In this document: positions 1 to 64,000 of the stretch, in pieces | Numbering within the stretch: position 1 is the stretch's first letter | Layout of the letters: every line of letters begins with the position of its first letter | Source: Rhizobium sp. TH2 | GTDB lineage: Bacteria; Pseudomonadota; Alphaproteobacteria; Rhizobiales; Rhizobiaceae | DNA length: 64,000 bases | Reading direction: 5' to 3' | NCBI RefSeq assembly: GCF_024707525.1 | Contig: NZ_CP062231.1 | Span: forward strand, 2,232,001-2,296,000 | Notes under the pieces: model-generated | The model's database searches: none | Told to the model about the DNA's origin: nothing | Seen by the model: the letters and a program-made list of their open reading frames with translations, nothing else | Translations under genes and position numbers: made by a program

Positions 1-2414
1 ACCGCCATGCGATCGACCGGCGGCGTGGTGATCAGTGATAGTTCGCGCACACCGGTGAGCGCCAGTTGCAGCGTGCGCGGGATCGGCGTCGCCGAGAGCG
101 TCAGCACATGGACATCCGACTTCAGTTCCTTCAGCCGCTCCTTGTGCTTGACGCCGAAATGCTGCTCCTCGTCGATGATCAGCAGGCCGAGATTGGCGAA
201 TTTGACGCCCGCGCCCAACAGCGCATGCGTGCCGACCACTACATCGACCTTGCCGTCGGCCGCCGCCTTCTTGGTCTCGTTGAGTTCCTTGGCGCCCACA
301 AGGCGCGAGGCCTGCCGCACCTTGATCGGAAAGCCGCGCAGGCGCTCGGTAAATGTCTTGTAGTGCTGGCGTGCGAGCAGTGTCGTCGGCACCACGACGG
401 CAACCTGGCCGCCATTCATCGCGGCGATGAATGTCGCGCGAAGCGCCACTTCCGTCTTGCCGAACCCGACATCGCCGCAGATCAGGCGGTCCATCGGCTT
501 GCCGGCCGCAAGATCGTCCTTCACCGCATCGATCGCGTTGGCTTGGTCGTCGGTTTCGTCATAAGGAAAGCGGGCGGCGAATTCGTCGTAGAGCCCCTCG
601 GGCGCAGCCAGCACCGGCGCGTGCCGCATGGTGCGGGCGGCCGCGATCTTGATCAGGCCGTCGGCCATGGCAAGCAACTGCTTCTTCAGCTTCGCCTTGC
701 GCGCCTGCCAGGCGACGCCGCCGAGCTTGTCGAGCTGGGCTTCGGTGGCTTCCGAGCCGTAGCGGGACAGAAGTTCAATGTTTTCGACCGGCAGGAAAAG
801 CTTGTCGCCGCCGGCATATTGCAGTTCAAGACATTCATGCGGCGCGCCGACCGCCTGAATCGTGGTCAATCCCATGAAACGGCCAATGCCATGCTCAGCA
901 TGCACCACGATGCTGCCCGCTTCGAGCGAGGTCGCTTCGGAGATGAAATCGGCGGCGCGCTTGCGGCGCTTGGAGCGGCGCACCAGCCGGTCGCCGAGAA
1001 TATCCTGCTCGCCGATGACCACCAGCTTGCCGGTTTCAAAACCGCTTTCCAGCGAGAGGATGGCGGAGCCCGCCTCCCCGGCCTTGAGTTTCTGGACTTC
1101 GGTCAAACTCGCAACCGGCACGACCTTTTCGAGCCCGTGCTCGGCCAGCACCTGCAGCAATCGGTCGAGCGAACCCTCGGACCAGCCCGAAATTACGACC
1201 TTGTCGCCCTTAGCACGATGGTCGGCAATATGGCGCACCGCGGCCGAGAAGACGTTGACCCGCTCTTCGCTCTGGTTCTCGACATTCTTCGCCCAATGCA
1301 TGCCGGGCCGGGCATCGATGTTGACGACCTTGCGCGCGTCGCCATCAGGCTCGTTGAAAGCCGTCAGACGGATGGCACCGTGCTCGCGCAGCGACAGCAT
1401 GACCTGCTCGCCTGACAGATAAAGCTGGTCGGGCGGCACCGGCTTATAGGGCGCCGCCTGCATCGAGCCCTTCTGCCTGGCCGAATCCTGGCGTGCCTGG
1501 TAATAGTCGCCGATCAGTGTGAAGCGCTCGTTGACCGATTCCTGCAGCGTGTTGTCGGTAACCAGCCGGAAGCCCTCGAGATAGTCGAACAACGTGTCGA
1601 GGTGGTCGTAATAGAGCGGCAGCCAATGCTCCATGCCGGCGAAACGGCGGCCCTCGGAAATCGCCTGGTAGAGCGCGTCGTCGCGTGTGGCGGCGCCGAA
1701 CATCGTCAGGTAATTCTTGCGGAAGCGGCTGATCATATCCGGATTGAGCGACACCTCGCTCATCGGATTGACCGCGAGTGCCTTTGCGGTGCCGGTCGTA
1801 CGTTGCGTCGCCGGATCGAAATAGCGAATGGTTTCGAGCGTATCGCCGAAGAAATCGAGCCGCATCGGCTGCTCGGAATCCGGCATGAAGACATCGAGGA
1901 TACCACCGCGCACCGCGAATTCGCCGACCTCGCGCACCGTCGGCGTGCGATCGAAACCGTTGCGCTCAAGCTGGGCGGCAATGTCTTCCATGCGGATTTG
2001 TTGGCCGGCGCGCGCCGAGAACGTCATGGTAGCCATAGCATCGCGCGGCGGCAGCTTCTGCACCAGCGCGTTGGCTGTTGTCAGCACGATTGCCGGATGC
2101 CGCTTGGCCTGGAACGCGACGAGGCCGGCAAGTGCTGAAAGTCTCCTGGCGGAGACATCGGTGCCGGGCGATACGCGGTCATAGGGCAGGCAGTCCCAGC
2201 CCGGCAGTGTCAGGACCGGAATTTCGGACGCGTGGAAAGCCAGCATCTGCTCGATATCGGCCATATGCTGACCGTCCGACATGACATAGGCGACCGGCTT
2301 GCCGCTCTGCGCCATCTGGGCCAGCACCAAGGCTTCCATGCCCGGCGGCACGCTGCCGAGCGTGAAGCTCTTGTCGTCTGCAAGAATCTTGGCGGCGTTG
2401 AAATCGGAAATCAT
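1..2414 (-). CDS. mfd: Mfd transcription-repair coupling factor, N-terminal ~804 codons, cut by window edge
   Basis: Mfd releases RNA polymerase stalled at DNA lesions and recruits UvrA. The frame read leftwards from the ATG at 2414 is open to base 1. It shows an N-terminal UvrB-like part, a Walker A motif GDVGFGKTE near residue 646 and a DEEQHFG helicase box near residue 745. It ends inside the conserved TPPVDRMAV segment, so the C-terminal third lies outside the window. The start overlaps the sdhE stop as ATGA, which suggests translational coupling. The large open frames on the opposite strand are shadows of this gene. Identification is firm. Confidence 0.97.
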   Translation of the reverse strand, partial: MISDFNAAKILADDKSFTLGSVPPGMEALVLAQMAQSGKPVAYVMSDGQHMADIEQMLAFHASEIPVLTLPGWDCLPYDRVSPGTDVSARRLSALAGLVAFQAKRHPAIVLTTANALVQKLPPRDAMATMTFSARAGQQIRMEDIAAQLERNGFDRTPTVREVGEFAVRGGILDVFMPDSEQPMRLDFFGDTLETIRYFDPATQRTTGTAKALAVNPMSEVSLNPDMISRFRKNYLTMFGAATRDDALYQAISEGRRFAGMEHWLPLYYDHLDTLFDYLEGFRLVTDNTLQESVNERFTLIGDYYQARQDSARQKGSMQAAPYKPVPPDQLYLSGEQVMLSLREHGAIRLTAFNEPDGDARKVVNIDARPGMHWAKNVENQSEERVNVFSAAVRHIADHRAKGDKVVISGWSEGSLDRLLQVLAEHGLEKVVPVASLTEVQKLKAGEAGSAILSLESGFETGKLVVIGEQDILGDRLVRRSKRRKRAADFISEATSLEAGSIVVHAEHGIGRFMGLTTIQAVGAPHECLELQYAGGDKLFLPVENIELLSRYGSEATEAQLDKLGGVAWQARKAKLKKQLLAMADGLIKIAAARTMRHAPVLAAPEGLYDEFAARFPYDETDDQANAIDAVKDDLAAGKPMDRLICGDVGFGKTEVALRATFIAAMNGGQVAVVVPTTLLARQHYKTFTERLRGFPIKVRQASRLVGAKELNETKKAAADGKVDVVVGTHALLGAGVKFANLGLLIIDEEQHFGVKHKERLKELKSDVHVLTLSATPIPRTLQLALTGVRELSLITTPPVDRMA

Positions 2415-2719
2415 GTGCTGGCGGCGTCCGGTCTGAATGCTTCCTCCGGCCGGAAGGCGGTGATGCGGGCGAAAAGCGGGGTATTCAGGTGCTCCGGCAA
2501 AGCCTTCTCGCCTGATATCCACTTGAAGAGATCGTTGTCATCCTCGGTCAGGATCGCCTCGAATTCATCGAGATCGGCGCCGGAGATAAGGCGAAGCTCG
2601 TTATCGGCGAACTGGCCGAAGATCAGGTCCATCTCGCGAATGCCGCGATGCCAGGCGCGGAAGAGAATGCGCCGGCGGCGGGGGTCGAGTTCGGCGCTGG
2701 TTCTTGTCGTGCCGGTCAT
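2411..2719 (-). CDS. sdhE: SdhE/YgfY-type FAD assembly factor (DUF339)
   Basis: This small soluble protein of 102 residues helps attach FAD to the succinate dehydrogenase flavoprotein. The family signature RGIRE (RGxxE) sits about 25 residues from the start, followed by the acidic helical C-terminus typical of the family. I chose the ATG at 2719. The frame continues 27 codons further up, but that extension would give an N-terminus unlike the family. The gene lies just before mfd with a 4-base overlap and is divergent from recG. Pairing with recG and mfd is common in alphaproteobacteria. Confidence 0.9.
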   Translation of the reverse strand: MTGTTRTSAELDPRRRRILFRAWHRGIREMDLIFGQFADNELRLISGADLDEFEAILTEDDNDLFKWISGEKALPEHLNTPLFARITAFRPEEAFRPDAAST

Positions 2720-2827
2720 GTCGTGCGAGCCATGCGGTTCTTTCCATTCTCGTTCGGCGCTCTCTATATCCTTTGAAAACCGGCTTGTCAGCCTTGCCAA
2801 TCAACGTTCCAACTGGGAAAAAAGCCC

Positions 2828-4933
2828 ATGCGCCCTTCCCTTCTCGATCCGCTCTTCGCGTCACTGTCTTCGCTGCCCGGTATCGGGGCGAAGATGGGCG
2901 AGCTCTATGCGCGCCTGCTCGGCCGCGAGTCGATCGAGGATTGCCGGATCATCGACCTGATCTTCCATGCGCCTTCGGCGGTGATCGATCGGCGCAAACA
3001 GCCGGGAATCGCCTATGCGCCGCAGGGTTCGATCGTCACGGTCACGGCGCGTGTCGATCGCCACCAGCCGCCGCCGCGCGGTAATGCCAACGTTCCCTAT
3101 CGCGTGTTCCTGCAGGACGATACCGGAGAAATGGCGCTGGTCTTCTTTCGCGCCAAGGGCAACTGGCTGGAAAAATCGCTGCCGATCGACGAGACCGTCA
3201 TGGTCAGTGGCAAGGTGGACTGGTTCAACGGCCGCGTCTCGATGGTACATCCGGATCATGTCGCACGGCTGTCGGAGGGTCAGAGCCTGCCCTTGATCGA
3301 ACCCGTCTATCCGCTCACGGCCGGCCTCTCGCCCAAGGTTCTGCGGAAGACGATCGAAGCGGCGGCCGAGCGTGTGCCTGATCTGCCGGAATGGATCGAC
3401 GAATCCCTGATCAAGCAGCAGCGCTTTCCGCAAACCGCGGACGCGCTGAAACAACTGCATCATCCGGAGGACGAGAAGGATATCGACCCGCAATGCTCGA
3501 CCCGGCGCCGGCTCGCCTATGACGAATTTCTGGCCGGCCAGATATCGTTGGCATTGGTGCGTTCAAGGCTGCGCAAGGTCCCCGGCGTGCCGGTGCGCCC
3601 GACCGGACTGTTGGCGAAGAAGGTGACCGATGCCCTGCCCTTCTCGCTGACGTCGAGCCAATCGGCAGCGATCGCCGATATCCTCGCTGACATGGCGGGC
3701 GAGGATCGCATGCTGAGGTTGCTGCAGGGCGATGTCGGCTCGGGCAAGACGGTTGTTGCGCTGATGGCGATGATTGCGGTCGTGGAGGCCGGCGGCCAGG
3801 CGGTGCTTATGGCGCCGACCGAGATTCTCGCCCGCCAGCATCTTGCGACCCTTAGCCAGATGGCACGCGGCACGGGCGTCGAGATCAATATCCTCACCGG
3901 ACGTACCAAGGGCCGTGAGCGCGACGAGATTCTCGAGCGCATCGCGGACGGCAAGGCTCAGATCCTGATCGGCACGCATGCGTTGTTCCAGGACAGCGTC
4001 AACTATCAAAATCTGCAACTTGCCGTCGTCGATGAACAGCACCGCTTCGGCGTCCATCAGCGGCTGCGGCTGACCTCCAAGGGCCTGTCGCCGCACATGC
4101 TGGTGATGACCGCGACACCGATCCCGCGCACGCTGGTGCTCGCCGCCTTTGGCGACATGGATGTCTCCAAGCTCACCGAAAAGCCCGCGGGTCGCAAGCC
4201 GATCCAGACTGTGATCGTGCCCGGAGAGCGCCTCGAGGAGATCGTTCATCGCCTGCAGACAGCCGTGGCCGAGGGACGCAAGGTCTATTGGATCTGCCCG
4301 CTGGTCGAGGAGACCGAAGAGAGCAACCTGATGTCGGTCGAGGAGCGGCATGCGGTGCTCTCGCAGTTCTTCGGCAAGCAGGTCGCGCTCATTCACGGCC
4401 GGATGAGCGGTCCTGAGAAGGACGCCGTCATGGCCGGCTTCAAGCGCGGCGAGACGCGACTGCTGGTCGCGACGACAGTGATCGAGGTCGGCGTCGACGT
4501 CCCCGATGCCACGATCATGGTTATCGAGCATGCCGAACGCTTCGGGCTCGCCCAGCTCCACCAGCTCAGGGGCCGGGTGGGTCGCGGCAGCGAGGCGTCG
4601 AGTTGCATCCTGCTTTATTCAGGCAAGCTCAGCCAGAATGCCGAGGCGCGGCTCAAGATCATGCGCGAGACCGAGGATGGCTTTCTGATCGCCGAAGAGG
4701 ATCTCAGGCTGCGCGGCGAAGGCGAATTGCTCGGCACGAAACAGTCCGGCACGCCGGGCTTCGCCATTGCCAGCCTTGAGGCGCATGGCGACCTCCTGGA
4801 GATCGCGCGCAAGGATTCGCACTATCTGCTCGATCGCGATCCAGAGCTGCAAAGCCCGCGCGGCGAGGCGATCCGCGTCCTGCTTTATCTCTTCCGGCGC
4901 GACGAGGCGATCCGGTTCCTGAAAGCTGGCTGA
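2828..4933 (+). CDS. recG: ATP-dependent DNA helicase RecG
   Basis: RecG remodels stalled replication forks and branch-migrates Holliday junctions. The 701-residue protein has the usual size and order: an N-terminal OB-fold wedge domain, then two helicase lobes. Visible motifs are Walker A GDVGSGKT near residue 303, DEQHRFG near residue 399, TATPIPRT, and a C-terminal QLRGRVGRG motif VI. It runs divergently from sdhE-mfd and ends one base before the stop of the leftward DUF502 gene. Nothing is missing. Confidence 0.97.
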   Translation: MRPSLLDPLFASLSSLPGIGAKMGELYARLLGRESIEDCRIIDLIFHAPSAVIDRRKQPGIAYAPQGSIVTVTARVDRHQPPPRGNANVPYRVFLQDDTGEMALVFFRAKGNWLEKSLPIDETVMVSGKVDWFNGRVSMVHPDHVARLSEGQSLPLIEPVYPLTAGLSPKVLRKTIEAAAERVPDLPEWIDESLIKQQRFPQTADALKQLHHPEDEKDIDPQCSTRRRLAYDEFLAGQISLALVRSRLRKVPGVPVRPTGLLAKKVTDALPFSLTSSQSAAIADILADMAGEDRMLRLLQGDVGSGKTVVALMAMIAVVEAGGQAVLMAPTEILARQHLATLSQMARGTGVEINILTGRTKGRERDEILERIADGKAQILIGTHALFQDSVNYQNLQLAVVDEQHRFGVHQRLRLTSKGLSPHMLVMTATPIPRTLVLAAFGDMDVSKLTEKPAGRKPIQTVIVPGERLEEIVHRLQTAVAEGRKVYWICPLVEETEESNLMSVEERHAVLSQFFGKQVALIHGRMSGPEKDAVMAGFKRGETRLLVATTVIEVGVDVPDATIMVIEHAERFGLAQLHQLRGRVGRGSEASSCILLYSGKLSQNAEARLKIMRETEDGFLIAEEDLRLRGEGELLGTKQSGTPGFAIASLEAHGDLLEIARKDSHYLLDRDPELQSPRGEAIRVLLYLFRRDEAIRFLKAG

Positions 4934-5617
4934 TCAGGCGGCGGAAATCGATGGCGGAGCCGGTAGCTGTTTGGGCGACCATTTTGGGGTGACCAGACCC
5001 CCCGAAATCAGCAGCTTGGCCGCGTCTTCGGTGGACATGTCGAGTTCCATGATCTTCTTCTTCTCCACGAAGATCAGGAAGCCGGCCGTGGGCACCGGCG
5101 TGGGCGGCAGGAAGACCGCCGCCATTTCCATGCCCTTGTCGCTGAAGCGCGTGGCGATCTCCCCTTGAGCGTCTGTTGCGACAAAAACCACGGACCAGAA
5201 CCCCGGCGACGGATACTCGATCATCCCGACCTTCTTGAAGGAATTCGTCCGCTCGCGGAGAACCGTTTCAAAAATCTGCTTGAGGCCCTTGTAGATCGAG
5301 CGCACGAGCGGCATCCGGTCCAGCACCGACTCGCCCGCCTCGACAATGGTGCGGCCGATCAGGTTCTTGCCGAGAAATCCGACGATCGTGATGAGGATAA
5401 GGGCAACCAGAAGCCCGAAGCCGGGCACAGCGAATGTCAGGTAGTTCTCGGGGCTATAGCGCGCGGGGATAAGCGGCTTGACCCAGCTGTCGGCCCAACG
5501 GATGAAGGTCCAGGTCAGCCAGATGGTAATGGCAATCGGGGCACAGATGATGAGCCCGGTCAGGAAATTGTTTCGTAGCCTGACGCCGAACGGCGGCTTA
5601 TGCGGAATTTCGGTCAT
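4934..5617 (-). CDS. DUF502 family membrane protein
   Basis: This 227-residue protein belongs to the DUF502 family, whose biochemical role is not established. Two hydrophobic segments are visible, roughly residues 15-38 (with the conserved TGLIICAPIAIT stretch) and 63-86. A conserved soluble C-terminal part follows, including RSIYKGLKQI and PTPVPTAGF. The gene is tail to tail with recG and has no intergenic space. Upstream lies a palindromic repeat rather than an obvious promoter, so it may be read from the glmU-glmS transcript or from a promoter close to 5620-5690. Confidence 0.85.
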   Translation of the reverse strand: MTEIPHKPPFGVRLRNNFLTGLIICAPIAITIWLTWTFIRWADSWVKPLIPARYSPENYLTFAVPGFGLLVALILITIVGFLGKNLIGRTIVEAGESVLDRMPLVRSIYKGLKQIFETVLRERTNSFKKVGMIEYPSPGFWSVVFVATDAQGEIATRFSDKGMEMAAVFLPPTPVPTAGFLIFVEKKKIMELDMSTEDAAKLLISGGLVTPKWSPKQLPAPPSISAA

Positions 5618-5685
5618 ACGTCGGTCCCATGTTCATCCGCAAAGACTATGAATAGCGTCAGTCTCTTGCGTCGCACAAGAACTTT

Positions 5686-6020
5686 GAGCGCTTCATTGTT
5701 AAATGAAAGCAGTTCTGCCGAGCAGGTTTTCGTCAGGACCAAGGCGGCGGGCGAGCGTCGTACCCTAAGGTACGGCCGAGACCGACGCCACAGGGACTGG
5801 CGGAAAGATGCCCGGCCCACCGGGCGCGCTTCGCGACGCCCGGCGATTCTAATGTCTTGCAGATTTGCTTTTGCAAATCTGCGGGAGGGTTGGCCGAAAC
5901 GGGCCGGCTCTTCGATCGGCTGGCTTGGCCGTAGTGCTTGGCTACGACGTGCGCCAGCCGATCGAACATCCGACTCCGCCTCAGCCAACAGAACTGCTTT
6001 CATTTAACAATGAAGCGCTC
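5686..6020. repeat. Palindromic intergenic element, family 1, copy 1
   Basis: This 335 bp element is bounded by a perfect 32 bp inverted repeat (5686-5717 and 5989-6020). Inside are further perfect palindromes: a 14 bp stem at 5911-5924/5953-5966, a 10 bp stem with a TTTT loop at 5859-5882, and a CCGGGCG/CGCCCGG hairpin at 5820-5843. Closely related copies lie at 25096-25420 and 46824-47098. It contains no transposase, and its open frames are not conserved between copies. It starts two bases past the glmS stop and fills most of the 405-base gap before the DUF502 gene. It resembles the palindromic mosaic repeats known in rhizobia, but I cannot assign it to a named family. Confidence 0.9.
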
Positions 6021-6022
6021 CG

Positions 6023-7846
6023 TCACTCCACCGTGACCGATTTTGCCAGATTGCGCGGCTGATCGACATCGGTGCCCATGAAGACAGCCGTGTGATAGGC
6101 CAGCAACTGGATCGGCAGCGTAAAGATCATCGGGTGGATGACCTCATCGACCTCGGGCAGCACGATCGTCGCCATGGTGGGAAGGTCGGTGGCGGCGGCC
6201 CCCTTCTCGTCGGTGATGAAGATGATCCGGCCGCCGCGCGCGGCCACTTCCTGCATGTTCGACACTGTCTTCTCGAAGAACCGGTCATGGGGCGCGATGA
6301 CGATGACGGGCATGTTCTCATCGATCAGCGCGATTGGCCCATGCTTCAGCTCGCCAGCGGCATAGCCTTCGGCATGAATATAGGAAATCTCCTTGAGCTT
6401 CAGCGCACCTTCCATGGCGATCGGAAAGCTGGTGCCGCGGCCGAGATAGAGTACATCCTTGAACTTCGAGAGATCGCGCGCGAGCGCCTCGATCTGCGGC
6501 TGGATCGTGTTCAGCACCTTGGCCATCACGCGCGGCATTTCGGCGAGGTGCCTGACGATCTGCTTCTCTGCGGCAGCGGTCAGCGTACCACGCGCCCTGC
6601 CCGCCTGAATCGCAAGTGCGGCCAGGACCGTCAATTGGCAGGTGAAGGCCTTGGTCGAGGCGACGCCGATCTCGGGACCAGCCAGGATCGGGAACACGAC
6701 GTCGGATTCCCGTGCGATAGTGGATTCACGGACATTGACGACGGCGCCAATCCTCAAGCCCGCCTCGCGGCAGTAGTGCAAGGAAGCCAGCGTATCGGCC
6801 GTCTCGCCCGATTGGGAGATGAAGAGCGCGGCGGAATTCGGATTGAGCGGGATTTCCCGGTAGCGAAATTCCGAGGCGACATCGATCTCGACCGGCAGGC
6901 GTGCATAGCGCTCGAACCAGTATTTGCCAGTCAACCCGGCCAGATAGGCCGTGCCGCAAGCTGAAATGGCGAGGCTCGAAATATTGGCGAAATCAATGCC
7001 TTCTACCGGCTTGATCCGGCTCTCGGCGAAATCGATGTAGTGACCCAGCGTGTGCGAGATCGACTCCGGCTGTTCGTGGATTTCCTTTTCCATGAAATGC
7101 CGGTGGTTGCCCTTGTCGATCATGAAGGACGTTGCCGTCGATTGCTGGCGCGCCCGCTTGACCGGCGTGCCATCAGCATCGAAAATCTCCGCCGAACCAA
7201 CGGTGATAACCGCCCAGTCGCCATCATTGAGGTAGGAAATCTGGTTGGTGAACGGCGCCAGTGCGATCGCATCGGACCCCAGGAACATTTCGTCCTTGCC
7301 GTAGCCGATCGCCAATGGCGGACCGGAACGCGAGGCGTAGATCTTGCCCGGCTCGTCCCGAAAGAGGATGGCCAGCGCATAGGCGCCGGTGACGCGCTTC
7401 AGCATTGCCTCGACGGCGCCGCGCGGCGTCTTGCCATCGCGAAGATGCTTGGCGAGCAGCTGCGCCACCACTTCCGTGTCGGTCTGGGTGTTGAAGGTCA
7501 CGCCTTCCGCAGTGAGCTCGTGCTTGATCTCGGCGAAATTCTCGATGATGCCGTTATGGACGACGGACACGCCATCGGTGAAGTGCGGATGCGCATTGGC
7601 TTCGGTCGGCGCGCCGTGCGTGGCCCAACGGGTATGCGCAATGCCGGAATTGCCGTCGAGCGGCTGCTCAGTCAGCCTGCGCTCCAGGTTGACCAGCTTG
7701 CCCTCGGCGCGACGGCGATCGAGCTGGCCGGCGTGAACCGTGGCCACACCTGCGGAATCATAGCCTCGGTATTCCAGCCGCTTGAGCGCATCGACCAGTC
7801 TAGGAGCGACTGAATGATTCCCGACGATGCCGACAATGCCGCACAT
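6023..7846 (-). CDS. glmS: Glutamine--fructose-6-phosphate aminotransferase GlmS
   Basis: GlmS makes glucosamine-6-phosphate from fructose-6-phosphate and glutamine, the first committed step towards UDP-GlcNAc for peptidoglycan and lipid A. I placed the start at the ATG giving MCGIVG, because the mature enzyme needs Cys at position 2 as the N-terminal nucleophile; the open frame extends 18 codons further up. The 607 residues hold an N-terminal glutamine amidotransferase domain and two SIS sugar-isomerase domains, ending in AKSVTVE with the conserved C-terminal loop. It follows glmU by 98 bases in the same direction. I see no convincing glmS ribozyme. Confidence 0.98.
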   Translation of the reverse strand: MCGIVGIVGNHSVAPRLVDALKRLEYRGYDSAGVATVHAGQLDRRRAEGKLVNLERRLTEQPLDGNSGIAHTRWATHGAPTEANAHPHFTDGVSVVHNGIIENFAEIKHELTAEGVTFNTQTDTEVVAQLLAKHLRDGKTPRGAVEAMLKRVTGAYALAILFRDEPGKIYASRSGPPLAIGYGKDEMFLGSDAIALAPFTNQISYLNDGDWAVITVGSAEIFDADGTPVKRARQQSTATSFMIDKGNHRHFMEKEIHEQPESISHTLGHYIDFAESRIKPVEGIDFANISSLAISACGTAYLAGLTGKYWFERYARLPVEIDVASEFRYREIPLNPNSAALFISQSGETADTLASLHYCREAGLRIGAVVNVRESTIARESDVVFPILAGPEIGVASTKAFTCQLTVLAALAIQAGRARGTLTAAAEKQIVRHLAEMPRVMAKVLNTIQPQIEALARDLSKFKDVLYLGRGTSFPIAMEGALKLKEISYIHAEGYAAGELKHGPIALIDENMPVIVIAPHDRFFEKTVSNMQEVAARGGRIIFITDEKGAAATDLPTMATIVLPEVDEVIHPMIFTLPIQLLAYHTAVFMGTDVDQPRNLAKSVTVE

Positions 7847-7944
7847 GCAACGACCCCCGAAATTTCCGATAGTTTGCGTCTTACCCGAATTATGCCGCAT
7901 CGCAACGCATGCGCCATCACTTTCGGTTGCTTGCGTTAACGCCG

Positions 7945-9303
7945 CTAGGTCTTCTTCTTCGATTCCTTCAGCGCCCTGTTGCGCGCCGCTATCTCCGTGC
8001 CATAGCCGAGCTTATTCATCTGGCGGGCACGCCCAAAGGCTGCGGCTCCGGCGGGAACGTCTTCGGTAATGACGCTGCCAGATGCGGTCAGTGCGCCTTC
8101 TCCAATGTTCACCGGCGCCACAAGCGACGAGTTGGAGCCGATAAAGGCATCGGCGCCGATGACGGTATCGAATTTGTTGAAGCCATCGTAATTGCAGGTC
8201 ACCGTGCCGGCGCCGATATTGGCGCGCGGGCCGATCGTGGCGTCGCCGATATAGGTGAGATGGCTTACCTTGGCGCCCTCCCCGATCTCGGCCTTCTTGA
8301 TCTCGACGAAATTGCCGACCTTGGCATTGGCGCGAAGATTGGCGCCCGGCCGCAGCCGCGCATACGGCCCGACATTGGCGCCCGAGGCGACATAGGCACC
8401 CTCGAGATGCGAGAAGGCGTGGATCACCGCGTTCGGCTCGACCATGACGCCGGGTCCGAAGACCACGTTCGGCTCGATCATCGTATCCTGGCCGATTTGC
8501 GTGTCGTAAGAGAGGAACACCGTCTCCGGCGCGATCATCGTCACGCCTGAGATCATCAGTTCGTGGCGCTTCTTGCGCTGCCAGATCGCTTCGAGTTCCG
8601 CGAGTTCGGCACGGTTGTTGCAGCCCGCCACGGTATCCAGCGGCGCTTCGACCGTGGCGGCTTTGCCGCCCTCGCCGCGCAGGATTTCAATGATATCGGT
8701 GAGGTAATACTCGCCCTTGACATTGTTGTTGGTGATCTTGCCCAACAGCGCCAAGGCCTTGGCGCCGTCGATCGCCATCAGGCCTGAATTGCAGAGCGTG
8801 ACCTTTCGCTCCTCCGCCGTGGCATCCTTTTCCTCGCGGATCGCCACCAGCTCGCCATCCGCTTCCAGCAGCCGTCCATAGCCGGTCGGCTTGTCGGTGC
8901 GGAACCCGATTACCGCCACATCAAAGCCGGCACGAACCTTGTCGCGCGCCTCGGCAAGCGGCCCGGGCTCGATCAGCGGCGCATCGGCATAGGCGACGAT
9001 GACCTGATCGTATCCCTTGGCGATCTCGGCCCTCGCTGCAAGCACGGCGTGGCCGGTGCCCAGGCGTTCCTTCTGTTCGTAGGGTGTGACTTTCAGCGAA
9101 CCGCTCGAAGCTGCGGCAATCACCGGACCAGCATCGCGACCGACCACCAGGGCGACATCGGTGACACCGGTCCGCTCGAGCGCGATCATGACATGGGTGA
9201 TCATCGGCAGATTGCCGACCGTATGCAGCACCTTGGATTTCGTCGATTTCATCCGCGTGCTCTCGCCCGCGGCGAGCACCACCGCAAGAACGCGATCACT
9301 CAT
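7945..9303 (-). CDS. glmU: Bifunctional GlmU: N-acetylglucosamine-1-P uridylyltransferase / glucosamine-1-P acetyltransferase
   Basis: GlmU acetylates glucosamine-1-phosphate and couples it to UTP to form UDP-GlcNAc. The 452-residue protein begins with the nucleotidyltransferase signature [11 protein letters not shown] and continues into a left-handed beta-helix of hexapeptide repeats ([13 protein letters not shown] and following), with the conserved NYDG near the acetyltransferase site. It is read before glmS, so the two enzymes that bracket the pathway are made together. Length and motifs are normal. Confidence 0.98.
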
Positions 9304-9361
9304 GCCGATTCTCCCGATTTATTCCGGATTTCGATTATCGCGTGGCTTGCGATTGCGCAAC

Positions 9362-10672
9362 TCACGCGGCGTCGCTGTTCGACTGGACGGACCTGGCGCG
9401 CGCCATGAGGATCTTGTCGATCCGGCGGCCGTCCATGTCGATGACCTCGAAGACATAACCGAAGGACTCGAATTTATCGCCCTCGACCGGGTTCTTGCGC
9501 AGCTGCTGGACGAGGAATCCGGCGATCGTCTCATATCCGTCATCGGTGCTCAGTTGATCGAGACCGAAGGTCAGCTGCATTTCGTGGATAGGCGTGCGAC
9601 CGTCGATCAGCCAGGAGCCGTCGTCACGCTCGCGGATGGCGATATCCTCGACATCGTCGTAGTTCGACGGAAGGATGCCGATGACCGCCTCCAACAGGTC
9701 CGCCGAGGTGACGATGCCTTCGGTCGAACCATATTCATCGACGATGACGGCCATGTGGATGTTGGAACTCTTGAAAATCTCGAAAGCCTTGAGGCAGGTC
9801 GTCATCTCGGGGACGCTGGGTATCTCCTCCACGTAATTCTTCATCTGGAAATTCTTCGGGCTGAGGGAAGCCCTGAGAATATTCTTCGCCCGCACCGCGC
9901 CCACCACGGTATCGTTGTCGCCATCGATCACGGGATAGCGCGAATGACCTGCGGATTGCACCGCCTCGATCACTTCTTCCCAGCTGTCGTTGATGTCGAT
10001 CGCCACCATCTCGGTACGATGAGTCATGATCGATTTGACCGAGCGGTCGGCGAGCGAGATGATCCGGCGGAGCATTTCATGCTCGGACTTTTCGAAGACG
10101 CCGCTCTCAGCGCCCTCGGCTAGCACCGCATGCACTTCGGCCTCGGTGACTTCCTCGCCGTCGGCGCCCCTGATGCCGAGCAGCCGCATGAGAACCCTCG
10201 CCGAAGTTTCGAAGAGATAGACGACCGGCGCGGTGATCTTCGACAGAATCGACATCGGCAGGGCGACGATCATCGCGATCGCCTCCGCATTGCGCAACGC
10301 CAGTTGCTTCGGGATGAGCTCCCCGATGATCACCGAGAAATAAGTGATGAGCGCCACGACGATCGCGCCTGCCAGCGCGTGACCATAGGGTGCGATGACT
10401 TGGTACGCATTGAGTACGGGTCCCAGCTTCTCAGTGATCGAGGCGCCGCCATAGGTACCGGCCAGAATGCCGACCAGCGTGATGCCGACCTGGACCGTGG
10501 AGAGAAAGTTCCCTGAATCCTCGGCAAGGGCGAGCGCGGCGGCGGCGCGAGTGTTTCCCTGCTTGGCCTTCTGCCGCAGCAACGGCTTGCTTGCGGAGAC
10601 AATCGCCAGCTCCGACATGGCAAAAAAGGCATTGAGGAGCAGGAGAAAGAAGATGACGATGATTTCGGTCAC
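9362..10672 (-). CDS. CNNM/CorC-type (HlyC-like) membrane protein with CBS pair
   Basis: The product has a CNNM (DUF21) membrane domain with about four hydrophobic segments over the first 150 residues. A CBS-domain pair follows (roughly residues 190-310), then a C-terminal CorC_HlyC domain. Family members are linked to Mg2+/Co2+ homeostasis and are often mis-named haemolysins. The frame opens at a TTG at 10723. I prefer the GTG at 10672, because it yields MTEIIVIFFLLLLN, the usual family N-terminus. It stands alone, 58 bases upstream of glmU on the same strand. The transported ion cannot be told from sequence. Confidence 0.85.
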   Translation of the reverse strand: MTEIIVIFFLLLLNAFFAMSELAIVSASKPLLRQKAKQGNTRAAAALALAEDSGNFLSTVQVGITLVGILAGTYGGASITEKLGPVLNAYQVIAPYGHALAGAIVVALITYFSVIIGELIPKQLALRNAEAIAMIVALPMSILSKITAPVVYLFETSARVLMRLLGIRGADGEEVTEAEVHAVLAEGAESGVFEKSEHEMLRRIISLADRSVKSIMTHRTEMVAIDINDSWEEVIEAVQSAGHSRYPVIDGDNDTVVGAVRAKNILRASLSPKNFQMKNYVEEIPSVPEMTTCLKAFEIFKSSNIHMAVIVDEYGSTEGIVTSADLLEAVIGILPSNYDDVEDIAIRERDDGSWLIDGRTPIHEMQLTFGLDQLSTDDGYETIAGFLVQQLRKNPVEGDKFESFGYVFEVIDMDGRRIDKILMARARSVQSNSDAA

Positions 10673-10803
10673 AGATTGGCAGCCAATTGCAATTGCGCCG
10701 TAAACTAAAGGTACGGGCTGCAATCTTCAAGGCATGGCGCGAAAAAGGCGTGTGTGGCCAGCCGGCTTTCAGATCCGGCATAGCGTGCCGCGTTCGATCA
10801 TGC

Positions 10804-11538
10804 TCAACCGAGCACCGAACCGACCCTGTCGCGGCCCTCCATGATCACGTTCCGCATCGCCTCCGCCGCCCCTACCTTGTCGCGCTTTGCAATCGCATCG
10901 ACGATCAGGCGATGCCTCGCCGCCACCTCGGCGGTCCGGTTCTCGTTGGCCTCGGGCGAGCTCAGCTTGAAGATGCCGACCAGGGCCGCCTCGATCAGGC
11001 TGCCAACCGTGCGCATGAATGGATTTCTCGATGCTTCGGCGATGGCGAGATGGAATTTAAGGTCGGCGACAGCGAGCGTGGCGGGCGTGTGCGCTGGATC
11101 GCCCATCTCGTCAGCGAGTTCGTAGAGCAGCCTGATATCGTCATCATCGGCATTTTCCACCGCAAGGCTCGCGGCGAAAGGCTCGAACGCAAGCCGGATT
11201 TCCGTCAGGTGTTGAAGGAATGGCTGATCGACGCCCTTGTGGAAATACCAGGTCAGGACATCGCTGTCGAAGAGGTTCCACTGATTCTGCGGTGTCACCT
11301 TGGTTCCGATGCGGGCGCGGGGCACAATCAGGCCCTTGGCGGCCAGGGTCTTCATCGCTTCGCGCAACACCGTGCGCGAAACCCGGAAGCGTTGCGCAAG
11401 TTCGAAGTCGCCCGGCAGCGTCATGCCGACGGGATAGTGCCCGGATATGATTTCGCGGCCGAGTTCATCCACCACCTGCGCGTGGCTGGTTCTCGTCTTG
11501 CGCCCGGATAGCGCCGTCTCCAAAACACCCCTGCGCAT
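10804..11538 (-). CDS. FadR-family (GntR) transcriptional regulator of the ytf operon
   Basis: This 244-residue protein has an N-terminal winged helix-turn-helix (SHAQVVDELGREIISG through RVSRTVLREAMKTL) and a C-terminal all-helical FCD ligand domain with Asp/His metal-site residues. It is the last gene of the ytfQRT-yjfF operon, 16 bases after the yjfF stop. Probably it represses that operon through the paired palindromes at 16194-16246 and is itself regulated in the same way. I chose the internal ATG at 11538 because the 31-codon upstream extension overlaps the end of yjfF and is unlike the family. The effector is presumably the imported sugar or a derivative, which is inference. Confidence 0.88.
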   Translation of the reverse strand: MRRGVLETALSGRKTRTSHAQVVDELGREIISGHYPVGMTLPGDFELAQRFRVSRTVLREAMKTLAAKGLIVPRARIGTKVTPQNQWNLFDSDVLTWYFHKGVDQPFLQHLTEIRLAFEPFAASLAVENADDDDIRLLYELADEMGDPAHTPATLAVADLKFHLAIAEASRNPFMRTVGSLIEAALVGIFKLSSPEANENRTAEVAARHRLIVDAIAKRDKVGAAEAMRNVIMEGRDRVGSVLG

Positions 11539-11554
11539 CGGCTCCGCCTCCCCC

Positions 11555-12523
11555 TCAGGCTTTTCGTTCGATCTTCGAAGCGAGCAATATGCCTTTTTGC
11601 ATAAGAATGAAGGCAAAGAGCAAGAGACCAATCACAATTTTCGTCCACCAGCTCGAAAGAGTGCCATCGAAAGTGATGTAAGTCTGTATTAGCCCTTGAA
11701 TGAGAACCCCGATCAGCGTGCCGGCAACGAAGCCAGCGCCACCCGTCAACAGGGTTCCGCCGATCACCACCGCTGCGATGGCATCAAGTTCGACGCCAAC
11801 GGCGGCGAGCGAATAGCCGGCGGAGGTGTAGAGCGAAAAGACAATGCCCGACAGCCCTGCGAGAAAGCCCGACAGCGCGTAGATCGCGATCGTGGTGCGA
11901 GCGACCGGCACGCCCATCAGCCGCGCGGTCTGCGTACCGCCGCCGAGCGCATAGACGTTCGTGCCGAACCGGGTGCGATGGGCGACGAAGACTCCGACCA
12001 GGAAAACTAGGATCATCAGCCCGCCGATCAGCGTGATGCGGCCACCGCCCGGGAGTTTGAAGTAGAGGGATTTCAAGGTCTTGTAGAACGGATGCACGAT
12101 CGGGATGGAATCGATCGACAGAACGAAGGACATGCCGCGGGCGAGAAACATGCCCGCAAGCGTGACGATGAATGCCGGCATTTCGAGATAGTGAATGATC
12201 GCGCCCATCAATGCACCGAAGGCCGTGGTGATCCCCAAGGCAAGCGCGAATGCGAAGAGCGGATGGATCGAGGTGTTCTGCAGGATGACGGCGAGGAATA
12301 CGCCGGTGAATGCGATCACTGAACCAATCGAGAGATCGATACCGCCTGAAATGATGACGAAGGTCATACCGAGCGCGGCGATGCCGAGAAACGCATTGTC
12401 GGTCAGCAGGTTGCCGATGACCCGCGTCGACAGGATATTGGGGAACTGCAGATAGCAGAGCGCATAGGCGATCACGAAAATCAGTGTCGTGGCGATCAGC
12501 GGCAGATATTTGGACTTGATCAT
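11555..12523 (-). CDS. yjfF: YjfF-like sugar ABC transporter permease
   Basis: This is one of two inner-membrane permeases of the RbsC/BPD_transp_2 type in a CUT2 sugar importer. The 322 residues contain about nine hydrophobic segments and the conserved cytoplasmic coupling stretch GGGTQTARLMGVPVARTT, with DAIAAVVIGGTLLTGG near the C-terminus. It overlaps the preceding permease by 4 bases (ATGA). The E. coli galactofuranose importer has the same four-gene make-up, and the binding protein here is very close to YtfQ, so galactofuranose is the best substrate guess. Confidence 0.87.
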   Translation of the reverse strand: MIKSKYLPLIATTLIFVIAYALCYLQFPNILSTRVIGNLLTDNAFLGIAALGMTFVIISGGIDLSIGSVIAFTGVFLAVILQNTSIHPLFAFALALGITTAFGALMGAIIHYLEMPAFIVTLAGMFLARGMSFVLSIDSIPIVHPFYKTLKSLYFKLPGGGRITLIGGLMILVFLVGVFVAHRTRFGTNVYALGGGTQTARLMGVPVARTTIAIYALSGFLAGLSGIVFSLYTSAGYSLAAVGVELDAIAAVVIGGTLLTGGAGFVAGTLIGVLIQGLIQTYITFDGTLSSWWTKIVIGLLLFAFILMQKGILLASKIERKA

Positions 12524-13542
12524 GCCTGGCCCTTGTCTGCACTGGTATTCGAAGGGCTTCGTTTGAAGAAGGCGGAGAGGTCACCGATTCGCGGCGACTG
12601 GATAATCAGGATCGTCACGATGATCACGGCCTTGATGATGAGATTGTATTCCGGCGGGAAGCCGGAGGTGAGGATGCCGGTGTTCACCGCCTGGATGATC
12701 ACGGCGCCGAGAAGCGAGCCCAATATGCTGAACCGGCCGCCAAGCAACGAATTGCCGCCGACCACGACCGCCAGGATCGCATCGAGTTCCAGCCAGAGAC
12801 CGGCATTGTTGGCATCGGCACCCTTGATGTCGGCCGCCACGATGAGACCGGCGATCGCAGCGCATAGTCCGGCCAGAAGGTAGGCCGTCATCAACAATGC
12901 CGTGGTCCGTACGCCCGAGAGCTGGCTTGCCTGCCGGTTGATGCCGATTGCCTCTATCAGCATGCCGAGCGCCGTTCGGCGCACCAGGAGCGTGACCGCG
13001 AGCCCGAAGACGACCCAGATCACCACTGGCATCGGCATCAGCAACGCGCGGCCGCTGCCGATGAAGACCAGGCGTTCATCGGTGAAGGTCAGGATCGCAC
13101 CCTCGGTGATCAATTGCGCGATGCCGCGTCCGGCGACCATCAGCACCAGCGTGGCGATGATCGGCTGGATATTGAGGAAAGCGACGAGAAATCCGTTCCA
13201 CAGGCCGCAGGCAATCCCGACACCCAGCGCCATGACCACGGCATTGAACGCCGAATGACCGGCGACGATAGCCGCCGCCGCCGTCGCGCCCGATATCGCC
13301 ACCACAGCACCCACGGACAGGTCGATGCCCTTGGTGGCGATGACCAGCGTCATGCCGACCGCGACCAGCGCCACCGGTGCGCCACGGTTGAGCACGTCGA
13401 TGATGCTGCCATACAGGCGGCCGTTCTGGATGGAGATGTTGAAAAAGTCCGGGAACAACAGGACGTTGAGCACAAGTACCACGATCAGCGTGATGATCTG
13501 CGGCAAGAGCCGGACCAATATCGGAGGCCAGTTTCTGGTCAT
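12520..13542 (-). CDS. ytfT: YtfT-like sugar ABC transporter permease
   Basis: This is the second CUT2-type permease, 340 residues, with repeated hydrophobic segments and the paired motifs AVGMTLVIATKGIDLSVG and ELDAILAVVVGGNSLLGG. Those motifs mark the two halves of RbsC-like permeases. It overlaps ytfR upstream by 4 bases and yjfF downstream by 4 bases, which indicates a translationally coupled operon. It presumably forms a heterodimer with YjfF in the inner membrane. Confidence 0.87.
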   Translation of the reverse strand: MTRNWPPILVRLLPQIITLIVVLVLNVLLFPDFFNISIQNGRLYGSIIDVLNRGAPVALVAVGMTLVIATKGIDLSVGAVVAISGATAAAAIVAGHSAFNAVVMALGVGIACGLWNGFLVAFLNIQPIIATLVLMVAGRGIAQLITEGAILTFTDERLVFIGSGRALLMPMPVVIWVVFGLAVTLLVRRTALGMLIEAIGINRQASQLSGVRTTALLMTAYLLAGLCAAIAGLIVAADIKGADANNAGLWLELDAILAVVVGGNSLLGGRFSILGSLLGAVIIQAVNTGILTSGFPPEYNLIIKAVIIVTILIIQSPRIGDLSAFFKRSPSNTSADKGQA

Positions 13543-15062
13543 GCGCGCGCCGCTCCGTCGTGGGATTGCGCGATCGAATCTATGATCATGTCCGCCGTCA
13601 TCTGTTCGCCGCTGAGTTCCGCCACATGGTGATGATCGCGCAACACCCTGATGCGCGAGCTATAAGCGACAAGCTCTTCCAGTTCCGACGAGATGACGGC
13701 GAGCGACATGCCTTCGGCGCAGAGTTCGCGGATCAGCTTGATGATCTCGGCATGCGCACCGACATCGATGCCGCGTGTGGGCTCGTCCAGGATGAGCAGC
13801 TTCGGGTCCGTCGCCAGCCAGCGGGCGAGAATCGCCTTCTGCTGATTGCCGCCCGAGAGGAGCTTGATCGGCTTTTCCCGGCCGTCGGTGCGGATATCCA
13901 GCGCCTTGATGTATTTGTCGGCGAGTTCGTTCTGCTCGGCACGCGAGATCGGCTTGGCCCAGCCGCGCCTCGCCTGCAGCGCCAGCGCGATGTTTTCGCG
14001 CACCGAGAGATCGCCGATGATTCCGTCGGTCTTCCTGTCCTCAGGGCAGAAGCCGAAACCCTCGGCGATCGCCGCTTGCGGTGAAGAGATCGTCGCAGGC
14101 TTGCCGTCGATTTCAATTGATCCTTGGTCGGCGGGCCTGCGACCGAACATCACTTCCGCGGTCTCGGTCCGGCCCGATCCGAGCAGGCCCGCCAGTCCGA
14201 CCACCTCCCCCTCGGCGATATCGAGATCGAACGGCTCGATATGTCCCTTCCGCGCCACGCCCTTGAACCGGAACCTCGGTGCCTTGGCTTTCGTAACGGT
14301 TGCGACGCCGTGGCTGGTTTCTTCCTTCAGTTCGCGGCCGAGCATCATGGAGACAAGATCCTTGCGCTCCAGCGAGACCGTATCGCGCGTGCCGACCAGC
14401 TTGCCGTTTCGCAGCACGGTGATCCGGTCGGAAATTGCATAGACCTGTTCGAGGAAATGCGTGATGAAGATGATGCCCAGCCCGCGGCGCTTCAAATCCG
14501 TGATAATGCCGAACAGCAGTTCGACTTCGTTTTTGTCGAGACTGGCTGTCGGCTCGTCGAGCACGAGCACCTTGCCGGAGAGATCAACCGCGCGGGCGAT
14601 GGCGATCACCTGCTGCACGGCAACGGAAAAGCTGGAGAGCGCCGCGCCGGGATCAATGTCGAGCCCATATTGCGAGAGCAGTGCGCGCGACAACCGGTGC
14701 ATCTCGCGGGTCTGCGTCAAGCCGAACCGTCGCGGCTGGCGGCCGAGATAGAGATTATCGGCCACCGAGAGATTGTCGAGGAGATTGACTTCCTGGTAGA
14801 CGGTGCCGATTCCCAGTTTCTGGGCTTCGAACGTGTTGCGCGGGTCGATCGCGACCCCGTCAAGCGCAACGCTCCCGCTGTCGCGGCGATAGGCACCGGT
14901 CAGGCACTTGATCAGGGTGGATTTGCCGGCGCCGTTTTCGCCGAGCAGCGCGTGCACTTCACCACGGCGAAGCGAGAAATCGACGCCATCCAGCGCTCTT
15001 GCGCCGAGAAACTGCTTCGATACGCCGGTCGCGCTCAATATTTCCGTCTGGCCGTCAGGCAT
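13539..15062 (-). CDS. ytfR: YtfR-like sugar ABC transporter ATPase (two ABC domains)
   Basis: This 507-residue protein carries two ABC domains, as usual for CUT2 sugar importers. The first has Walker A GENGAGKST and Walker B VLVLDEPTASLD. The second has a degenerate Walker A around GLLGSGRTE, an LSGGNQQK signature and LLILDEPTRGID. The frame is open 28 codons further up, but I chose the ATG at 15062, which gives MPDGQTEILSATG just before the first domain. It lies 116 bases after ytfQ. Confidence 0.9.
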   Translation of the reverse strand: MPDGQTEILSATGVSKQFLGARALDGVDFSLRRGEVHALLGENGAGKSTLIKCLTGAYRRDSGSVALDGVAIDPRNTFEAQKLGIGTVYQEVNLLDNLSVADNLYLGRQPRRFGLTQTREMHRLSRALLSQYGLDIDPGAALSSFSVAVQQVIAIARAVDLSGKVLVLDEPTASLDKNEVELLFGIITDLKRRGLGIIFITHFLEQVYAISDRITVLRNGKLVGTRDTVSLERKDLVSMMLGRELKEETSHGVATVTKAKAPRFRFKGVARKGHIEPFDLDIAEGEVVGLAGLLGSGRTETAEVMFGRRPADQGSIEIDGKPATISSPQAAIAEGFGFCPEDRKTDGIIGDLSVRENIALALQARRGWAKPISRAEQNELADKYIKALDIRTDGREKPIKLLSGGNQQKAILARWLATDPKLLILDEPTRGIDVGAHAEIIKLIRELCAEGMSLAVISSELEELVAYSSRIRVLRDHHHVAELSGEQMTADMIIDSIAQSHDGAARA

Positions 15063-15178
15063 CTCAAGCTCCCCCTGCCTGTCCGCATCCCTGCACATGC
15101 GAGCATAAAGGCGGCATGGCCAAAGCAACATCGCCATGCGCCGCAAGGATTACTCCCTGCGGCGCGCGTGGCAGTCGA

Positions 15179-16144
15179 TCAGTAGCCGAGGCCCTTCTTG
15201 AGGTCGTAGACCTTCATCGGGTCTTCCGAGGTCGGGGTGTAGAGCTTGGACTCGGTCTGGATCCACTTCGGCGGCTCCTTCTTGTCCTTCAGGTACGCGT
15301 TGAGCGCGTCGAAGGCCGGGCCGGCCATGTTGGGAGTCAGTTCGACGGTGGCGTTCGCTTCGCCAGCAGCCATCGCCTTGAAGATATCCGGTACGGCGTC
15401 GATTGAGACGACAAGGATATCCGTGCCCGGCTTGAGGCCGGCTTCCTTGATGGCTTCGATGGCGCCGACGGCCATGTCGTCGTTATGGGCATAAAGCGCG
15501 CAGATGTTCTTGCCGCCGCCTTCCGCCTTCAGGAAGCTTTCCATGACTTCCTTGCCCTTGGTGCGGGTGAAGTCGCCGGTCTGGCTGCGGATGAGCTTGA
15601 GGTTCTTGGCATCGGCGATCGCCTGCTCGAAGCCCTTCTTGCGGTCGATGGCCGGCGAAGAGCCGGTCGTGCCCTGAAGTTCGACGACGTTGCAATCCTT
15701 GCCCTTGGTTTCATCGACCAGCCATTTGCCGGCGACATTGCCTTCGTGCACGAGGTCCGACGTGACGGCAGTCAGGTACAACCCCTTGTCGCTATCGACG
15801 GTACGGTCGAGGAGGATGACGGGAATCCCGGCGTCCTTGGCTTCGGTGAGAACGTCGTCCCAACCGGTGGCAACAACCGGGGCTACGAAGATCGCGTCCA
15901 CGCCCTGGGCGATGAAGGAGCGGATCGCCTTGATCTGGTTTTCCTGCTTCTGCTGCGCATCGGCGAATTTCAGGTCGATGCCGCGCTTCTCTGCTTCCTG
16001 CTTGGTGACGGTGGTTTCAGCCGCGCGCCAGCCGGACTCGGAACCGATCTGCGAAAAACCGACCGTTAGAGCGCTGGCTTCCGTCGCCGCAAACATGCCG
16101 ACAGCAAGCGCCGTTGCACTCGCAAGTGCCTGTACGAATTTCAT
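15179..16144 (-). CDS. ytfQ: YtfQ-like periplasmic sugar-binding protein (galactofuranose type)
   Basis: This is the solute-binding protein of the importer, 321 residues. It has a Sec signal peptide (residues 1 to about 23, ending ATEASA) and a mature start LTVGFSQIGSESGWRAAE. The run through QQKQENQIKAIRSF, VAPVVATGWDDVL and VVELQGTTGSS is nearly the same as E. coli YtfQ as I remember it, which supports galactofuranose or a close relative as ligand. The ATG at 16144 has a strong GGGAGGT ribosome site. It is the first gene of the operon, downstream of a recognisable promoter. Confidence 0.92.
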   Translation of the reverse strand: MKFVQALASATALAVGMFAATEASALTVGFSQIGSESGWRAAETTVTKQEAEKRGIDLKFADAQQKQENQIKAIRSFIAQGVDAIFVAPVVATGWDDVLTEAKDAGIPVILLDRTVDSDKGLYLTAVTSDLVHEGNVAGKWLVDETKGKDCNVVELQGTTGSSPAIDRKKGFEQAIADAKNLKLIRSQTGDFTRTKGKEVMESFLKAEGGGKNICALYAHNDDMAVGAIEAIKEAGLKPGTDILVVSIDAVPDIFKAMAAGEANATVELTPNMAGPAFDALNAYLKDKKEPPKWIQTESKLYTPTSEDPMKVYDLKKGLGY

Positions 16145-16193
16145 GAATACCTCCCAATGATGTGCTGCTCTCCCGCAGCAAGGTTTAAAAATC

Positions 16194-16246
16194 ATACTAT
16201 AGTATTTTTGTAAAGACGAAAACGCTCAATAGTCATACTTTTGTAT
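16194..16246 (-). promoter_or_regulatory. ytf operon promoter with two operator-like palindromes
   Basis: On the minus strand a -35 box TTGAGC (16224-16229) and a -10 box AATACT (16201-16206) are separated by exactly 17 bases. The perfect palindrome ATACTATAGTAT (16194-16205) covers the -10 box. A second site matching ATACT-N2-NGTAT (16235-16246) lies just upstream of the -35. The two centres are 41 bp apart, about four helical turns, so bound dimers would face the same side of the DNA. The FadR-type regulator encoded at the end of the operon is the obvious candidate ligand. Confidence 0.7.
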
Positions 16247-16423
16247 TTTCCGTCCCTGAAAGCCGCGGTGCCGATGGGCATCCGGCTTATCGTTCGCATC
16301 GGCTGCAAAAACAGCTTGCCGGGTCGCCCGACCGTCTCTAAAAGCCTTGTTTCCATGGGCGCTCTGGTCTGGAAGCGCCTGTTTGCAGGTCATAGACAGA
16401 TAACGAAACGGACCGGGGAAGAA

Positions 16424-18319
16424 ATGCTTCAATCTTTGCGAAACGCCGCCAATACCTGGGCCATGAAGGGCTTGCTGATCATCATGATCGGCGCCTTCGG
16501 CATATGGGGCGTCCAAGCGTCCATGTTCGCCGGTTCGTCCAGCGCGGTGGTGACGGTCGGCGACCAGAAGGTATCCGACGTCGAGTTCCGGGTCGCGTTC
16601 AACAATGTCGTCAGCGGGCTGTCGCAGCAGTTCGGCACGCAGCTCACGCTCGAGCAGGCGCGCATGTTCGGTGCGGAAAACATGGTCTATAGCAGCCTCG
16701 TTTCCAACGCAGCGCTCGATCAGCTGGCGAGTGACATGAAGCTCGGCCTTTCGGAGGATCGCATTCTCGAACTCATCCAGCAGGAACCCGCCTTCCGCGA
16801 CCGCATCACCGGCGCCTTCAGCCGCGACGAGATGATCTCGCAGTTGGAGAACGCAAGAATCCGCCACGCCGACTATCTCGAAACGGTTACGAGCGGTGCC
16901 ATTCGGAGCCAGATCTCGGACGCCCTGGTGGATGGCTTCAAGCCGCCGAAGACGCTGACGGATGCGCTACACGCCTATGGTACCGAAACCCGCGCGCTCG
17001 ATTACCTGATCCTGACCAATGCCAATATCGAGCCGGTCAAGCCACCGGCGGATGCCGTGCTGGCCAAATGGTTCGAAACCAACAAGGACAAGTACAAGGC
17101 GCCGGAATATCGCAAGTTCAGCTATGTGAAGCTCGAGCCCGCCGACATTGCCGATCTCACGGCCATATCTGACGACGCCGTCGCGCAGGACTATGAGAAG
17201 CGCAAGGACAGCTACCGCACGCCCGCAACCCGGACAATCGAGCAGCTGAGCTTCGACGGCAAGGCCGCCGCCGATGCTGCCGCCGCCAAGCTCGCCGCAG
17301 GCACCAGCTTCGACCAACTCATCACCGAGCAAGGCAAGACCGCCACCGACGTGCTTCTCGGCGACTTCCAGCAGAACACCATGCCGACCAAGGCGATGGG
17401 TGATGCAGCGTTTGCGGTCAAGACGGATGGCGGCACGACGCCGGTTACCGATGGCCTCATCGGACCTGTCATCATGCGCATCACCAATATCAAGCCCGAG
17501 ACGCTCAAGTCGATCGACGAAGTCAAGGACGAGATCCGCAAGGAACTGGCGCTTGTCCTCGCCAATGACGAAATCGAAAACGTCTACAAGAGCTTCGAGG
17601 ATACAAGGGCATCCGGCTCATCCCTCGCCGAAGCCGCCAAGCAGCAGAAGCTCAAGGCGGTGACGATCGATGCGATCGACGCCGAGGGCAAGGACATGAA
17701 GGACGCCGAGGTCAAGGACATTCCCGGCGGGCAGAAGTTGCTCAACGAGGTGTTCAAGACCGAGACCGGCGTCGAGCCGCTGCCGTTCACCCTCGACAAT
17801 GGCGGCTACGTCTGGTTCGAACTCAACGATGTGACGCCGGCGCGCGACCGCAAGATCGAAGAAGTCAAGGCCAAGGCTGTCGCCGACTGGACCGCCGACG
17901 AACAGAAGGCGGCGCTGGCAAAGAAGGCCGATGAGATCGTGACCCAGCTGAAGGGCGGTGCCAAGCTTGCCGATATCGCCACATCCCTCAAGATCGCCGT
18001 TGAGAGCAAGGCCGGCATCAAGCGCGGCTCGACCGATGCGGTTCTCGGCAATGCGGCGATTGCCGCGGCGTTCGAGGGTCCCAATGGCCATGTCGCGAGC
18101 GCGGCAGACGAAAGCGGCGCCAACCGCATCGTGCTGCAGGTCAAGGAAGTCAACGAGAATGTAGCCGCCGATGCACTCGACGAATCGGCGGCACAGGCCA
18201 AGCAACTCGCCGACAGCGCCGCCCAGGAGATCATGAGCCAGTTGGTGGAGGAGTTGAAGGTCGATTATGGCGTCTCCATCAACCAGACCCTTGGCAACCA
18301 GCTGATGGTGCAGCGCTAA
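16424..18319 (+). CDS. PpiD/SurA-type periplasmic peptidyl-prolyl isomerase
   Basis: The 631-residue product is anchored by one N-terminal membrane segment (about residues 14-32, [16 protein letters not shown]). The rest is periplasmic: a SurA_N_3-like chaperone domain, then a PPIC-type parvulin region around residues 240-370. Such proteins help outer-membrane and secreted proteins fold. I took the ATG at 16424, preceded by GGGGAAG; the frame is open for 61 more codons upstream but without the family N-terminus. It is divergent from ytfQ and 23 bases before trpD, an arrangement I recall from other alphaproteobacteria. Confidence 0.88.
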
Positions 18320-18342
18320 ACCGGATCGGGGTCATCGACGTC

Positions 18343-19353
18343 ATGGCTGATATCAAGCCCTTCCTGGCCAAGGCTGCCACCGGCTCCCCACTCAGCGTGG
18401 ACGAGGCGCGGGAAGCTTTCGACATCATGATGTCGGGCGAAGCGACGCCGAGCCAGATCGGCGCCTTTCTGATGGCGCTGAGGGTGCGCGGCGAGACGGT
18501 CGATGAGATCCTCGGCGCAGTGACCACGATGCGTTCAAAGATGCTGACGGTCGAGGCGCCGGAAGGCGCGATCGACATCGTCGGCACCGGCGGTGACGGC
18601 AGCCATACCTACAACATCTCCACGCTTGCCTCGATTATCGTCGCCGGTGTGGGAGTGCCGGTCGCCAAGCACGGCAATCGCGCGCAGAGTTCGAAATCAG
18701 GCACCGCAGACACGCTGTCCGCGCTCGGCGTCAAGCTCGACATTGCACCTGATGTTATCGCTCAGTGCATCGCTGAGGCCCGCATCGGTTTCATGTTCGC
18801 TCAGGCGCACCACACAGCGATGCGGTTCGTGGGTCCGAGCCGCGTCGAACTCGGTACGCGGACGATCTTCAATCTTCTCGGGCCGCTTTCCAATCCCGCC
18901 GGCGTCAAGCACCAGCTTCTCGGCGTCTTCGCACCGCAATGGCTGCGCCCGATCGCCGAAGTGCTGAAAAGCCTCGGCTCGAAGCATGTCTGGGTTGTAC
19001 ATGGCAGCGGCCTCGACGAGATCACGCTGACCGGCAAGACCGATGTCGTTGCACTCGAGAATGGCGAGATTCGCGAGTTCACGCTTTCGCCGGAAGACTT
19101 CGGGCTTCCCGCCTGCGCACTCGATGACATCAGGGGCGGCGACGGCGAGCACAATGCTACCGCTCTGCGCGCGGTGCTCGACGGCGCCGAGAACGCCTAT
19201 CGCAATGTCTCGGTCGCCAATGCCGCGGCAGCCCTTGTGGTCGCGGGCAAAGCGAAGGATATTACCGAAGGCGTCGCGCTGGCCTCGCAATCGATTTCGA
19301 GCGGCGCCGCGCGGAACGCACTCGACAGGCTGATCGCCGTTTCCAACGGATGA
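18343..19353 (+). CDS. trpD: Anthranilate phosphoribosyltransferase TrpD
   Basis: TrpD transfers phosphoribose from PRPP to anthranilate in tryptophan synthesis. The 336-residue protein shows the PRPP-binding [14 protein letters not shown] loop near residue 82, [12 protein letters not shown] and the GPLSNPA motif. It overlaps trpC by 4 bases (ATGA). In rhizobia the trp genes are split and trpDC travels with moaC-moeA, as here. Confidence 0.97.
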
Positions 19354-20171
19354 GTGAGATGGCAGATATCCTCAAGAAGATCGAAGAGTACAAGCGCCGC
19401 GAGATCGCGGCAGCGGAGGCAGCGCTGCCGCTCGCCGAGATCAAGTCGCGCGCCGGAGATGCCGGAAAGTCGCGCGGTTTTGCCGATGCGCTGAGGGCCA
19501 GGCAATCGAATGGGCTGTTCGGCCTGATCGCCGAGATCAAGAAGGCAAGCCCATCCAAGGGCCTGATCCGGCCGGACTTCGATCCCCCCGCCCTCGCCCG
19601 CGCCTATGAGGCTGGCGGCGCTGCGTGCCTGTCGGTGCTGACGGATGCGCCGAGCTTCCAGGGCGCCCCGGAATTCCTTAACGCCGCACGAGCCGCCTGC
19701 GCGCTCCCCGCGTTGCGCAAGGACTTCATGTTCGAGCCCTATCAGGTCTATGAAGCGCGCGCCTGGGGCGCGGATTGCATCCTGCTGATCATGGCGTCTC
19801 TGGCGGACGATGAAGCCGAACGGCTCGAGGATCTCTCGTTCGAACTCGGCATGGACGTGCTGCTCGAAGTCCACGACGAAGCGGAGATGGAGCGTGCGCT
19901 GCGGCTGAAATCTCAGTTGGTCGGCATCAACAACCGCAATCTCCGCACCTTCGAGGTCGATCTCGCGGTCTCCGAGCGGCTGGCGCCGATGGTGCCCGAT
20001 GGCAGGCTGCTGGTCGGCGAAAGCGGAATTTTTACGTATGACGACTGCCGGCGCCTCGCGGGGGCCGGCATCTCCACCTTCCTCGTCGGCGAAAGCCTGA
20101 TGCGGAAAACGGATGTCGCGCAAGCTACACTCGACCTTCTCAACGGAGCGGCATCCGCCGCAGCGGAATAG
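19350..20171 (+). CDS. trpC: Indole-3-glycerol phosphate synthase TrpC
   Basis: TrpC closes the indole ring from carboxyphenylaminodeoxyribulose-5-phosphate. The 273-residue TIM barrel has the conserved [10 protein letters not shown] active-site stretch, LRKDFM and GINNRNL. It is the monofunctional enzyme without a TrpF domain. The start is either the ATG overlapping the trpD stop or the ATG three codons on (MADILKK). Its stop lies two bases before moaC. Confidence 0.97.
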
Positions 20172-20173
20172 CC

Positions 20174-20662
20174 ATGTCGAACCTCACCCACATCGATGCG
20201 GCGGGCGAGGCCCATATGGTCGATGTCGGCGGCAAGACCGAGACTGTCCGGGTCGCCGTTGCCGAAGGCGCGATCCGTATGCGGCCGGATACGCTCGAAC
20301 TGATCGTCTCCGGCAACGCAAAGAAGGGCGACGTCATCGGTACCGCCCGGATCGCCGGCATCATGGCCGCCAAGAAGACCTCCGACCTCATCCCACTCTG
20401 CCATCCACTGATGATCTCCAAGATTTCGGTAGACATCACGCCTGATACCGCCCTGCCCGGCCTCCGGGTACAGGCCACCGTAAAGATCGAAGGTAAGACG
20501 GGCGTCGAGATGGAGGCGCTGACGGCCGTGTCGGTCGCCTGCCTGACGCTCTACGATATGGCGAAGGCCGCGGACAAGGGCATGGAGATCATCGATATCC
20601 GCTTGAAAACCAAGTCCGGCGGCAAGTCCGGCGACTACATCAGAGAGCAACGGGCTGACTGA
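20174..20662 (+). CDS. moaC: Cyclic pyranopterin monophosphate synthase MoaC
   Basis: MoaC converts the MoaA product into cyclic pyranopterin monophosphate in molybdenum-cofactor synthesis. The 162-residue protein has the usual length and the [13 protein letters not shown] and [12 protein letters not shown] motifs, including the active-site Lys in [10 protein letters not shown]. Its stop shares one base with the moeA start, so it is probably translated with moeA. Confidence 0.97.
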
Positions 20663-21882
20663 TGGCTCTCCTTTCCGTCGAAGACGCATTAGCCAGATTG
20701 ATCGGCGGCGCCGCAAGGATATCGCGAACCGAGACGATCGATCTTTTCGATGCCGACGGCCGTGTCCTGGCAGAGCCGGTGTCGGCCAGCCTCACCCAAC
20801 CACCCTTCGACAATTCCGCCATGGATGGCTACGCATTGCGGGCTGAGGATGTCACGTCGCTTGGCACGCGGCTCGACGTCATCGGAGAATCGGCCGCAGG
20901 CCGTCGCTTCGCCGGCACGGTCGGCAAAGACCAGGCCGTGCGGATCTTTACCGGTGCCCCGATGCCCGCGGGCGCCGACGCCGTTCTTCTGCAGGAAGAT
21001 GCCACACGGCTTGACGGAAACATCATCGAGACAAATTTCGTCGTGACCGAGGGACGGCATGTCAGGCCACGCGGCCAGGATTTCGTGGAAGGTGAAATCG
21101 TCCTCAATGCCGGCGAGATCATGGATGCTGGCCGGTTGACGGTCGCAGCGGCCATGAACCGTCCGCAGGTCACGGTCTATCGCAAGCCCTTGATCGCAGT
21201 CATCGCCACCGGCGATGAACTCGTTCCCGCAGGAACCGCGCCCGGGCCGGACCAGATCGTCGCCTCTAGCATCTACGGCGTTTCGGCCTTGGCGAAGGCC
21301 GCCGGCGCGGATGTACTCTATCTCGGAATCGTCAGCGACGACAAAAGCCAGATCGAACGTGCCGTCGCCAAGGCGCAAGACGCGCAAGCCGACATAATCG
21401 TCACGCTCGGCGGCGCCTCGGTCGGCGACCATGATCTCGTCCAGCCGGTTCTCAGATCCATCGGCATGGAGCTGGATTTCTGGAAGATCGCCATGAGGCC
21501 GGGAAAGCCGTTGATGGTCGGCTCGCTTGGCAATGCCCGCGTCCTCGGCCTGCCCGGAAATCCCGTATCGAGCATGGTCTGCTCGCTGCTGTTCCTGGAA
21601 CCTCTCGTCGCTCACATGGCCCATCTGCCGCCACCCGAACGCCGCGCCAGGGCTGTTGCGGCGATGGCACTCGCCGAGAACGACCATCGCCAGGATTATT
21701 TGCGGGCGCGGCTCGTACGCCGGCCGGATGGAATGCTGGAGGCGCATTCCTTCGGCAAGCAGGATTCGTCGCAGATGAAGATTTTCGCCGGGGCTGACTG
21801 CCTGATCGTGCGTGCGCCGAACGCCGAGGCCCTGCAGGCCGGCGCTGAATGTGATATCCTCACCTTACGTCAGCCGATGTGA
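20662..21882 (+). CDS. moeA: Molybdopterin molybdenumtransferase MoeA
   Basis: MoeA inserts molybdate into adenylated molybdopterin. The 406-residue protein has the expected domain series: the N-terminal PPFDNSAMDGYA motif, the MPxGADAV loop (about residue 100), the MoCF domain with ATGDELV and TLGGASVGDHD, and the C-terminal small domain. It is the last gene of the trpD-trpC-moaC-moeA run and faces the TetR gene tail to tail with a 27-base gap. Confidence 0.97.
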   Translation: MALLSVEDALARLIGGAARISRTETIDLFDADGRVLAEPVSASLTQPPFDNSAMDGYALRAEDVTSLGTRLDVIGESAAGRRFAGTVGKDQAVRIFTGAPMPAGADAVLLQEDATRLDGNIIETNFVVTEGRHVRPRGQDFVEGEIVLNAGEIMDAGRLTVAAAMNRPQVTVYRKPLIAVIATGDELVPAGTAPGPDQIVASSIYGVSALAKAAGADVLYLGIVSDDKSQIERAVAKAQDAQADIIVTLGGASVGDHDLVQPVLRSIGMELDFWKIAMRPGKPLMVGSLGNARVLGLPGNPVSSMVCSLLFLEPLVAHMAHLPPPERRARAVAAMALAENDHRQDYLRARLVRRPDGMLEAHSFGKQDSSQMKIFAGADCLIVRAPNAEALQAGAECDILTLRQPM

Positions 21883-21909
21883 ACAACAGCGCTTAGGCCA
21901 TTGAATAGA

Positions 21910-22584
21910 TTATATTGCCGGCGCCTTCAGACCGGCGGCGACGAAGTGAATGATTCGGTCGATACCCGCGTCGAGGTCGGTCATGTCGAACTTGCCGCCA
22001 GCCAGGATGCCGATATTGTCGGTATAAGTCGCCGCGTGCTGGAAGACGCCGAAGACGCAGTGCAGGCGCCAGTAGAACGCGTTGTCGTCGAGATGCCCGC
22101 ATGTCCCGCGCAACAGCGTGACGAAGCGTGCCGTGCATTCACTGAATATCTCGGCCATGATGGTCTTCACCTCAGGCGAGGGATCCGTGAGGATGCGTGC
22201 GTAGATCCGGCAGAAATGCGCCCTTTTGGGGGGATCCTCCCGGTTGCTGAGGAAAGCCGGCTCGAAATAGGCCCGCAGGATTTCCTCGACCGTCGGCGCG
22301 CGGCCGACAAATTCGTCGTAGCGGCGCATGCGCTCGGCGATGACGGGTTCCATCCGGCGGCTGCATGCAGCGCGGAACAGGCTTTCCTTGCTGCCCCAGT
22401 AATAATGAAGCGCCCCGAGATTGGCTTCGGCCTCTTCGGCGATAGCCCGGATTTTCGCGCCCGCATAACCGTTTTCGGCAAATTGACGCTCAGCCGCGTC
22501 GAGGAAATCGTTTTCCGTCGTATCGGACGATCCCGTTTGCGTCTTCTTCTTCCGCGCGATTCCTTCGTTGGTCTTCTGATTCAT
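21910..22584 (-). CDS. TetR/AcrR-family transcriptional regulator
   Basis: This 224-residue protein has a Lys/Arg-rich N-terminus and a classical TetR helix-turn-helix (about residues 28-70: FLDAAERQFAENGYAGAKIRAIA through NLGALHYYWGSKESLF). A helical ligand domain with two Cys residues follows. The target and ligand are unknown. No transporter or enzyme lies next to it as a clear target. It lies between moeA and comEC, where related genomes, as I recall them, carry lexA. Confidence 0.85.
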   Translation of the reverse strand: MNQKTNEGIARKKKTQTGSSDTTENDFLDAAERQFAENGYAGAKIRAIAEEAEANLGALHYYWGSKESLFRAACSRRMEPVIAERMRRYDEFVGRAPTVEEILRAYFEPAFLSNREDPPKRAHFCRIYARILTDPSPEVKTIMAEIFSECTARFVTLLRGTCGHLDDNAFYWRLHCVFGVFQHAATYTDNIGILAGGKFDMTDLDAGIDRIIHFVAAGLKAPAI

Positions 22585-22608
22585 CGCCGTTACTTTCGCG
22601 ACGGTCCC

Positions 22609-25014
22609 CTAGTAGACGTATTGCCCACTCCGCCAATCGTACACGCGATGACTATACCACGATCGATCGCCAATACCAAAGGCGGAAATCACTCTGATTT
22701 TACGTGAATTTGCCGGATCAAACCAGATTTCGACCGATCCGGTCCGGCGCAGGCTTGTGCCGCTGAATATTTTCGCGCCAGAGCGGCATTCCGTCCATTT
22801 CAGACGGGCGCCGGTGATGACGATGTCGGCCATGTCGCAGGCAGAACCGACCAAACCGCTGATGTCCGTCTGGAGAATCACCGCACCACTTTTCACGCGG
22901 GCGATGCACCAGAGCCCATTGCGGCAGGTGAAGCGGTCTGAACTCGCCTTGACGAGATCGGCCTTCATCAGCTTTCGGGCAGACGCAAGTTGCTCGGGAT
23001 CGAGGCGCCAGCGTTCCTTTCTTGCCAGGTCACCGGGCACCGCCTTCATCACGGGCTGCATGTGCTGATCGACAGGCAATGCGCGTTGCCATTGTTCCAA
23101 GATGAAGGCGGTTGGCCTTGTGCGGGTCGTGGCAATGCCTTTGTCACTCAGCAGTCCGGCAAGCGTGCCATCCTCATAGATGACAAGATCGGGTTTCGGC
23201 CGAGCGGGCAGAGCCAGATAGAGCAGCATCAACGTGATCGCAAGGCCGGCGCCGGCATAGCGAAGTTTCGATCGCATGATGGCCAGTATCAGGAAGGCAA
23301 TCGTCAATCCGACGAACAGCCAGCCCGGAATTCGCCCGACGATGGCATCGCCCTCGAACGACGCGATCCATTTGGCGATGGCGATGACCAGATCGAGCCC
23401 GAGGCCCATGATCTGCAGCGGCAGCCAGTCCAGGCCGAGCGGCATGAGTATCAGCGCAAGCAGACCCGCAGGCATCACGATGAAGGAAATGATCGGCATG
23501 GCGAGGAGATTGGCTGGAAGCCCCCAGGTGGCGATCCGGTGAAAGTGCTCGATGGAAAACAGCGCCGTCGAGAAGCCGCCGATCAGCGAGGTCATGAAAA
23601 CACCGGACATGAATACCCAGACCGGCAGGGCTGGTTTCATGAAAGGTATGCCGGCAAATGGCAGATCACGCGCCTGGCGGCGTTGCCAGAGGCTATAGCC
23701 GGCCACCAGCGCAAGGGTCGCGGCATAGGACATCTGGAAGCCTGGTCCCATCACCGCCGATGGCGAGAGGACAAGGATCACGATCGCCGAGAGCGCCACA
23801 TTCCTCAGGCTGATCGACGGCCGGCCGAAGAACACCGCCGTCAACATGATCGCCATCATGATGTAGGCGCGTTCCGCCGATACCGCGAAACCGGATATAA
23901 GATAGTAGCCCGTCACCGTCAGAAGCGCGCCGGCGGCGGCAATCTTCTTGACCGGATATCGGTGGGTGACTTCCTGGTTGAGACTCAGCAAAGCGCGAAT
24001 GCCGACGAAGAAAATACCTGCGGCGAGCGCCATGTTGAGGCCGGAAATCGCGATGATATGCGTCAGCCCCGCGAGCCTGAGCGCCTCGGCGGTTTGCCTG
24101 CTCATCGCCCGGCGGTCGTCGGTGACCATCGAAGCGGCGAATGCGCCCGTGTCGCCGGGTAGAACGGAGCGGATATGTTCGCTGATCCGGCCGCGCAATG
24201 CATTCAGCCTGCCGGTTACAGATTCGGCAACGTCTGTATCGCCGTCCCACATCCCAAGTGTCAGCGGGCGGCCGTAGAAGAAGCCGATCGCACCCGTTCC
24301 CTCGAAATGGGCGCTGAAGGCAAAATCGTTGAGCCCGACAAGCGCGGGACCGGAGGGTGGCGACAAACGCGCCCTGCCCTCGATGATCTCGGCGAGCGCA
24401 AACGGCTCACCCTTGCCCAACGCTGTGAGCTTGACGATGTCGGGCGCCCGCTCCAATACCGGATTTTCCGTCGCAGCGACCTGGATCGTGTATCGCCAGC
24501 GCCCATTGGCGTCCGCCTCGCGTTCGGTGACCATCCCGGTCACCGTGGTGGTCACCGAACTGTCGAGAATGATAGTGCCGGCTCGTTGCGTCTCCCACGC
24601 CGCCAGCAGGGCTCCCGTGGCGATCAATACCAGTACCGCAATCGGCGCGCGCAGCTTCAGCCGCGACGGACCAGCGATCAGCCAGGCTGCCGAAAGCATC
24701 CCTACCAAGACAATCAGATATGTCTGGGACGGTGTCGTGGGGGATGCAAACCAGGCGCCCGCGCCGGCGCCAAGAAATACCGGCGCCCAATAGAAGAGGT
24801 GGCCGAAGGCTCCTTCCTCTTCCATAGCGGCATGAACCGCGAGCCGCCACTTTGCGATAAGCCCGTGAAATGCTCGCCAATTTCCCGCTCGTGGCGCCGG
24901 ATGGATCCCATCATCCCGCTCGCGCCCGATTGCTGCCGGCAGCAGGTCGAAATCGATCGGCCGCGGTGCCGATGTCCGCATGCCTGTCTTATCGATGTCA
25001 CGCGCGCCCGACAT
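22609..25014 (-). CDS. comEC: ComEC/Rec2-type DNA uptake channel protein
   Basis: This is a large polytopic membrane protein of about 801 residues. It has a DUF4131 N-terminal region with several hydrophobic segments, a central Competence domain (ITHIIAISGLNMALAAG and following helices) and a soluble C-terminal part corresponding to the metallo-beta-lactamase-like region. That last part looks shortened: I do not see a full HxHxDH motif, so it may be degenerate, as in many alphaproteobacteria. The start is uncertain; I chose the ATG at 25014 (MSGARDIDKT), with a further ATG 11 codons on. Confidence 0.88.
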   Translation of the reverse strand: MSGARDIDKTGMRTSAPRPIDFDLLPAAIGRERDDGIHPAPRAGNWRAFHGLIAKWRLAVHAAMEEEGAFGHLFYWAPVFLGAGAGAWFASPTTPSQTYLIVLVGMLSAAWLIAGPSRLKLRAPIAVLVLIATGALLAAWETQRAGTIILDSSVTTTVTGMVTEREADANGRWRYTIQVAATENPVLERAPDIVKLTALGKGEPFALAEIIEGRARLSPPSGPALVGLNDFAFSAHFEGTGAIGFFYGRPLTLGMWDGDTDVAESVTGRLNALRGRISEHIRSVLPGDTGAFAASMVTDDRRAMSRQTAEALRLAGLTHIIAISGLNMALAAGIFFVGIRALLSLNQEVTHRYPVKKIAAAGALLTVTGYYLISGFAVSAERAYIMMAIMLTAVFFGRPSISLRNVALSAIVILVLSPSAVMGPGFQMSYAATLALVAGYSLWQRRQARDLPFAGIPFMKPALPVWVFMSGVFMTSLIGGFSTALFSIEHFHRIATWGLPANLLAMPIISFIVMPAGLLALILMPLGLDWLPLQIMGLGLDLVIAIAKWIASFEGDAIVGRIPGWLFVGLTIAFLILAIMRSKLRYAGAGLAITLMLLYLALPARPKPDLVIYEDGTLAGLLSDKGIATTRTRPTAFILEQWQRALPVDQHMQPVMKAVPGDLARKERWRLDPEQLASARKLMKADLVKASSDRFTCRNGLWCIARVKSGAVILQTDISGLVGSACDMADIVITGARLKWTECRSGAKIFSGTSLRRTGSVEIWFDPANSRKIRVISAFGIGDRSWYSHRVYDWRSGQYVY

Positions 25015-25095
25015 AACACAACCCCGCGCCGCAGGCAGGATAGTGCAACCTCTGGAGATAAATGGCAACCGCTGCCAGCCGCGGGATGCTAAAGT

Positions 25096-25420
25096 GTGTC
25101 GCGGCTATTTGGAGCCATTCTGCCGGAGCAGGTTTTCGTCAGGACCAAGGCGGCGGGCGAGCGTCGTACCCTTAGGTACGGCCGAGACCCGACGCCGCAG
25201 GGCATGGCGGAAAGATGCCCGGCCCACCGGGCGCGCTTCGCGACGCCCGGCGATTCTGATGTCTTGCAGATTTGCTTCAGGAAATCTGCGGGAGGTTGGC
25301 TGAAACGGGCCGCCTGATCGACCGGCCGGCTTGGCCGTAGATCTGGCTACGACGCGCGCCGGCCGATCGACCATCCGACTCCGCTTGAGCCAACAGAATG
25401 GCTCCAAATAGCTGCGACAC
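25096..25420. repeat. Palindromic intergenic element, family 1, copy 2
   Basis: This 325 bp copy has 27 bp terminal arms (25096-25122 and 25394-25420), complementary except for one G-T type mismatch. Its core closely matches copy 1 at 5686-6020, including the CGTACC/GGTACG, CCGGGCG/CGCCCGG and GCAGATTT/AAATCTGC hairpins. The outer arms, however, are a different sequence from those of copies 1 and 3. It lies between the 5' ends of comEC and gltA. A short open frame across it is an accident of the repeat. Confidence 0.9.
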
Positions 25421-25646
25421 GCTTTGGTCCAGCCTGGCGCCATTTTCGGGCAATAGAGCTTCAATCGATTAAATTCTTAAGCCACAAGATTCCCTTTGAT
25501 TTCCGGGTTTTGCAGTGCCAAAACCTGATATGGCGATGCAGCAATAATCATTGGCAGTGCTTGGCATAACCGCCTACATACTATAGCAAAAAATCGCAAA
25601 AACGGACGATGTCCCCCACCGTCCTCGACCCAGACCGGAGGCATTC
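25421..25646 (+). promoter_or_regulatory. gltA upstream region
   Basis: This 226-base AT-richer stretch separates the repeat from gltA and should hold the gltA promoter. The best candidate boxes are TTGGCA (25561-25566) and TATAGC (25582-25587), but their spacing of 15 is short, so this is weak. A CGGAGG-like ribosome site precedes the ATG at 25647. No operator is evident. Confidence 0.35.
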
Positions 25647-26939
25647 ATGGCTGACAAAAAAGCGGTTCTTACACTCAATGACAAGACGGTCGAACTTCCG
25701 GTCCGATCGGGCTCCATCGGTCCTGATGTTGTCGATATTGGGCCGCTCTACAAGAACACCCACGCCTTTACTTACGATCCGGGCTTTACGTCGACCGCGT
25801 CCTGCGAGTCCAAGATCACCTATATCGATGGCGACGAGGGCATGCTGCTCCACCGCGGCTACCCGATAGACCAGCTCGCCGAGCATGGCGACTTCCTCGA
25901 AGTCTGCTATTTGCTTCTTTACGGCGAACTGCCGACCGCGACGCAGAAGGCGGATTTCGACTATCGCGTCACGCATCACACCATGGTGCACGAACAGATG
26001 AGCCGCTTCTTCACCGGCTTCCGTCGCGACGCCCATCCGATGGCCGTCATGTGCGGCTGCGTCGGCGCGTTGTCGGCCTTCTATCACGACTCGACGGATA
26101 TCACCGACCCGCATCAGCGCATGGTGGCGAGCCTGCGCATGGTCGCCAAGATGCCGACGATTGCGGCGATGGCCTACAAGTACCACATTGGTCAGCCCTT
26201 CGTTTATCCGAAGAACGACCTCGATTACGCGTCGAACTTCCTGCGCATGTGCTTTGCCGTTCCTTGCGAGGAATATGTGGTCAATCCGGTCCTGGCGCGC
26301 GCCATGGACCGCATCTTCATCCTGCATGCCGACCACGAGCAGAACGCCTCGACCTCGACCGTGCGGCTCGCCGGCTCTTCGGGCGCTAATCCGTTCGCCT
26401 GTATCGCTGCCGGCATCGCCTGCCTCTGGGGTCCCGCCCATGGCGGCGCCAATGAGGCGGCGCTCAACATGCTGCGCGAAATCGGTACCGCCGACCGCAT
26501 TCCGGAATATATCGCCAAGGCCAAGGACAAGAACGATCCGTTCCGCCTGATGGGCTTCGGCCACCGCGTCTACAAGAACTACGATCCCCGCGCCAAGATC
26601 ATGCAGAAGACCACGCATGAAGTACTCGGAGAACTCGGCGTGAAGGACGATCCGTTGCTCGAAGTGGCCATGGAGCTCGAACGCATCGCGCTTTCGGACG
26701 AATATTTCATCGAGAAGAAGCTCTATCCGAACATCGACTTCTATTCCGGCATCACGCTGTCGGCGATGGGCTTCCCGACCGAAATGTTCACCGTGCTCTT
26801 CGCGCTCGCCCGTACCGTCGGCTGGATCGCGCAGTGGAACGAGATGATCGAAGACCCGGACCAGCGCATCGGCCGTCCACGCCAGCTCTATATCGGCGAG
26901 CCGCCGCGCGACTACGTGCCGGTGTCCAAGCGCGGCTGA
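25647..26939 (+). CDS. gltA: Citrate synthase (type II, hexameric form)
   Basis: GltA condenses acetyl-CoA and oxaloacetate to start the TCA cycle. The 430-residue protein has the catalytic region [11 protein letters not shown], the [14 protein letters not shown] active-site segment and the C-terminal [16 protein letters not shown] typical of alphaproteobacterial enzymes. It ends just before a strong terminator and faces lpxB tail to tail. Confidence 0.98.
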
Positions 26940-26965
26940 GCCGCCAACCAGATTTGCGTCGATCG

Positions 26966-26991
26966 AGCCCGGCTACCGCGCCGGGCTTTTT
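26966..26991 (+). terminator. Rho-independent terminator of gltA, overlapping the lpxB stop
   Basis: The 8 bp stem AGCCCGGC (26966-26973) / GCCGGGCT (26980-26987) has a 6-base loop and runs into TTTT on the plus strand, 27 bases after the gltA stop. Its left arm and loop contain the lpxB stop codon (26973-26975) read on the other strand. Confidence 0.85.
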
Positions 26992-28136
26992 CGTTGCGCC
27001 AGATTGAGCACGATTTCGGCGGCATGTTCGCTGGCCGGCTTCTCGGTCGCCAGATTCTCGAAGACTGTCTGGCAACCCGCCAGCACGGCGGCACGTTGAG
27101 GCGTATCCCTCGAGAGCCGCTCCAGCCAGCGGCCGAGCATTTGCGGCCGCAGGAACTGGTCATAGAATTCGGGGAACACGGGATAGTCCGCGATCAGGTT
27201 CGGCAGCGCGCCGGACCATGTCTTGATACGGCTCATGATCATGCGGATGAAGATGTCCGTCTTATACGTCGCAATCGCGGGAATGCCGGTCAGGGCGAGT
27301 TCGAACAACACCGTACCAGCGGCAGCGAGAGCGGCATCGGCCTGGCGAAAAGCTTCCCATTTGCCTGTTTCCCCGACGACGATCTCCGGCTTGACCGGCC
27401 AATCCGCGGTCATTTCGCGAACGCGCGTCTCCTGGTGCGGCACAGTCGGCATGATGAAGCGATATTGGCCGCGCGACGACAGGAATTCCGCTGTCTCCCG
27501 GAAAATGGGCAAAAGCCGGCTGATCTCCGTGACGCGCGATCCGGGAAGCAGAAGGATCGTTCTCGCTGATCCGGCAGGGACAATTCTTGAAGCATTGTGC
27601 GAACGCGCTTCGAGCACGTCAGGCAGCGTTCTCAGCCGATGGCCGACATAGGTCGTGGGAGGACCGCCCAGCCGCTCCATCACCTCGGGCTCAAATGGCA
27701 ATATCGCCAGGACATGATCGACATAGGCGACCATGCGCTTGGCGCGATACGGCTTCCACGCCCAGACCGTGGGGCAGACATATTGGATCACCGGAAGCCC
27801 TGGAATCTGCTTGCACACCTTCTTTGCCACCCGATGGGTAAAGCCCGGACTATCGATGATAACCAGTGCATCCGGCCGCGCTGCGGCGACGGCCGATACA
27901 GTCTGGTTTATGCGTTTGATGAGAGTCGGAAGCCGCGTCAGCACGGCAGAAATGCCCATAATGGCCGTGTCGCTGAAGTCGAAGAGCGAGACCAGACCCT
28001 CTGCGGCAAGCGCTGGTCCGCCAACGCCCATGAATTCAACGTCTCCGCCGGTCAGCCGCTTGATTTCCGCGACCATGCCGGCACCCAGGAGATCGCCGGA
28101 ACTCTCGCCCGCAATGACCGCGATCTTCAGCGTCAT
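26973..28136 (-). CDS. lpxB: Lipid-A-disaccharide synthase LpxB
   Basis: LpxB joins UDP-2,3-diacylglucosamine and lipid X into the lipid A disaccharide at the inner membrane. The 387-residue GT-B type protein shows the N-terminal AGESSGDLLGAGM motif, VCPTVWAWKPYRAKRM and VGHRL. It is the last gene of the leftward envelope cluster. Its ATG overlaps the lpxI stop as ATGA. Confidence 0.97.
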   Translation of the reverse strand: MTLKIAVIAGESSGDLLGAGMVAEIKRLTGGDVEFMGVGGPALAAEGLVSLFDFSDTAIMGISAVLTRLPTLIKRINQTVSAVAAARPDALVIIDSPGFTHRVAKKVCKQIPGLPVIQYVCPTVWAWKPYRAKRMVAYVDHVLAILPFEPEVMERLGGPPTTYVGHRLRTLPDVLEARSHNASRIVPAGSARTILLLPGSRVTEISRLLPIFRETAEFLSSRGQYRFIMPTVPHQETRVREMTADWPVKPEIVVGETGKWEAFRQADAALAAAGTVLFELALTGIPAIATYKTDIFIRMIMSRIKTWSGALPNLIADYPVFPEFYDQFLRPQMLGRWLERLSRDTPQRAAVLAGCQTVFENLATEKPASEHAAEIVLNLAQRKSPAR

Positions 28137-29005
28137 CGCGCCGTTCCATAGGCATCGGGATCGATACCCGCCACGAACATCCCATGACCGTCGGCGAAGT
28201 CGATGACGTCTTGACGATCGAGCAGCAGAGACCGGCCCGCTTCCAGGGCTATGCCTGACAGGCCCGCCTCATGGGCATTGCGGATTGTCGATAGGCCCGC
28301 CGAGGGAAGGTCGACGCGGAGATCCTGGCTCGGTTTGCAAAGCTTGACGAGCACGCCTGGACGCGTCGCCGAAATCCGCTCCCGTGTCCTGAGTTCGTTG
28401 ATGCGACCAATCATGGAATCCGTGCCTTCAGGTCCCTCGAGTGCCACCACACGCCCGCCAACCGCGATCACACCCTGCCCTATGTCGAGTTCTCCGAGCA
28501 GTCGCGCAGCTTCGATCGATATCCTTATATCGGCTTCCGCCTGCCGATCGGGCGCATGCTGCCCGAGCGGACCTAATTCCGCGACCAGTCCCGGTGCGAT
28601 ATCCTGGGCACCGATCACCCGGCGTCCGTCGCCTTCGAGAAGGCCGATCGCCGTGGTCAGCACCAGATTGTCGCCACCATGCATCAGCGTGCTCACGAGC
28701 TTTGGAAGGCGCCAGATCGTGCCGAGGTTCAGCCGGATTTCGTTCCATGCGGGCCGCACCCGCACGCCACCGGATAGGACGATCCGGCCGACCTGCTTTT
28801 CGGCCGAAATCCGCTTGAGGCCCGCAATGTCTCCGATGCCAAGATCGGTATGGTCGAAAGCCGACCAGTCGGCCGTCGATTCGCCCTTGATCGCAAAGAT
28901 ATACGGCTCGTCGTCGCGGCTGCGCGCCGCCTCGGCGACATAGAGCGGCAGCCTGCCGCTGCCCGCGACGATCGCCAACCGGCCCTGGTTGTCCCGCCGC
29001 GTCAC
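28133..29005 (-). CDS. lpxI: UDP-2,3-diacylglucosamine pyrophosphatase LpxI (DUF1009)
   Basis: LpxI cleaves UDP-2,3-diacylglucosamine to lipid X; alphaproteobacteria use it instead of LpxH. The 290-residue protein begins with the family pattern GRLAIVAGSGRLP and contains TAIGLLEGDGRRVIGAQDI and a C-terminal AGRSLLLDR...D stretch. The open frame extends 39 codons into lpxA, but the GTG at 29005, one base past the lpxA stop, gives the family N-terminus and tight coupling. Confidence 0.93.
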   Translation of the reverse strand: MTRRDNQGRLAIVAGSGRLPLYVAEAARSRDDEPYIFAIKGESTADWSAFDHTDLGIGDIAGLKRISAEKQVGRIVLSGGVRVRPAWNEIRLNLGTIWRLPKLVSTLMHGGDNLVLTTAIGLLEGDGRRVIGAQDIAPGLVAELGPLGQHAPDRQAEADIRISIEAARLLGELDIGQGVIAVGGRVVALEGPEGTDSMIGRINELRTRERISATRPGVLVKLCKPSQDLRVDLPSAGLSTIRNAHEAGLSGIALEAGRSLLLDRQDVIDFADGHGMFVAGIDPDAYGTAR

Positions 29006-29006
29006 C

Positions 29007-29819
29007 TCAGGATTTTGTTCGATTGGGCGTGGAAAGCGCCCGATCCGCATCCGCGGCGATGAAATCCAGGATTTCCAGCGCCGGCGGGCAATCAAGAAAA
29101 TCATCCCTGATGCGGGAGGCATTCGAACGGACGGAACCCTCGCCGTCGAATATTTCCTTATAGGCCTTGCGCACGCGATGGATCGTCGGCCGATCCATGC
29201 CGGCGCGCGTCATGCCTACGACATTCAGCCCGCCCAACGCGCCGGGATTGCCGTTCAGCATGCCATAGGGAATCACGTCATAGGCGACGCCCGACAAGCC
29301 GCCGACGAAAGCCTGGCGGCCGATGCGTGTGAACTGATGGACAGCGGAGCCGCCGCCGAGAATGACGCGATCCTCGATCGTCACATGGCCGGCAAGCAGA
29401 ACGGCGTTCGACATGATGATGCCGTTGCCGAGATGGCAATCATGCGCGACATGCGAGCAGGCAAGGAACAGGTTGTTGTTGCCGATAGTGGTGCGACCGC
29501 CGCCACCTGACGTGCCGGTGTTGATCGTGACGCCTTCGCGCATGGTGCAGTTGTCGCCGATGTCGAGGGTGGTCTCTTCGCCGGCATGGTGCACGCTCTG
29601 CGGATCGCCGCCGATCACCGCGGTCGGATGAATCTTGCAGCCGTTGCCGATTGTCGTGCGGCCCGTCACCACGACATGGCTGATGAGTTCGCAGCCGGCA
29701 CCGAGCGTCACCTTCGGCCCAATATGGCAGAACGGCCCGATCATTACATTGTCGCCGATCACCGCGCCGTCCTCGATGAAGGCGAGCGGATGAATGCGGG
29801 CGGTTTTCGAGATTGCCAT
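29007..29819 (-). CDS. lpxA: UDP-N-acetylglucosamine acyltransferase LpxA
   Basis: LpxA puts the first 3-hydroxyacyl chain on UDP-GlcNAc, starting lipid A synthesis. The 270-residue protein is a left-handed beta-helix of hexapeptide repeats with the catalytic His region around [12 protein letters not shown] (about residues 120-132), followed by a helical C-terminus. The start shares one base with the fabZ stop. Neighbouring lpxD and fabZ supply the same hydroxyacyl pathway. Confidence 0.97.
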
Positions 29820-30286
29820 TATTCCCGACCCTGAGGGACCATCATGGCGCCGACGTCAGCTTCCGCGACCTTCTGGCCATCGACCATCGCGTCGCAATGG
29901 AACTTCCAGATATTGCCGCGCTGCTTCTGTTTGGTCACGTGGAACTCAACCCGGTCACCTGGCACGACCGGCTTGCGGAAGCGGGCATTGTCGATCGTCA
30001 TGAAATAGACGAGGCTGGTTTCGCCCACGACCTTGCGCGCGCAAATGGCCCCGGCCGTCTGCGCCATCGCCTCGATGAGCAGCACGCCGGGCATGATTGG
30101 ATTGCCGGGAAAGTGGCCCATGAACTGGGGCTCGTTAGCCGTTACATTCTTGATGCCGATGGCGGAGTCGTCGCCGTTGATCTCGATGATCTTGTCAACG
30201 AGCAAGAAGGGATAGCGATGCGGCAGGAGCTTCATGATCTCCATGATATCCGCTGTTCCGAGCGTGGTTTTCGTATCCTCACTCAT
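29819..30286 (-). CDS. fabZ: 3-hydroxyacyl-ACP dehydratase FabZ
   Basis: FabZ dehydrates 3-hydroxyacyl-ACP in fatty acid elongation and competes with LpxA/LpxD for the same substrate. The 155-residue hot-dog protein shows [12 protein letters not shown] with the catalytic His and [20 protein letters not shown] with the catalytic Glu. It overlaps the lpxD end by 8 bases. Confidence 0.97.
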
Positions 30287-31343
30287 GTGTCTTCTTTCCC
30301 TTTCTCCGGTTCAGCTCCGTCTTGGCCAGCATTTCGACCGAGTCCCGCAGGAAGTCCTTGATCGGCCTTGCTGGAATGCCGCCGTATTTTCCACCCGCCG
30401 GCAGGTCGGTGGCAACACCCGTCATCCCCGCAAGCTGCACGCCGTCGCCGATCGTGATGTGCCCAGTAATGCCGGTTTTGCCGCCGATCAATACGCCATC
30501 GCCAATCCTGGTGCTGCCGGCAATCCCGACGCCGGCGACGATGCCGCAATGCCTGCCAATCTTCACATTGTGGCCGATCATCACGCTATTGTCGATCTTG
30601 GAGCCTTCGCCGATGATCGTATCGTCCATCGTGCCGCGATCGATCGTCGAGTTCGCGCCGATCTCGACATGATCCTGGATAATGACCCGGCCGATCTGCA
30701 CGATCTTTTCCATTCCACGCGGGCCTGGCGCATAGCCAAAACCATCCTGGCCGACGCGCGCGCCGTTGTGAATGATGACGCTGTTGCCGACATAGCTGCA
30801 CAGCACGCTTGCATGCGCCCCGATCGAACAATCCCGGCCGATCTTGACATGTTCGCCCAGCACGGCGCCCGCCCCGATACGCGAGCCTTCGCCGATCGAC
30901 GCATGTGCGCCGATAATCGCGAAGGGTTCGACGACAACACCGGATTCCAGTTTGGCACTCGGATGCACGATCGCCTGAGGGCTGACGCCCTCCGTTTGCA
31001 CGTTGGCCGCCGGCTTTAGCGCGTCTGGATGCAGAAGCGCGCCCGCACGCGCGAAAGCCAGATGCGGATTGGTGGAGATCAGGACCGTGATATGGCTGGG
31101 TACGAGGGAGGCTAGCGGCTCGGCACAAATGATCGCCGTGGCGTTGCAAGTCTCCAGTTCGACGCGGCTCTTGCGGCTCAGCATGTAGCAAACGTCGCCC
31201 TCGATGCCGCGATAAATCGGCGAGACGGCGTTTACGAGCTTGTCGGATGCACGGCTGTCAACGAGACTCAGATCGAGTGACGCAGCGAAGTCGGCAAGCC
31301 GCATGCCCTTGTGAGGAGGAAAGAATTCCGAACGGATCATCAT
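30279..31343 (-). CDS. lpxD: UDP-3-O-(3-hydroxyacyl)glucosamine N-acyltransferase LpxD
   Basis: LpxD adds the N-linked hydroxyacyl chain to the LpxC product. About 354 residues: an N-terminal uridine-binding domain, a long hexapeptide beta-helix with [15 protein letters not shown], and the catalytic His in [12 protein letters not shown]. The frame is open to an ATG at 31391 that overlaps the bamA stop. I prefer the ATG pair at 31343/31340, preceded by GGGATGGAG, because it gives the usual short leader before [10 protein letters not shown]. The coupled upstream start remains possible. Confidence 0.94.
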
Positions 31344-31390
31344 GCTCCATCCCAGTGCCGCATCGGATGCGGCACCGGACCGTATGTTCA

Positions 31391-33730
31391 TCAGAAGGCG
31401 GTCGAGATGCCGAACTTCAGGTTCTGGATGATGTCCTTGTCCTGCTTGATGACCGGGATCGCATAGTCAATACGCAGTGGGCCGAATGGCGACGCCCAGA
31501 TCAAGCTGGCACCCGTCGCTACCCGCCAATCCATGGCGGCGCCAGTCAACTTGCCCTTTGACGGTTGACGAATCTTCACGTCGTTACCGAAGAGCGTACC
31601 GGTATCGACAAAGAAGGCGCCGCGGAAGCCGGCATCCTGAGAGATGCCCGGCAACGGGAATGATGCTTCGGCGGAAGCCGTGGCATAGGTCGTGCCGCCG
31701 ATGGCGTCGCCGCGCATGCGCGGACCTATACCGGAGTCGGCAAAGCCGCGGATATCATTTGAGTCCAGGGAGAACTGATCAAACAAGTTCAGATGGCCGC
31801 CCGTTGTCGAGATCACATGGCCCGCGGATGCCGAAAGCGAACCGACGAGATCCATGTCGTCCGACACGGTATAGTAGCCGCGAGCACGACCGCTGATCTT
31901 GTAGAAGTCGGAATCACCGCCGAGCCCGGCAAATTCCTGGGTCAGCGAGGCCAGGATGCCCTCATGTGGCAGCACCGCCGTGTCGAGCGTATTGTAGGTC
32001 AAGGAGTTGGAAACCGAGGACTGAACCCAGGGGCTTCCATCGACAACGTCCTTGTAGGGTGCCGAAAGCCTACCATAGGCGTCACTGGTATATTTCACCT
32101 CTTTGTAATTATAGCGGAACGTCGTCGATAGATCGTTGGTGATCGGCGCCGAGACACGCAGCGAGAAGCCCTGGTCCTCGTACGCGTAGTTATTCTCGAT
32201 CGAGCTGGACGACTTGAACAGATCAAAGCCCGCGGCAAGGCGGTAGCCCAGGAAATAGGGCTCGGTGAACGAGATAGAATAGTTGCGCGTCTCCGCACCA
32301 CCGCTCGCCGACACGCGGATATATTGGCCGCGGCCGAGGAAGTTTTTCTCCTCGATCGACGCTTCGATGATGAAGCCTTCGCCACCCGTCGCATAACCGC
32401 CGCCAATGCCGAAGCTGCCGGTCGACTGATCGACGACATCGACGACCACGACGACGCGATCGGGCGCGCTGCCCGGTTGCGTGGAGATGTCGACCTTCTG
32501 GAAGTAGCCTAAACGCTCAAGACGGCGCTTGGCTTCGGCGACACGTTCCTGGTTGAAGGCATCGCCTTCCGCCATGTCGAACTCGCGACGGATGACATAA
32601 TCGCGAGTGGCGGTGTTGCCACGAATCTCGATCCGCTCGACATAGGCGCGCTCGCCCTGATCGACGAGATAATCGACCGCGATCGTCTTGCTGGCCATAT
32701 CGCGATTGCCGCGCGGGACAACGCGGGCGAAGGGGTAACCGGCAGCCGCAACCCGCTTTGAAATTTCAGTAATCGAATCCTGCACGTCACGGGCCCGATA
32801 GATCTTGCCTTCGCGCGATTCCGTAAGGCCCTTGAGTTCCTCGGGATCGACGCCATCGACGGTACTCTCGACATTGACGGGACCGAATTCGTAGCGTTGG
32901 CCTTCATCGACATTGATTGTCACGACATAGGTATTGGTCGCCGGATCGAGCGTCGCATCGGATGAAAGCACCCGGAAGTCGGCATAGCCGTGATTGTAGT
33001 AGAACAGGCGCAGCGCTTCTTCGTCGGCGCGCAGCTTGTCCTCGTTGTAGATGTCCTTGCGGGTGAGGAACGAGAACCAGCCCGATTGCTTCGTCGTGAG
33101 GACTGCGCGCAGGCGGAAATCGCTGTAGTGCTCATTGCCCTCGAAATTGATCGTATCGATCTTGGTTCGGCCGCCCTCGTTTATAACGAAGGCAACGTTC
33201 ACGCGGCCTTCGCCGACAGGGGCGGTCTGCGTGGTGATCTCGACATCAGACCGCCCGATCGCCGCATAGGCCCGGCGCAACGACTGCAAATCCGCCTCGA
33301 TCAGCGATTCGCTGTAGGGTCCGAGCGGCTGCGTCTTCACCATCCCGATGAGCTTGTCGTCCTTGATCTTGCGGTTGCCGTTGAAAACGACCTGATTGAC
33401 CAGTTGATTCTCGTTGACGACGACGACGAGCGTGCCACCGGACACGGTGATCCGTACATCGGAGAAAAGACCGGTTGCATAAAGGCGCTTGATCGACAGG
33501 TCGATATCGGCGTTCGAGAAGTCCTTGCCGGGAACGATCGTCAGGCTCGACCGTACCGTATCGTCGCCCGTGCGTTCAGCGCCACGAACCGAGATGTTGC
33601 GGATCACCGCCGCCTGGGCTGTAACGGGATTGACCAGCACCATTGTTCCGGCAGATGTCAAAACACCGGCGGTCATCGCGATCGCAGACGCCGCGTTCAG
33701 AAATCTCGAACTACCATTCATTAACTTCAT
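31391..33730 (-). CDS. bamA: Outer membrane protein assembly factor BamA
   Basis: BamA is the essential core of the beta-barrel assembly machine. The 779-residue protein has a signal peptide (about residues 1-40, cleaved near AQA), five POTRA domains to about residue 420 and a C-terminal 16-strand barrel ending in an aromatic residue (KFGISTAF). The lid-lock-type region around RGFADSGIGPR is present. It lies between rseP and lpxD, the normal order in proteobacteria, and is preceded by 187 non-coding bases that may hold its own promoter. Confidence 0.97.
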   Translation of the reverse strand: MKLMNGSSRFLNAASAIAMTAGVLTSAGTMVLVNPVTAQAAVIRNISVRGAERTGDDTVRSSLTIVPGKDFSNADIDLSIKRLYATGLFSDVRITVSGGTLVVVVNENQLVNQVVFNGNRKIKDDKLIGMVKTQPLGPYSESLIEADLQSLRRAYAAIGRSDVEITTQTAPVGEGRVNVAFVINEGGRTKIDTINFEGNEHYSDFRLRAVLTTKQSGWFSFLTRKDIYNEDKLRADEEALRLFYYNHGYADFRVLSSDATLDPATNTYVVTINVDEGQRYEFGPVNVESTVDGVDPEELKGLTESREGKIYRARDVQDSITEISKRVAAAGYPFARVVPRGNRDMASKTIAVDYLVDQGERAYVERIEIRGNTATRDYVIRREFDMAEGDAFNQERVAEAKRRLERLGYFQKVDISTQPGSAPDRVVVVVDVVDQSTGSFGIGGGYATGGEGFIIEASIEEKNFLGRGQYIRVSASGGAETRNYSISFTEPYFLGYRLAAGFDLFKSSSSIENNYAYEDQGFSLRVSAPITNDLSTTFRYNYKEVKYTSDAYGRLSAPYKDVVDGSPWVQSSVSNSLTYNTLDTAVLPHEGILASLTQEFAGLGGDSDFYKISGRARGYYTVSDDMDLVGSLSASAGHVISTTGGHLNLFDQFSLDSNDIRGFADSGIGPRMRGDAIGGTTYATASAEASFPLPGISQDAGFRGAFFVDTGTLFGNDVKIRQPSKGKLTGAAMDWRVATGASLIWASPFGPLRIDYAIPVIKQDKDIIQNLKFGISTAF

Positions 33731-33917
33731 ACCCTTTTCCCGTTACCCGGACAGCCGCTAAGGCACCCCATCCAGGCCACTCCGCCGTTTTAACCGCTTT
33801 TCCCATACAAGCAAGTGAGTTGGTTAAATTCTATTTACTTCGTTCCGAAGCGTGACGTAATGGCCACGCCAACACCGAATTAAGGTAAATATTTCCTTGT
33901 CTTGTAATAGTTCGTTA

Positions 33918-35057
33918 TCACCCGAGCCAGTTGGAAATGTTCCTGGTGATGTCGTTCCACGTCACGAAAACCATCAGCGACAGCACGAGGAACATCCCGA
34001 CCCGGAACAAGACCCCCTGCGCGGTCTCCCCGACCGGTTTTCCCCTGAGCGCCTCTACCGCATAAAACATTAGATGGCCGCCATCAAGTACCGGAACCGG
34101 CATAAGGTTGAGCAATCCGATCGAAACCGAAAGAACCGCGGCCAGATGCAAAAGCGCAATAATTCCAAGCGTCGCCACCTGCCCCGCGGCTTGCGCGACA
34201 GCAATCGGCCCGCCGAGCTGGTCGGCCTTCATGCGGCCGGCAAAGATGTTGCCGATATAGCGGAACGTGCCCGTGACGATGTGTCCGGTCTCCCGCACCG
34301 CCTCCGCCACTGCCTCAAGAGGCGTGAAATGCACGACGCGTAGATTGCCGCCATTCTTGTCGACAACGATGCCGATGATTCCCAGCTCGATCTTGTTGCC
34401 GAACCGATCCTTGATCTCGGTCAGCTTCGGTGTGATCGGAATGTTGATAGCTTCGCCCTGGCGCTTGACCGTCAACGTCATAGGCACACTCGGCCGGATG
34501 CTGACATAGCGCTGGACATCGTCGAAGGTCACAATCGGGTTGCCATCGATGCTGACGAGCAGGTCGCCCGGGATGATTCCCGCCGCTGCGGCCGCGCTGT
34601 CCTTATTCACCTGCGCCACCACCGGATCGGCGACGAACTTGCCATAGGCCATGAAAATGCCTGACAGGATGACGATCGCCAGCAGGAAGTTGGCGATCGG
34701 ACCTGCCGCCACGGTCGCCGCACGCTTCCAAAGCTTTGCTCCGGTGAAGGTCCTCGCGCGCTCCTCGGGCGGCAACTCGTCGAGCGCCTCGAAATCGGGT
34801 GTGCTGGCCGCGTCCGCGTCGCCATAGAATCGCACATAGCCACCCAGCGGGATGGCGGAAATCTTCCACCGCGTGCCGTGCTTGTCGGTGAAGCCCCAGA
34901 GTTCGGGCCCGAATCCAAAAGAGAAGGCCATGATCCGGATGCCGCTCCAGCGGCCGACGAGATAATGGCCCATCTCATGGATGAACACGATCAGCGAGAT
35001 CACCAGCAGGAATGCCGGCACCATCAGGGCCCATTGGTTGCTCAGTAGTCCGGTCAT
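33918..35057 (-). CDS. rseP: RseP/RasP-type site-2 intramembrane zinc protease
   Basis: This is an inner-membrane metalloprotease that cleaves transmembrane anti-sigma factors and signal-peptide remnants. The 379-residue protein has the zinc motif HEMGH at residues 27-31, one PDZ domain around residues 130-200 and the second active-site motif NLMPVPVLDGGH near the C-terminus, with about four membrane helices. It follows cdsA by 56 bases and precedes bamA. Confidence 0.96.
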   Translation of the reverse strand: MTGLLSNQWALMVPAFLLVISLIVFIHEMGHYLVGRWSGIRIMAFSFGFGPELWGFTDKHGTRWKISAIPLGGYVRFYGDADAASTPDFEALDELPPEERARTFTGAKLWKRAATVAAGPIANFLLAIVILSGIFMAYGKFVADPVVAQVNKDSAAAAAGIIPGDLLVSIDGNPIVTFDDVQRYVSIRPSVPMTLTVKRQGEAINIPITPKLTEIKDRFGNKIELGIIGIVVDKNGGNLRVVHFTPLEAVAEAVRETGHIVTGTFRYIGNIFAGRMKADQLGGPIAVAQAAGQVATLGIIALLHLAAVLSVSIGLLNLMPVPVLDGGHLMFYAVEALRGKPVGETAQGVLFRVGMFLVLSLMVFVTWNDITRNISNWLG

Positions 35058-35113
35058 TCAGAAAACGTCCTAGATTTTGCCGCAGGCAGCGCGGACCATA
35101 TGCCTGATATAAG

Positions 35114-35932
35114 CTAGCCCGTAGCTGTCGCCAACTGTCCGCTCGCCACGGCAACCGCCAAGCCGCCCAGAAACGCCAGGAAACAGGCGAAAACAAGCCC
35201 GTCCACGCGGTCCATGACTCCGCCATGGCCGGGAATCAGATGGCTCGAATCCTTCACGCCGAAGCGCCGCTTGATATAGGATTCGAACAGATCGCCGATC
35301 TGCGAGAAGATCGATAGAAGAATGGTGAACACCACCAGACCGACATGCAAATGCTCGCCGGCGAGCCAGACGACAAGACAGCCCGCAATGACGCCGGAGA
35401 GCGTGCCGCCGATGGCGCCGGACCAGGTTTTGCCTGGCGAAATACGCGGCGCCAGCTTCGGGCCACCAACCGCGCGTCCGACAAAATATGCGAGGATGTC
35501 AGTTCCCCATACGACTGCGAAGATGAAGACGATCGCGACAATTCCATAACTGTCCCTGAGCGCGGCGAGGGAAATCCCGGACAGGCCAGCGTAGAAAATG
35601 CCGCCGGCGAGCCAGTAGGATCTGCCTCTGATCGCCGCGACCAGGGCGGCAACGACCGTAAATCCGACTAGGAGATAAAGACTCACCAATGCTCCCTGCC
35701 GTGCACCGTCCAGCAGCAATTGGCCGAGGACGACCAGCACGCTCGCCCAGCCGAACAACGTGTAGCGATCTTTCGGTTCGTGTCCTGTAATCGTGGACCA
35801 TTCGTAAAAGATGAGGAGTCCGATCACGACCGCGAAGATCGTGAATACGATGCCGCCGAGCCAGGTCGCACCAAGTGCCACTGCGGCAAGCACGATGCCG
35901 GAGACGATTCGCAGGCGCAGTTCCGGGTTCAT
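35114..35932 (-). CDS. cdsA: Phosphatidate cytidylyltransferase CdsA
   Basis: CdsA makes CDP-diacylglycerol, the precursor of all phospholipids. The 272-residue polytopic protein has many hydrophobic helices and the C-terminal signature from DLFESYIKRRFGVKDSS through LIPGHGGVMDRVDG. Its start shares a base with the uppS stop. Confidence 0.96.
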   Translation of the reverse strand: MNPELRLRIVSGIVLAAVALGATWLGGIVFTIFAVVIGLLIFYEWSTITGHEPKDRYTLFGWASVLVVLGQLLLDGARQGALVSLYLLVGFTVVAALVAAIRGRSYWLAGGIFYAGLSGISLAALRDSYGIVAIVFIFAVVWGTDILAYFVGRAVGGPKLAPRISPGKTWSGAIGGTLSGVIAGCLVVWLAGEHLHVGLVVFTILLSIFSQIGDLFESYIKRRFGVKDSSHLIPGHGGVMDRVDGLVFACFLAFLGGLAVAVASGQLATATG

Positions 35933-36675
35933 CAGGAGACCGCAGCCGTTGCCACGGGCGCAACGCCGCCGAATCGCCGGTCTCTGCGCGCATAGGTCTC
36001 AAGTGCGGCGTGAAAAATGTCCCGGCTGAAATCGGGCCAGAATTCGGGCACGAACAGCAGTTCGGCATAGGCTGCCTGCCAAAGCAGGAAGTTCGAAAGC
36101 CGCTCTTCGCCCGATGTGCGGATGACGAGATCCGGATCCGGAATGCCGTTTGTATCGAGTTGATTCTCGATCGCCTGGGAATCGATATCGGCAGCGGCGA
36201 TCTCACCGCGCGCAACCTTTTCGGCCAGCTTCTTCGTCGCACGTACGATCTCGTCGCGGGCGCCGTAGTTGAATGCGATGACCAGCGTCAGACCGGTATT
36301 GTGGCGCGTCGTCTCTTCCGCCTCGATAAGCAATGGCAGGATGTCGCTACGCAGGTTGTCGCGCGAACCGATCACCCGGATGCGGACGTTCTGGCTGTGA
36401 AGGTCCGCCAGATCGCGGCGGATGAAGGCCTTGAGCAGGCCCATCAGGTCGGTGACCTCTGCTTCGGGCCGCGACCAGTTTTCAGAGGAGAAAGCAAACA
36501 GGGTGAGATAGGATATACCAACCTCGCCTGCGACGCGCACTACGTCGCGAACGGCCTCGACTCCTTTGCGGTGCCCCATGGCACGCGGCAGTCCTCGCTG
36601 CTGGGCCCAGCGGCCATTGCCATCCATGATGATGGCAACATGCTCTGGGATCCGAACCAATTGTCTGTTGATCAT
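35932..36675 (-). CDS. uppS: Undecaprenyl diphosphate synthase UppS
   Basis: UppS makes the C55 lipid carrier for peptidoglycan and O-antigen. The 247-residue protein has the catalytic Asp in [23 protein letters not shown], and a C-terminal [24 protein letters not shown] took the ATG at 36675 ([14 protein letters not shown]); a further 17 upstream codons are open but unlike the family. It lies 78 bases after frr. Confidence 0.97.
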
Positions 36676-36753
36676 TGAGGATGTCCGCTTTGCAAGTCTA
36701 TCGCAGTTCCGATGACACTCGGCCAAGAATGACCACGCGATCTTTCGAAATAC

Positions 36754-37311
36754 TTACACCTGCATGATTTCCTTTTCCTTGTCGTGAAGCAAGCGATCGA
36801 TTTCGGTGATCGTATCATCCGTCATCTTCTGCACCTTGTCGGAATTCACCCGGCTGTCGTCCTGGCTCATCTTGCCGTCCTTCTCAGCCTTCTTGAAGCC
36901 ATCCATGCCATCCCGGCGCACGTGGCGGGCGGCGACCTTGGCCTTTTCGGCATATTCATGGGCGACCTTGACGAGCGACTTGCGGCGCTCCTCGTTGAGC
37001 TCCGGCAACGGTATGCGCATGTTCTGGCCTTCGACGATCGGGTTGAGGCCCAGGTTGGATTCGCGGATCGCCTGCTCGACCGCCTTGACCATCGACCGGT
37101 CCCAGACAGAAACGGACAGCATCCTCGGCTCTGGAACGGTTATGTTGGCGACCTGGTTCAGCGGCATGCGCGCGCCATAGGCTTCGACCGTGACGGGATC
37201 GAGCACGTTGGCGGATGCGCGGCCCGTACGCAGGCTCGCTATGTCGCTCTTGAAGGCACTGATCGCGCCGTCCATGCGCCGCTTGATTTCCGTAAGTTCG
37301 ATACTGCTCAT
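36754..37311 (-). CDS. frr: Ribosome recycling factor Frr
   Basis: Frr splits the post-termination ribosome together with EF-G. The 185-residue protein has the two-domain helical pattern with [14 protein letters not shown] and [14 protein letters not shown]. The ATG at 37311 is preceded by CAGGAG six bases upstream; the frame also opens at a TTG two codons earlier. It follows pyrH by 61 bases, as in most bacteria. Confidence 0.97.
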
Positions 37312-37372
37312 CGCCAACTCCTGTCCCCGACACCTGCTCCCGTCAGTTGCCCGGGAATCAGGCCATTTTCTG

Positions 37373-38095
37373 TCAATTGTCTTTTACGATGGTCCGGCGG
37401 CCGCTGCCGGTCAAGATTTTCGAGAATTCACCCTTTTCGTGGATGGAAAACACGATGATCGGGATGTGGTTCTCGCGCGCCAGCGCAACGGCCGCGACAT
37501 CCATTACCGCGAGGCCCTTCTCGAGCATTTCGGTATGCGTCAGGCTGTCGAAACGCGTGGCATCCGGGTATTTCTTCGGATCGGCCGAGTAGATGCCGTC
37601 GACCTGGGTGCCCTTGAAGATCGCCTCCGCACCCATTTCCGCGCCGCGGAGAGCCGCTGCGGAGTCCGTGGTGAAGAAGGGGTTGCCGGTGCCGCCTGCG
37701 AAGATCACCACGCGGCCGAGCGAGAGATGATAGAGCGTCGCGCGCTGGGAGAAGCTCTCACAGATCTCGGGCATTGCGATCGCCGAAAGCACCACGGTAT
37801 CGATGTCCAGCTTGCGAAGCGATGTCGCCAGCGCGAGTGCATTGATGACGGTCGCGAGCATGCCCATATGGTCGCCGGTCACCCTGTCGCCACCTTTGGA
37901 TGCGACGGCGACGCCGCGAAAAATGTTGCCGCCGCCGACGACGACGCCGACCTCTACGCCAAGCGCCCTCGCCTCGGCGATGTCAGCCGCAATGCGGTCG
38001 GCAACCGCGACATCGATGCCGAACCCCTGACTCCCCATCAACGCTTCGCCGGAGCATTTCAACAACACACGTTTGTAGATGGCGCTCGATGTCAT
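37373..38095 (-). CDS. pyrH: Uridylate kinase PyrH
   Basis: PyrH phosphorylates UMP to UDP and is a hexameric amino-acid-kinase-fold enzyme. The 240-residue protein begins [13 protein letters not shown] and contains [12 protein letters not shown] and [17 protein letters not shown]. The start is the ATG at 38095; the open frame runs 69 codons further up without family similarity and into the tsf terminator region. The order pyrH-frr is conserved. Confidence 0.97.
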
Positions 38096-38280
38096 GGTAT
38101 CTCCCGTCTCGGCATTCAATAAAATGGGCCCAGCGCCCGGATATGGGATGGCAGCGATCACCTGCAAGTCAATTGCGGCGGCAAAGCGCCGGCAGACGGA
38201 TTTTCGTCGATCCGCCGGAACATGATGCGCGTTCCGGGCGCCTGCGAAGAGGAATCGATTGCTCTTGCTGTCGCGGATAC

Positions 38281-38311
38281 ACGAAGGGCACCGCGTTGTC
38301 ACGCGGTGCCC
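38281..38311 (-). terminator. Hairpin terminator between tsf and pyrH
   Basis: A perfect 10 bp stem GGGCACCGCG (38286-38295) / CGCGGTGCCC (38302-38311) with a 6-base loop follows the tsf stop by about 40 bases on the minus strand. The tail reads TTCGT, so the U-run is weak; it may be leaky. Confidence 0.65.
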
Positions 38312-38349
38312 TGTCGATTCATCATGCCTGGTTAATCAAACAGACAGGC

Positions 38350-39276
38350 TTATTTCTTCACCGCGGCGGCAACCTCAGCCGCGAAATCGGTTTCTTCCTT
38401 CTCGACGCCCTCGCCCAGCAGCAGGCGGGCCATGCCGGTGACTTCGATCGAGGCGCCGGCAAGCTTCTCGGCATCCTTGATCGCCTGGCCGACGGTGACG
38501 TCGGGGTTCATGACGAAGGCCTGCGAGAGAAGTGCGACTTCCTCAAAGAACTTGCGCATGCGGCCGTCGACCATTTTCTCGATGATGTTTTCGGGCTTGC
38601 CCGAGGCGCGGGACTGTTCGATGAACACGTTCCGTTCGCGCTCGGCGACAGCCGGATCGACTTCTTCCGGACGGATCGCCAGCGGGTTGGTGGCTGCTAT
38701 ATGCATCGCGACCTGACGGCCGATCGAGTAGAGCACTTCCTTGTCGCCTTCCGACTTCAGCGCGACGAGAACGCCGAGCTTGCCGATGCCGTCGCCGGCA
38801 GCGTTGTGCATATAGGTCGCAACCGTACCATGCGGCACTTCGAGCAGGGCCGAGCGGCGCAGAGCCATGTTCTCGCCGATCGTCGCGATCGCATCGGTGA
38901 TAGTGTCAGCGACGGACTTGCCGGTCGCCGGATAGGTCGCGGCTGCGACCGACTCGACTTTGCCGTCGGTGTTGAGCGCGACAGCGGCGACACCGCGAAC
39001 GAGATCCTGGAAGGCCTCATTGCGGGCAACGAAGTCGGTCTCGGAATTGATTTCGACGATGACAGCCTTGTGGCCACCCGGAGCGATGCCGATCAAGCCT
39101 TCAGCCGCTGTGCGGCCGGACTTCTTCTCGGCCTTGGAAATGCCCTTGGCGCGCAGCCAATCGACAGCGGCTTCCATGTCGCCACTGGTCTCGGTTAGCG
39201 CCTTCTTGCAGTCCATCATGCCCGCGCCGGTGCGCTCACGCAGGATCTTGACCATTTCAGCCGTAATAGTGCTCAT
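38350..39276 (-). CDS. tsf: Elongation factor Ts
   Basis: EF-Ts exchanges nucleotide on EF-Tu. The 308-residue protein has the N-terminal UBA-like domain ([21 protein letters not shown]), the core with [11 protein letters not shown], and the C-terminal [12 protein letters not shown] region. It follows rpsB on the same strand, but an unusually long 365-base gap containing a palindromic repeat separates them. Confidence 0.97.
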
Positions 39277-39411
39277 TTCAAACCTCTTTATGTCCGCTAA
39301 GCGCGGGACCGGATCAGCCGGGCCGCTCTTTCCGCCGGAACTGGGGACGGAGTGTATCCAGATGCGTAACAGTCATGTGACAGGCTCATGACCTGCGGTC
39401 TGGATAGTCTC

Positions 39412-39553
39412 GGACCGATCGACTTTCGGCTCAGGCCGCGGCGAAAATGGTGGTTTTCGAGAACCGGAGCGGAGCGTAATTAACGTACGTGAGCACCGGA
39501 AGCGCGGAAAATCGCCATTTGCAGACCGGCATCAGCCGAAAGTCGATCGGTCC
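39412..39553. repeat. Palindromic intergenic element, family 2, copy A (between rpsB and tsf)
   Basis: This 142 bp element has perfect 20 bp terminal arms (39412-39431 and 39534-39553) and an interior that also folds back (AAAATGGTGGTTTT against AAAATCGCCATTT). A second copy lies inverted at 61246-61378 with changed but still complementary arms. It sits in the rpsB-tsf gap, so on the transcript it would form a long hairpin between two cotranscribed translation genes. No coding capacity is seen. Confidence 0.9.
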
Positions 39554-39641
39554 AAGGGCAAAGGCCGCGCCAGAAATTACTGCAGCCCTGCCCCTGATAT
39601 CGATGGGAGCGGAGGCGGTAAAGCCCCTGCTCCTCTATGCC

Positions 39642-40400
39642 TTATTCGGCGGTCAGCGTCTCTTCGGCGATCGGCTCGGCAGCAGCACCTAGATCGACAC
39701 CGGAGCCGCCCTGTTGACGGGAAATGCCGTCTAGGGCTGCGCGGGCGAAGAGATCGCAATAAAGCGCGATGGCGCGCGAAGCGTCGTCGTTGCCAGGGAT
39801 CGCGTAATCGATCAGGTCGGGATCGCAATTGGAGTCGATGATCGCGACGACCGGGATGCCCAGGCGCTTGGCTTCATCGATGGCGATCTTTTCCTTGTTG
39901 GTGTCGATGACGACCATCAGGTCCGGCGTGCCGCCCATGTTACGGATACCGCCGAGGGCCTTTTCAAGCTTTTCGCGTTCGCGCTCGAGGTTCAGGCGTT
40001 CCTTCTTGGAATAGCCCGTGCCCTGGGAAGCGAGGATGTCGTCGACCTTGCGCAGGCGCTGGATCGAGTTTGAGATCGTCTTCCAGTTGGTCATCATGCC
40101 GCCGAGCCAACGCGAGTTGACATAATACTGGGCGGAACGCCTGGCAGCGTCGGCGATCAGGTCGGATGCCTGGCGCTTGGTGCCGACGAACAGAACGCGG
40201 CCGCCACCGGCGACGGTGTCGCTGATGACCTTGAGCGCCTGATGCAGCATCGGGACGGACTGTGCGAGGTCGATGATGTGGATGCCGCTACGATCACCAA
40301 AGATGTAGGGCTTCATTTTCGGGTTCCAGCGGTGAGTCTGGTGGCCGAAGTGAACGCCTGCCTCGAGAAGCTGGCGCATAGAAAAATCGGGCAATGCCAT
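39642..40400 (-). CDS. rpsB: 30S ribosomal protein S2
   Basis: S2 is a primary component of the small ribosomal subunit and is needed for S1 binding. The 252-residue protein shows [22 protein letters not shown], the conserved FVGTKRQA stretch and [22 protein letters not shown]. It has the typical alphaproteobacterial C-terminal extension, ending [11 protein letters not shown]. It is the first gene of the leftward block, with an AAAGGA ribosome site. Confidence 0.98.
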
Positions 40401-40500
40401 GCCTTGTTATCCTTTTTCCGGTTGAACCTCCGTGAAGCTTGAAGCAGGTTTTGATACCTGCCACCGGGTGGAGCGAGCCGGATTTCTCCCGGAAAGCCCC
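40401..40500 (-). promoter_or_regulatory. rpsB 5' leader with small hairpins
   Basis: The minus strand upstream of rpsB contains a perfect 6 bp hairpin GCAGGT/ACCTGC (40444-40461) and a CCGG/CCGG hairpin (40478-40492). Such structured leaders could serve autoregulation by S2, as known for rpsB in other bacteria. I do not recognise a named motif and found no convincing promoter boxes. Confidence 0.35.
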
Positions 40501-40624
40501 AGACTTCACGTGTGGAATGAGCGCGGCCTTAAACCGAAGACCGCTCGAAAGCAACCCCGGCGGCGAAAAATATGCGGCCGGGATCGTAAAATGGCGCGTT
40601 ACTTGCTCACACCGATTTCGGGGA

Positions 40625-41455
40625 TCAATGCGGCAGGCAGGTGGTTTCCGGCAGGAAGTCGAGCTTGACGAGACGTCCTGTCAGCGCGAAATCGCCATAG
40701 TCCATGGTCAGGTCGCGCGATACGCCATTCTCATAAAGCTTGAAAGACATGCGATACGTCGGCAGGCCATCGACCTTCTCGTCGTCGTTGAAATAGGCGA
40801 TCGTCACCGGCCACGTTTTCTCGGTCTTGAGCTTGCCAGCGGAATCAGCATCGGGGTCACCGGGCAATACGCCGACCGGCGTGCCAACAATCGTTGTGGT
40901 ATAGACTGTTTTGTCGCCGTTATCGGAACCATCGAAGACCCGCGCCTCGAAGAAATGCTCGCCGCTGCGCGCGCGCTTGATCAGTTCCAGCATGTGTTCC
41001 GTCGGAAACCGGCCCGGTTGAAGCTCGACCTGCTTTTCGCTCGGCTCCATCAGCTCGACGGTGAGCTTGTCCTTCAGGTCCTCGGCATGGCCCTGCACTT
41101 CCTTGTCGAGTCGTTCGTCGGTGTAGGATTTCGATTCGAATTCGAAGCGGCCGGCGCGGGTGTCCTCGAATGTCATGCTCTGCTGGTCGGAGACGCGCTT
41201 CTCGCCGCCGACATCCGATTGCGTCACGAAACGGAAATTGACCTTGTATCCCTCGCATTCCGATCCCGTGAACTCATAGACCATACGGCCGTTCATCGAG
41301 GTGATGCCTGATTTCTCAGCGGAATCCTTGAGTTCGAGATTGTAGACGGCGCGATGGGGAACGAGATTGGACAATGCCTGCGCCGCCGATGGAAGGCCAG
41401 CGCTGGCCATGAGGCTCGCGAAGGATATGGCAATCAAGTTCCGTCCGGAAATCAT
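40625..41455 (-). CDS. eipB: EipB-family periplasmic envelope-integrity protein (DUF1849)
   Basis: EipB of Brucella is a periplasmic beta-spiral protein needed for envelope integrity. This 276-residue product has a signal peptide (residues 1 to about 27) and a mature start SNLVPHRAVYNLEL. Two Cys residues, near 67 (GSECEGY) and at 273 (TTCLPH), match the disulfide pair reported for EipB. I chose the ATG at 41455, with AGGAG six bases upstream, over a GTG six codons earlier. It is divergent from ridA. Confidence 0.85.
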   Translation of the reverse strand: MISGRNLIAISFASLMASAGLPSAAQALSNLVPHRAVYNLELKDSAEKSGITSMNGRMVYEFTGSECEGYKVNFRFVTQSDVGGEKRVSDQQSMTFEDTRAGRFEFESKSYTDERLDKEVQGHAEDLKDKLTVELMEPSEKQVELQPGRFPTEHMLELIKRARSGEHFFEARVFDGSDNGDKTVYTTTIVGTPVGVLPGDPDADSAGKLKTEKTWPVTIAYFNDDEKVDGLPTYRMSFKLYENGVSRDLTMDYGDFALTGRLVKLDFLPETTCLPH

Positions 41456-41564
41456 CCAATTCTCCTGTTGCACCTGCCGTCAATGCCGCTAATTAGAAGC
41501 ACAAAGTGGCGAAATATCCGATCCGCCACCGGTGTAAAAGAAAAATCTTCGGGAGAGACGGTCC

Positions 41565-42029
41565 ATGAGCGCTGAAATCGACGCGAAACTCGCTTCGCTG
41601 GGTATCACATTGCCGGTTGCCGCGGCACCGGCCGCAAATTACGTGCCCTTCGTCCAGACCGGAAACCAGCTGTTCATCTCCGGCCAGCTTCCCATGGAGA
41701 ACGGCAAGCTCTCCTCCACCGGCCAGCTGGGTGCCGGCATCCATACGCCGGAGGGTCAGCGCGCCGCCGAACTCTGTGCGATCAACATCCTCGCCCAGGC
41801 CCAGGCCGCACTCGGCGATCTCGGCCGCGTCAAGCGCGTCGTCAAGATCACGGTACTGGTGTCCTCGACGCCTGATTTCTACGAGCAGCATCTGGTCGCC
41901 AACGGCGCCTCCAACCTGCTCGCCAACGTGCTGGGCGATGCAGGAAAGCACGCGCGCGCCGCCGTCGGTATGGCATCCCTGCCGCTCAACGCATCCGTCG
42001 AGATCGATGCGATCATGGAAGTCGCCTGA
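41565..42029 (+). CDS. RidA/YjgF-family enamine/imine deaminase-like protein
   Basis: This 154-residue protein of the RidA superfamily resembles the longer YjgH-like branch: QTGNQLFISGQLPMENG, GHTPEGQ-type region and the C-terminal HARAAVGMASLPLNASVEIDAI. RidA proteins hydrolyse reactive 2-aminoacrylate or related imines. The catalytic Arg of canonical RidA would be the Arg in HARAAVG. It shares one base with the downstream glycerophosphodiesterase start, so the two are coupled. Confidence 0.88.
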   Translation: MSAEIDAKLASLGITLPVAAAPAANYVPFVQTGNQLFISGQLPMENGKLSSTGQLGAGIHTPEGQRAAELCAINILAQAQAALGDLGRVKRVVKITVLVSSTPDFYEQHLVANGASNLLANVLGDAGKHARAAVGMASLPLNASVEIDAIMEVA

Positions 42030-42742
42030 TGCATGATGATCTCAAGGCGCTGATCCGCCAGCCGATCGCCCATCGCGGGCGGCATGACGGCAACAAGACG
42101 GTCTGGGAAAATACATTGTCCGCCTTCCAAGCAGCGATCGACGGCAGATTCGCCATCGAATGCGACCTGCAATATGTGGCGGACGCCACCCCTGTCGTCT
42201 TCCACGACGACGACATGGAGCGTCTCTGCAACATGAAGGGCGATGTTCGGGTCAAGTCCTCGAGCGAACTCGGCCTCGTCTCGATCGGTGGTACTAAGGA
42301 CAAGATACCTTCGCTCAAACAACTGCTTCGGCTGGTCAAGGGTCGTGTCCCTTTGGTGCTGGAACTCAAGGGCCGCGAAGGCGACGACGAAGGCTTCGCC
42401 TCATCCGTTCTGGAAGAACTCGAAGACTATGAGGGCCCGGTGGCACTGATGAGCTTCGACCACTGGCTGCTCAGGAATCTCAAGGAGCTGGAATCCCCTC
42501 GTCCCGTGGGGCTGACCGCCGAGGGCGTGAAACCCGAGGATTTTACCGCTCATGAGCAGGTCATGCGCCTCGGGCTCGATTTTATTTCCTACCACATCAT
42601 GCATTTACCGAACGACTATATTACATTGCAGCGCAGCAAGAGCATTCCGGTGATCAGCTGGACGGTGCGCAACGCCAAACAGGCCGCCCACAGCGCTGCC
42701 AATGCCGATCAGATCACCTTCGAAGGTTTCGACCCGAGCTAG
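42029..42742 (+). CDS. Glycerophosphodiester phosphodiesterase (UgpQ-like)
   Basis: The 237-residue TIM-barrel GDPD enzyme hydrolyses glycerophosphodiesters to glycerol-3-phosphate and an alcohol. It has the N-terminal catalytic motif IAHRGRHDGNKTVWENT, the metal-binding IECDLQ and FHDD residues, and LVLELKG. No signal peptide is present, so it acts in the cytoplasm. It is the second gene of a ridA-gdpD-acyltransferase-HIT run. Confidence 0.92.
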   Translation: MHDDLKALIRQPIAHRGRHDGNKTVWENTLSAFQAAIDGRFAIECDLQYVADATPVVFHDDDMERLCNMKGDVRVKSSSELGLVSIGGTKDKIPSLKQLLRLVKGRVPLVLELKGREGDDEGFASSVLEELEDYEGPVALMSFDHWLLRNLKELESPRPVGLTAEGVKPEDFTAHEQVMRLGLDFISYHIMHLPNDYITLQRSKSIPVISWTVRNAKQAAHSAANADQITFEGFDPS

Positions 42743-42763
42743 GTTCTCACCCTAGGAACGATA

Positions 42764-43939
42764 TTGAACATACGCATTGTCTCGTCTTTTAGGGAAATCG
42801 ATCCGGAAAGCTGGAACCGGCTTTCCGGGACTTCACATACTAAATTAGACAATTATTATAATCCGTTCATTTCACACGCTTATCTCTCGGCGCTCGAAGA
42901 ATCCGGATCTGCCGTTCCGCGCACCGGATGGCAGGGGCGACACGTTCTCGTCGAGGAAGACGGCAGGCTGAAGGCCGCGACGTTCGGCTATGCCAAGAGC
43001 CACAGCCAGGGAGAATATGTGTTCGACCACGGCTGGGCTGACGCCTATGAGCGCGCTGGTGGCCGCTACTATCCCAAGCTCCAGCACACAGTTCCCTTCA
43101 CGCCCGCCACGGGCCCCCGCCTGCTCGTCGCTCGGGATGAAAGCAAGGCGAAATACAACGCCATTCTCGCCCTGGCCGTGAAGCAGGAAACCGTTTCACT
43201 CAATCTGTCGTCGGCACATTTCACCTTCCTTCGGGATGGCGAATGGCAGGCGCTGGAGGCCGAGGGTTATCTCCACCGCACCGACCAGCAGTTCCATTTC
43301 CTCAATCACGGATATGGAAGCCACGACGACTTTCTCGAAACGCTGGCCTCACGCAAACGGAAGGCGCTGCGCAAGGAGCGCCGTGCCGCCCTCGAAAACG
43401 GCATCACCGTGGAATGGTTGACCGGCAGCGACCTGACGGAAGACATCTGGGACCAGTTCTTCGCCTTCTACATGGATACCGGCGGCCGCAAATGGGGCCG
43501 GCCGTATCTCACGCGCGAATTCTATTCGCTGATCGGCGAGCGCATGCCGGAAGACATCCTGCTCGTCATGGCCAAGCGGAACGGCCGCTATATCGCGGGT
43601 GCCATCAACTTCATCGGCTCGGACGCGCTGTTCGGCCGCCATTGGGGCTGCATCGAAGATCACCCCTTCCTGCATTTCGAGATCTGCTACCACCAGGCGA
43701 TCGACTATGCGATCGCCAACAAGCTCGACCGCGTTGAGGCCGGCGCACAGGGCGAGCACAAGCTGGCGCGCGGCTATATGCCTGTCATCACCCATTCAGC
43801 GCATTTCATCGCGCATGCGGGCCTGCGCCGGGCAATCGACGAATATCTCCGTCAGGAGCGCGCCGATGTCGAAGCAGTCGGCGAATATCTCCGCGAGCAC
43901 AGCCCTTTCCGCCGTGGCGAACAGCTCGAGCAGGACTGA
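42764..43939 (+). CDS. FemAB-like/DUF482 GNAT-fold protein
   Basis: This 391-residue protein resembles the peptidogalycan/FemAB_like family (PF04339), which has the acetyltransferase fold; the substrate is unknown. Typical segments are NPFISHAYLSALEESG, the Arg/Lys-rich SRKRKALRKERR and RHWGCIEDHPFLHFEICYYQ-like C-terminal core (here CYHQAIDYAI). The start is a TTG with AGGA eight bases upstream; no ATG fits. It lies 21 bases after the phosphodiesterase gene. Confidence 0.82.
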   Translation: MNIRIVSSFREIDPESWNRLSGTSHTKLDNYYNPFISHAYLSALEESGSAVPRTGWQGRHVLVEEDGRLKAATFGYAKSHSQGEYVFDHGWADAYERAGGRYYPKLQHTVPFTPATGPRLLVARDESKAKYNAILALAVKQETVSLNLSSAHFTFLRDGEWQALEAEGYLHRTDQQFHFLNHGYGSHDDFLETLASRKRKALRKERRAALENGITVEWLTGSDLTEDIWDQFFAFYMDTGGRKWGRPYLTREFYSLIGERMPEDILLVMAKRNGRYIAGAINFIGSDALFGRHWGCIEDHPFLHFEICYHQAIDYAIANKLDRVEAGAQGEHKLARGYMPVITHSAHFIAHAGLRRAIDEYLRQERADVEAVGEYLREHSPFRRGEQLEQD

Positions 43940-44033
43940 AACGTCCGGGCAATTCGTCGAATGGGCTGAAAGACTTGAAAGACATGGATTTTCGGTTCAA
44001 GCTGCATGAAAACAGGCCGAGGGAGATTCATCC

Positions 44034-44471
44034 ATGCAAGGGACGCCGTACGATCCGGACAACATCTTCGCCAAGATCCTGCGCGGTGAAATCCCCTGCC
44101 ATGCCATCTATGAGGATGAACATACGCTGGCTTTCATGGATGTGATGCCACAGTCCGAAGGACACACACTGGTCATTCCCAAGACCCCTTCCCGCAATAT
44201 CTTCGATGCCGATCCCACGACGTTCATGTGGCTGATGCCGACTGTACAGAAGATCGCGCGGGCGGCGAAGAGAGCCTTCCACGCGAATGGGGTCCGGATC
44301 GTGCAATTCAACGAAGTCGGTTCGGGCCAGACCGTGTTTCATCTGCATTTCCACGTGATCCCGACCTATGACGGCGTCGATCTCCAGATCCATGCCAGAA
44401 AGCCAGAAGACGGTGGCCATCTCGCTCACAATGCCGAGATGATCCGCGAGGCGCTGAAGTTCATTTCATGA
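44034..44471 (+). CDS. HIT-family (HINT-like) nucleotide hydrolase
   Basis: This 145-residue protein of the histidine-triad family has the diagnostic HLHFHVIP motif near residue 104 and the N-terminal NIFAKILRGEIPCHAIYEDE pattern of HINT proteins. These hydrolyse purine nucleoside phosphoramidates. It is the fourth gene of the ridA run. Confidence 0.93.
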   Translation: MQGTPYDPDNIFAKILRGEIPCHAIYEDEHTLAFMDVMPQSEGHTLVIPKTPSRNIFDADPTTFMWLMPTVQKIARAAKRAFHANGVRIVQFNEVGSGQTVFHLHFHVIPTYDGVDLQIHARKPEDGGHLAHNAEMIREALKFIS

Positions 44472-44523
44472 AATAACCACGATCGGATGCCACCAAGCGA
44501 TAACTTCTCAGGGGATATCTCGC

Positions 44524-44955
44524 ATGAAGGCAGCATTCATCGTGATGAGCATTCTCGGCTGTGACGATTCCGGCGCAAATTGCCTGCCGGTCGCATCCAT
44601 CGAGCAACAATGGCAGACGATCGCAGCCTGCGACGCGTCTTCGGAAACCCATCTCGCGAAATACGTCAACATCAATTACCCAATGGTCGTGGCGGTTTGC
44701 CAGACCGCCGACACGACAGCACTGAGCGATTCCGAGGACGACGTCGCGGGTTTTGAGAGTGCAAGCCGCTCAATCGCGCGTATTCCCAAGCCTGTCGATG
44801 AGGAGGCGGAAACACGCACCGGCATCACGACGCGTGCGATCGCTCTGGTCAAGGACGCCATTCCAACCAGGCAGGGCTTGAAGCAAACGGTGACGACACC
44901 GGTGCATTTCGTGACCGACACCTATTCCTGGGTCGCCAGGAAGATCACCGACTGA
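44524..44955 (+). CDS. Conserved hypothetical small protein (143 aa)
   Basis: I do not recognise a family. The N-terminus MKAAFIVMSILGCDDSGANC is short and mildly hydrophobic, with Cys residues at about 13, 20, 35 and 59 in the first half, which could form disulfides or bind metal. The C-terminal half is charged and then ends TTPVHFVTDTYSWVARKITD, which may be amphipathic. It lies 52 bases after the HIT gene and tail to tail with the DUF2336 gene (7-base gap). Codon use looks like the neighbours, so I believe it is real. Confidence 0.7.
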   Translation: MKAAFIVMSILGCDDSGANCLPVASIEQQWQTIAACDASSETHLAKYVNINYPMVVAVCQTADTTALSDSEDDVAGFESASRSIARIPKPVDEEAETRTGITTRAIALVKDAIPTRQGLKQTVTTPVHFVTDTYSWVARKITD

Positions 44956-44962
44956 TCGGGCC

Positions 44963-46102
44963 TCAGGCGGCCTCGATCGCGAGGAACGATGCGTAAGCGC
45001 GCGCCGATTGCCTGTGCTCGATGATATGCAGTTTCTCGACCATGTCGATGAGTTCGGACGCTACGCCATCCGGCTTCGCCACGCTCCTGAAGCGCGACAC
45101 GAGACGTCCAGTCAGGCCGCCGAACAGGCCGGGTTCGTGCCCGCGGTCGGCTCGGCGCCAAAGCATCGTGGCTTCCACGAAGATTTCCGAGACGTCGCGC
45201 GTGAGGCCAGCCGATTCGTAGAGCGCCCGCATGGCATGGAACCGGCCGTCGGAAATGATCGACCGCACCCGGCGTTCCGCCAGACCCGAAAGATTGACGA
45301 TCGCATTGGCGAAGAAATCAAGCTTGCCGGAGCAGAGCGCCTGCATCAGGAAGCCCGGCGTCAGACCACCGTTGCGGCGGAGATGCTCGACGAGAGCGGG
45401 GATGTCTTCCTGAGGTGCCGTGCCAGCCAAAGTGACGGTCGCCCCTTCGCAGGCTTCGCGCTTGATATGGTCGAGCCGGCGAGCGCCGATGACGCTTTGA
45501 ACGAAGCTGCATTCTGCCAGCGCGTCGGAAACACTGAGTGCGAGGATGTGACGGGCATCGCCGGGCAGTTCCTCGCGCGAGAGCAGCATTTCGCGAATCG
45601 TCGTGGAATGGGAATGACGCTCGGCGATGCGGCGGAGCGACTGGCGGCTGACAAGCGCGCCGGGATTGTCGAGCATCGCCTCGATCTCGGCCTCACCGCC
45701 GATTTCGGCGATGGCCGCACAGACCGGCAAGCTGACGATGAAGCGCGATGCGATCAGTACGCGGGTGACTTCATCGCCACGACCGGCGAGATCCACCAGA
45801 TCGACGTCCGAGAGCACCGGCGAGCGGGCGATAATCTGGCAGGCGATTTCCGGCTGGTCTTGGGCAAGTGGCAGGATCAAGGCACGCGGCGCGTCCTCGG
45901 CATCGGCGATCGAGTCCGCGAGTGCCAGCCGCACTTTCGGCGAGGGATCGTCGAGCAACCAGGTCATGGCCATCAGGGCCGCCTCGCGCTCGTCCGAAGT
46001 CATCTCTGATTCAAGCCAGGCCCGGCCCAACGCATTGGCTGCCCTTGCCCTGTCGCCTGCCTTTGCCGTGTCCGCCCAACGAAGGAAGCTTTGAATGATC
46101 AC
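44963..46102 (-). CDS. DUF2336 family protein
   Basis: This protein of about 379 residues is soluble and helical, with HEAT-like repeats in its first half (for example DEREAALMAMTWLLDDPSPKVRLALADSIA). It ends in the conserved FHAMRALYESAGLTRDV and C-terminal LHIIEHRQSARAYASFLA parts of DUF2336. Function is not established; the family is found in alphaproteobacteria. Two GTG starts are possible, at 46123 and 46102; I chose the second, which has AAGGA eight bases upstream. Confidence 0.78.
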   Translation of the reverse strand: MIIQSFLRWADTAKAGDRARAANALGRAWLESEMTSDEREAALMAMTWLLDDPSPKVRLALADSIADAEDAPRALILPLAQDQPEIACQIIARSPVLSDVDLVDLAGRGDEVTRVLIASRFIVSLPVCAAIAEIGGEAEIEAMLDNPGALVSRQSLRRIAERHSHSTTIREMLLSREELPGDARHILALSVSDALAECSFVQSVIGARRLDHIKREACEGATVTLAGTAPQEDIPALVEHLRRNGGLTPGFLMQALCSGKLDFFANAIVNLSGLAERRVRSIISDGRFHAMRALYESAGLTRDVSEIFVEATMLWRRADRGHEPGLFGGLTGRLVSRFRSVAKPDGVASELIDMVEKLHIIEHRQSARAYASFLAIEAA

Positions 46103-46205
46103 GCTGCGCTGTCCTTGACTCACATACCCTGTGAATCGAAGCTAGCGACAAATCGTTTAATATTCGTTCACCATGTTCCTTCGCGGAGCGTTAACCATGC
46201 GGCTT

Positions 46206-46781
46206 TCAACCGGCCCAGGTCACGATCTTGGAGAGTTCCGGGCGCGGCCGCTCGGTGACCGGAAAATCCGTCGATCCGATGTGTACGAAGCCGGCGATCT
46301 TCTCGCCCGGCTTCACGCCGATGATCTCGTAGGCCTTTTCGCTATAGGCCATCCATTCGGTCAGCCAGTTGGAGACATAGCCGAGCGCATTGGCTGATAT
46401 CACCATGTTGAGGCAGACGGCGCCGGCCGACATCAACTGCTCCCATTCCGGGATCTTGACGTGCGGCGCGGCCCTCGAAACGACGGCGATGACGACAGGT
46501 GCGCGGGTGAAGCGGGTTTCCTCGACCTTGATCATCTCCTCGCTGAGATCGGGCTTCTCGGCCCGGGCGATCTTGGAAAGGGCCAGCGAGATACGCTGCC
46601 GCTCGTCGCCCCTCATCACGATGAAGCGCCAGGGGGCGAGCTTGCCGTGGTCGGGCACGCGGGTGGCCAGCGTCAGGATTTCCTCGATTTCAGCTTTCGA
46701 AGGTCCGGGTTCCTTCATCTGGAAAGCCGGCATGGAGCGGCGGGTCTTGAGATATTCGATCAGTGATTCATTGCGCGGCAT
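46206..46781 (-). CDS. Nitroreductase-family flavoprotein
   Basis: The 191-residue protein belongs to the FMN-dependent nitroreductase family, near the YdjA-like subgroup: N-terminal [26 protein letters not shown] and C-terminal [18 protein letters not shown]. The physiological substrate is unknown. It is a single gene; the end of the upstream repeat element is about 40 bases from its start, so its promoter region is short. Confidence 0.9.
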
Positions 46782-46823
46782 GCGGTCCTCTAACGTACGA
46801 TAATTTCAGTCTTGAATTTGCCG

Positions 46824-47098
46824 TAGAGCCTTTCATTGTTAAATGGAAGCAGTTCTGCCGGAGCAGATTTTCGTCAGGGCAGAGGCGATTGGCGAAGGAC
46901 ATACCCAGATGTACGGCCGAGACGATCGCCTCTGAGCCTGGCGGAAAGATGCCCGGCCCTTCGGGTTGGCTGAAACGGGCCGGCTGATCGACCGGCCGGC
47001 TTGGCCGTATGCTTTGGCTACGACGCGCGCCGGCCGGTCGACCATCCGACTCCGCTTGAGCCAACAGAACTGCTTCCATTTAACAATGAAAGGCTCTA
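46824..47098. repeat. Palindromic intergenic element, family 1, copy 3 (shorter form)
   Basis: This 275 bp copy has perfect 34 bp terminal arms (46824-46857 and 47065-47098). An internal perfect 12 bp stem lies at 46989-47000/47029-47040. Compared with copies 1 and 2 it lacks the central module holding the CCGGGCG and GCAGATTT hairpins, about 70 bases. Its arms match copy 1 except at sites where both arms change together. It fills most of the 381-base gap between the nitroreductase gene and the secreted-protein gene at 47163. Confidence 0.9.
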
Positions 47099-47162
47099 AG
47101 CTTGCGGGACAAGTGGGCCGCAAGATTTCAAGAGTCAACCCATCACCTTTACGAGTACCGGA

Positions 47163-48107
47163 TTGTCCTGCCTGCACCGCGCCCTGCCCGGCCTCGCCGC
47201 CATTTTGATCAGCCTGATGACTGGGATGGCGCATGCGCAGGATCCGTTCTCCGTCACCGATCCGGTCAAGCCGCTGGACGATCCCAAGCTCAACAGTTTC
47301 TCACCGATCATCGAGCAGCCGACGCTGGAGGCCCATCGCGGCAAGACGGTGCATCTCGAGGCTCGCCTCACCGAGAAGAGCCCGCCGATGAAATACGGGC
47401 TCTCGTGGCGAGTGTTCCGGCCGATTCCCGGAACCGATGGCAAGCTGCCGATGCTCGCATCATCCGAAGGCGGATCGACAAATTTCGAACTCGAACCCGG
47501 CGAATACTTCGTCCACGTCGCCTTCGGCCGGGCTGGTGCGACCAAGAAGCTCAGGATACTTGCCAGCGCCGATCCGGAACCACAAACGCTGGTACTCGAT
47601 GCCGGCGGCATGGTCCTCAATGCGGTCTCGGGCAGCAATGTCCGGATTCCGCCCGGCGAGCTGACATTTAGCATCTATTCCTCGGAAGTCCGGGAGGATG
47701 GCGAGCGCGGCTTGATCATGGACGACGTCAAGCCGGACGAGGTGGTGCGCCTCAATGCCGGGATCTATCACGTCGTCTCCAACTACGGCGACGTCAACGC
47801 CACGATCCGCGCCGACATCCAAATCAAGGCGGGCGAACTGACGCAGGCCGTCATCCAGCACCGCGCGGCAAAGATCACGCTGAAGCTCGTGTCGCAGGAA
47901 GGTGGCGAGGCTATCGCCGATACGGCGTGGTCGATCCTGACGGCCGCCGGCGACTCGGTGTCGGAAAGCGTCGGCGCTTTTCCGGTGATCATTCTCGCCG
48001 AGGGTAAATATACCGCCATCGCGCGGCATAAGGACAAGATCTACCAGCGCGACTTCACCGTCACATCCGGCCGCAATCAGGATGTCGAGGTCATGCTGCC
48101 GGATTAG
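47163..48107 (+). CDS. Secreted hypothetical protein with unusual start
   Basis: No family was recognised. The 314-residue product starts with a Sec signal peptide (LPGLAAILISLMTGMAHAQ), and the mature part reads as beta-rich, with repeated patterns of the LEPGEYFVHVAFG, LNAGIYHVVSNYG and LAEGKYTAIARHK type suggesting three or more Ig-like modules. The only start that keeps the signal peptide is the TTG at 47163, with no clear ribosome site; no in-frame ATG or GTG lies between it and the stop overlapping the repeat end (47097-47099). The gene overlaps the acyltransferase gene tail to tail by 4 bases. Confidence 0.72.
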   Translation: MSCLHRALPGLAAILISLMTGMAHAQDPFSVTDPVKPLDDPKLNSFSPIIEQPTLEAHRGKTVHLEARLTEKSPPMKYGLSWRVFRPIPGTDGKLPMLASSEGGSTNFELEPGEYFVHVAFGRAGATKKLRILASADPEPQTLVLDAGGMVLNAVSGSNVRIPPGELTFSIYSSEVREDGERGLIMDDVKPDEVVRLNAGIYHVVSNYGDVNATIRADIQIKAGELTQAVIQHRAAKITLKLVSQEGGEAIADTAWSILTAAGDSVSESVGAFPVIILAEGKYTAIARHKDKIYQRDFTVTSGRNQDVEVMLPD

Positions 48108-48937
48108 GCGGCTTTCGGCCGAGGCGCGACGGCGCCCATCGCAAACACGGTATCGTAGAGATATTGCAGGATCGCCTTGCGGTCGGTGATCGGCGCGATG
48201 TCTTCCCACGGCACGATCATGCCGATGCTGGAGAAGATCGTGCGGCCGGAGAGGCGACAGAATTCGCGGATCAGCAGCGACAGCCTGAGCGTCAGCGAGA
48301 ACCGGCTTGCCAAATGGAACATCCAGCCGTTCTGGCCTTCGAAATAGACCGGCAGGACGCTGGCCTTGGCAGCCTGGATGAGCTTTGCCGGAAACATCTT
48401 CCACGGCAGGTCTTCGGCCTGACCGAATCCCTTGGGCGCGGTGGCGACGCCGCCGCCGGGAAAGATCACAATGGTGACGCCGTCCTTCAGCAACCGCAAA
48501 GCCTCGTTACGGGTTGCGAGGTTGATCGCCAGGCCTTCGCGGGTTTCCTCGAAGGAGATCGGCAGAGAATACGGCCGCATCTCGGGCACTTTCAAAAGCT
48601 GATCGTTGATCAGGATCTTGAACGGACGGCCGAGCTGCTCGGCAAGCGCCAGCACCGCGATGCCATCGGCGATGCCATAGGGATGGTTGGCGACCATGAC
48701 GATCGGACCAGCCGGCAAATCCTTCGGCGGCCAGTTGCCCTTTACCGACAGGTCGATGTCGATGAGTTCCAGCATCCTGGAAAAGACCCGGTCGGATTTG
48801 CCGACCACTTCCGAACGCCAGATCTTGTAGACCTCGACATATTTGTTCCGGCCGGAGAGATTTTCGACTGTATGGATGACCAGCCGCTTGAGCAGCGGGT
48901 CGGTCTCATTGGCGTAGGACAGTTCCTTGAATCTCAC
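48104..48937 (-). CDS. PlsC-like lysophospholipid acyltransferase (haemolysin-type)
   Basis: The 277-residue protein has an acyltransferase core with the active-site motif NHPYGIADG (HxxxxD type), a second block FPGGGVATAPKGFG and a segment SVLPVYFEGQNGWMFH. It resembles OlsA/OlsB-neighbour and 'putative haemolysin' acyltransferases rather than PlsC of glycerolipid synthesis. The acyl acceptor is unknown. It has a GTG start at 48937 and no strong ribosome site. Confidence 0.8.
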   Translation of the reverse strand: MRFKELSYANETDPLLKRLVIHTVENLSGRNKYVEVYKIWRSEVVGKSDRVFSRMLELIDIDLSVKGNWPPKDLPAGPIVMVANHPYGIADGIAVLALAEQLGRPFKILINDQLLKVPEMRPYSLPISFEETREGLAINLATRNEALRLLKDGVTIVIFPGGGVATAPKGFGQAEDLPWKMFPAKLIQAAKASVLPVYFEGQNGWMFHLASRFSLTLRLSLLIREFCRLSGRTIFSSIGMIVPWEDIAPITDRKAILQYLYDTVFAMGAVAPRPKAA

Positions 48938-48997
48938 GGGGTGCGCTCTTTAGATGCCTTTGGTACAGGCCATATGAAACCAGTGTAACAATATGAA

Positions 48998-49026
48998 GAC
49001 AGCCGCGCCATGCAAACGCGGCTGTC
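48998..49026 (-). terminator. Terminator hairpin after thrS
   Basis: The perfect 10 bp stem GACAGCCGCG (48998-49007) / CGCGGCTGTC (49017-49026) with a 9-base loop lies 16 bases after the thrS stop on the minus strand. The following tail TTCATATTGTT is moderately U-rich. Confidence 0.65.
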
Positions 49027-49041
49027 CACCTTTTCGTTGCC

Positions 49042-51009
49042 TCAAGCCGCGCGTGCCCGCTTGACGTCGGGCGGCGTTGCTTCATCGGAAAGGCTTGCGA
49101 TCGCCTCTTCGAGCGTCATCGACGTCTGGTTCTGCGAACCGAGGCGGCGGATGTTGACCGTGCCTTCCTCGGCCTCCCGCTTGCCGCAGACGACGATGAC
49201 CGGCACCTTGGTCACCGAGTGTTCGCGGACCTTGTAGTTGATCTTCTCGTTGCGGAAGTCGGTCTCGACCGACAGGCCCGCGGCGCGCAGTTTCTCCGCC
49301 ACCTTGAGGCCGTAATCGTCGGCATCCGAGGTGATCGTCGCGACGACGACCTGCAGCGGTGCGAACCACAGCGGCATGTGGCCCGCGAAGTTCTCGAGCA
49401 GGATGCCGAGGAAACGCTCCATCGATCCGCAGATAGCACGATGGATCATCACCGGCTGGGTCTTTTCCGAATGCTGGTCGATGTAAAAGGCGCCGAACCG
49501 TTCCGGCAGGTTGAAATCGACCTGCGTCGTGCCGCACTGCCATTCGCGGCCGATCGCGTCCTTCAGCGTATATTCGAACTTTGGGCCGTAGAAGGCGCCC
49601 TCGCCCGGCATGATGCCTGTTTTGACCTGGTTCGACTGCATCTGGATCTGTTCCAGCACTTTCATCATCACGCTTTCGGCGCGATCCCACAGCGCATCGT
49701 CGCCGACGCGCTTGTCTGGCCGGGTCGAGAGCTTGATGATGATCTCCTCGAAGCCGAAATCCTTGTAGACCGACATGATCAGGTCATGGATCTTGAGGCA
49801 TTCCTCGGCCATCTGCTCGTCGGTGCAGAAGATATGCGCATCGTCCTGGGTAAAGCCGCGCACGCGCATCAGGCCATGCAGCGCACCCGAGGGCTCGTAG
49901 CGATGGACGTTGCCAAATTCGGCATAGCGGATCGGCAGTTCGCGATAGGATTTCAGGCCATGCTTGAAAATCTGCACGTGACCGGGGCAGTTCATAGGCT
50001 TCAATGCGAAGACGCGTTCGTCGTCTGTATCATCGCCGGCGACCGTGACCTTGAACATGTTGTCGCGATACCAACCCCAGTGACCGGAGGTTTCCCAAAG
50101 CGACTTGTCGAGCACCTGCGGTGCGTTGACTTCCTGGTAGTCGGCGGCGAGCCGGCGGCGCATATAGGCTGTCAGCGACTGGAACATGCGCCAGCCCTTG
50201 CCGTGCCAGAAGACCACACCGGGGCCTTCTTCCTGGAAATGGAAGAGATCCATCTCACGGCCGAGCTTGCGATGGTCGCGCTTTTCAGCCTCGGCCAGCT
50301 TGTGCAGATACGCATCCAGCTCGGACTGCTCGGCCCAGGCCGTGCCGTAGATGCGGGTCAGCATCGCGTTGTTGGAATCGCCGCGCCAGTAGGCGCCCGC
50401 GACCTTCATCAGCTTGAAGGCGTTACCGATCTGACCCGTCGAAGCCATGTGCGGGCCACGGCAGAGGTCGAACCAGTCGCCCTGGTAATAGATCTTGAGG
50501 TCCTGGCCCTCGGGGATCGCATCGACGAGTTCGACCTTGTAGGCCTCGCCCTTGTCGGCGAACACCTGCTTGGCCTTTTCGCGCGACCAGACCTGCTTGG
50601 TGAACGCCTTGTTGCGGCCGATGATCTCCTTCATCTTCTTTTCGATGACGGGAAGGTCCTCGGGCGTGAAGGGCTCGTTCTTGGCAAAATCGTAATAGAA
50701 ACCATTCTCGATCACCGGGCCGATGGTCACCTGCGTGCCCGGCCACAGCTCCTGCACTGCCTCGGCCATGACATGGGCCGCATCGTGGCGGATGAGTTCG
50801 AGCGCGCGGGAATCGTCGCGGGTGACGATCTCGATCCTACCTGGCACGATCGGGTCCGAGAGATCGCGGACCGTGCCGTCGAGCGCGATGGCGACGGCCT
50901 TCTTGGCCAGCGACTTGGAAATGGATTCGGCGACATCGCGGCCGGTCGTGCCGGGCTGGTAATCGCGGATCGAACCATCGGGAAATGTAAGGGAAATCTG
51001 GTCGGACAT
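49042..51009 (-). CDS. thrS: Threonyl-tRNA synthetase
   Basis: ThrRS charges tRNA-Thr. The 655-residue protein has the N-terminal TGS and editing domains ([11 protein letters not shown]), then the class II core with zinc-site Cys in [11 protein letters not shown], motif 2 around [15 protein letters not shown], motif 3 near [15 protein letters not shown], and the anticodon-binding domain. The ATG at 51009 follows GGAG; nine upstream codons are open. It is a single transcription unit with its own terminator. Confidence 0.98.
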
Positions 51010-51161
51010 TCTTTTTCTCCTATCCAATCCCGCCAACGAATGCGGGTGGTATCAAAAAGACCGGAACGCCCGGCCTTGAACGGGCGCGTGATAAGGGATT
51101 TCCGGGCGTGAGTAAAGTCGGGCACATTGGCTGCGCCAGCCTCGCGCAACGGTACTTTCGG

Positions 51162-52169
51162 CTACATCAGGAAGTCGGCCGCGGCGGCTGAATCCAGCGG
51201 TCCCGCCATGCGATCGAGATCGCGGTCGGGCGCGGCATAGGGGATGAAACCATCCCGGATGGCCATCCGCTCGAATTTGTCGATGCGATGGTCGCCGGTT
51301 ATGTAATCCACGACATAGACCGGGATGCCTTTGGCTACGAAGTCGCGCTGCAGGATTTTGATCTGCGGATCGTCCGGATTGAACCTGTTGTTCTCGTCCT
51401 TGTTGCCGTAGAAATAGAGATCCTCGATGGCGATGCCGCCGATGGCGCCGTAGAAGCGCTCGAGTAGCGCACCGTGACCACCCGCGTCCTTGATCGCATC
51501 GACGATGTAGGCGCCGTTCTGCGGGATGAGGAAGAAATCCTCGTTCGTCTCCCGGGCATGGTCGGCCATGTCGGCGATGAAATCGGCCATGCGAATGGCA
51601 GCCTGCGATTCATTCCGGGGATCGCCCTTCTCGCGCTGGCTTTTCTTCACCTCGGCGCCCCAGAAATAATAGGCATCGACGATGTCGAGATAGGCGGCGT
51701 CGAAACCCTGCCTGACGATGGAGTCGAGTTCGCCCGTTCCCTCGCCGTTCGGACCCTTGTCGTTGAAAACGATGTCCCGCCAGCCTTCGTCCCAGTAGCG
51801 CACCTTGCGGCCTTCCGGCCAATCGGGATTGATCGGGCCGAGCCAGTCCGGCGCCTCGTCGGTCAGTCTGCCGTTCGCCTTGCCATTGGTGGTCCAGTCC
51901 TTGTCCCAATAGTCGCGGAAGTCGTTGGCCTCGCCGATCGAGACGTAAGCTGCGAGGATCGAACGGTCGCCCTTCATATCGGCGACTTCATCCTGGTCAA
52001 AACGGCCGGAATTCCTGCCGTTGCGCGAGGGATCGATGACCAGCATGTCATGCGGCGCAAGCGCCAGCGTATCGGGGTCGAGTTCGTATTCGTCGGCCTG
52101 TCGGCCCTGGAGCTGGTAGCCCCAGTTGGCGGCTTCCGGTGCCGCTGCGGCTCTTCGGTAAGTGGACAT
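51162..52169 (-). CDS. TM1410/MJ1477-like putative glycoside hydrolase (GH114-related)
   Basis: The 335-residue protein matches the TM1410-type TIM-barrel family related to endo-alpha-1,4-polygalactosaminidases: NWGYQLQGR, LVIDPSRNG, ILAAYVSIGEANDFRDYW, GFDAAYLDIVDAYYFW and FLIPQNGAYIVD. The Asp of YLDIVD and the Glu of IGEA would be catalytic by analogy. No signal peptide or anchor is visible at the N-terminus chosen (ATG 52169, with GGGAG five bases up), which is odd for a family usually exported. Confidence 0.75.
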   Translation of the reverse strand: MSTYRRAAAAPEAANWGYQLQGRQADEYELDPDTLALAPHDMLVIDPSRNGRNSGRFDQDEVADMKGDRSILAAYVSIGEANDFRDYWDKDWTTNGKANGRLTDEAPDWLGPINPDWPEGRKVRYWDEGWRDIVFNDKGPNGEGTGELDSIVRQGFDAAYLDIVDAYYFWGAEVKKSQREKGDPRNESQAAIRMADFIADMADHARETNEDFFLIPQNGAYIVDAIKDAGGHGALLERFYGAIGGIAIEDLYFYGNKDENNRFNPDDPQIKILQRDFVAKGIPVYVVDYITGDHRIDKFERMAIRDGFIPYAAPDRDLDRMAGPLDSAAAADFLM

Positions 52170-52294
52170 GGACACTCCCATTCGTCGATATCATTCGGTG
52201 CGGCAGGACTTCGGGACAGCATTAGCGGTTTCACCGCCATGCGTCCGCTTGGTTCCGATCCAACGGTTAAATGATTCCTTACGGCTTTGACCAT

Positions 52295-52591
52295 TCAACC
52301 TTGGTCGCCTTCGAGCACCGCATCCGCCCAACGATGCATCGCCTCCAGGAGGCGCCCATGCTCGTCGTTGCCGATACTACAGGGCGGAAAGCCCTCGTAG
52401 GGACGGTGGAGTTTGGCCGCGCCATTGCAGGCCCTGGCGCGGCGACACCTTGGCAGCCTGCAGTGACGCCAGTTTTGAAGGTCGGTGCATGCTGCGTGCA
52501 TCAATGGCAGGTATTGGGCGAATCTCGTCTCTTCCGGCAGAGCGAACCATTCCTCGTCGGTGAGATTCTCTAGCATTGCTATCTCATTCAT
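52295..52591 (-). CDS. Small Cys-rich hypothetical protein (98 aa)
   Basis: I do not recognise a family name. The product is 98 residues with an acidic N-terminus (LENLTDEEWFALPEETRFAQ). A central basic block CRLPRCRRARAC, together with upstream and downstream Cys (ACTD, PPCSIG), suggests a small zinc-binding or DNA-contacting site. The ATG at 52591 has AGAGGTG nine bases upstream. It reads towards the TM1410-like gene with a 125-base gap. Likely real but poorly supported. Confidence 0.5.
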   Translation of the reverse strand: MNEIAMLENLTDEEWFALPEETRFAQYLPLMHAACTDLQNWRHCRLPRCRRARACNGAAKLHRPYEGFPPCSIGNDEHGRLLEAMHRWADAVLEGDQG

Positions 52592-53311
52592 GCGGACACA
52601 CCTCTTCGCTGCCGCGCGGGAAAACCCGCCGGGATATGAACAATTCGATCCGGAGAAGCCGCGCGAAAGCGTCGCCTCGGGGGTAAGGGTTAGTGTGGCT
52701 TCGCTTTCGCGCGGCCTTGGGGCGTTCTTCGGAAGCGGCCCGCGCCTCCTTCAGATGCGGTCCTGTTTCGCTGCACGGAGCATTTTCGCTTCCGCTTGCA
52801 TGGAGGACCCAAACCGGCGGCTGGGCGGCCGCCGGGGGAAACCGTCGCAACGGCAAATGCCGCAGCGTCCCGCATCTCTTCCATCCGCCCCCACACATTC
52901 TGGAAACCGATGAAAGCGCCCGCTCCCGCCTGTACGTGATGTCTCGCGATACACTCCGGAGACGGGAACGGGGCTATGATGGCATGGGGCGGGAGAGCGG
53001 GGATGAAATGGGATGCGAGAAAATGATAAGGGATTGATTTTGTTAGGAGAAAATATTTATTTTGGGTGAGATCGTCCCCGGGGGTGGGAAGTGTGGTATG
53101 GGGGCGTGAAGCGCCACGCTTTACAGCGTTGATCACTACAGCAAGGCAATGACTTACTCGACGGCGGCGGCGGCTCCGACGTGACATTCTTGGTGATAAG
53201 TGTCATTCTCGTTACGAATAGCGCAACCACGTTAGCTGGCCGCACAGGCCGTATGAAACTTCTCCATGAGAAGATTCTGCATTAGGCTTCCTGCACGCTT
53301 GGAGGATGACG
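52592..53311. other. 720-base interval without a convincing gene
   Basis: No frame here has coding character or a family match. It holds a perfect 14 bp inverted repeat (52658-52671 / 52702-52715, 30-base loop). It also holds an open stretch at 53154-53285 that begins LLDGGGGSDVTFL, reminiscent of an RTX nonapeptide, then loses that character. From about 53030 on, the base composition becomes less GC-rich. A ribosome site GGAGG at 53301-53305 belongs to the RTX gene. Confidence 0.6.
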
Positions 53312-54118
53312 ATGAGCAAGAAGCAAGGCACCAAGCATGACGACATCCTGAAGGGCACGAACGGCAACGATGTACTCAAGGGTTTGAACGGAAACGACAC
53401 GCTCTTGGGTAGTGGCGGGAATGATACTCTCGACGGCGCGCTTGGTGACGACGAACTGCTAGGTGGCAATGGCAACGATTTGCTCTTGCCTGGCAAAGGC
53501 GGGTACGACGCGGTAGACGGCGGCAAGGGTATCGATACGGTTAGCTTTGCAAACTTCAGCAGCACAGCTGGAGTTTCCATAACATGCTATGATCCAAAAA
53601 TTGCGCTGGGCGCCAGAGACGCACTTGGCGACAGTTATATTGGCGTAGAAAATTACATCGGGACGGGCGCCAACGACTTTTTTGGCTTTTACAACGATAT
53701 CTTACTGAGCGGATACGTGTATGGCGGCAAGGGCAACGACACGATCTTTGCTCCGGGTTCCGTCATTCGGGGCGATGCGGGAAACGACAGTCTCTTCGGG
53801 GATGCGAGTGCGGCAGCCGTTGTTGATACATTCTGGCTACAGTTGAGCAAGGGGGAAGACTTTATCAGCAATTTCGAAACCGGTGTTGATATCATTCGGA
53901 TCAAAGGACGTGAATTTGGCATTGGCAGCCTTCTAAATCTGGATGAGTTTTCGATCCGACCTTCGGACACAAACCCTGCGGGCGAAAAAGCTCAGTTCAT
54001 TTTCAGGCAGGACACCAACGTGCTTTACTTCGATAGCGACGGCACCGGCAGTGACGCGCCGGTCATTATAGCTACTTTCTCCACAGACATCGCGTTTAGA
54101 GATTTCGAAGTGGTTTAG
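53312..54118 (+). CDS. RTX-type calcium-binding protein, probably type I secreted
   Basis: The 268-residue protein has an array of GGxGxDxLx-type nonapeptides from residue 10 to about 75 (GTNGNDVLKG, GSGGNDTLDG, GGNGNDLLL). A second short set lies around residues 145-165 (GGKGNDTIF, GDAGNDSLFG). The C-terminal part contains VLYFDSDGTGSDAPVIIATF, as seen in C-terminal secretion domains of RTX proteins. There is no signal peptide, as expected for type I export. GGAGG six bases before the ATG at 53312 decides the start over the ATG at 53306. No transporter genes are nearby, and composition differs from the flanks, so it may be a transferred gene. Confidence 0.82.
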   Translation: MSKKQGTKHDDILKGTNGNDVLKGLNGNDTLLGSGGNDTLDGALGDDELLGGNGNDLLLPGKGGYDAVDGGKGIDTVSFANFSSTAGVSITCYDPKIALGARDALGDSYIGVENYIGTGANDFFGFYNDILLSGYVYGGKGNDTIFAPGSVIRGDAGNDSLFGDASAAAVVDTFWLQLSKGEDFISNFETGVDIIRIKGREFGIGSLLNLDEFSIRPSDTNPAGEKAQFIFRQDTNVLYFDSDGTGSDAPVIIATFSTDIAFRDFEVV

Positions 54119-54254
54119 GCGCCCCGGATTGAACTGCGATGAACAGCGAGAACTCCACGTATCCATACCTGCTCAGTTTCACTTGCCCGTCACCATCCGT
54201 AGCGTTCTTGTGGTGTTCCCGATGCCTCGCGATCTACTTTAGTGGGCTGAGGCC

Positions 54255-54350
54255 TCAGGAAACCGCCGGCATCGAGGTCACCGCGTTCATGCAGAGCGAG
54301 GCACCGAGAATTCCGAATACGAACAGCGTTGCCAGAATGTACCGCGACAT
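54255..54350 (-). CDS. Possible 31-residue hydrophobic peptide
   Basis: A short minus-strand frame reads MSRYILATLFVFGILGASLC and then 11 more residues. It is preceded by GAGG a few bases before the ATG and has one hydrophobic segment with a Cys that could be a lipobox (GASLC). It lies in the 341-base gap between the RTX and Sel1 genes, where nothing else is evident. The frame is open upstream without coding character. Only the signal-like pattern and the ribosome site support it. Confidence 0.3.
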   Translation of the reverse strand: MSRYILATLFVFGILGASLCMNAVTSMPAVS

Positions 54351-54459
54351 GAGCCTCAAAGAGAGTGTCTGAGACCAAGACGGCGGGCGCCCAATTCTAT
54401 TCGCGTGAAAGGCTGGGTTTGCAGGGAATCGCTGCTTTTGGACCGGCGACAATCCAATA

Positions 54460-57090
54460 TTAGTTCTGCTTCGCGGCGACCTTCCGGCTTGCGTATTCGG
54501 CGAGAGCCTTCTCCAGCCTGCGATCGACGGCACCCGAAAGGCCGCCCTTGTAGACGCCTTCCTTGCGCAGGGTTTTCTTCAGCGCGCGCAGCGTCAACGC
54601 ATTGAACTGCTTCAACTGATCGCGCCGGTACGCGTCGCCCTCGCTGACGGTCTTCAGGATGTTCTCGGCCGCCTTGTCGGACTGGTAGAGCTCGTCATAG
54701 AGCCAAGCAAGCGTCGAGGATGCGCCCTCGTAGCCGGCATCGACCGCCTTGAGGTACCATTTCAACGCCTCGGCGTCGTTGTCGGGGTCGAAGAAGACGC
54801 CGTCATACATCCGGCCGAGCGCGAACATGCCCTGGGCGGAGCCAAGTTCCGCCGACTTCTTGTAGAGCTCGAACGCCTTCTTGAGGTTGACCGCTACCCC
54901 GGCACCCTTTTCGTAGAGGTCGCCGGCGTTGAGATAGGCACTGGAATTATCCTTCTCCATCGCCCTGACGAACCAATCCATGGCCATCTGGGCGTCAATC
55001 GGAACGGCGATCCCGTTGCGATAGAAATAGCCGATGGCGTTCATCGCGGAGGCGGAGCCGCCATCCGCCGCCTTGCGATACCATGTCAGGGCGAGCTGGT
55101 CGTCCTTGGGAATGCCAAGGTCTCCTTCATGCATGCGGCCGACCATGAACTTCGCATCCGCATCGTCAAGATCGGAGCTTCTTTCGAATGCTGCAAGCGC
55201 CTTGGGATAATCCACCTTGGCGCCGGTGTTGCCGAGATAGATATTGCCGAGCCAGTAAAGCGCCTCGGCCGAGCCCCGGTTGCCGGCGCGCTCGTATAAG
55301 CCAGCCGCCTCGCCCAGATCCTTCTTGGCGCCCCGCCCGGCTTCGATAAGACTTGCCGCGGCCGTCATGCAACGGTGATTGTCGAGATCGGCGCACTTTC
55401 GGAACCATTGCAATGCCAATGCATCGTCGACCGGACGGCCGGTGCCGTTCCTGAACATGTCTCCGATGCGGTACATGGCATCGGCCGAACCCTGGCCCGA
55501 AGCGCCGAGATACCAGCCCATGGCTGTCGCATGATCGACCGCCGTGCCCTCGCCGAACTCATGCATGTAGACCACGGAGAAGATCGCCTCCGGCCACAGC
55601 TTCAGTGCAGCCTGGCGATACCAGACGAGCGCCCCGGCATAATCCCGATCGCGGCCCCAGCCATTGTAGAGGATGTTGCCGACCTTGTTCATGGCTTCAG
55701 CGGAGCCGGCCTCGGCCGCCCTCTTGTACCAGGCGAAGGATTTGTCGGGATCCTCCTTGCCGCCGATCAGGCCCTCATGGAAGGTTGCGAGCGTCATCAT
55801 TGCATCGATATTCTTTGCCTCGGCGGCCTTCTCCAGCCAACGGATTGCGGCCACGTCGTCCTTCAATCCTCCTCGCCCGGTGGCGAGGAAGCGGCCAAGC
55901 ATTGCCTGGGCGGGCACCTCGCCGAGCGAAGCTGCGCGCCTGAAATAGTCGATCGCCTTGGCGTCATCGGCGAGGGAATCGGCACTTTCCGCGTGGATCA
56001 GGCCGGCATGGTACATGCAGAGCGACGAGCCGAGGCGCGCGCAATCCTTGAAATAGTTGAATGCGCGCGCCGTGTCGCTGGTGACGTATTTCCCTTTGTA
56101 ATAAAGCAGGCCGAGTTCCTGATAGGCATTGGCATTGCGTTGTCTGGCAGCCAGTTCGAGCAACCGTTCGGCGGCCTCGACGTCCTTTGCCACGCCGTCG
56201 CCGCGCAAATGGCGACCGGCCAGGCGAACCATCGCTATTGCTTCGCCGAGATCGGCGGCTTTGCGGAAAAGCTCGGCGCCTTCCTTGCGCTCCTGCCTTG
56301 TCGCTCCGCGGCGCGAGAGATAGTCGCCGAGAGCGACGAGCGCACGCGTCGATCCTGTTTTCACCACGGCGCGGAAACGCCGCTCGGCCTCGGGATAATC
56401 AACGCGTCCATCATCGCCGCGCAGGGCCATGTAGCCGATATATATGGTGGCGTAGCGCGCGCCCATGTGCTCGGCCTTGAGAAAATAATCCCTGGCCTTG
56501 GCGGGGTCCGTTTTCACCCCCCACCCTTTTGCATGGAGCGTGGCGAGGCTCATCGCGGCCGTGACGCTGCCGCGCCGGTCGGCATCCTGAAAAAAGCGCT
56601 TGGCCTCAAACAGGTTCTGAGCGGTGCCGACGCCATAGCCGTAGAATTCGCCGACGAGATTCGTGGCGGCGAGGCTGCCGAGCCGATGGGCGTCCATCGC
56701 CAGTTCGAAGGCGCGCTTGCTGTCCTGCGATGCGCCAAGGCCGTAGTAATGCGCGCGTGCCAACATCATCACGGCCGGCGGATATTTCTCTTTTTCCGCG
56801 AGCCTGCGCATCTCCAGCATCGCGGGCACGAATTCCAGGGCCATGATCCGTGACTTGGCATGCAGATAGCGCGCATCGATCGCGCCGGGAGCAGCCTGCC
56901 TGTATTTCTCGCAGAGCCGGGCAGCCTCCTGCCAGAAGGCCCGGTTCGTTTCCCAATGTTCGTCATGCGCCGCGGCACGGCACGACTGCCTGACCGACGT
57001 CAACTGGGCGTTCGGCTGTTCGGCAGCCTGGACTGTTTGATGGGAGACGCAGCTCAGAAAGAGCAAAGCAGAAGCAAGGCGGAAGAACAT
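54460..57090 (-). CDS. Very large Sel1-repeat (TPR-like) periplasmic protein with C-terminal peptidoglycan-binding-like end
   Basis: The 876-residue protein has a signal peptide (residues 1-22, ending VQAAE) and then about 18 Sel1-like repeats, each around 36 residues, such as AMDAHRLGSLAATNLVGEFY and AAEAGSAEAMNKVGNILYNG. The last 60 residues break the pattern with LRALKKTLRKEGVYKGGLSG and VDRRLEKALAEYASRK, resembling a PG_binding_1 domain. Such proteins act as scaffolds in the envelope and in some species regulate polysaccharide production; the partner here is unknown. It is a single gene. Confidence 0.88.
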   Translation of the reverse strand: MFFRLASALLFLSCVSHQTVQAAEQPNAQLTSVRQSCRAAAHDEHWETNRAFWQEAARLCEKYRQAAPGAIDARYLHAKSRIMALEFVPAMLEMRRLAEKEKYPPAVMMLARAHYYGLGASQDSKRAFELAMDAHRLGSLAATNLVGEFYGYGVGTAQNLFEAKRFFQDADRRGSVTAAMSLATLHAKGWGVKTDPAKARDYFLKAEHMGARYATIYIGYMALRGDDGRVDYPEAERRFRAVVKTGSTRALVALGDYLSRRGATRQERKEGAELFRKAADLGEAIAMVRLAGRHLRGDGVAKDVEAAERLLELAARQRNANAYQELGLLYYKGKYVTSDTARAFNYFKDCARLGSSLCMYHAGLIHAESADSLADDAKAIDYFRRAASLGEVPAQAMLGRFLATGRGGLKDDVAAIRWLEKAAEAKNIDAMMTLATFHEGLIGGKEDPDKSFAWYKRAAEAGSAEAMNKVGNILYNGWGRDRDYAGALVWYRQAALKLWPEAIFSVVYMHEFGEGTAVDHATAMGWYLGASGQGSADAMYRIGDMFRNGTGRPVDDALALQWFRKCADLDNHRCMTAAASLIEAGRGAKKDLGEAAGLYERAGNRGSAEALYWLGNIYLGNTGAKVDYPKALAAFERSSDLDDADAKFMVGRMHEGDLGIPKDDQLALTWYRKAADGGSASAMNAIGYFYRNGIAVPIDAQMAMDWFVRAMEKDNSSAYLNAGDLYEKGAGVAVNLKKAFELYKKSAELGSAQGMFALGRMYDGVFFDPDNDAEALKWYLKAVDAGYEGASSTLAWLYDELYQSDKAAENILKTVSEGDAYRRDQLKQFNALTLRALKKTLRKEGVYKGGLSGAVDRRLEKALAEYASRKVAAKQN

Positions 57091-57159
57091 GTGGAACCAC
57101 TATGAGCAGACGTTATGCAATTGCTAGCGTCCGCCTCGCGCAACCGCAAGTAAAATCCG

Positions 57160-57702
57160 CTACTCCCCCACCATCTCGCCCAGCCTTCTCACCGTGTTCC
57201 AGTTGCGCGCCGTTCCCACGCCGCCCATGCGCTTCGGGGTCAGCTGGCCGGCGAGTTTCGAGAGGCTGGGGCGGCCCTGGAAATGGACCCAGACGTGGCC
57301 GTCGATGATAGCCACGCGCTCGCCCTGGCTCTGGTAGGGCTTGAAGAAATCGAGCAGCTTTTCGTCCGCCGGGTCGCGCATGATGCGGACGGTGACCTGG
57401 TCGGGGTCGGCCTGGCTTTCCTCGGGAAAGGGATTTGACGCGACGAGGACCCGCCACTCCTCGGCGCTCTTGATGATGATATCGACATGCTTGCCGTGGA
57501 AGGCGGCGAAGGATTTTTCGAGATCGGCTTCAAGCTTGGGGATGGAGGTTTCGCCGCTTTCGAAGACGAGGTTGCCGGAGGAGACCAGCGTGCGGACGTT
57601 CTCGTGGCCGAGATCTTCCGCAAGCCGGCGGAGATCGGACATGACGACGCGGCGGGTCTGGTCGATGACGATGGAATAGAGGAGTGCGACATAGGTGGTC
57701 AT
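57160..57702 (-). CDS. DUF1697 family protein
   Basis: The 180-residue cytoplasmic protein of the DUF1697 family has no established function. Recognisable stretches are VALLYSIVIDQTRRV, DLRRLAEDLGHENVRTLVSS and GNLVFES, and the C-terminal RNWNTVRRLGEM. The ATG at 57702 overlaps the yidD stop as ATGA, so the two are translated together. Confidence 0.85.
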   Translation of the reverse strand: MTTYVALLYSIVIDQTRRVVMSDLRRLAEDLGHENVRTLVSSGNLVFESGETSIPKLEADLEKSFAAFHGKHVDIIIKSAEEWRVLVASNPFPEESQADPDQVTVRIMRDPADEKLLDFFKPYQSQGERVAIIDGHVWVHFQGRPSLSKLAGQLTPKRMGGVGTARNWNTVRRLGEMVGE

Positions 57703-58079
57703 CTGGCTCTCGTCGCCTTCGAGACGCGCCAGTAGCGCCAGGGGAGATACCATTTCAGGCCTGTATCGAGGCTATCGGGCACTGGATCGATGCCCCAGGT
57801 GCCGCCCGGGCCGCAGCGGACGAAACGGAAGAGCGACATCCAGAAACCGGGCCATAGGCCATGGCGGGCTACGGCCTCATAGCCGTATTCCGAGCAGGTC
57901 GGCGTATGGCGGCAGGCATTGCCGATCAGGCTCGACAGCGTCAGCTGGTAGGCGCGGATGAGCGCCATGCCGAGAAGGCGCGTCGGGGTTTTGGGGAACG
58001 GGCCGGACCAGTTGCGGGTGGGGCCGGTGTAGCCGGAGATTCTTGGCGCGTTGTGTTGGCAGTCGGGGGCGTTGCACAT
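57699..58079 (-). CDS. yidD: YidD membrane-protein-insertion accessory factor
   Basis: YidD is a small inner-membrane-associated protein linked to YidC-dependent insertion. The 126-residue product has the family core RAYQLTLSSLIGNACRHTPTC, YGYEAVARHG and RCGPGGTWGIDPVP. The frame extends 11 codons above the ATG at 58079, into the palindromic repeat; I chose 58079 because the family starts just before the core. In many bacteria yidD lies next to rnpA and yidC; here it has moved to the folE region, as I recall from rhizobia. Confidence 0.9.
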   Translation of the reverse strand: MCNAPDCQHNAPRISGYTGPTRNWSGPFPKTPTRLLGMALIRAYQLTLSSLIGNACRHTPTCSEYGYEAVARHGLWPGFWMSLFRFVRCGPGGTWGIDPVPDSLDTGLKWYLPWRYWRVSKATRAR

Positions 58080-58110
58080 CAGGTGGCTCCCCGGATGTCG
58101 GGCCGTTGCC

Positions 58111-58270
58111 ACCCCCCTCTGTCGCTTCGCGACATCTCCCCCTCAAGGGGGGAGATTGGAGACTCGTTGCAGCGCCTCTGCGACAGGCGAAGCGTGTCGG
58201 TGGAGTGGAGGTCGTCCAGCATCCGATCTCCCCCCTTGAGGGGGAGATGCCCGGCAGGGCAGAGGGGGGT
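58111..58270. repeat. Nested palindrome between the IscU-like gene and yidD
   Basis: This 160 bp element has outer 10 bp arms ACCCCCCTCT/AGAGGGGGGT (58111-58120 and 58261-58270) and perfect 23 bp inner arms (58134-58156 and 58226-58248). Between them sit two different small hairpins, GTCGC-TTC-GCGAC on the left (58121-58133) and GCCC-TGCC-GGGC-like on the right (58249-58260). The centre (58157-58225) is unpaired by eye. Similar CTCCCCCTCAAGGGGG blocks are common repeats in rhizobial genomes, as I recall. It fills the gap between two leftward genes. Confidence 0.9.
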
Positions 58271-58284
58271 ATCTTGCCGCACCC

Positions 58285-58728
58285 TCATCCCACCGCGGCC
58301 AGCCGCCTGGCCTCGATCTGGCCGACGCAATCGACCACCGCGTCGAATGTCAGCATGGTGGAGGCGTGGCGGGCCTTGTAGTCGCGGACGGGCAGCAGGT
58401 AGCGCATGTCCTCGAAGCGGCCCGCGGGTCCCTCGCCGCCGTCCTTCAGCATGGCGAACATGTCGGATTTGGCCTGCTTGAGTTCATCCGATGTGGCGCC
58501 GATGACGTGGCGGGCCATGATCGAGGACGAGGCCTGGCCGAGCGCGCAGGCCTTGACGTCGTGGGCAAACCCTGTGACCCGGTCGCCGTCCATCTTGAGC
58601 CAGACCTTGACCTTGGAGCCGCAGAGTTTCGAATGCGCCTGGGCGGATGCGTCGGCGTCATCAAGGCTGCCCGTGAGCGGGATATTGCCGGCGAATTCGA
58701 GGATCTTTGAATTGTAGATGTCGTCCAT
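58285..58728 (-). CDS. IscU/NifU-like iron-sulfur scaffold-type protein
   Basis: This 147-residue protein is similar to the IscU/SufU scaffold family, with Cys in [19 protein letters not shown] and the His/Lys-rich end [20 protein letters not shown]. It has the usual three Cys positions shifted relative to canonical IscU, as in the alphaproteobacterial subgroup encoded next to folE. Start chosen at the ATG giving [15 protein letters not shown]; 23 further codons are open. It is divergent from folE, which has a structured leader. Confidence 0.85.
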
Positions 58729-58989
58729 GGGCACGCGCTTCTGTCGCAAAAATTTTACCTGGTGTTCAATGCCGGGTATGATTTTCCATCGTATCACGGA
58801 AAAACATCAAGGCCACCCTTTGCCAGCCCCACCTGCTTCCTATATGTTATGTCGCGATGGGGCGACACTATTGCAAGTGCAATCGGGTCGCCTGTTGTCT
58901 GGGAAACCGTGCGGAGGCCTTCGTCACTGAGACGACGGACGCCGAAGCCCCGGAGCCCGCCAACGGAACCCATGCCTGCAGGGACAGGT

Positions 58990-59055
58990 GAATGGCCAGC
59001 GGCGAGAGTCCGATTGAACCTCCGGGTGTTGAGCCCGGAACGAAAGAGGCCATTC
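58990..59055 (+). promoter_or_regulatory. Candidate tetrahydrofolate (THF-II) riboswitch / folE leader
   Basis: The 66 bases before the folE start form a closed unit. GAATGGCC (58990-58997) pairs exactly with GGCCATTC (59048-59055), which covers the end of the ribosome site (GAAAGAGG) and reaches the ATG. Inside is a CCGGG/CCCGG hairpin (about 59022-59038) and CCTC that can pair with GAGG. THF-II (folE-motif) riboswitches are known upstream of folE in alphaproteobacteria and are thought to act by hiding the ribosome site. I recognise position and architecture, not the exact consensus. Confidence 0.55.
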
Positions 59056-59682
59056 ATGGATGCAATTGTAAAGCCGTTTCCGGTTGAAGATATCAGTGCC
59101 CGCCGCCCAAGCCAGAAAGAGGCCGAGGAAGCGGTGCGCACGCTGCTGCGCTATATCGGCGACAATCCCGACCGCGAGGGCCTGAAGGACACGCCGCGCC
59201 GCGTGGTGAAGTCCTATTCCGAGCTCTATGGCGGCTACGACCAGGATCCCGAGGACGTATTGGGCCGCACCTTCGAGGAGGTCGCTGGCTACGACAATAT
59301 CGTGCTGGTCAAGGATATTCCGTTCTTCTCGCATTGTGAGCACCACATGGTGCCGATCATCGGCAAGGCGCATATCGCCTATCTGCCCGATGGCCGGGTG
59401 CTGGGGCTCTCGAAGATCGCCCGCACGGTGGATATTTTTGCGCGCAGGCTGCAGACGCAGGAAACCATGACGGCGCAGATCGCCAATGCCATCGACGAGA
59501 CGCTGCAGCCCAAGGGCGTCGCTGTGCTCATCGAGGCTGACCATATGTGCATGGCGATGCGCGGCGTACAGAAGATCGGCTCGTCAACGATGACGACGAC
59601 CTTCACCGGCGCCTTCAAGAACGATGCGCGCGAACAGGCCCGCTTCATGTCGATGCTGCGCGGCCATCATTATCCGGCATGA
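59056..59682 (+). CDS. folE: GTP cyclohydrolase I FolE
   Basis: FolE converts GTP to dihydroneopterin triphosphate, the first step of folate synthesis. The 208-residue protein shows the zinc and active-site residues in [11 protein letters not shown] and [29 protein letters not shown], and the C-terminal TTTFTGAF. The frame is open far upstream, but the ATG at 59056 with AAAGAGG and the structured leader decides the start. It overlaps hisI by 4 bases. Confidence 0.97.
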
Positions 59683-60128
59683 TAATCGCGTTCGACGCTC
59701 CCGCATCAGACAAGGCCGTGCTTGAAGAAGGCGCGGTCTTCACGCCGAAATTCGATGCCCACGGACTGATCACGGCCGTGGTGTCCGATGCGGGCGACGG
59801 TGCGATTCTGATGGTGGCGCATATGAATGCCGAAGCGCTGGCGCTGACGCTCGAAACCGGTATCGCCCACTATTACAGCCGCTCGCGCAAGAGCCTGTGG
59901 AAGAAGGGCGAGACCTCAGGCAATCTGCAGACAGTGACGGAAATCCTTGTTGATTGCGACCAGGATGCGCTGCTGGTCAAGGTCACGGTCGGCGGCCATG
60001 CCGCGACGTGCCATACCGGCCGGCGGTCCTGCTTTTATCGTGCAGTGCAAGTAGAAAATGGTGCAGCGCAACTAAAGCCCGTCGATGAACACAGGCATTT
60101 CGATCCCGCCGAAGTTTACAAAATCTAG
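59679..60128 (+). CDS. hisI: Phosphoribosyl-AMP cyclohydrolase HisI
   Basis: HisI opens the adenine ring of phosphoribosyl-AMP in histidine synthesis. The 149-residue monofunctional protein has [40 protein letters not shown] and the Zn-binding [11 protein letters not shown]. The start is the ATG overlapping the folE stop (ATGA); the reading frame extends further up inside folE. folE-hisI pairing is typical of rhizobia. Confidence 0.96.
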
Positions 60129-60238
60129 GCAAATGCCTCAATTCTGTACTCCGGCAAAATTTCTTTGACTTTTCTTAACCGCGCCGTGCATCAATAGGAA
60201 ATCCAAAAACGTTATCCAACGTGTACAGGATGGGCGTG

Positions 60239-61237
60239 ATGCTGAACTGGAATTTCTCTCGCAATAGCGAACCGGAAACCTCGCTTGAAAACGGGGTTTC
60301 GACGATAGCCGGTACACCCGGACAGCCAGCGGACGCAGCCATCACAACCCAGCCCAAGCCTCCCAAGCCAAAGATCGCGCTCGCCCTGGGCGGCGGTGCC
60401 GCGCGCGGCTGGGCGCATATCGGCGTGCTCAAGGCGCTCGATGAGGCGGGCATCAAGATCGGCATGATCGCGGGCACTTCGATCGGCGCACTGGTCGGCG
60501 GATGCTATATCGCCGGCAAGCTGGACGAACTCGAGAGCTTCGCCCGTTCGCTTTCCATGCGCCGCATCGCGGCCCTCCTCGATCTCACCATCGGCGGCGG
60601 CGGGCTGTTCGCCGGCATGCGGCTGACCAAGCGTATGCAGGAACACCTCCAGGGCCTCAATATCGAGGACCTCGACCGACGTTTCGTGGCGGTGGCGACG
60701 GAAATCCGCACGGGCCATGAAGTGTGGATCGATTCCGGCTCGCTGATCACGGCGCTGCGCGCATCCTATGCGCTCCCCGGCATTTTCGAACCCGTCCAAT
60801 GCGGCAACCGCCTGTTGGTCGATGGCGCGCTGGTCAATCCGGTACCGGTTTCGGTCTGCCGCGCCTATGAACAGCCGCTCGTGGTCGCGGTGAACCTGCA
60901 TTACGACCTTTACGGCCGCTCGGCCGTGGTCAAGCATGTGGCAAGCCCGCCCTCGCCGATCGAGAAACAGTTGCAGAACCAGAACGAGAACTTGAAGCCC
61001 GGCAATATCGGGCTGACCGGGGTGATGGTCGAGGCCTTCAACATCATCCAGGACAGGATTTCGCGCGCGCGCCTTGCCGGCGATCCGCCTGATCTCGCAT
61101 TACAGCCGCGGCTCGCCGATATCGGGCTCTCGGAATTCCACCGCGCAGCCGAGGCCATCGACCGCGGCTATGTGGAAACGACGGCCAAGATCGACGAAAT
61201 CAAGCGCATGCAGGATGCCGTTAGGGCCGGCTGGTAA
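60239..61237 (+). CDS. Patatin-like phospholipase (RssA-type)
   Basis: The protein of about 332 residues has the patatin fold: oxyanion-hole GGGAARGWAHIGVLKAL, nucleophile GTSIGALVGG (GxSxG) and the second dyad residue in DGALVNPVPV. No signal peptide is present. The start is uncertain among a GTG at 60221 and ATGs at 60230 and 60239; the last has AGG nine bases upstream. The substrate is unknown. It faces the CBS gene tail to tail across a palindromic repeat. Confidence 0.9.
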   Translation: MLNWNFSRNSEPETSLENGVSTIAGTPGQPADAAITTQPKPPKPKIALALGGGAARGWAHIGVLKALDEAGIKIGMIAGTSIGALVGGCYIAGKLDELESFARSLSMRRIAALLDLTIGGGGLFAGMRLTKRMQEHLQGLNIEDLDRRFVAVATEIRTGHEVWIDSGSLITALRASYALPGIFEPVQCGNRLLVDGALVNPVPVSVCRAYEQPLVVAVNLHYDLYGRSAVVKHVASPPSPIEKQLQNQNENLKPGNIGLTGVMVEAFNIIQDRISRARLAGDPPDLALQPRLADIGLSEFHRAAEAIDRGYVETTAKIDEIKRMQDAVRAGW

Positions 61238-61245
61238 CCGGCCCC

Positions 61246-61378
61246 AGGACCGATCGACATTCAGCCGGTCTGCAAATGGTGATTTTCTGCGCTTCCGGTG
61301 CTCGCGTACCTTAAGTACGCTCCGGTTCTCGAAAACCGCCTTTTTCGCCGCTGCCTGAGCTGAATCTCGGTCGGTCCT
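61246..61378. repeat. Palindromic intergenic element, family 2, copy B (inverted)
   Basis: This 133 bp copy is in opposite orientation to 39412-39553. Its terminal arms (61246-61265 and 61359-61378) are complementary at 18 of 20 positions. The interior matches copy A closely, with a cleaner GCGTAC/GTACGC hairpin. It exactly fills the gap between two convergent stops (61237 and 61385), where it could act as a two-way transcription terminator. Confidence 0.88.
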
Positions 61379-61384
61379 AGTCGG

Positions 61385-61813
61385 TCAGCCTGCGATATAG
61401 GCCTTGATTTCCTCGGCCTCGAATTCGATCTCGCGGATGCGGGACTTGACGACGTCGCCGATCGAAATCATGCCGCCGAGCTTGCCATCCGTTTCCACGG
61501 GAATATGGCGACAGCGCTTCTCGGTCATCAGCGTCATCAGGCCATCGAGCGTCGTATCCTCGGTGCAGCGGAACACATTGGCTGTCATGGCGGTCGAAAC
61601 GGTCTTTTGAAGCGCATCAGAGCCGTTACGGGCGACGGCGTTGACGATATCGCGCTCGGACAAAATACCCTTGATCTGCTCATTCACGCCGACAACAACG
61701 AGAGCACCGATCTTGTTTTCGTGAAGCATCTTTGCGGCATCCTGCAGCGAAGCATCCGGCCTGATCGTGAGGACTTTGCGGCCCTTCTCATCGAGTATGG
61801 CTCTTACATGCAT
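61385..61813 (-). CDS. CBS-domain-pair protein
   Basis: This 142-residue protein consists of two CBS domains and little else: the first with KVLTIRPDASLQDAAKMLHENK, the second with FRCTEDTTLDGLMTLMTEKRCRHIPV. CBS pairs bind adenosyl ligands and act as energy sensors or regulatory subunits. Its partner is unknown; such stand-alone proteins are widespread in rhizobia. It has its own start at 61813 with AGGAGAC-type ribosome bases upstream. Confidence 0.92.
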   Translation of the reverse strand: MHVRAILDEKGRKVLTIRPDASLQDAAKMLHENKIGALVVVGVNEQIKGILSERDIVNAVARNGSDALQKTVSTAMTANVFRCTEDTTLDGLMTLMTEKRCRHIPVETDGKLGGMISIGDVVKSRIREIEFEAEEIKAYIAG

Positions 61814-61925
61814 GCACGTCTCCTCCGTTGTGAGATGTCAAAGCCCGCCTCCGCCAGCCTCCGCTGACGACATGAGTATGGTGCCCTTGAAAACCGGCAA
61901 ATGCAAGGAAAAGCGATGTCTTATA

Positions 61926-62654
61926 TTAACGCCGCAGCGGCGGATCGAAGATAGCGAAGGCAAAATAGCCGAACAGGAAGCCGCCGAGATGGGCCTGCCA
62001 GGCGATATTGCTGGCGCCGCTGAGAACACCGACCAACAAGATGTTGGAGAGCGCCCAGACCACGATGAACGATATCACCGAGCGGTAGGTCAATGCCTCC
62101 AGCGGCCCAAGCCGAGGTGCGTAAGCCGCCGAGCGCATTTGGCGCGTTCCGGACAACGGCAAGGCAAAGCGGCATACAGCACCAACTGTCGCCGAGACCA
62201 CGCCCGAAGCGCCGATCAGGACCGACATTTCGAAGCCCGTCAGAACGCCCTGGAAGAAGGCGCTCGCCACGGCGGAGACGATCCACAACGCGACGAAACG
62301 AAAAGCGCCGATGCGCACGGCGAGAGGCGTCGCGAAGGCCACGAGCCATATGCAATTGAAGATCAGATGCAACCAGCCGCCGTGGAGCAGCGAATAGGTC
62401 ACAGGGCCGCCGAAATAGCCGAGATAATCCTGTTCGCTCAACGGATGGAGATAGCGGGCGGAGATGAAAGCGGCGTGGTAGATTACCGTCTGATCCTGTT
62501 CGGTCGTCAGCAAATAGGTGCGGACCAGATGGATCGCGAACATCAGCGCCACAAGAACGATAAGGACGGCCGGAATGTTGAAGATGGGCTCGCGCGGCGG
62601 ACTCCAATCGTTCGCCGGCTCAGGACCTCTATTTTCTTCAAGTGTCAATCGCAC
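61926..62654 (-). CDS. Rhomboid-family intramembrane serine protease
   Basis: The 242-residue protein has about six membrane helices. The serine is in LIGASGVVSA (GxSG, about residue 150), and the catalytic His is in WQAHLGGFLFGY (about residue 222). WLHLIFNCIWL carries the conserved HxxxN oxyanion residues. The cytoplasmic N-terminus is Pro-rich. Substrates are unknown. It lies just downstream of an orphan terminator on the same strand. Confidence 0.92.
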   Translation of the reverse strand: MRLTLEENRGPEPANDWSPPREPIFNIPAVLIVLVALMFAIHLVRTYLLTTEQDQTVIYHAAFISARYLHPLSEQDYLGYFGGPVTYSLLHGGWLHLIFNCIWLVAFATPLAVRIGAFRFVALWIVSAVASAFFQGVLTGFEMSVLIGASGVVSATVGAVCRFALPLSGTRQMRSAAYAPRLGPLEALTYRSVISFIVVWALSNILLVGVLSGASNIAWQAHLGGFLFGYFAFAIFDPPLRR

Positions 62655-62690
62655 GGCCTCTCAATCCACCAGCCATGCCGTCATAGCAGC

Positions 62691-62800
62691 AAAAAAAATG
62701 CCGTCCAGCAAATGATTTGCGGGACGGCACGATCGACGAAATGGAGGTCTGACCGGTTTTAGTTGGTGCTGAAGGGACGACCCTTCCTATGGATTGTTTT
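62691..62800 (-). ncRNA. Candidate small RNA ending in a strong rho-independent terminator
   Basis: On the minus strand a stem TGCCGTCC/GGACGGCA (62722-62729 with 62699-62706), extended inward by a second 5 bp pairing, runs into eight Ts (62691-62698). No gene precedes it on that strand. About 40 bases upstream is a perfect GAAGGG-TCGT-CCCTTC hairpin (62771-62786), and between them is a stretch containing ACCTCC. This is the layout of a trans-acting small RNA. The 5' end is not determined and no clear promoter was found, so the upper limit is a guess. Confidence 0.5.
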
Positions 62801-62971
62801 TGCCATTTTCCTGGCTGGATCTCAATCGAAACCAAAAATTAACCTTAACGCTCGCTACCCGTGGGGAACCCTATCCGCTTGGCATGGATTTCGCTCATTG
62901 AGTGTGAAGCTCGTCGGAAATCGCCATAATCGGCGAGAGTATGCTGGCCCAAGAAGAATAGGAAAAAGCCA

Positions 62972-63589
62972 ATGCGCCATAGAACGACCGAAGCGGTTTT
63001 CGACTATTTCAATCACTTACGGGCCGGCAGAGCCGCTCCCATGCGCACGGAGATCGATCCGGCCGCCCTCAAGACGGTGCTGCCGGATCTTTTCATCCTC
63101 GAACGCGGCCGCGACGGCATCGTCCGATTCCGGCTTGCCGGGACGCGGGTGTGTTTCATTCTGGGGCAGGAAGTTCGCAATCGGGAATTCGCCGAGGCGT
63201 GGGAGCCCAGCGCGCGCCACAAGATCAAGCTCGCTGCCGACACCGTCCTCGCCAACCAGAATGCATTGGAAATCGCCGTCGAGACCGCAGCCGACGACGA
63301 GGAGAGTTTCGCGCTCGAAATGCTTCTGCTGCCGCTCTATTCGCAGAAAGACAGGTGCGACCGGATTTTCGGTTCGCTGGTTGCGATCGAGCCGGGCCTG
63401 ACGATCGAGCCCTACCCTCGCCTGCTGCTTCCATCCGACCTCGCCTTCGTGCCGGTCGATGCGGGCGTCAGCGGCAAGCGTCCATATCTCGTCGATCGCG
63501 AGCCGCAGACCGTGGTCGCCTCCGGTTTCGGCGGCCTCGTCAACCGGATTACCCATCTCAGGGTATTTGAAGGCGGCAAGCGGAACTGA
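62972..63589 (+). CDS. PAS-domain (PAS_5-type) protein
   Basis: This 205-residue protein resembles the alphaproteobacterial PAS_5 family: YFNHLRAGRAAPMRTEIDPAAL, LPDLFILERG and FRLAGTRVCFILGQEVRNREF. It is a lone sensor-like module without a kinase or output domain; role unknown. The ATG at 62972 is preceded by AGGAAAAAGCC. The upstream 317 bases hold the candidate small RNA on the other strand and probably this gene's promoter. Confidence 0.85.
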   Translation: MRHRTTEAVFDYFNHLRAGRAAPMRTEIDPAALKTVLPDLFILERGRDGIVRFRLAGTRVCFILGQEVRNREFAEAWEPSARHKIKLAADTVLANQNALEIAVETAADDEESFALEMLLLPLYSQKDRCDRIFGSLVAIEPGLTIEPYPRLLLPSDLAFVPVDAGVSGKRPYLVDREPQTVVASGFGGLVNRITHLRVFEGGKRN

Positions 63590-63700
63590 CGGAAAATCGC
63601 CTGACAGATCGTCGCGGCAGCCGTCCAACCATTTGAAACCGCCATGGAAACACCCTATTGTCGGAAAGGATCATATCCGGTCCCGGCAAGGAGTGCGGTC

Positions 63701-64000
63701 ATGGCGGTTTTCGATGTGGCGGTCGCGGGTGGTGGGCTTGCGGGGCAGATCGCGGCGCTCGCCTTTGCCAGAAACGGTTTTTCGACCGTGCTGATCGCAC
63801 CGGACGACGGACGGACGGACCAGCGCACGACGGCGCTGATGGACCATTCCCTGGGTTTCCTGACCTCGCTCGGTATATGGGACAGGGTGAGGCCTGAGGC
63901 TGCCGCGCTTTCCACCATGCAGATTATCGATGCCACCGAGCGCTTGCTGCATGCGCCGCCGGTGACCTTCAGGGCGTCCGAGATCGGGCTCGAGGCCTTC
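63701..64000 (+). CDS. UbiH/UbiF-family FAD-dependent monooxygenase, N-terminal 100 residues
   Basis: The frame from the ATG at 63701 stays open to the window edge. It starts with an FAD-binding fingerprint VAVAGGGLAGQIAALAFARNG followed by the UbiH-type RTTALMDHSLGFLTSLG. This family hydroxylates ubiquinone precursors, but rhizobial relatives of this kind include other FAD monooxygenases, so ubiquinone synthesis is only likely. AAGGAG stands eleven bases before the start. Confidence 0.88.
   Translation, partial: MAVFDVAVAGGGLAGQIAALAFARNGFSTVLIAPDDGRTDQRTTALMDHSLGFLTSLGIWDRVRPEAAALSTMQIIDATERLLHAPPVTFRASEIGLEAF

Follow-up and report, generated by a model that had tools for sequence, protein, structure and literature searches.

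Background

The usual picture of MITEs is one of fixed ends around a decaying middle, and IS630/Tc1-mariner elements target TA. Among the described systems, RUP of Streptococcus pneumoniae is, as outlined in PMC2229807 and PMC3049150, an IS630-Spn1 MITE that inserts at TA, has IS630-like terminal repeats, carries no gene, folds tightly with paired ends and occurs in >100 copies. NEMIS/Correia and ERIC are TA-flanked folded repeats by the summary in PMC2229807, and according to passages in PMC2229807 and PMC10969869 RNase III cleaves NEMIS transcripts, and an ERIC at the 3' end of a gene can change the level of mRNA. The CIR repeats of Caulobacter and Brucella are alphaproteobacterial and, as PMC2229807 sketches them, have TA ends, two inner arms and a GANTC motif, and the Rhizobium-specific intergenic mosaic elements (RIMEs) and Sm repeats are repeated, intergenic and rhizobial, to go by their descriptions. 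In these respects each of them resembles the element studied here.

We report that a palindromic element present in three places in a window of 64,000 nucleotides (the whole stretch of DNA that was analysed) belongs to a family with dozens of copies in its genome. The features tested mark it as an IS630-type MITE, and it is unusual in two ways: its end repeats are exchangeable and nearly always match within a copy, and its core is old and covarying. We consider it probable that the family is a non-autonomous IS630/Tc1-mariner-type MITE family with helpers acting in trans, with matched replacement of its ends and with selection on the fold of its core.

Results

Three copies of the element in the window

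The initial annotation described a three-copy element whose stems change together between copies. The three copies are real, with copies 1 and 3 exactly where they had been placed; copy 2 is present as well, at 25090-25425 and not at 25096-25420. From the outside inwards the anatomy is TA, a terminal stem of ~33 bp with GAGC at its outer end in most copies, and then stems A and B. The two inner stems are parted by a short loop, or in long forms by ~65 extra nt with two more hairpins. The features in the window are:

5686..6020, + strand: copy 1, long form, 335 nt, between a DUF502-like gene and glmS (as we presume these genes to be)
5686..5717, no strand: copy 1 left terminal arm, 32/32 complementary to the right arm
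5712..5818, + strand: copy 1 stem A, left inner hairpin, apical GTACCC..GGTACGGCCGAG; a few terminal-stem bases included
5819..5888, + strand: copy 1 optional insert of ~65-70 nt between stems A and B, two extra hairpins
5889..5993, + strand: copy 1 stem B, right inner hairpin, GGCTTGGCCGTA..GGCTACGAC; a few terminal-stem bases included
5989..6020, no strand: copy 1 right terminal arm, partner of 5686-5717
25090..25425, + strand: copy 2, long form, other arm type, TAAAGTGTGTCGCGGC...
25117..25225, + strand: copy 2 stem A
25294..25398, + strand: copy 2 stem B
46824..47098, + strand: copy 3, short form, 275 nt, TA at each end
46824..46857, no strand: copy 3 left terminal arm, 34/34 complementary to the right arm
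46852..46959, + strand: copy 3 stem A
46965..47069, + strand: copy 3 stem B
47065..47098, no strand: copy 3 right terminal arm, partner of 46824-46857

Copy 1 lies 2 bp away from the glmS stop codon and has no TA at its ends at present. Only mechanical open reading frames of ≤135 aa run across it, which bears out the annotation that the element carries no transposase. The perfect arm pairing annotated for copies 1 and 3 was reproduced; the arms of copy 2 are imperfectly complementary (30/32, 94%). Exact, too, was the annotated example of two compensated substitutions in an inner stem, with CGATCGGCTGGC/GCCAGCCGATCG in copy 1 and CGACCGGCCGGC/GCCGGCCGGTCG in copy 3. The predicted folding energy of copy 1 is -207.6 kcal/mol vs a mean of -127.9 for shuffled sequence (z -14.8), and the corresponding z for copy 3 is -15.2. 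Copies 1 and 2 share a core that is 89% identical and arms of 50-54% identity, and between copies 1 and 3 the arms are 88% and the core 81% identical.

The optional insert between stems A and B is confined to long-form copies. Related elements (L184 and L190, both in G053, as well as L269 and L274) carry different extra hairpins at the same position, so this spot seems to take inserts repeatedly. The apex of stem A and the reverse complement of stem B are also alike (TCGTA-CC..TACGGCC-AG). This likeness is suggestive of a common origin of the two hairpins, i.e. of an element that is an old inverted duplication, and in only 28/59 copies does stem A match the reverse-complemented stem B better than all 100 shuffles.

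The window holds other folded sequences. A second palindromic repeat occurs at 39409-39556 and 61264-61380 (arms of 61-63 nt, 87-92% complementary between the two places), and an inverted repeat, CATCTCCCCCTCAAGGGGGGAGATTGGA, of 28 nt with 96% complementarity and 61 nt apart, lies at 58133-58249. The only Rfam match in the window at gathering score is the rpsB sRNA (RF01815) at 40405-40514 on the minus strand.

Copy number and distribution of the family

The annotated number of three holds for the window and falls well short of the genome, where we found 43 near-complete copies of 270-335 nt in 6.4 Mb; since the first search scored 40 of 87 candidates, the copy total may exceed this count. At a score of ≥60 there were 80 hits, 63 of them full-length and 17 partial, and the full-length hits comprise the 43 copies in this genome, 18 from relatives and two antisense duplicates. 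At least 11 further copies in this genome are broken, with a stem or an arm missing (L035, L037, L038, L039, L041, L055 and L162-L166). At L162 (G000:C1:296700-298300) a lone short palindrome, TAGAGCCTTTCATTGTTAAATGGAAGGCTCTA, consists of an arm without a core and is apparently a deletion product. Alignment A1 used below contains 59 of 61 copies, without L073, which duplicates L049 flanks included, and L042, which has lost an internal part; of 58 distinct sequences, 40 are in alignment A2 and 43 in A3, both thinned by hand and the latter lacking L252.

A sequence search at E 0.001 gave a match in 7/9 genomes of the genus, with many copies only in this one, and at E 1e-20 in 9/151 genomes of the family. 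With a model of stem A (E 1e-6) the matches extended to 35/151 genomes of the family, 23/249 in a sample of the order and 8/337 in a sample of the class, the own genome included each time. Judged by this model, relatives of one inner stem are spread over the order and thinly over the class. Plasmid matches amounted to 208 records, of which 161 are from Rhizobium and 45 from Sinorhizobium, and a search of a phage collection gave no match to the element. Eighteen distant loci (L264-L281) were inspected for terminal arms, which were found in 13 and in none of the other five. All 13 end in AGAGC, preceded by T in 10, and their inner bases vary widely, yet 22-26 of 26 positions are paired. The best matches of a neighbouring protein among named genomes are from Rhizobium setariae (83%) and R. 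alvei (80%), in a match list that may omit records of this genome itself; judged from these relatives, the host belongs to the Rhizobiaceae.

Insertion at TA and at stop codons

TA is kept at both ends in 31/43 copies in this genome. The base before it is a pyrimidine in 37/38 cases and the base after it a purine in 32/34, in agreement with a YTAR preference. At L094 the element breaks the stop codon of the gene by which this locus was found, and the junctions read GATTA/G..C/TAACC (slashes mark the ends of the element). In 6/9 aligned relatives this site reads GAYTAACC and is free of insert, so the element and one TA were added at L094, which gives a target-site duplication relative to an empty site, observed at this one site. 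The other three relatives have GACTAGCC (L090), no TA there (L113) and GATTAGGCTCTAACC (L093). The last of these, at about 4180-4190 of L093 and in the same stop codon as in L094, resembles the two outermost ends of the element and is apparently an excision or deletion footprint left after the middle was lost. A convincing copy is present in only L094 and L134 among 80 loci found via the neighbouring protein.

These sites also bear on the idea, named in the initial annotation as a refuting case, that the core was inserted independently into pre-existing palindromes of differing sequence. Arms that differ strongly on nearly equal cores and the isolated arm-like hairpin at L162 would fit it. We nevertheless regard it as highly improbable, since the empty sites inspected show only TA or no palindrome, and it is excluded at both of them: a plain TA stands in the relatives of L094, and 7/7 relatives with the same gene order (eight inspected) lack any insert where copy 1 lies.

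The TA of a stop codon is used by 17/43 copies, at 20 gene ends, and there the first base of the element (G, in a few copies A) recreates TAG or TAA. As a null we took the window, where 20/278 non-coding or stop TA sites (7.2%) lie in stop codons (binomial P ~2.5e-9), or 10/54 (18.5%) if restricted to YTAR sites (P ~0.001); these values rest on a crude gene caller and a null from one window, and L049 and L073 are a duplicated pair. Such stop-preserving insertion, by TA followed by G or A, would explain a harmless build-up of copies at gene ends.

Pairing is kept through sequence change

The initial annotation proposed a covariation test on collected copies. We counted 93 pairs, those of the arms among them, over 59 aligned copies, of which 56 are distinct. 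Of all cells 95.6% are paired, a figure favoured by taking the pairing structure from copy 3, and double changes occur at 37/93 pairs. The covariation score is 0.238 vs 0.086 for shuffled alignments (reached in 0 of 500; kinship among the copies inflates this control) and ≤0.062 when the partners were slid. Specifically, double changes are present in 22/33 pairs of the arm helix, 7/31 of stem A, and 2/12, 6/13 and 0/4 pairs of the three parts of stem B. The pair 152/232, which is outside the structure used for the 93-pair count, also covaries. With the sister species included, compensated changes occur in 11/28 consensus pairs of stem A and 11/27 of stem B.

The annotated compensation in the arms was found in most cells and is not complete: the outer pair 26/250 is unpaired in 22/56 distinct sequences, mainly as G.A (17/59 rows). 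Three neighbouring pairs of stem A (58/110, 59/109 and 60/108) are unpaired in 21-22 of 56. Other irregularities are preserved, i.e. the mismatches G43.A126 and 178/205 in 59/59 copies and the bulge base A39 in 57/59, and the apical loops rank among the most conserved parts of the element. The fixed mismatches are not universal, since 149/235 is paired in 15/59 copies and the G43.A126 site has been rebuilt in the sister species.

One account of these data does without selection on structure and lets template switching within hairpins equalise all arms, covariation being a mutational by-product. Template switching perfects quasipalindromes in the cases treated in the relevant parts of PMC7202029 and PMC8604942, the 149/235 mismatch became paired as this account predicts, and changes in the outer arms, which arrive in blocks, are often double transversions (150 vs 111 double transitions). 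The same process would however erase mismatches in the stems, and those that persist in all or nearly all copies, together with apical loops that are so well conserved, speak against it; as an explanation of the whole element we find it somewhat unlikely. That the pairs of the inner stems covary next to loops and mismatches which are conserved speaks for selection on the core's fold, the reading we prefer for these stems. Overall, the causes of pairing kept through sequence change seem mixed, with one for the arms and another for the inner stems. The initial annotation had offered either a folded functional unit or template switching; the inner stems fit the first and the arms the second, since they change in blocks at both ends as expected of template switching or some other copying step.

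DNA or RNA as the folded form

A structure that works as RNA, in a 3' UTR that it stabilises or terminates or where it is cut by RNase III, with selection on the RNA keeping the stems, is unlikely in our estimation. Gene 3' ends do host many copies, with convergent neighbours as the commonest setting; stem A has two U.G wobbles that nearly every sequence shares on the + strand (51 and 47 of 56), and a CTTCGGG centre is present in 28/41 copies. There are precedents in NEMIS and ERIC, as far as PMC2229807 and PMC10969869 cover them, and transcription of REP and other S. meliloti repeats is described in the sections of PMC2873474 concerned. Against this, the orientation relative to genes is without clear bias (of 43 copies 6 are codirectional, 10 antisense, 15 convergent, 8 divergent and 4 unresolved). 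The ratio of G.T to A.C on the + strand is 48/15 in the arms, 153/46 in stem A and 7/31 in stem B; because this wobble asymmetry differs between the stems, no single strand is favoured throughout. A scan with Rfam 15 at gathering score placed no family on the three copies, and with a relaxed E value the best match on copy 1 had E 0.46, far below the gathering score of that family. The orientation and wobble results thus lean to a structure at the level of DNA.

The terminal arms are exchanged as matched pairs

The arms have the form of terminal inverted repeats, with a median self-complementarity of 96% and a lowest value of 73% (59 copies). Among 41 copies of this genome the identity between copies in the left arm follows that in the right arm closely (r 0.97), and the correlations between core and arm identity are 0.21 and 0.20. 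There are 69 copy pairs in which the cores are ≥90% identical and both arms ≤62%, e.g. L052/L048 with cores 98% and arms 62 and 58% identical. The excess of double-transversion over double-transition cells in the outer arms given above suits block replacement of the arms. When four broad arm types are placed on a tree of the cores, ≥10 changes are needed where 3 would suffice. The arm types nevertheless cluster on this tree (a mean of 17.2 changes after shuffling, and as few as observed in 0/200); 8/53 of its inner branches are well supported, and these force only ~3 arm changes. Taken together, the outer arms seem to act as exchangeable terminal repeats of which both ends are replaced together.

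Two statements of the initial annotation need revision here. It had contrasted the element with ordinary MITEs, a contrast that fails, as TA duplication, terminal inverted repeats and the lack of a gene are MITE anatomy. It had also held that the ends are not fixed in sequence; in fact TA-GAGC at the very ends is for the most part retained, and local IS630 ends have it as well.

The arms compared with the ends of IS630 transposons

The genome has one clear IS630, L159, with ends in CTAGAGCAC. These agree with the arms mainly in the outermost bases, the best match being 10/12 in one arm. Its transposase is split across two overlapping frames (1019-2007 of L159), an arrangement known from frameshifting IS elements. 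In 11 IS630 loci of Rhizobiaceae, i.e. L159 and 10 plasmid hits picked by hand from 60 listed, the best end pair starts with TAGAGC in 10 and with TAAAGC in one. Nine of 29 further DDE_3 loci (10 if the weak L215 is counted) have a TAGAGC/TAAAGC-like end pair, and the remaining ones no convincing end pair within the stretch scanned. The arms of the element start with TAGAGC or TAAAGC in most copies, and TAGATC, TAGACC and a few others occur.

For a comparison beyond these bases, 20 of the 40 IS loci, a selected set, were entered with 40 IS ends. Over 12 compared positions the arm TAGAGCGTTTCATT equals the end of L214 and the arm TAGAGCGTGCTGTT that of L202; TAAAGCGTGTCGCA, an arm akin to those of copy 2, agrees with L226 at 11/12, and the left arm of copy 2 itself reaches 9 in its comparison with IS ends. 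Altogether 11/33 distinct arm 14-mers match some IS end at ≥11/12 positions, against a mean of 2.86 and a maximum of 10 in 500 column-shuffled sets of IS ends, and the weakest two arms reach just 8/12. The mean best match is 9.94 vs 9.43 after shuffling, a value reached in 6 of 1000; the effect on the mean is modest, the arms are kin by descent and the IS set is selected. On these comparisons, we regard the likeness of several arm types to particular IS630 ends beyond the first six bases as indicative. A search of the 40 IS loci for the folded core, as in an autonomous version of the element, gave 0 hits (nhmmer, E 0.01).

Discussion

A model for the family

The model that we propose for this MITE family is as follows. 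The element sits at YTAR sites, often in a stop codon, and duplicated TA at the one site with an empty counterpart, and its two-hairpin core (stems A and B) is enclosed by the terminal stem made by the end repeats. Several very different end repeats are found on a near-identical core, and the two ends of one copy nearly always match. We infer that the end repeats are putative binding sites for IS630-family transposases supplied in trans, in which case the element would resemble a parasite of transposons, and acquiring a new end would amount to a change of helper. The second end might then take its sequence from the first when template switching or repair acts on the hairpin of the paired arms; the expected product of template switching is what we see, not the event itself. 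In the core hairpins selection would maintain the fold, with a DNA hairpin or cruciform a little more likely than RNA, given that stem pairs covary, that loops and certain mismatches persist and that no transcription strand is favoured.

Tentatively, these elements could be modular MITEs present class-wide, in which a folded DNA core has long been kept, changes of helper have been survived by end replacement, and, once a new IS630-type end is gained on one side, the element's own hairpin rewrites the second end. If this is true, it is through the fold itself that the two ends stay matched. The middle and the pairing are kept here and the ends replaced as matched pairs, the reverse of the usual MITE, and the proposed model would provide a concrete route by which a non-autonomous element could outlive its helper transposase. 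With dozens of copies per genome the family would also be a natural system in which to measure homogenisation of arms by template switching. The data carry a warning as well: even strong base-pair covariation does not suffice to prove that a repeat is a functional RNA.

Relation to known repeat families

GACTC, a GANTC methylation site, lies at 5972-5976 of the window, near an internal loop of stem B, and at the equivalent positions of other copies. GANTC is found near the right end in 40/41 copies here and in 3/18 aligned relatives; a role for CcrM and GANTC was considered and rejected on account of the latter figure.

One possibility is that the element has already been published as one of the alphaproteobacterial repeats called RIME, Sm or CIR. 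The annotation of S. meliloti includes RIMEs, Sm repeats and ABC motifs, according to the relevant portions of PMC2573895 and PMC2245857, the Sinorhizobium plasmid records (45) match the element, and CIRs carry GANTC together with TA ends in the outline given by PMC2229807, as do nearly all copies here with respect to GANTC. By the description in that source, however, CIRs are ~110 bp long, with two arms and no pairing between the 5' and 3' ends, compared to 270-335 nt and a terminal stem of 32-34 bp here, and the low GANTC count among the relatives departs from the conserved motif of CIRs. We think it rather improbable that the family is one of these repeats. The literature search gave no paper identifiable as this family, which may overlap with RIME or Sm repeats.

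In comparison with NEMIS/Correia and ERIC, which are shorter by the accounts seen, this family differs further in its arms: no description of arm exchange with a kept core was found for either in the portions of PMC2229807 and PMC10969869 at hand. Rhizobial IS630 elements (e.g. ISRm10-1 and ISRm2011-2) share the ends TA-GAGC or TA-AAGC, as seen in the 11 loci, but unlike our element they carry a DDE transposase, and none of the 40 IS loci has the folded core. RUP is shorter as well (107 bp in the outline available), and in contrast to it the present element has two covarying inner hairpins and several types of terminal repeat per core. Thus, what is known here is the anatomy of an IS630-type MITE, and what seems new is the matched replacement of ends over a kept, covarying core.
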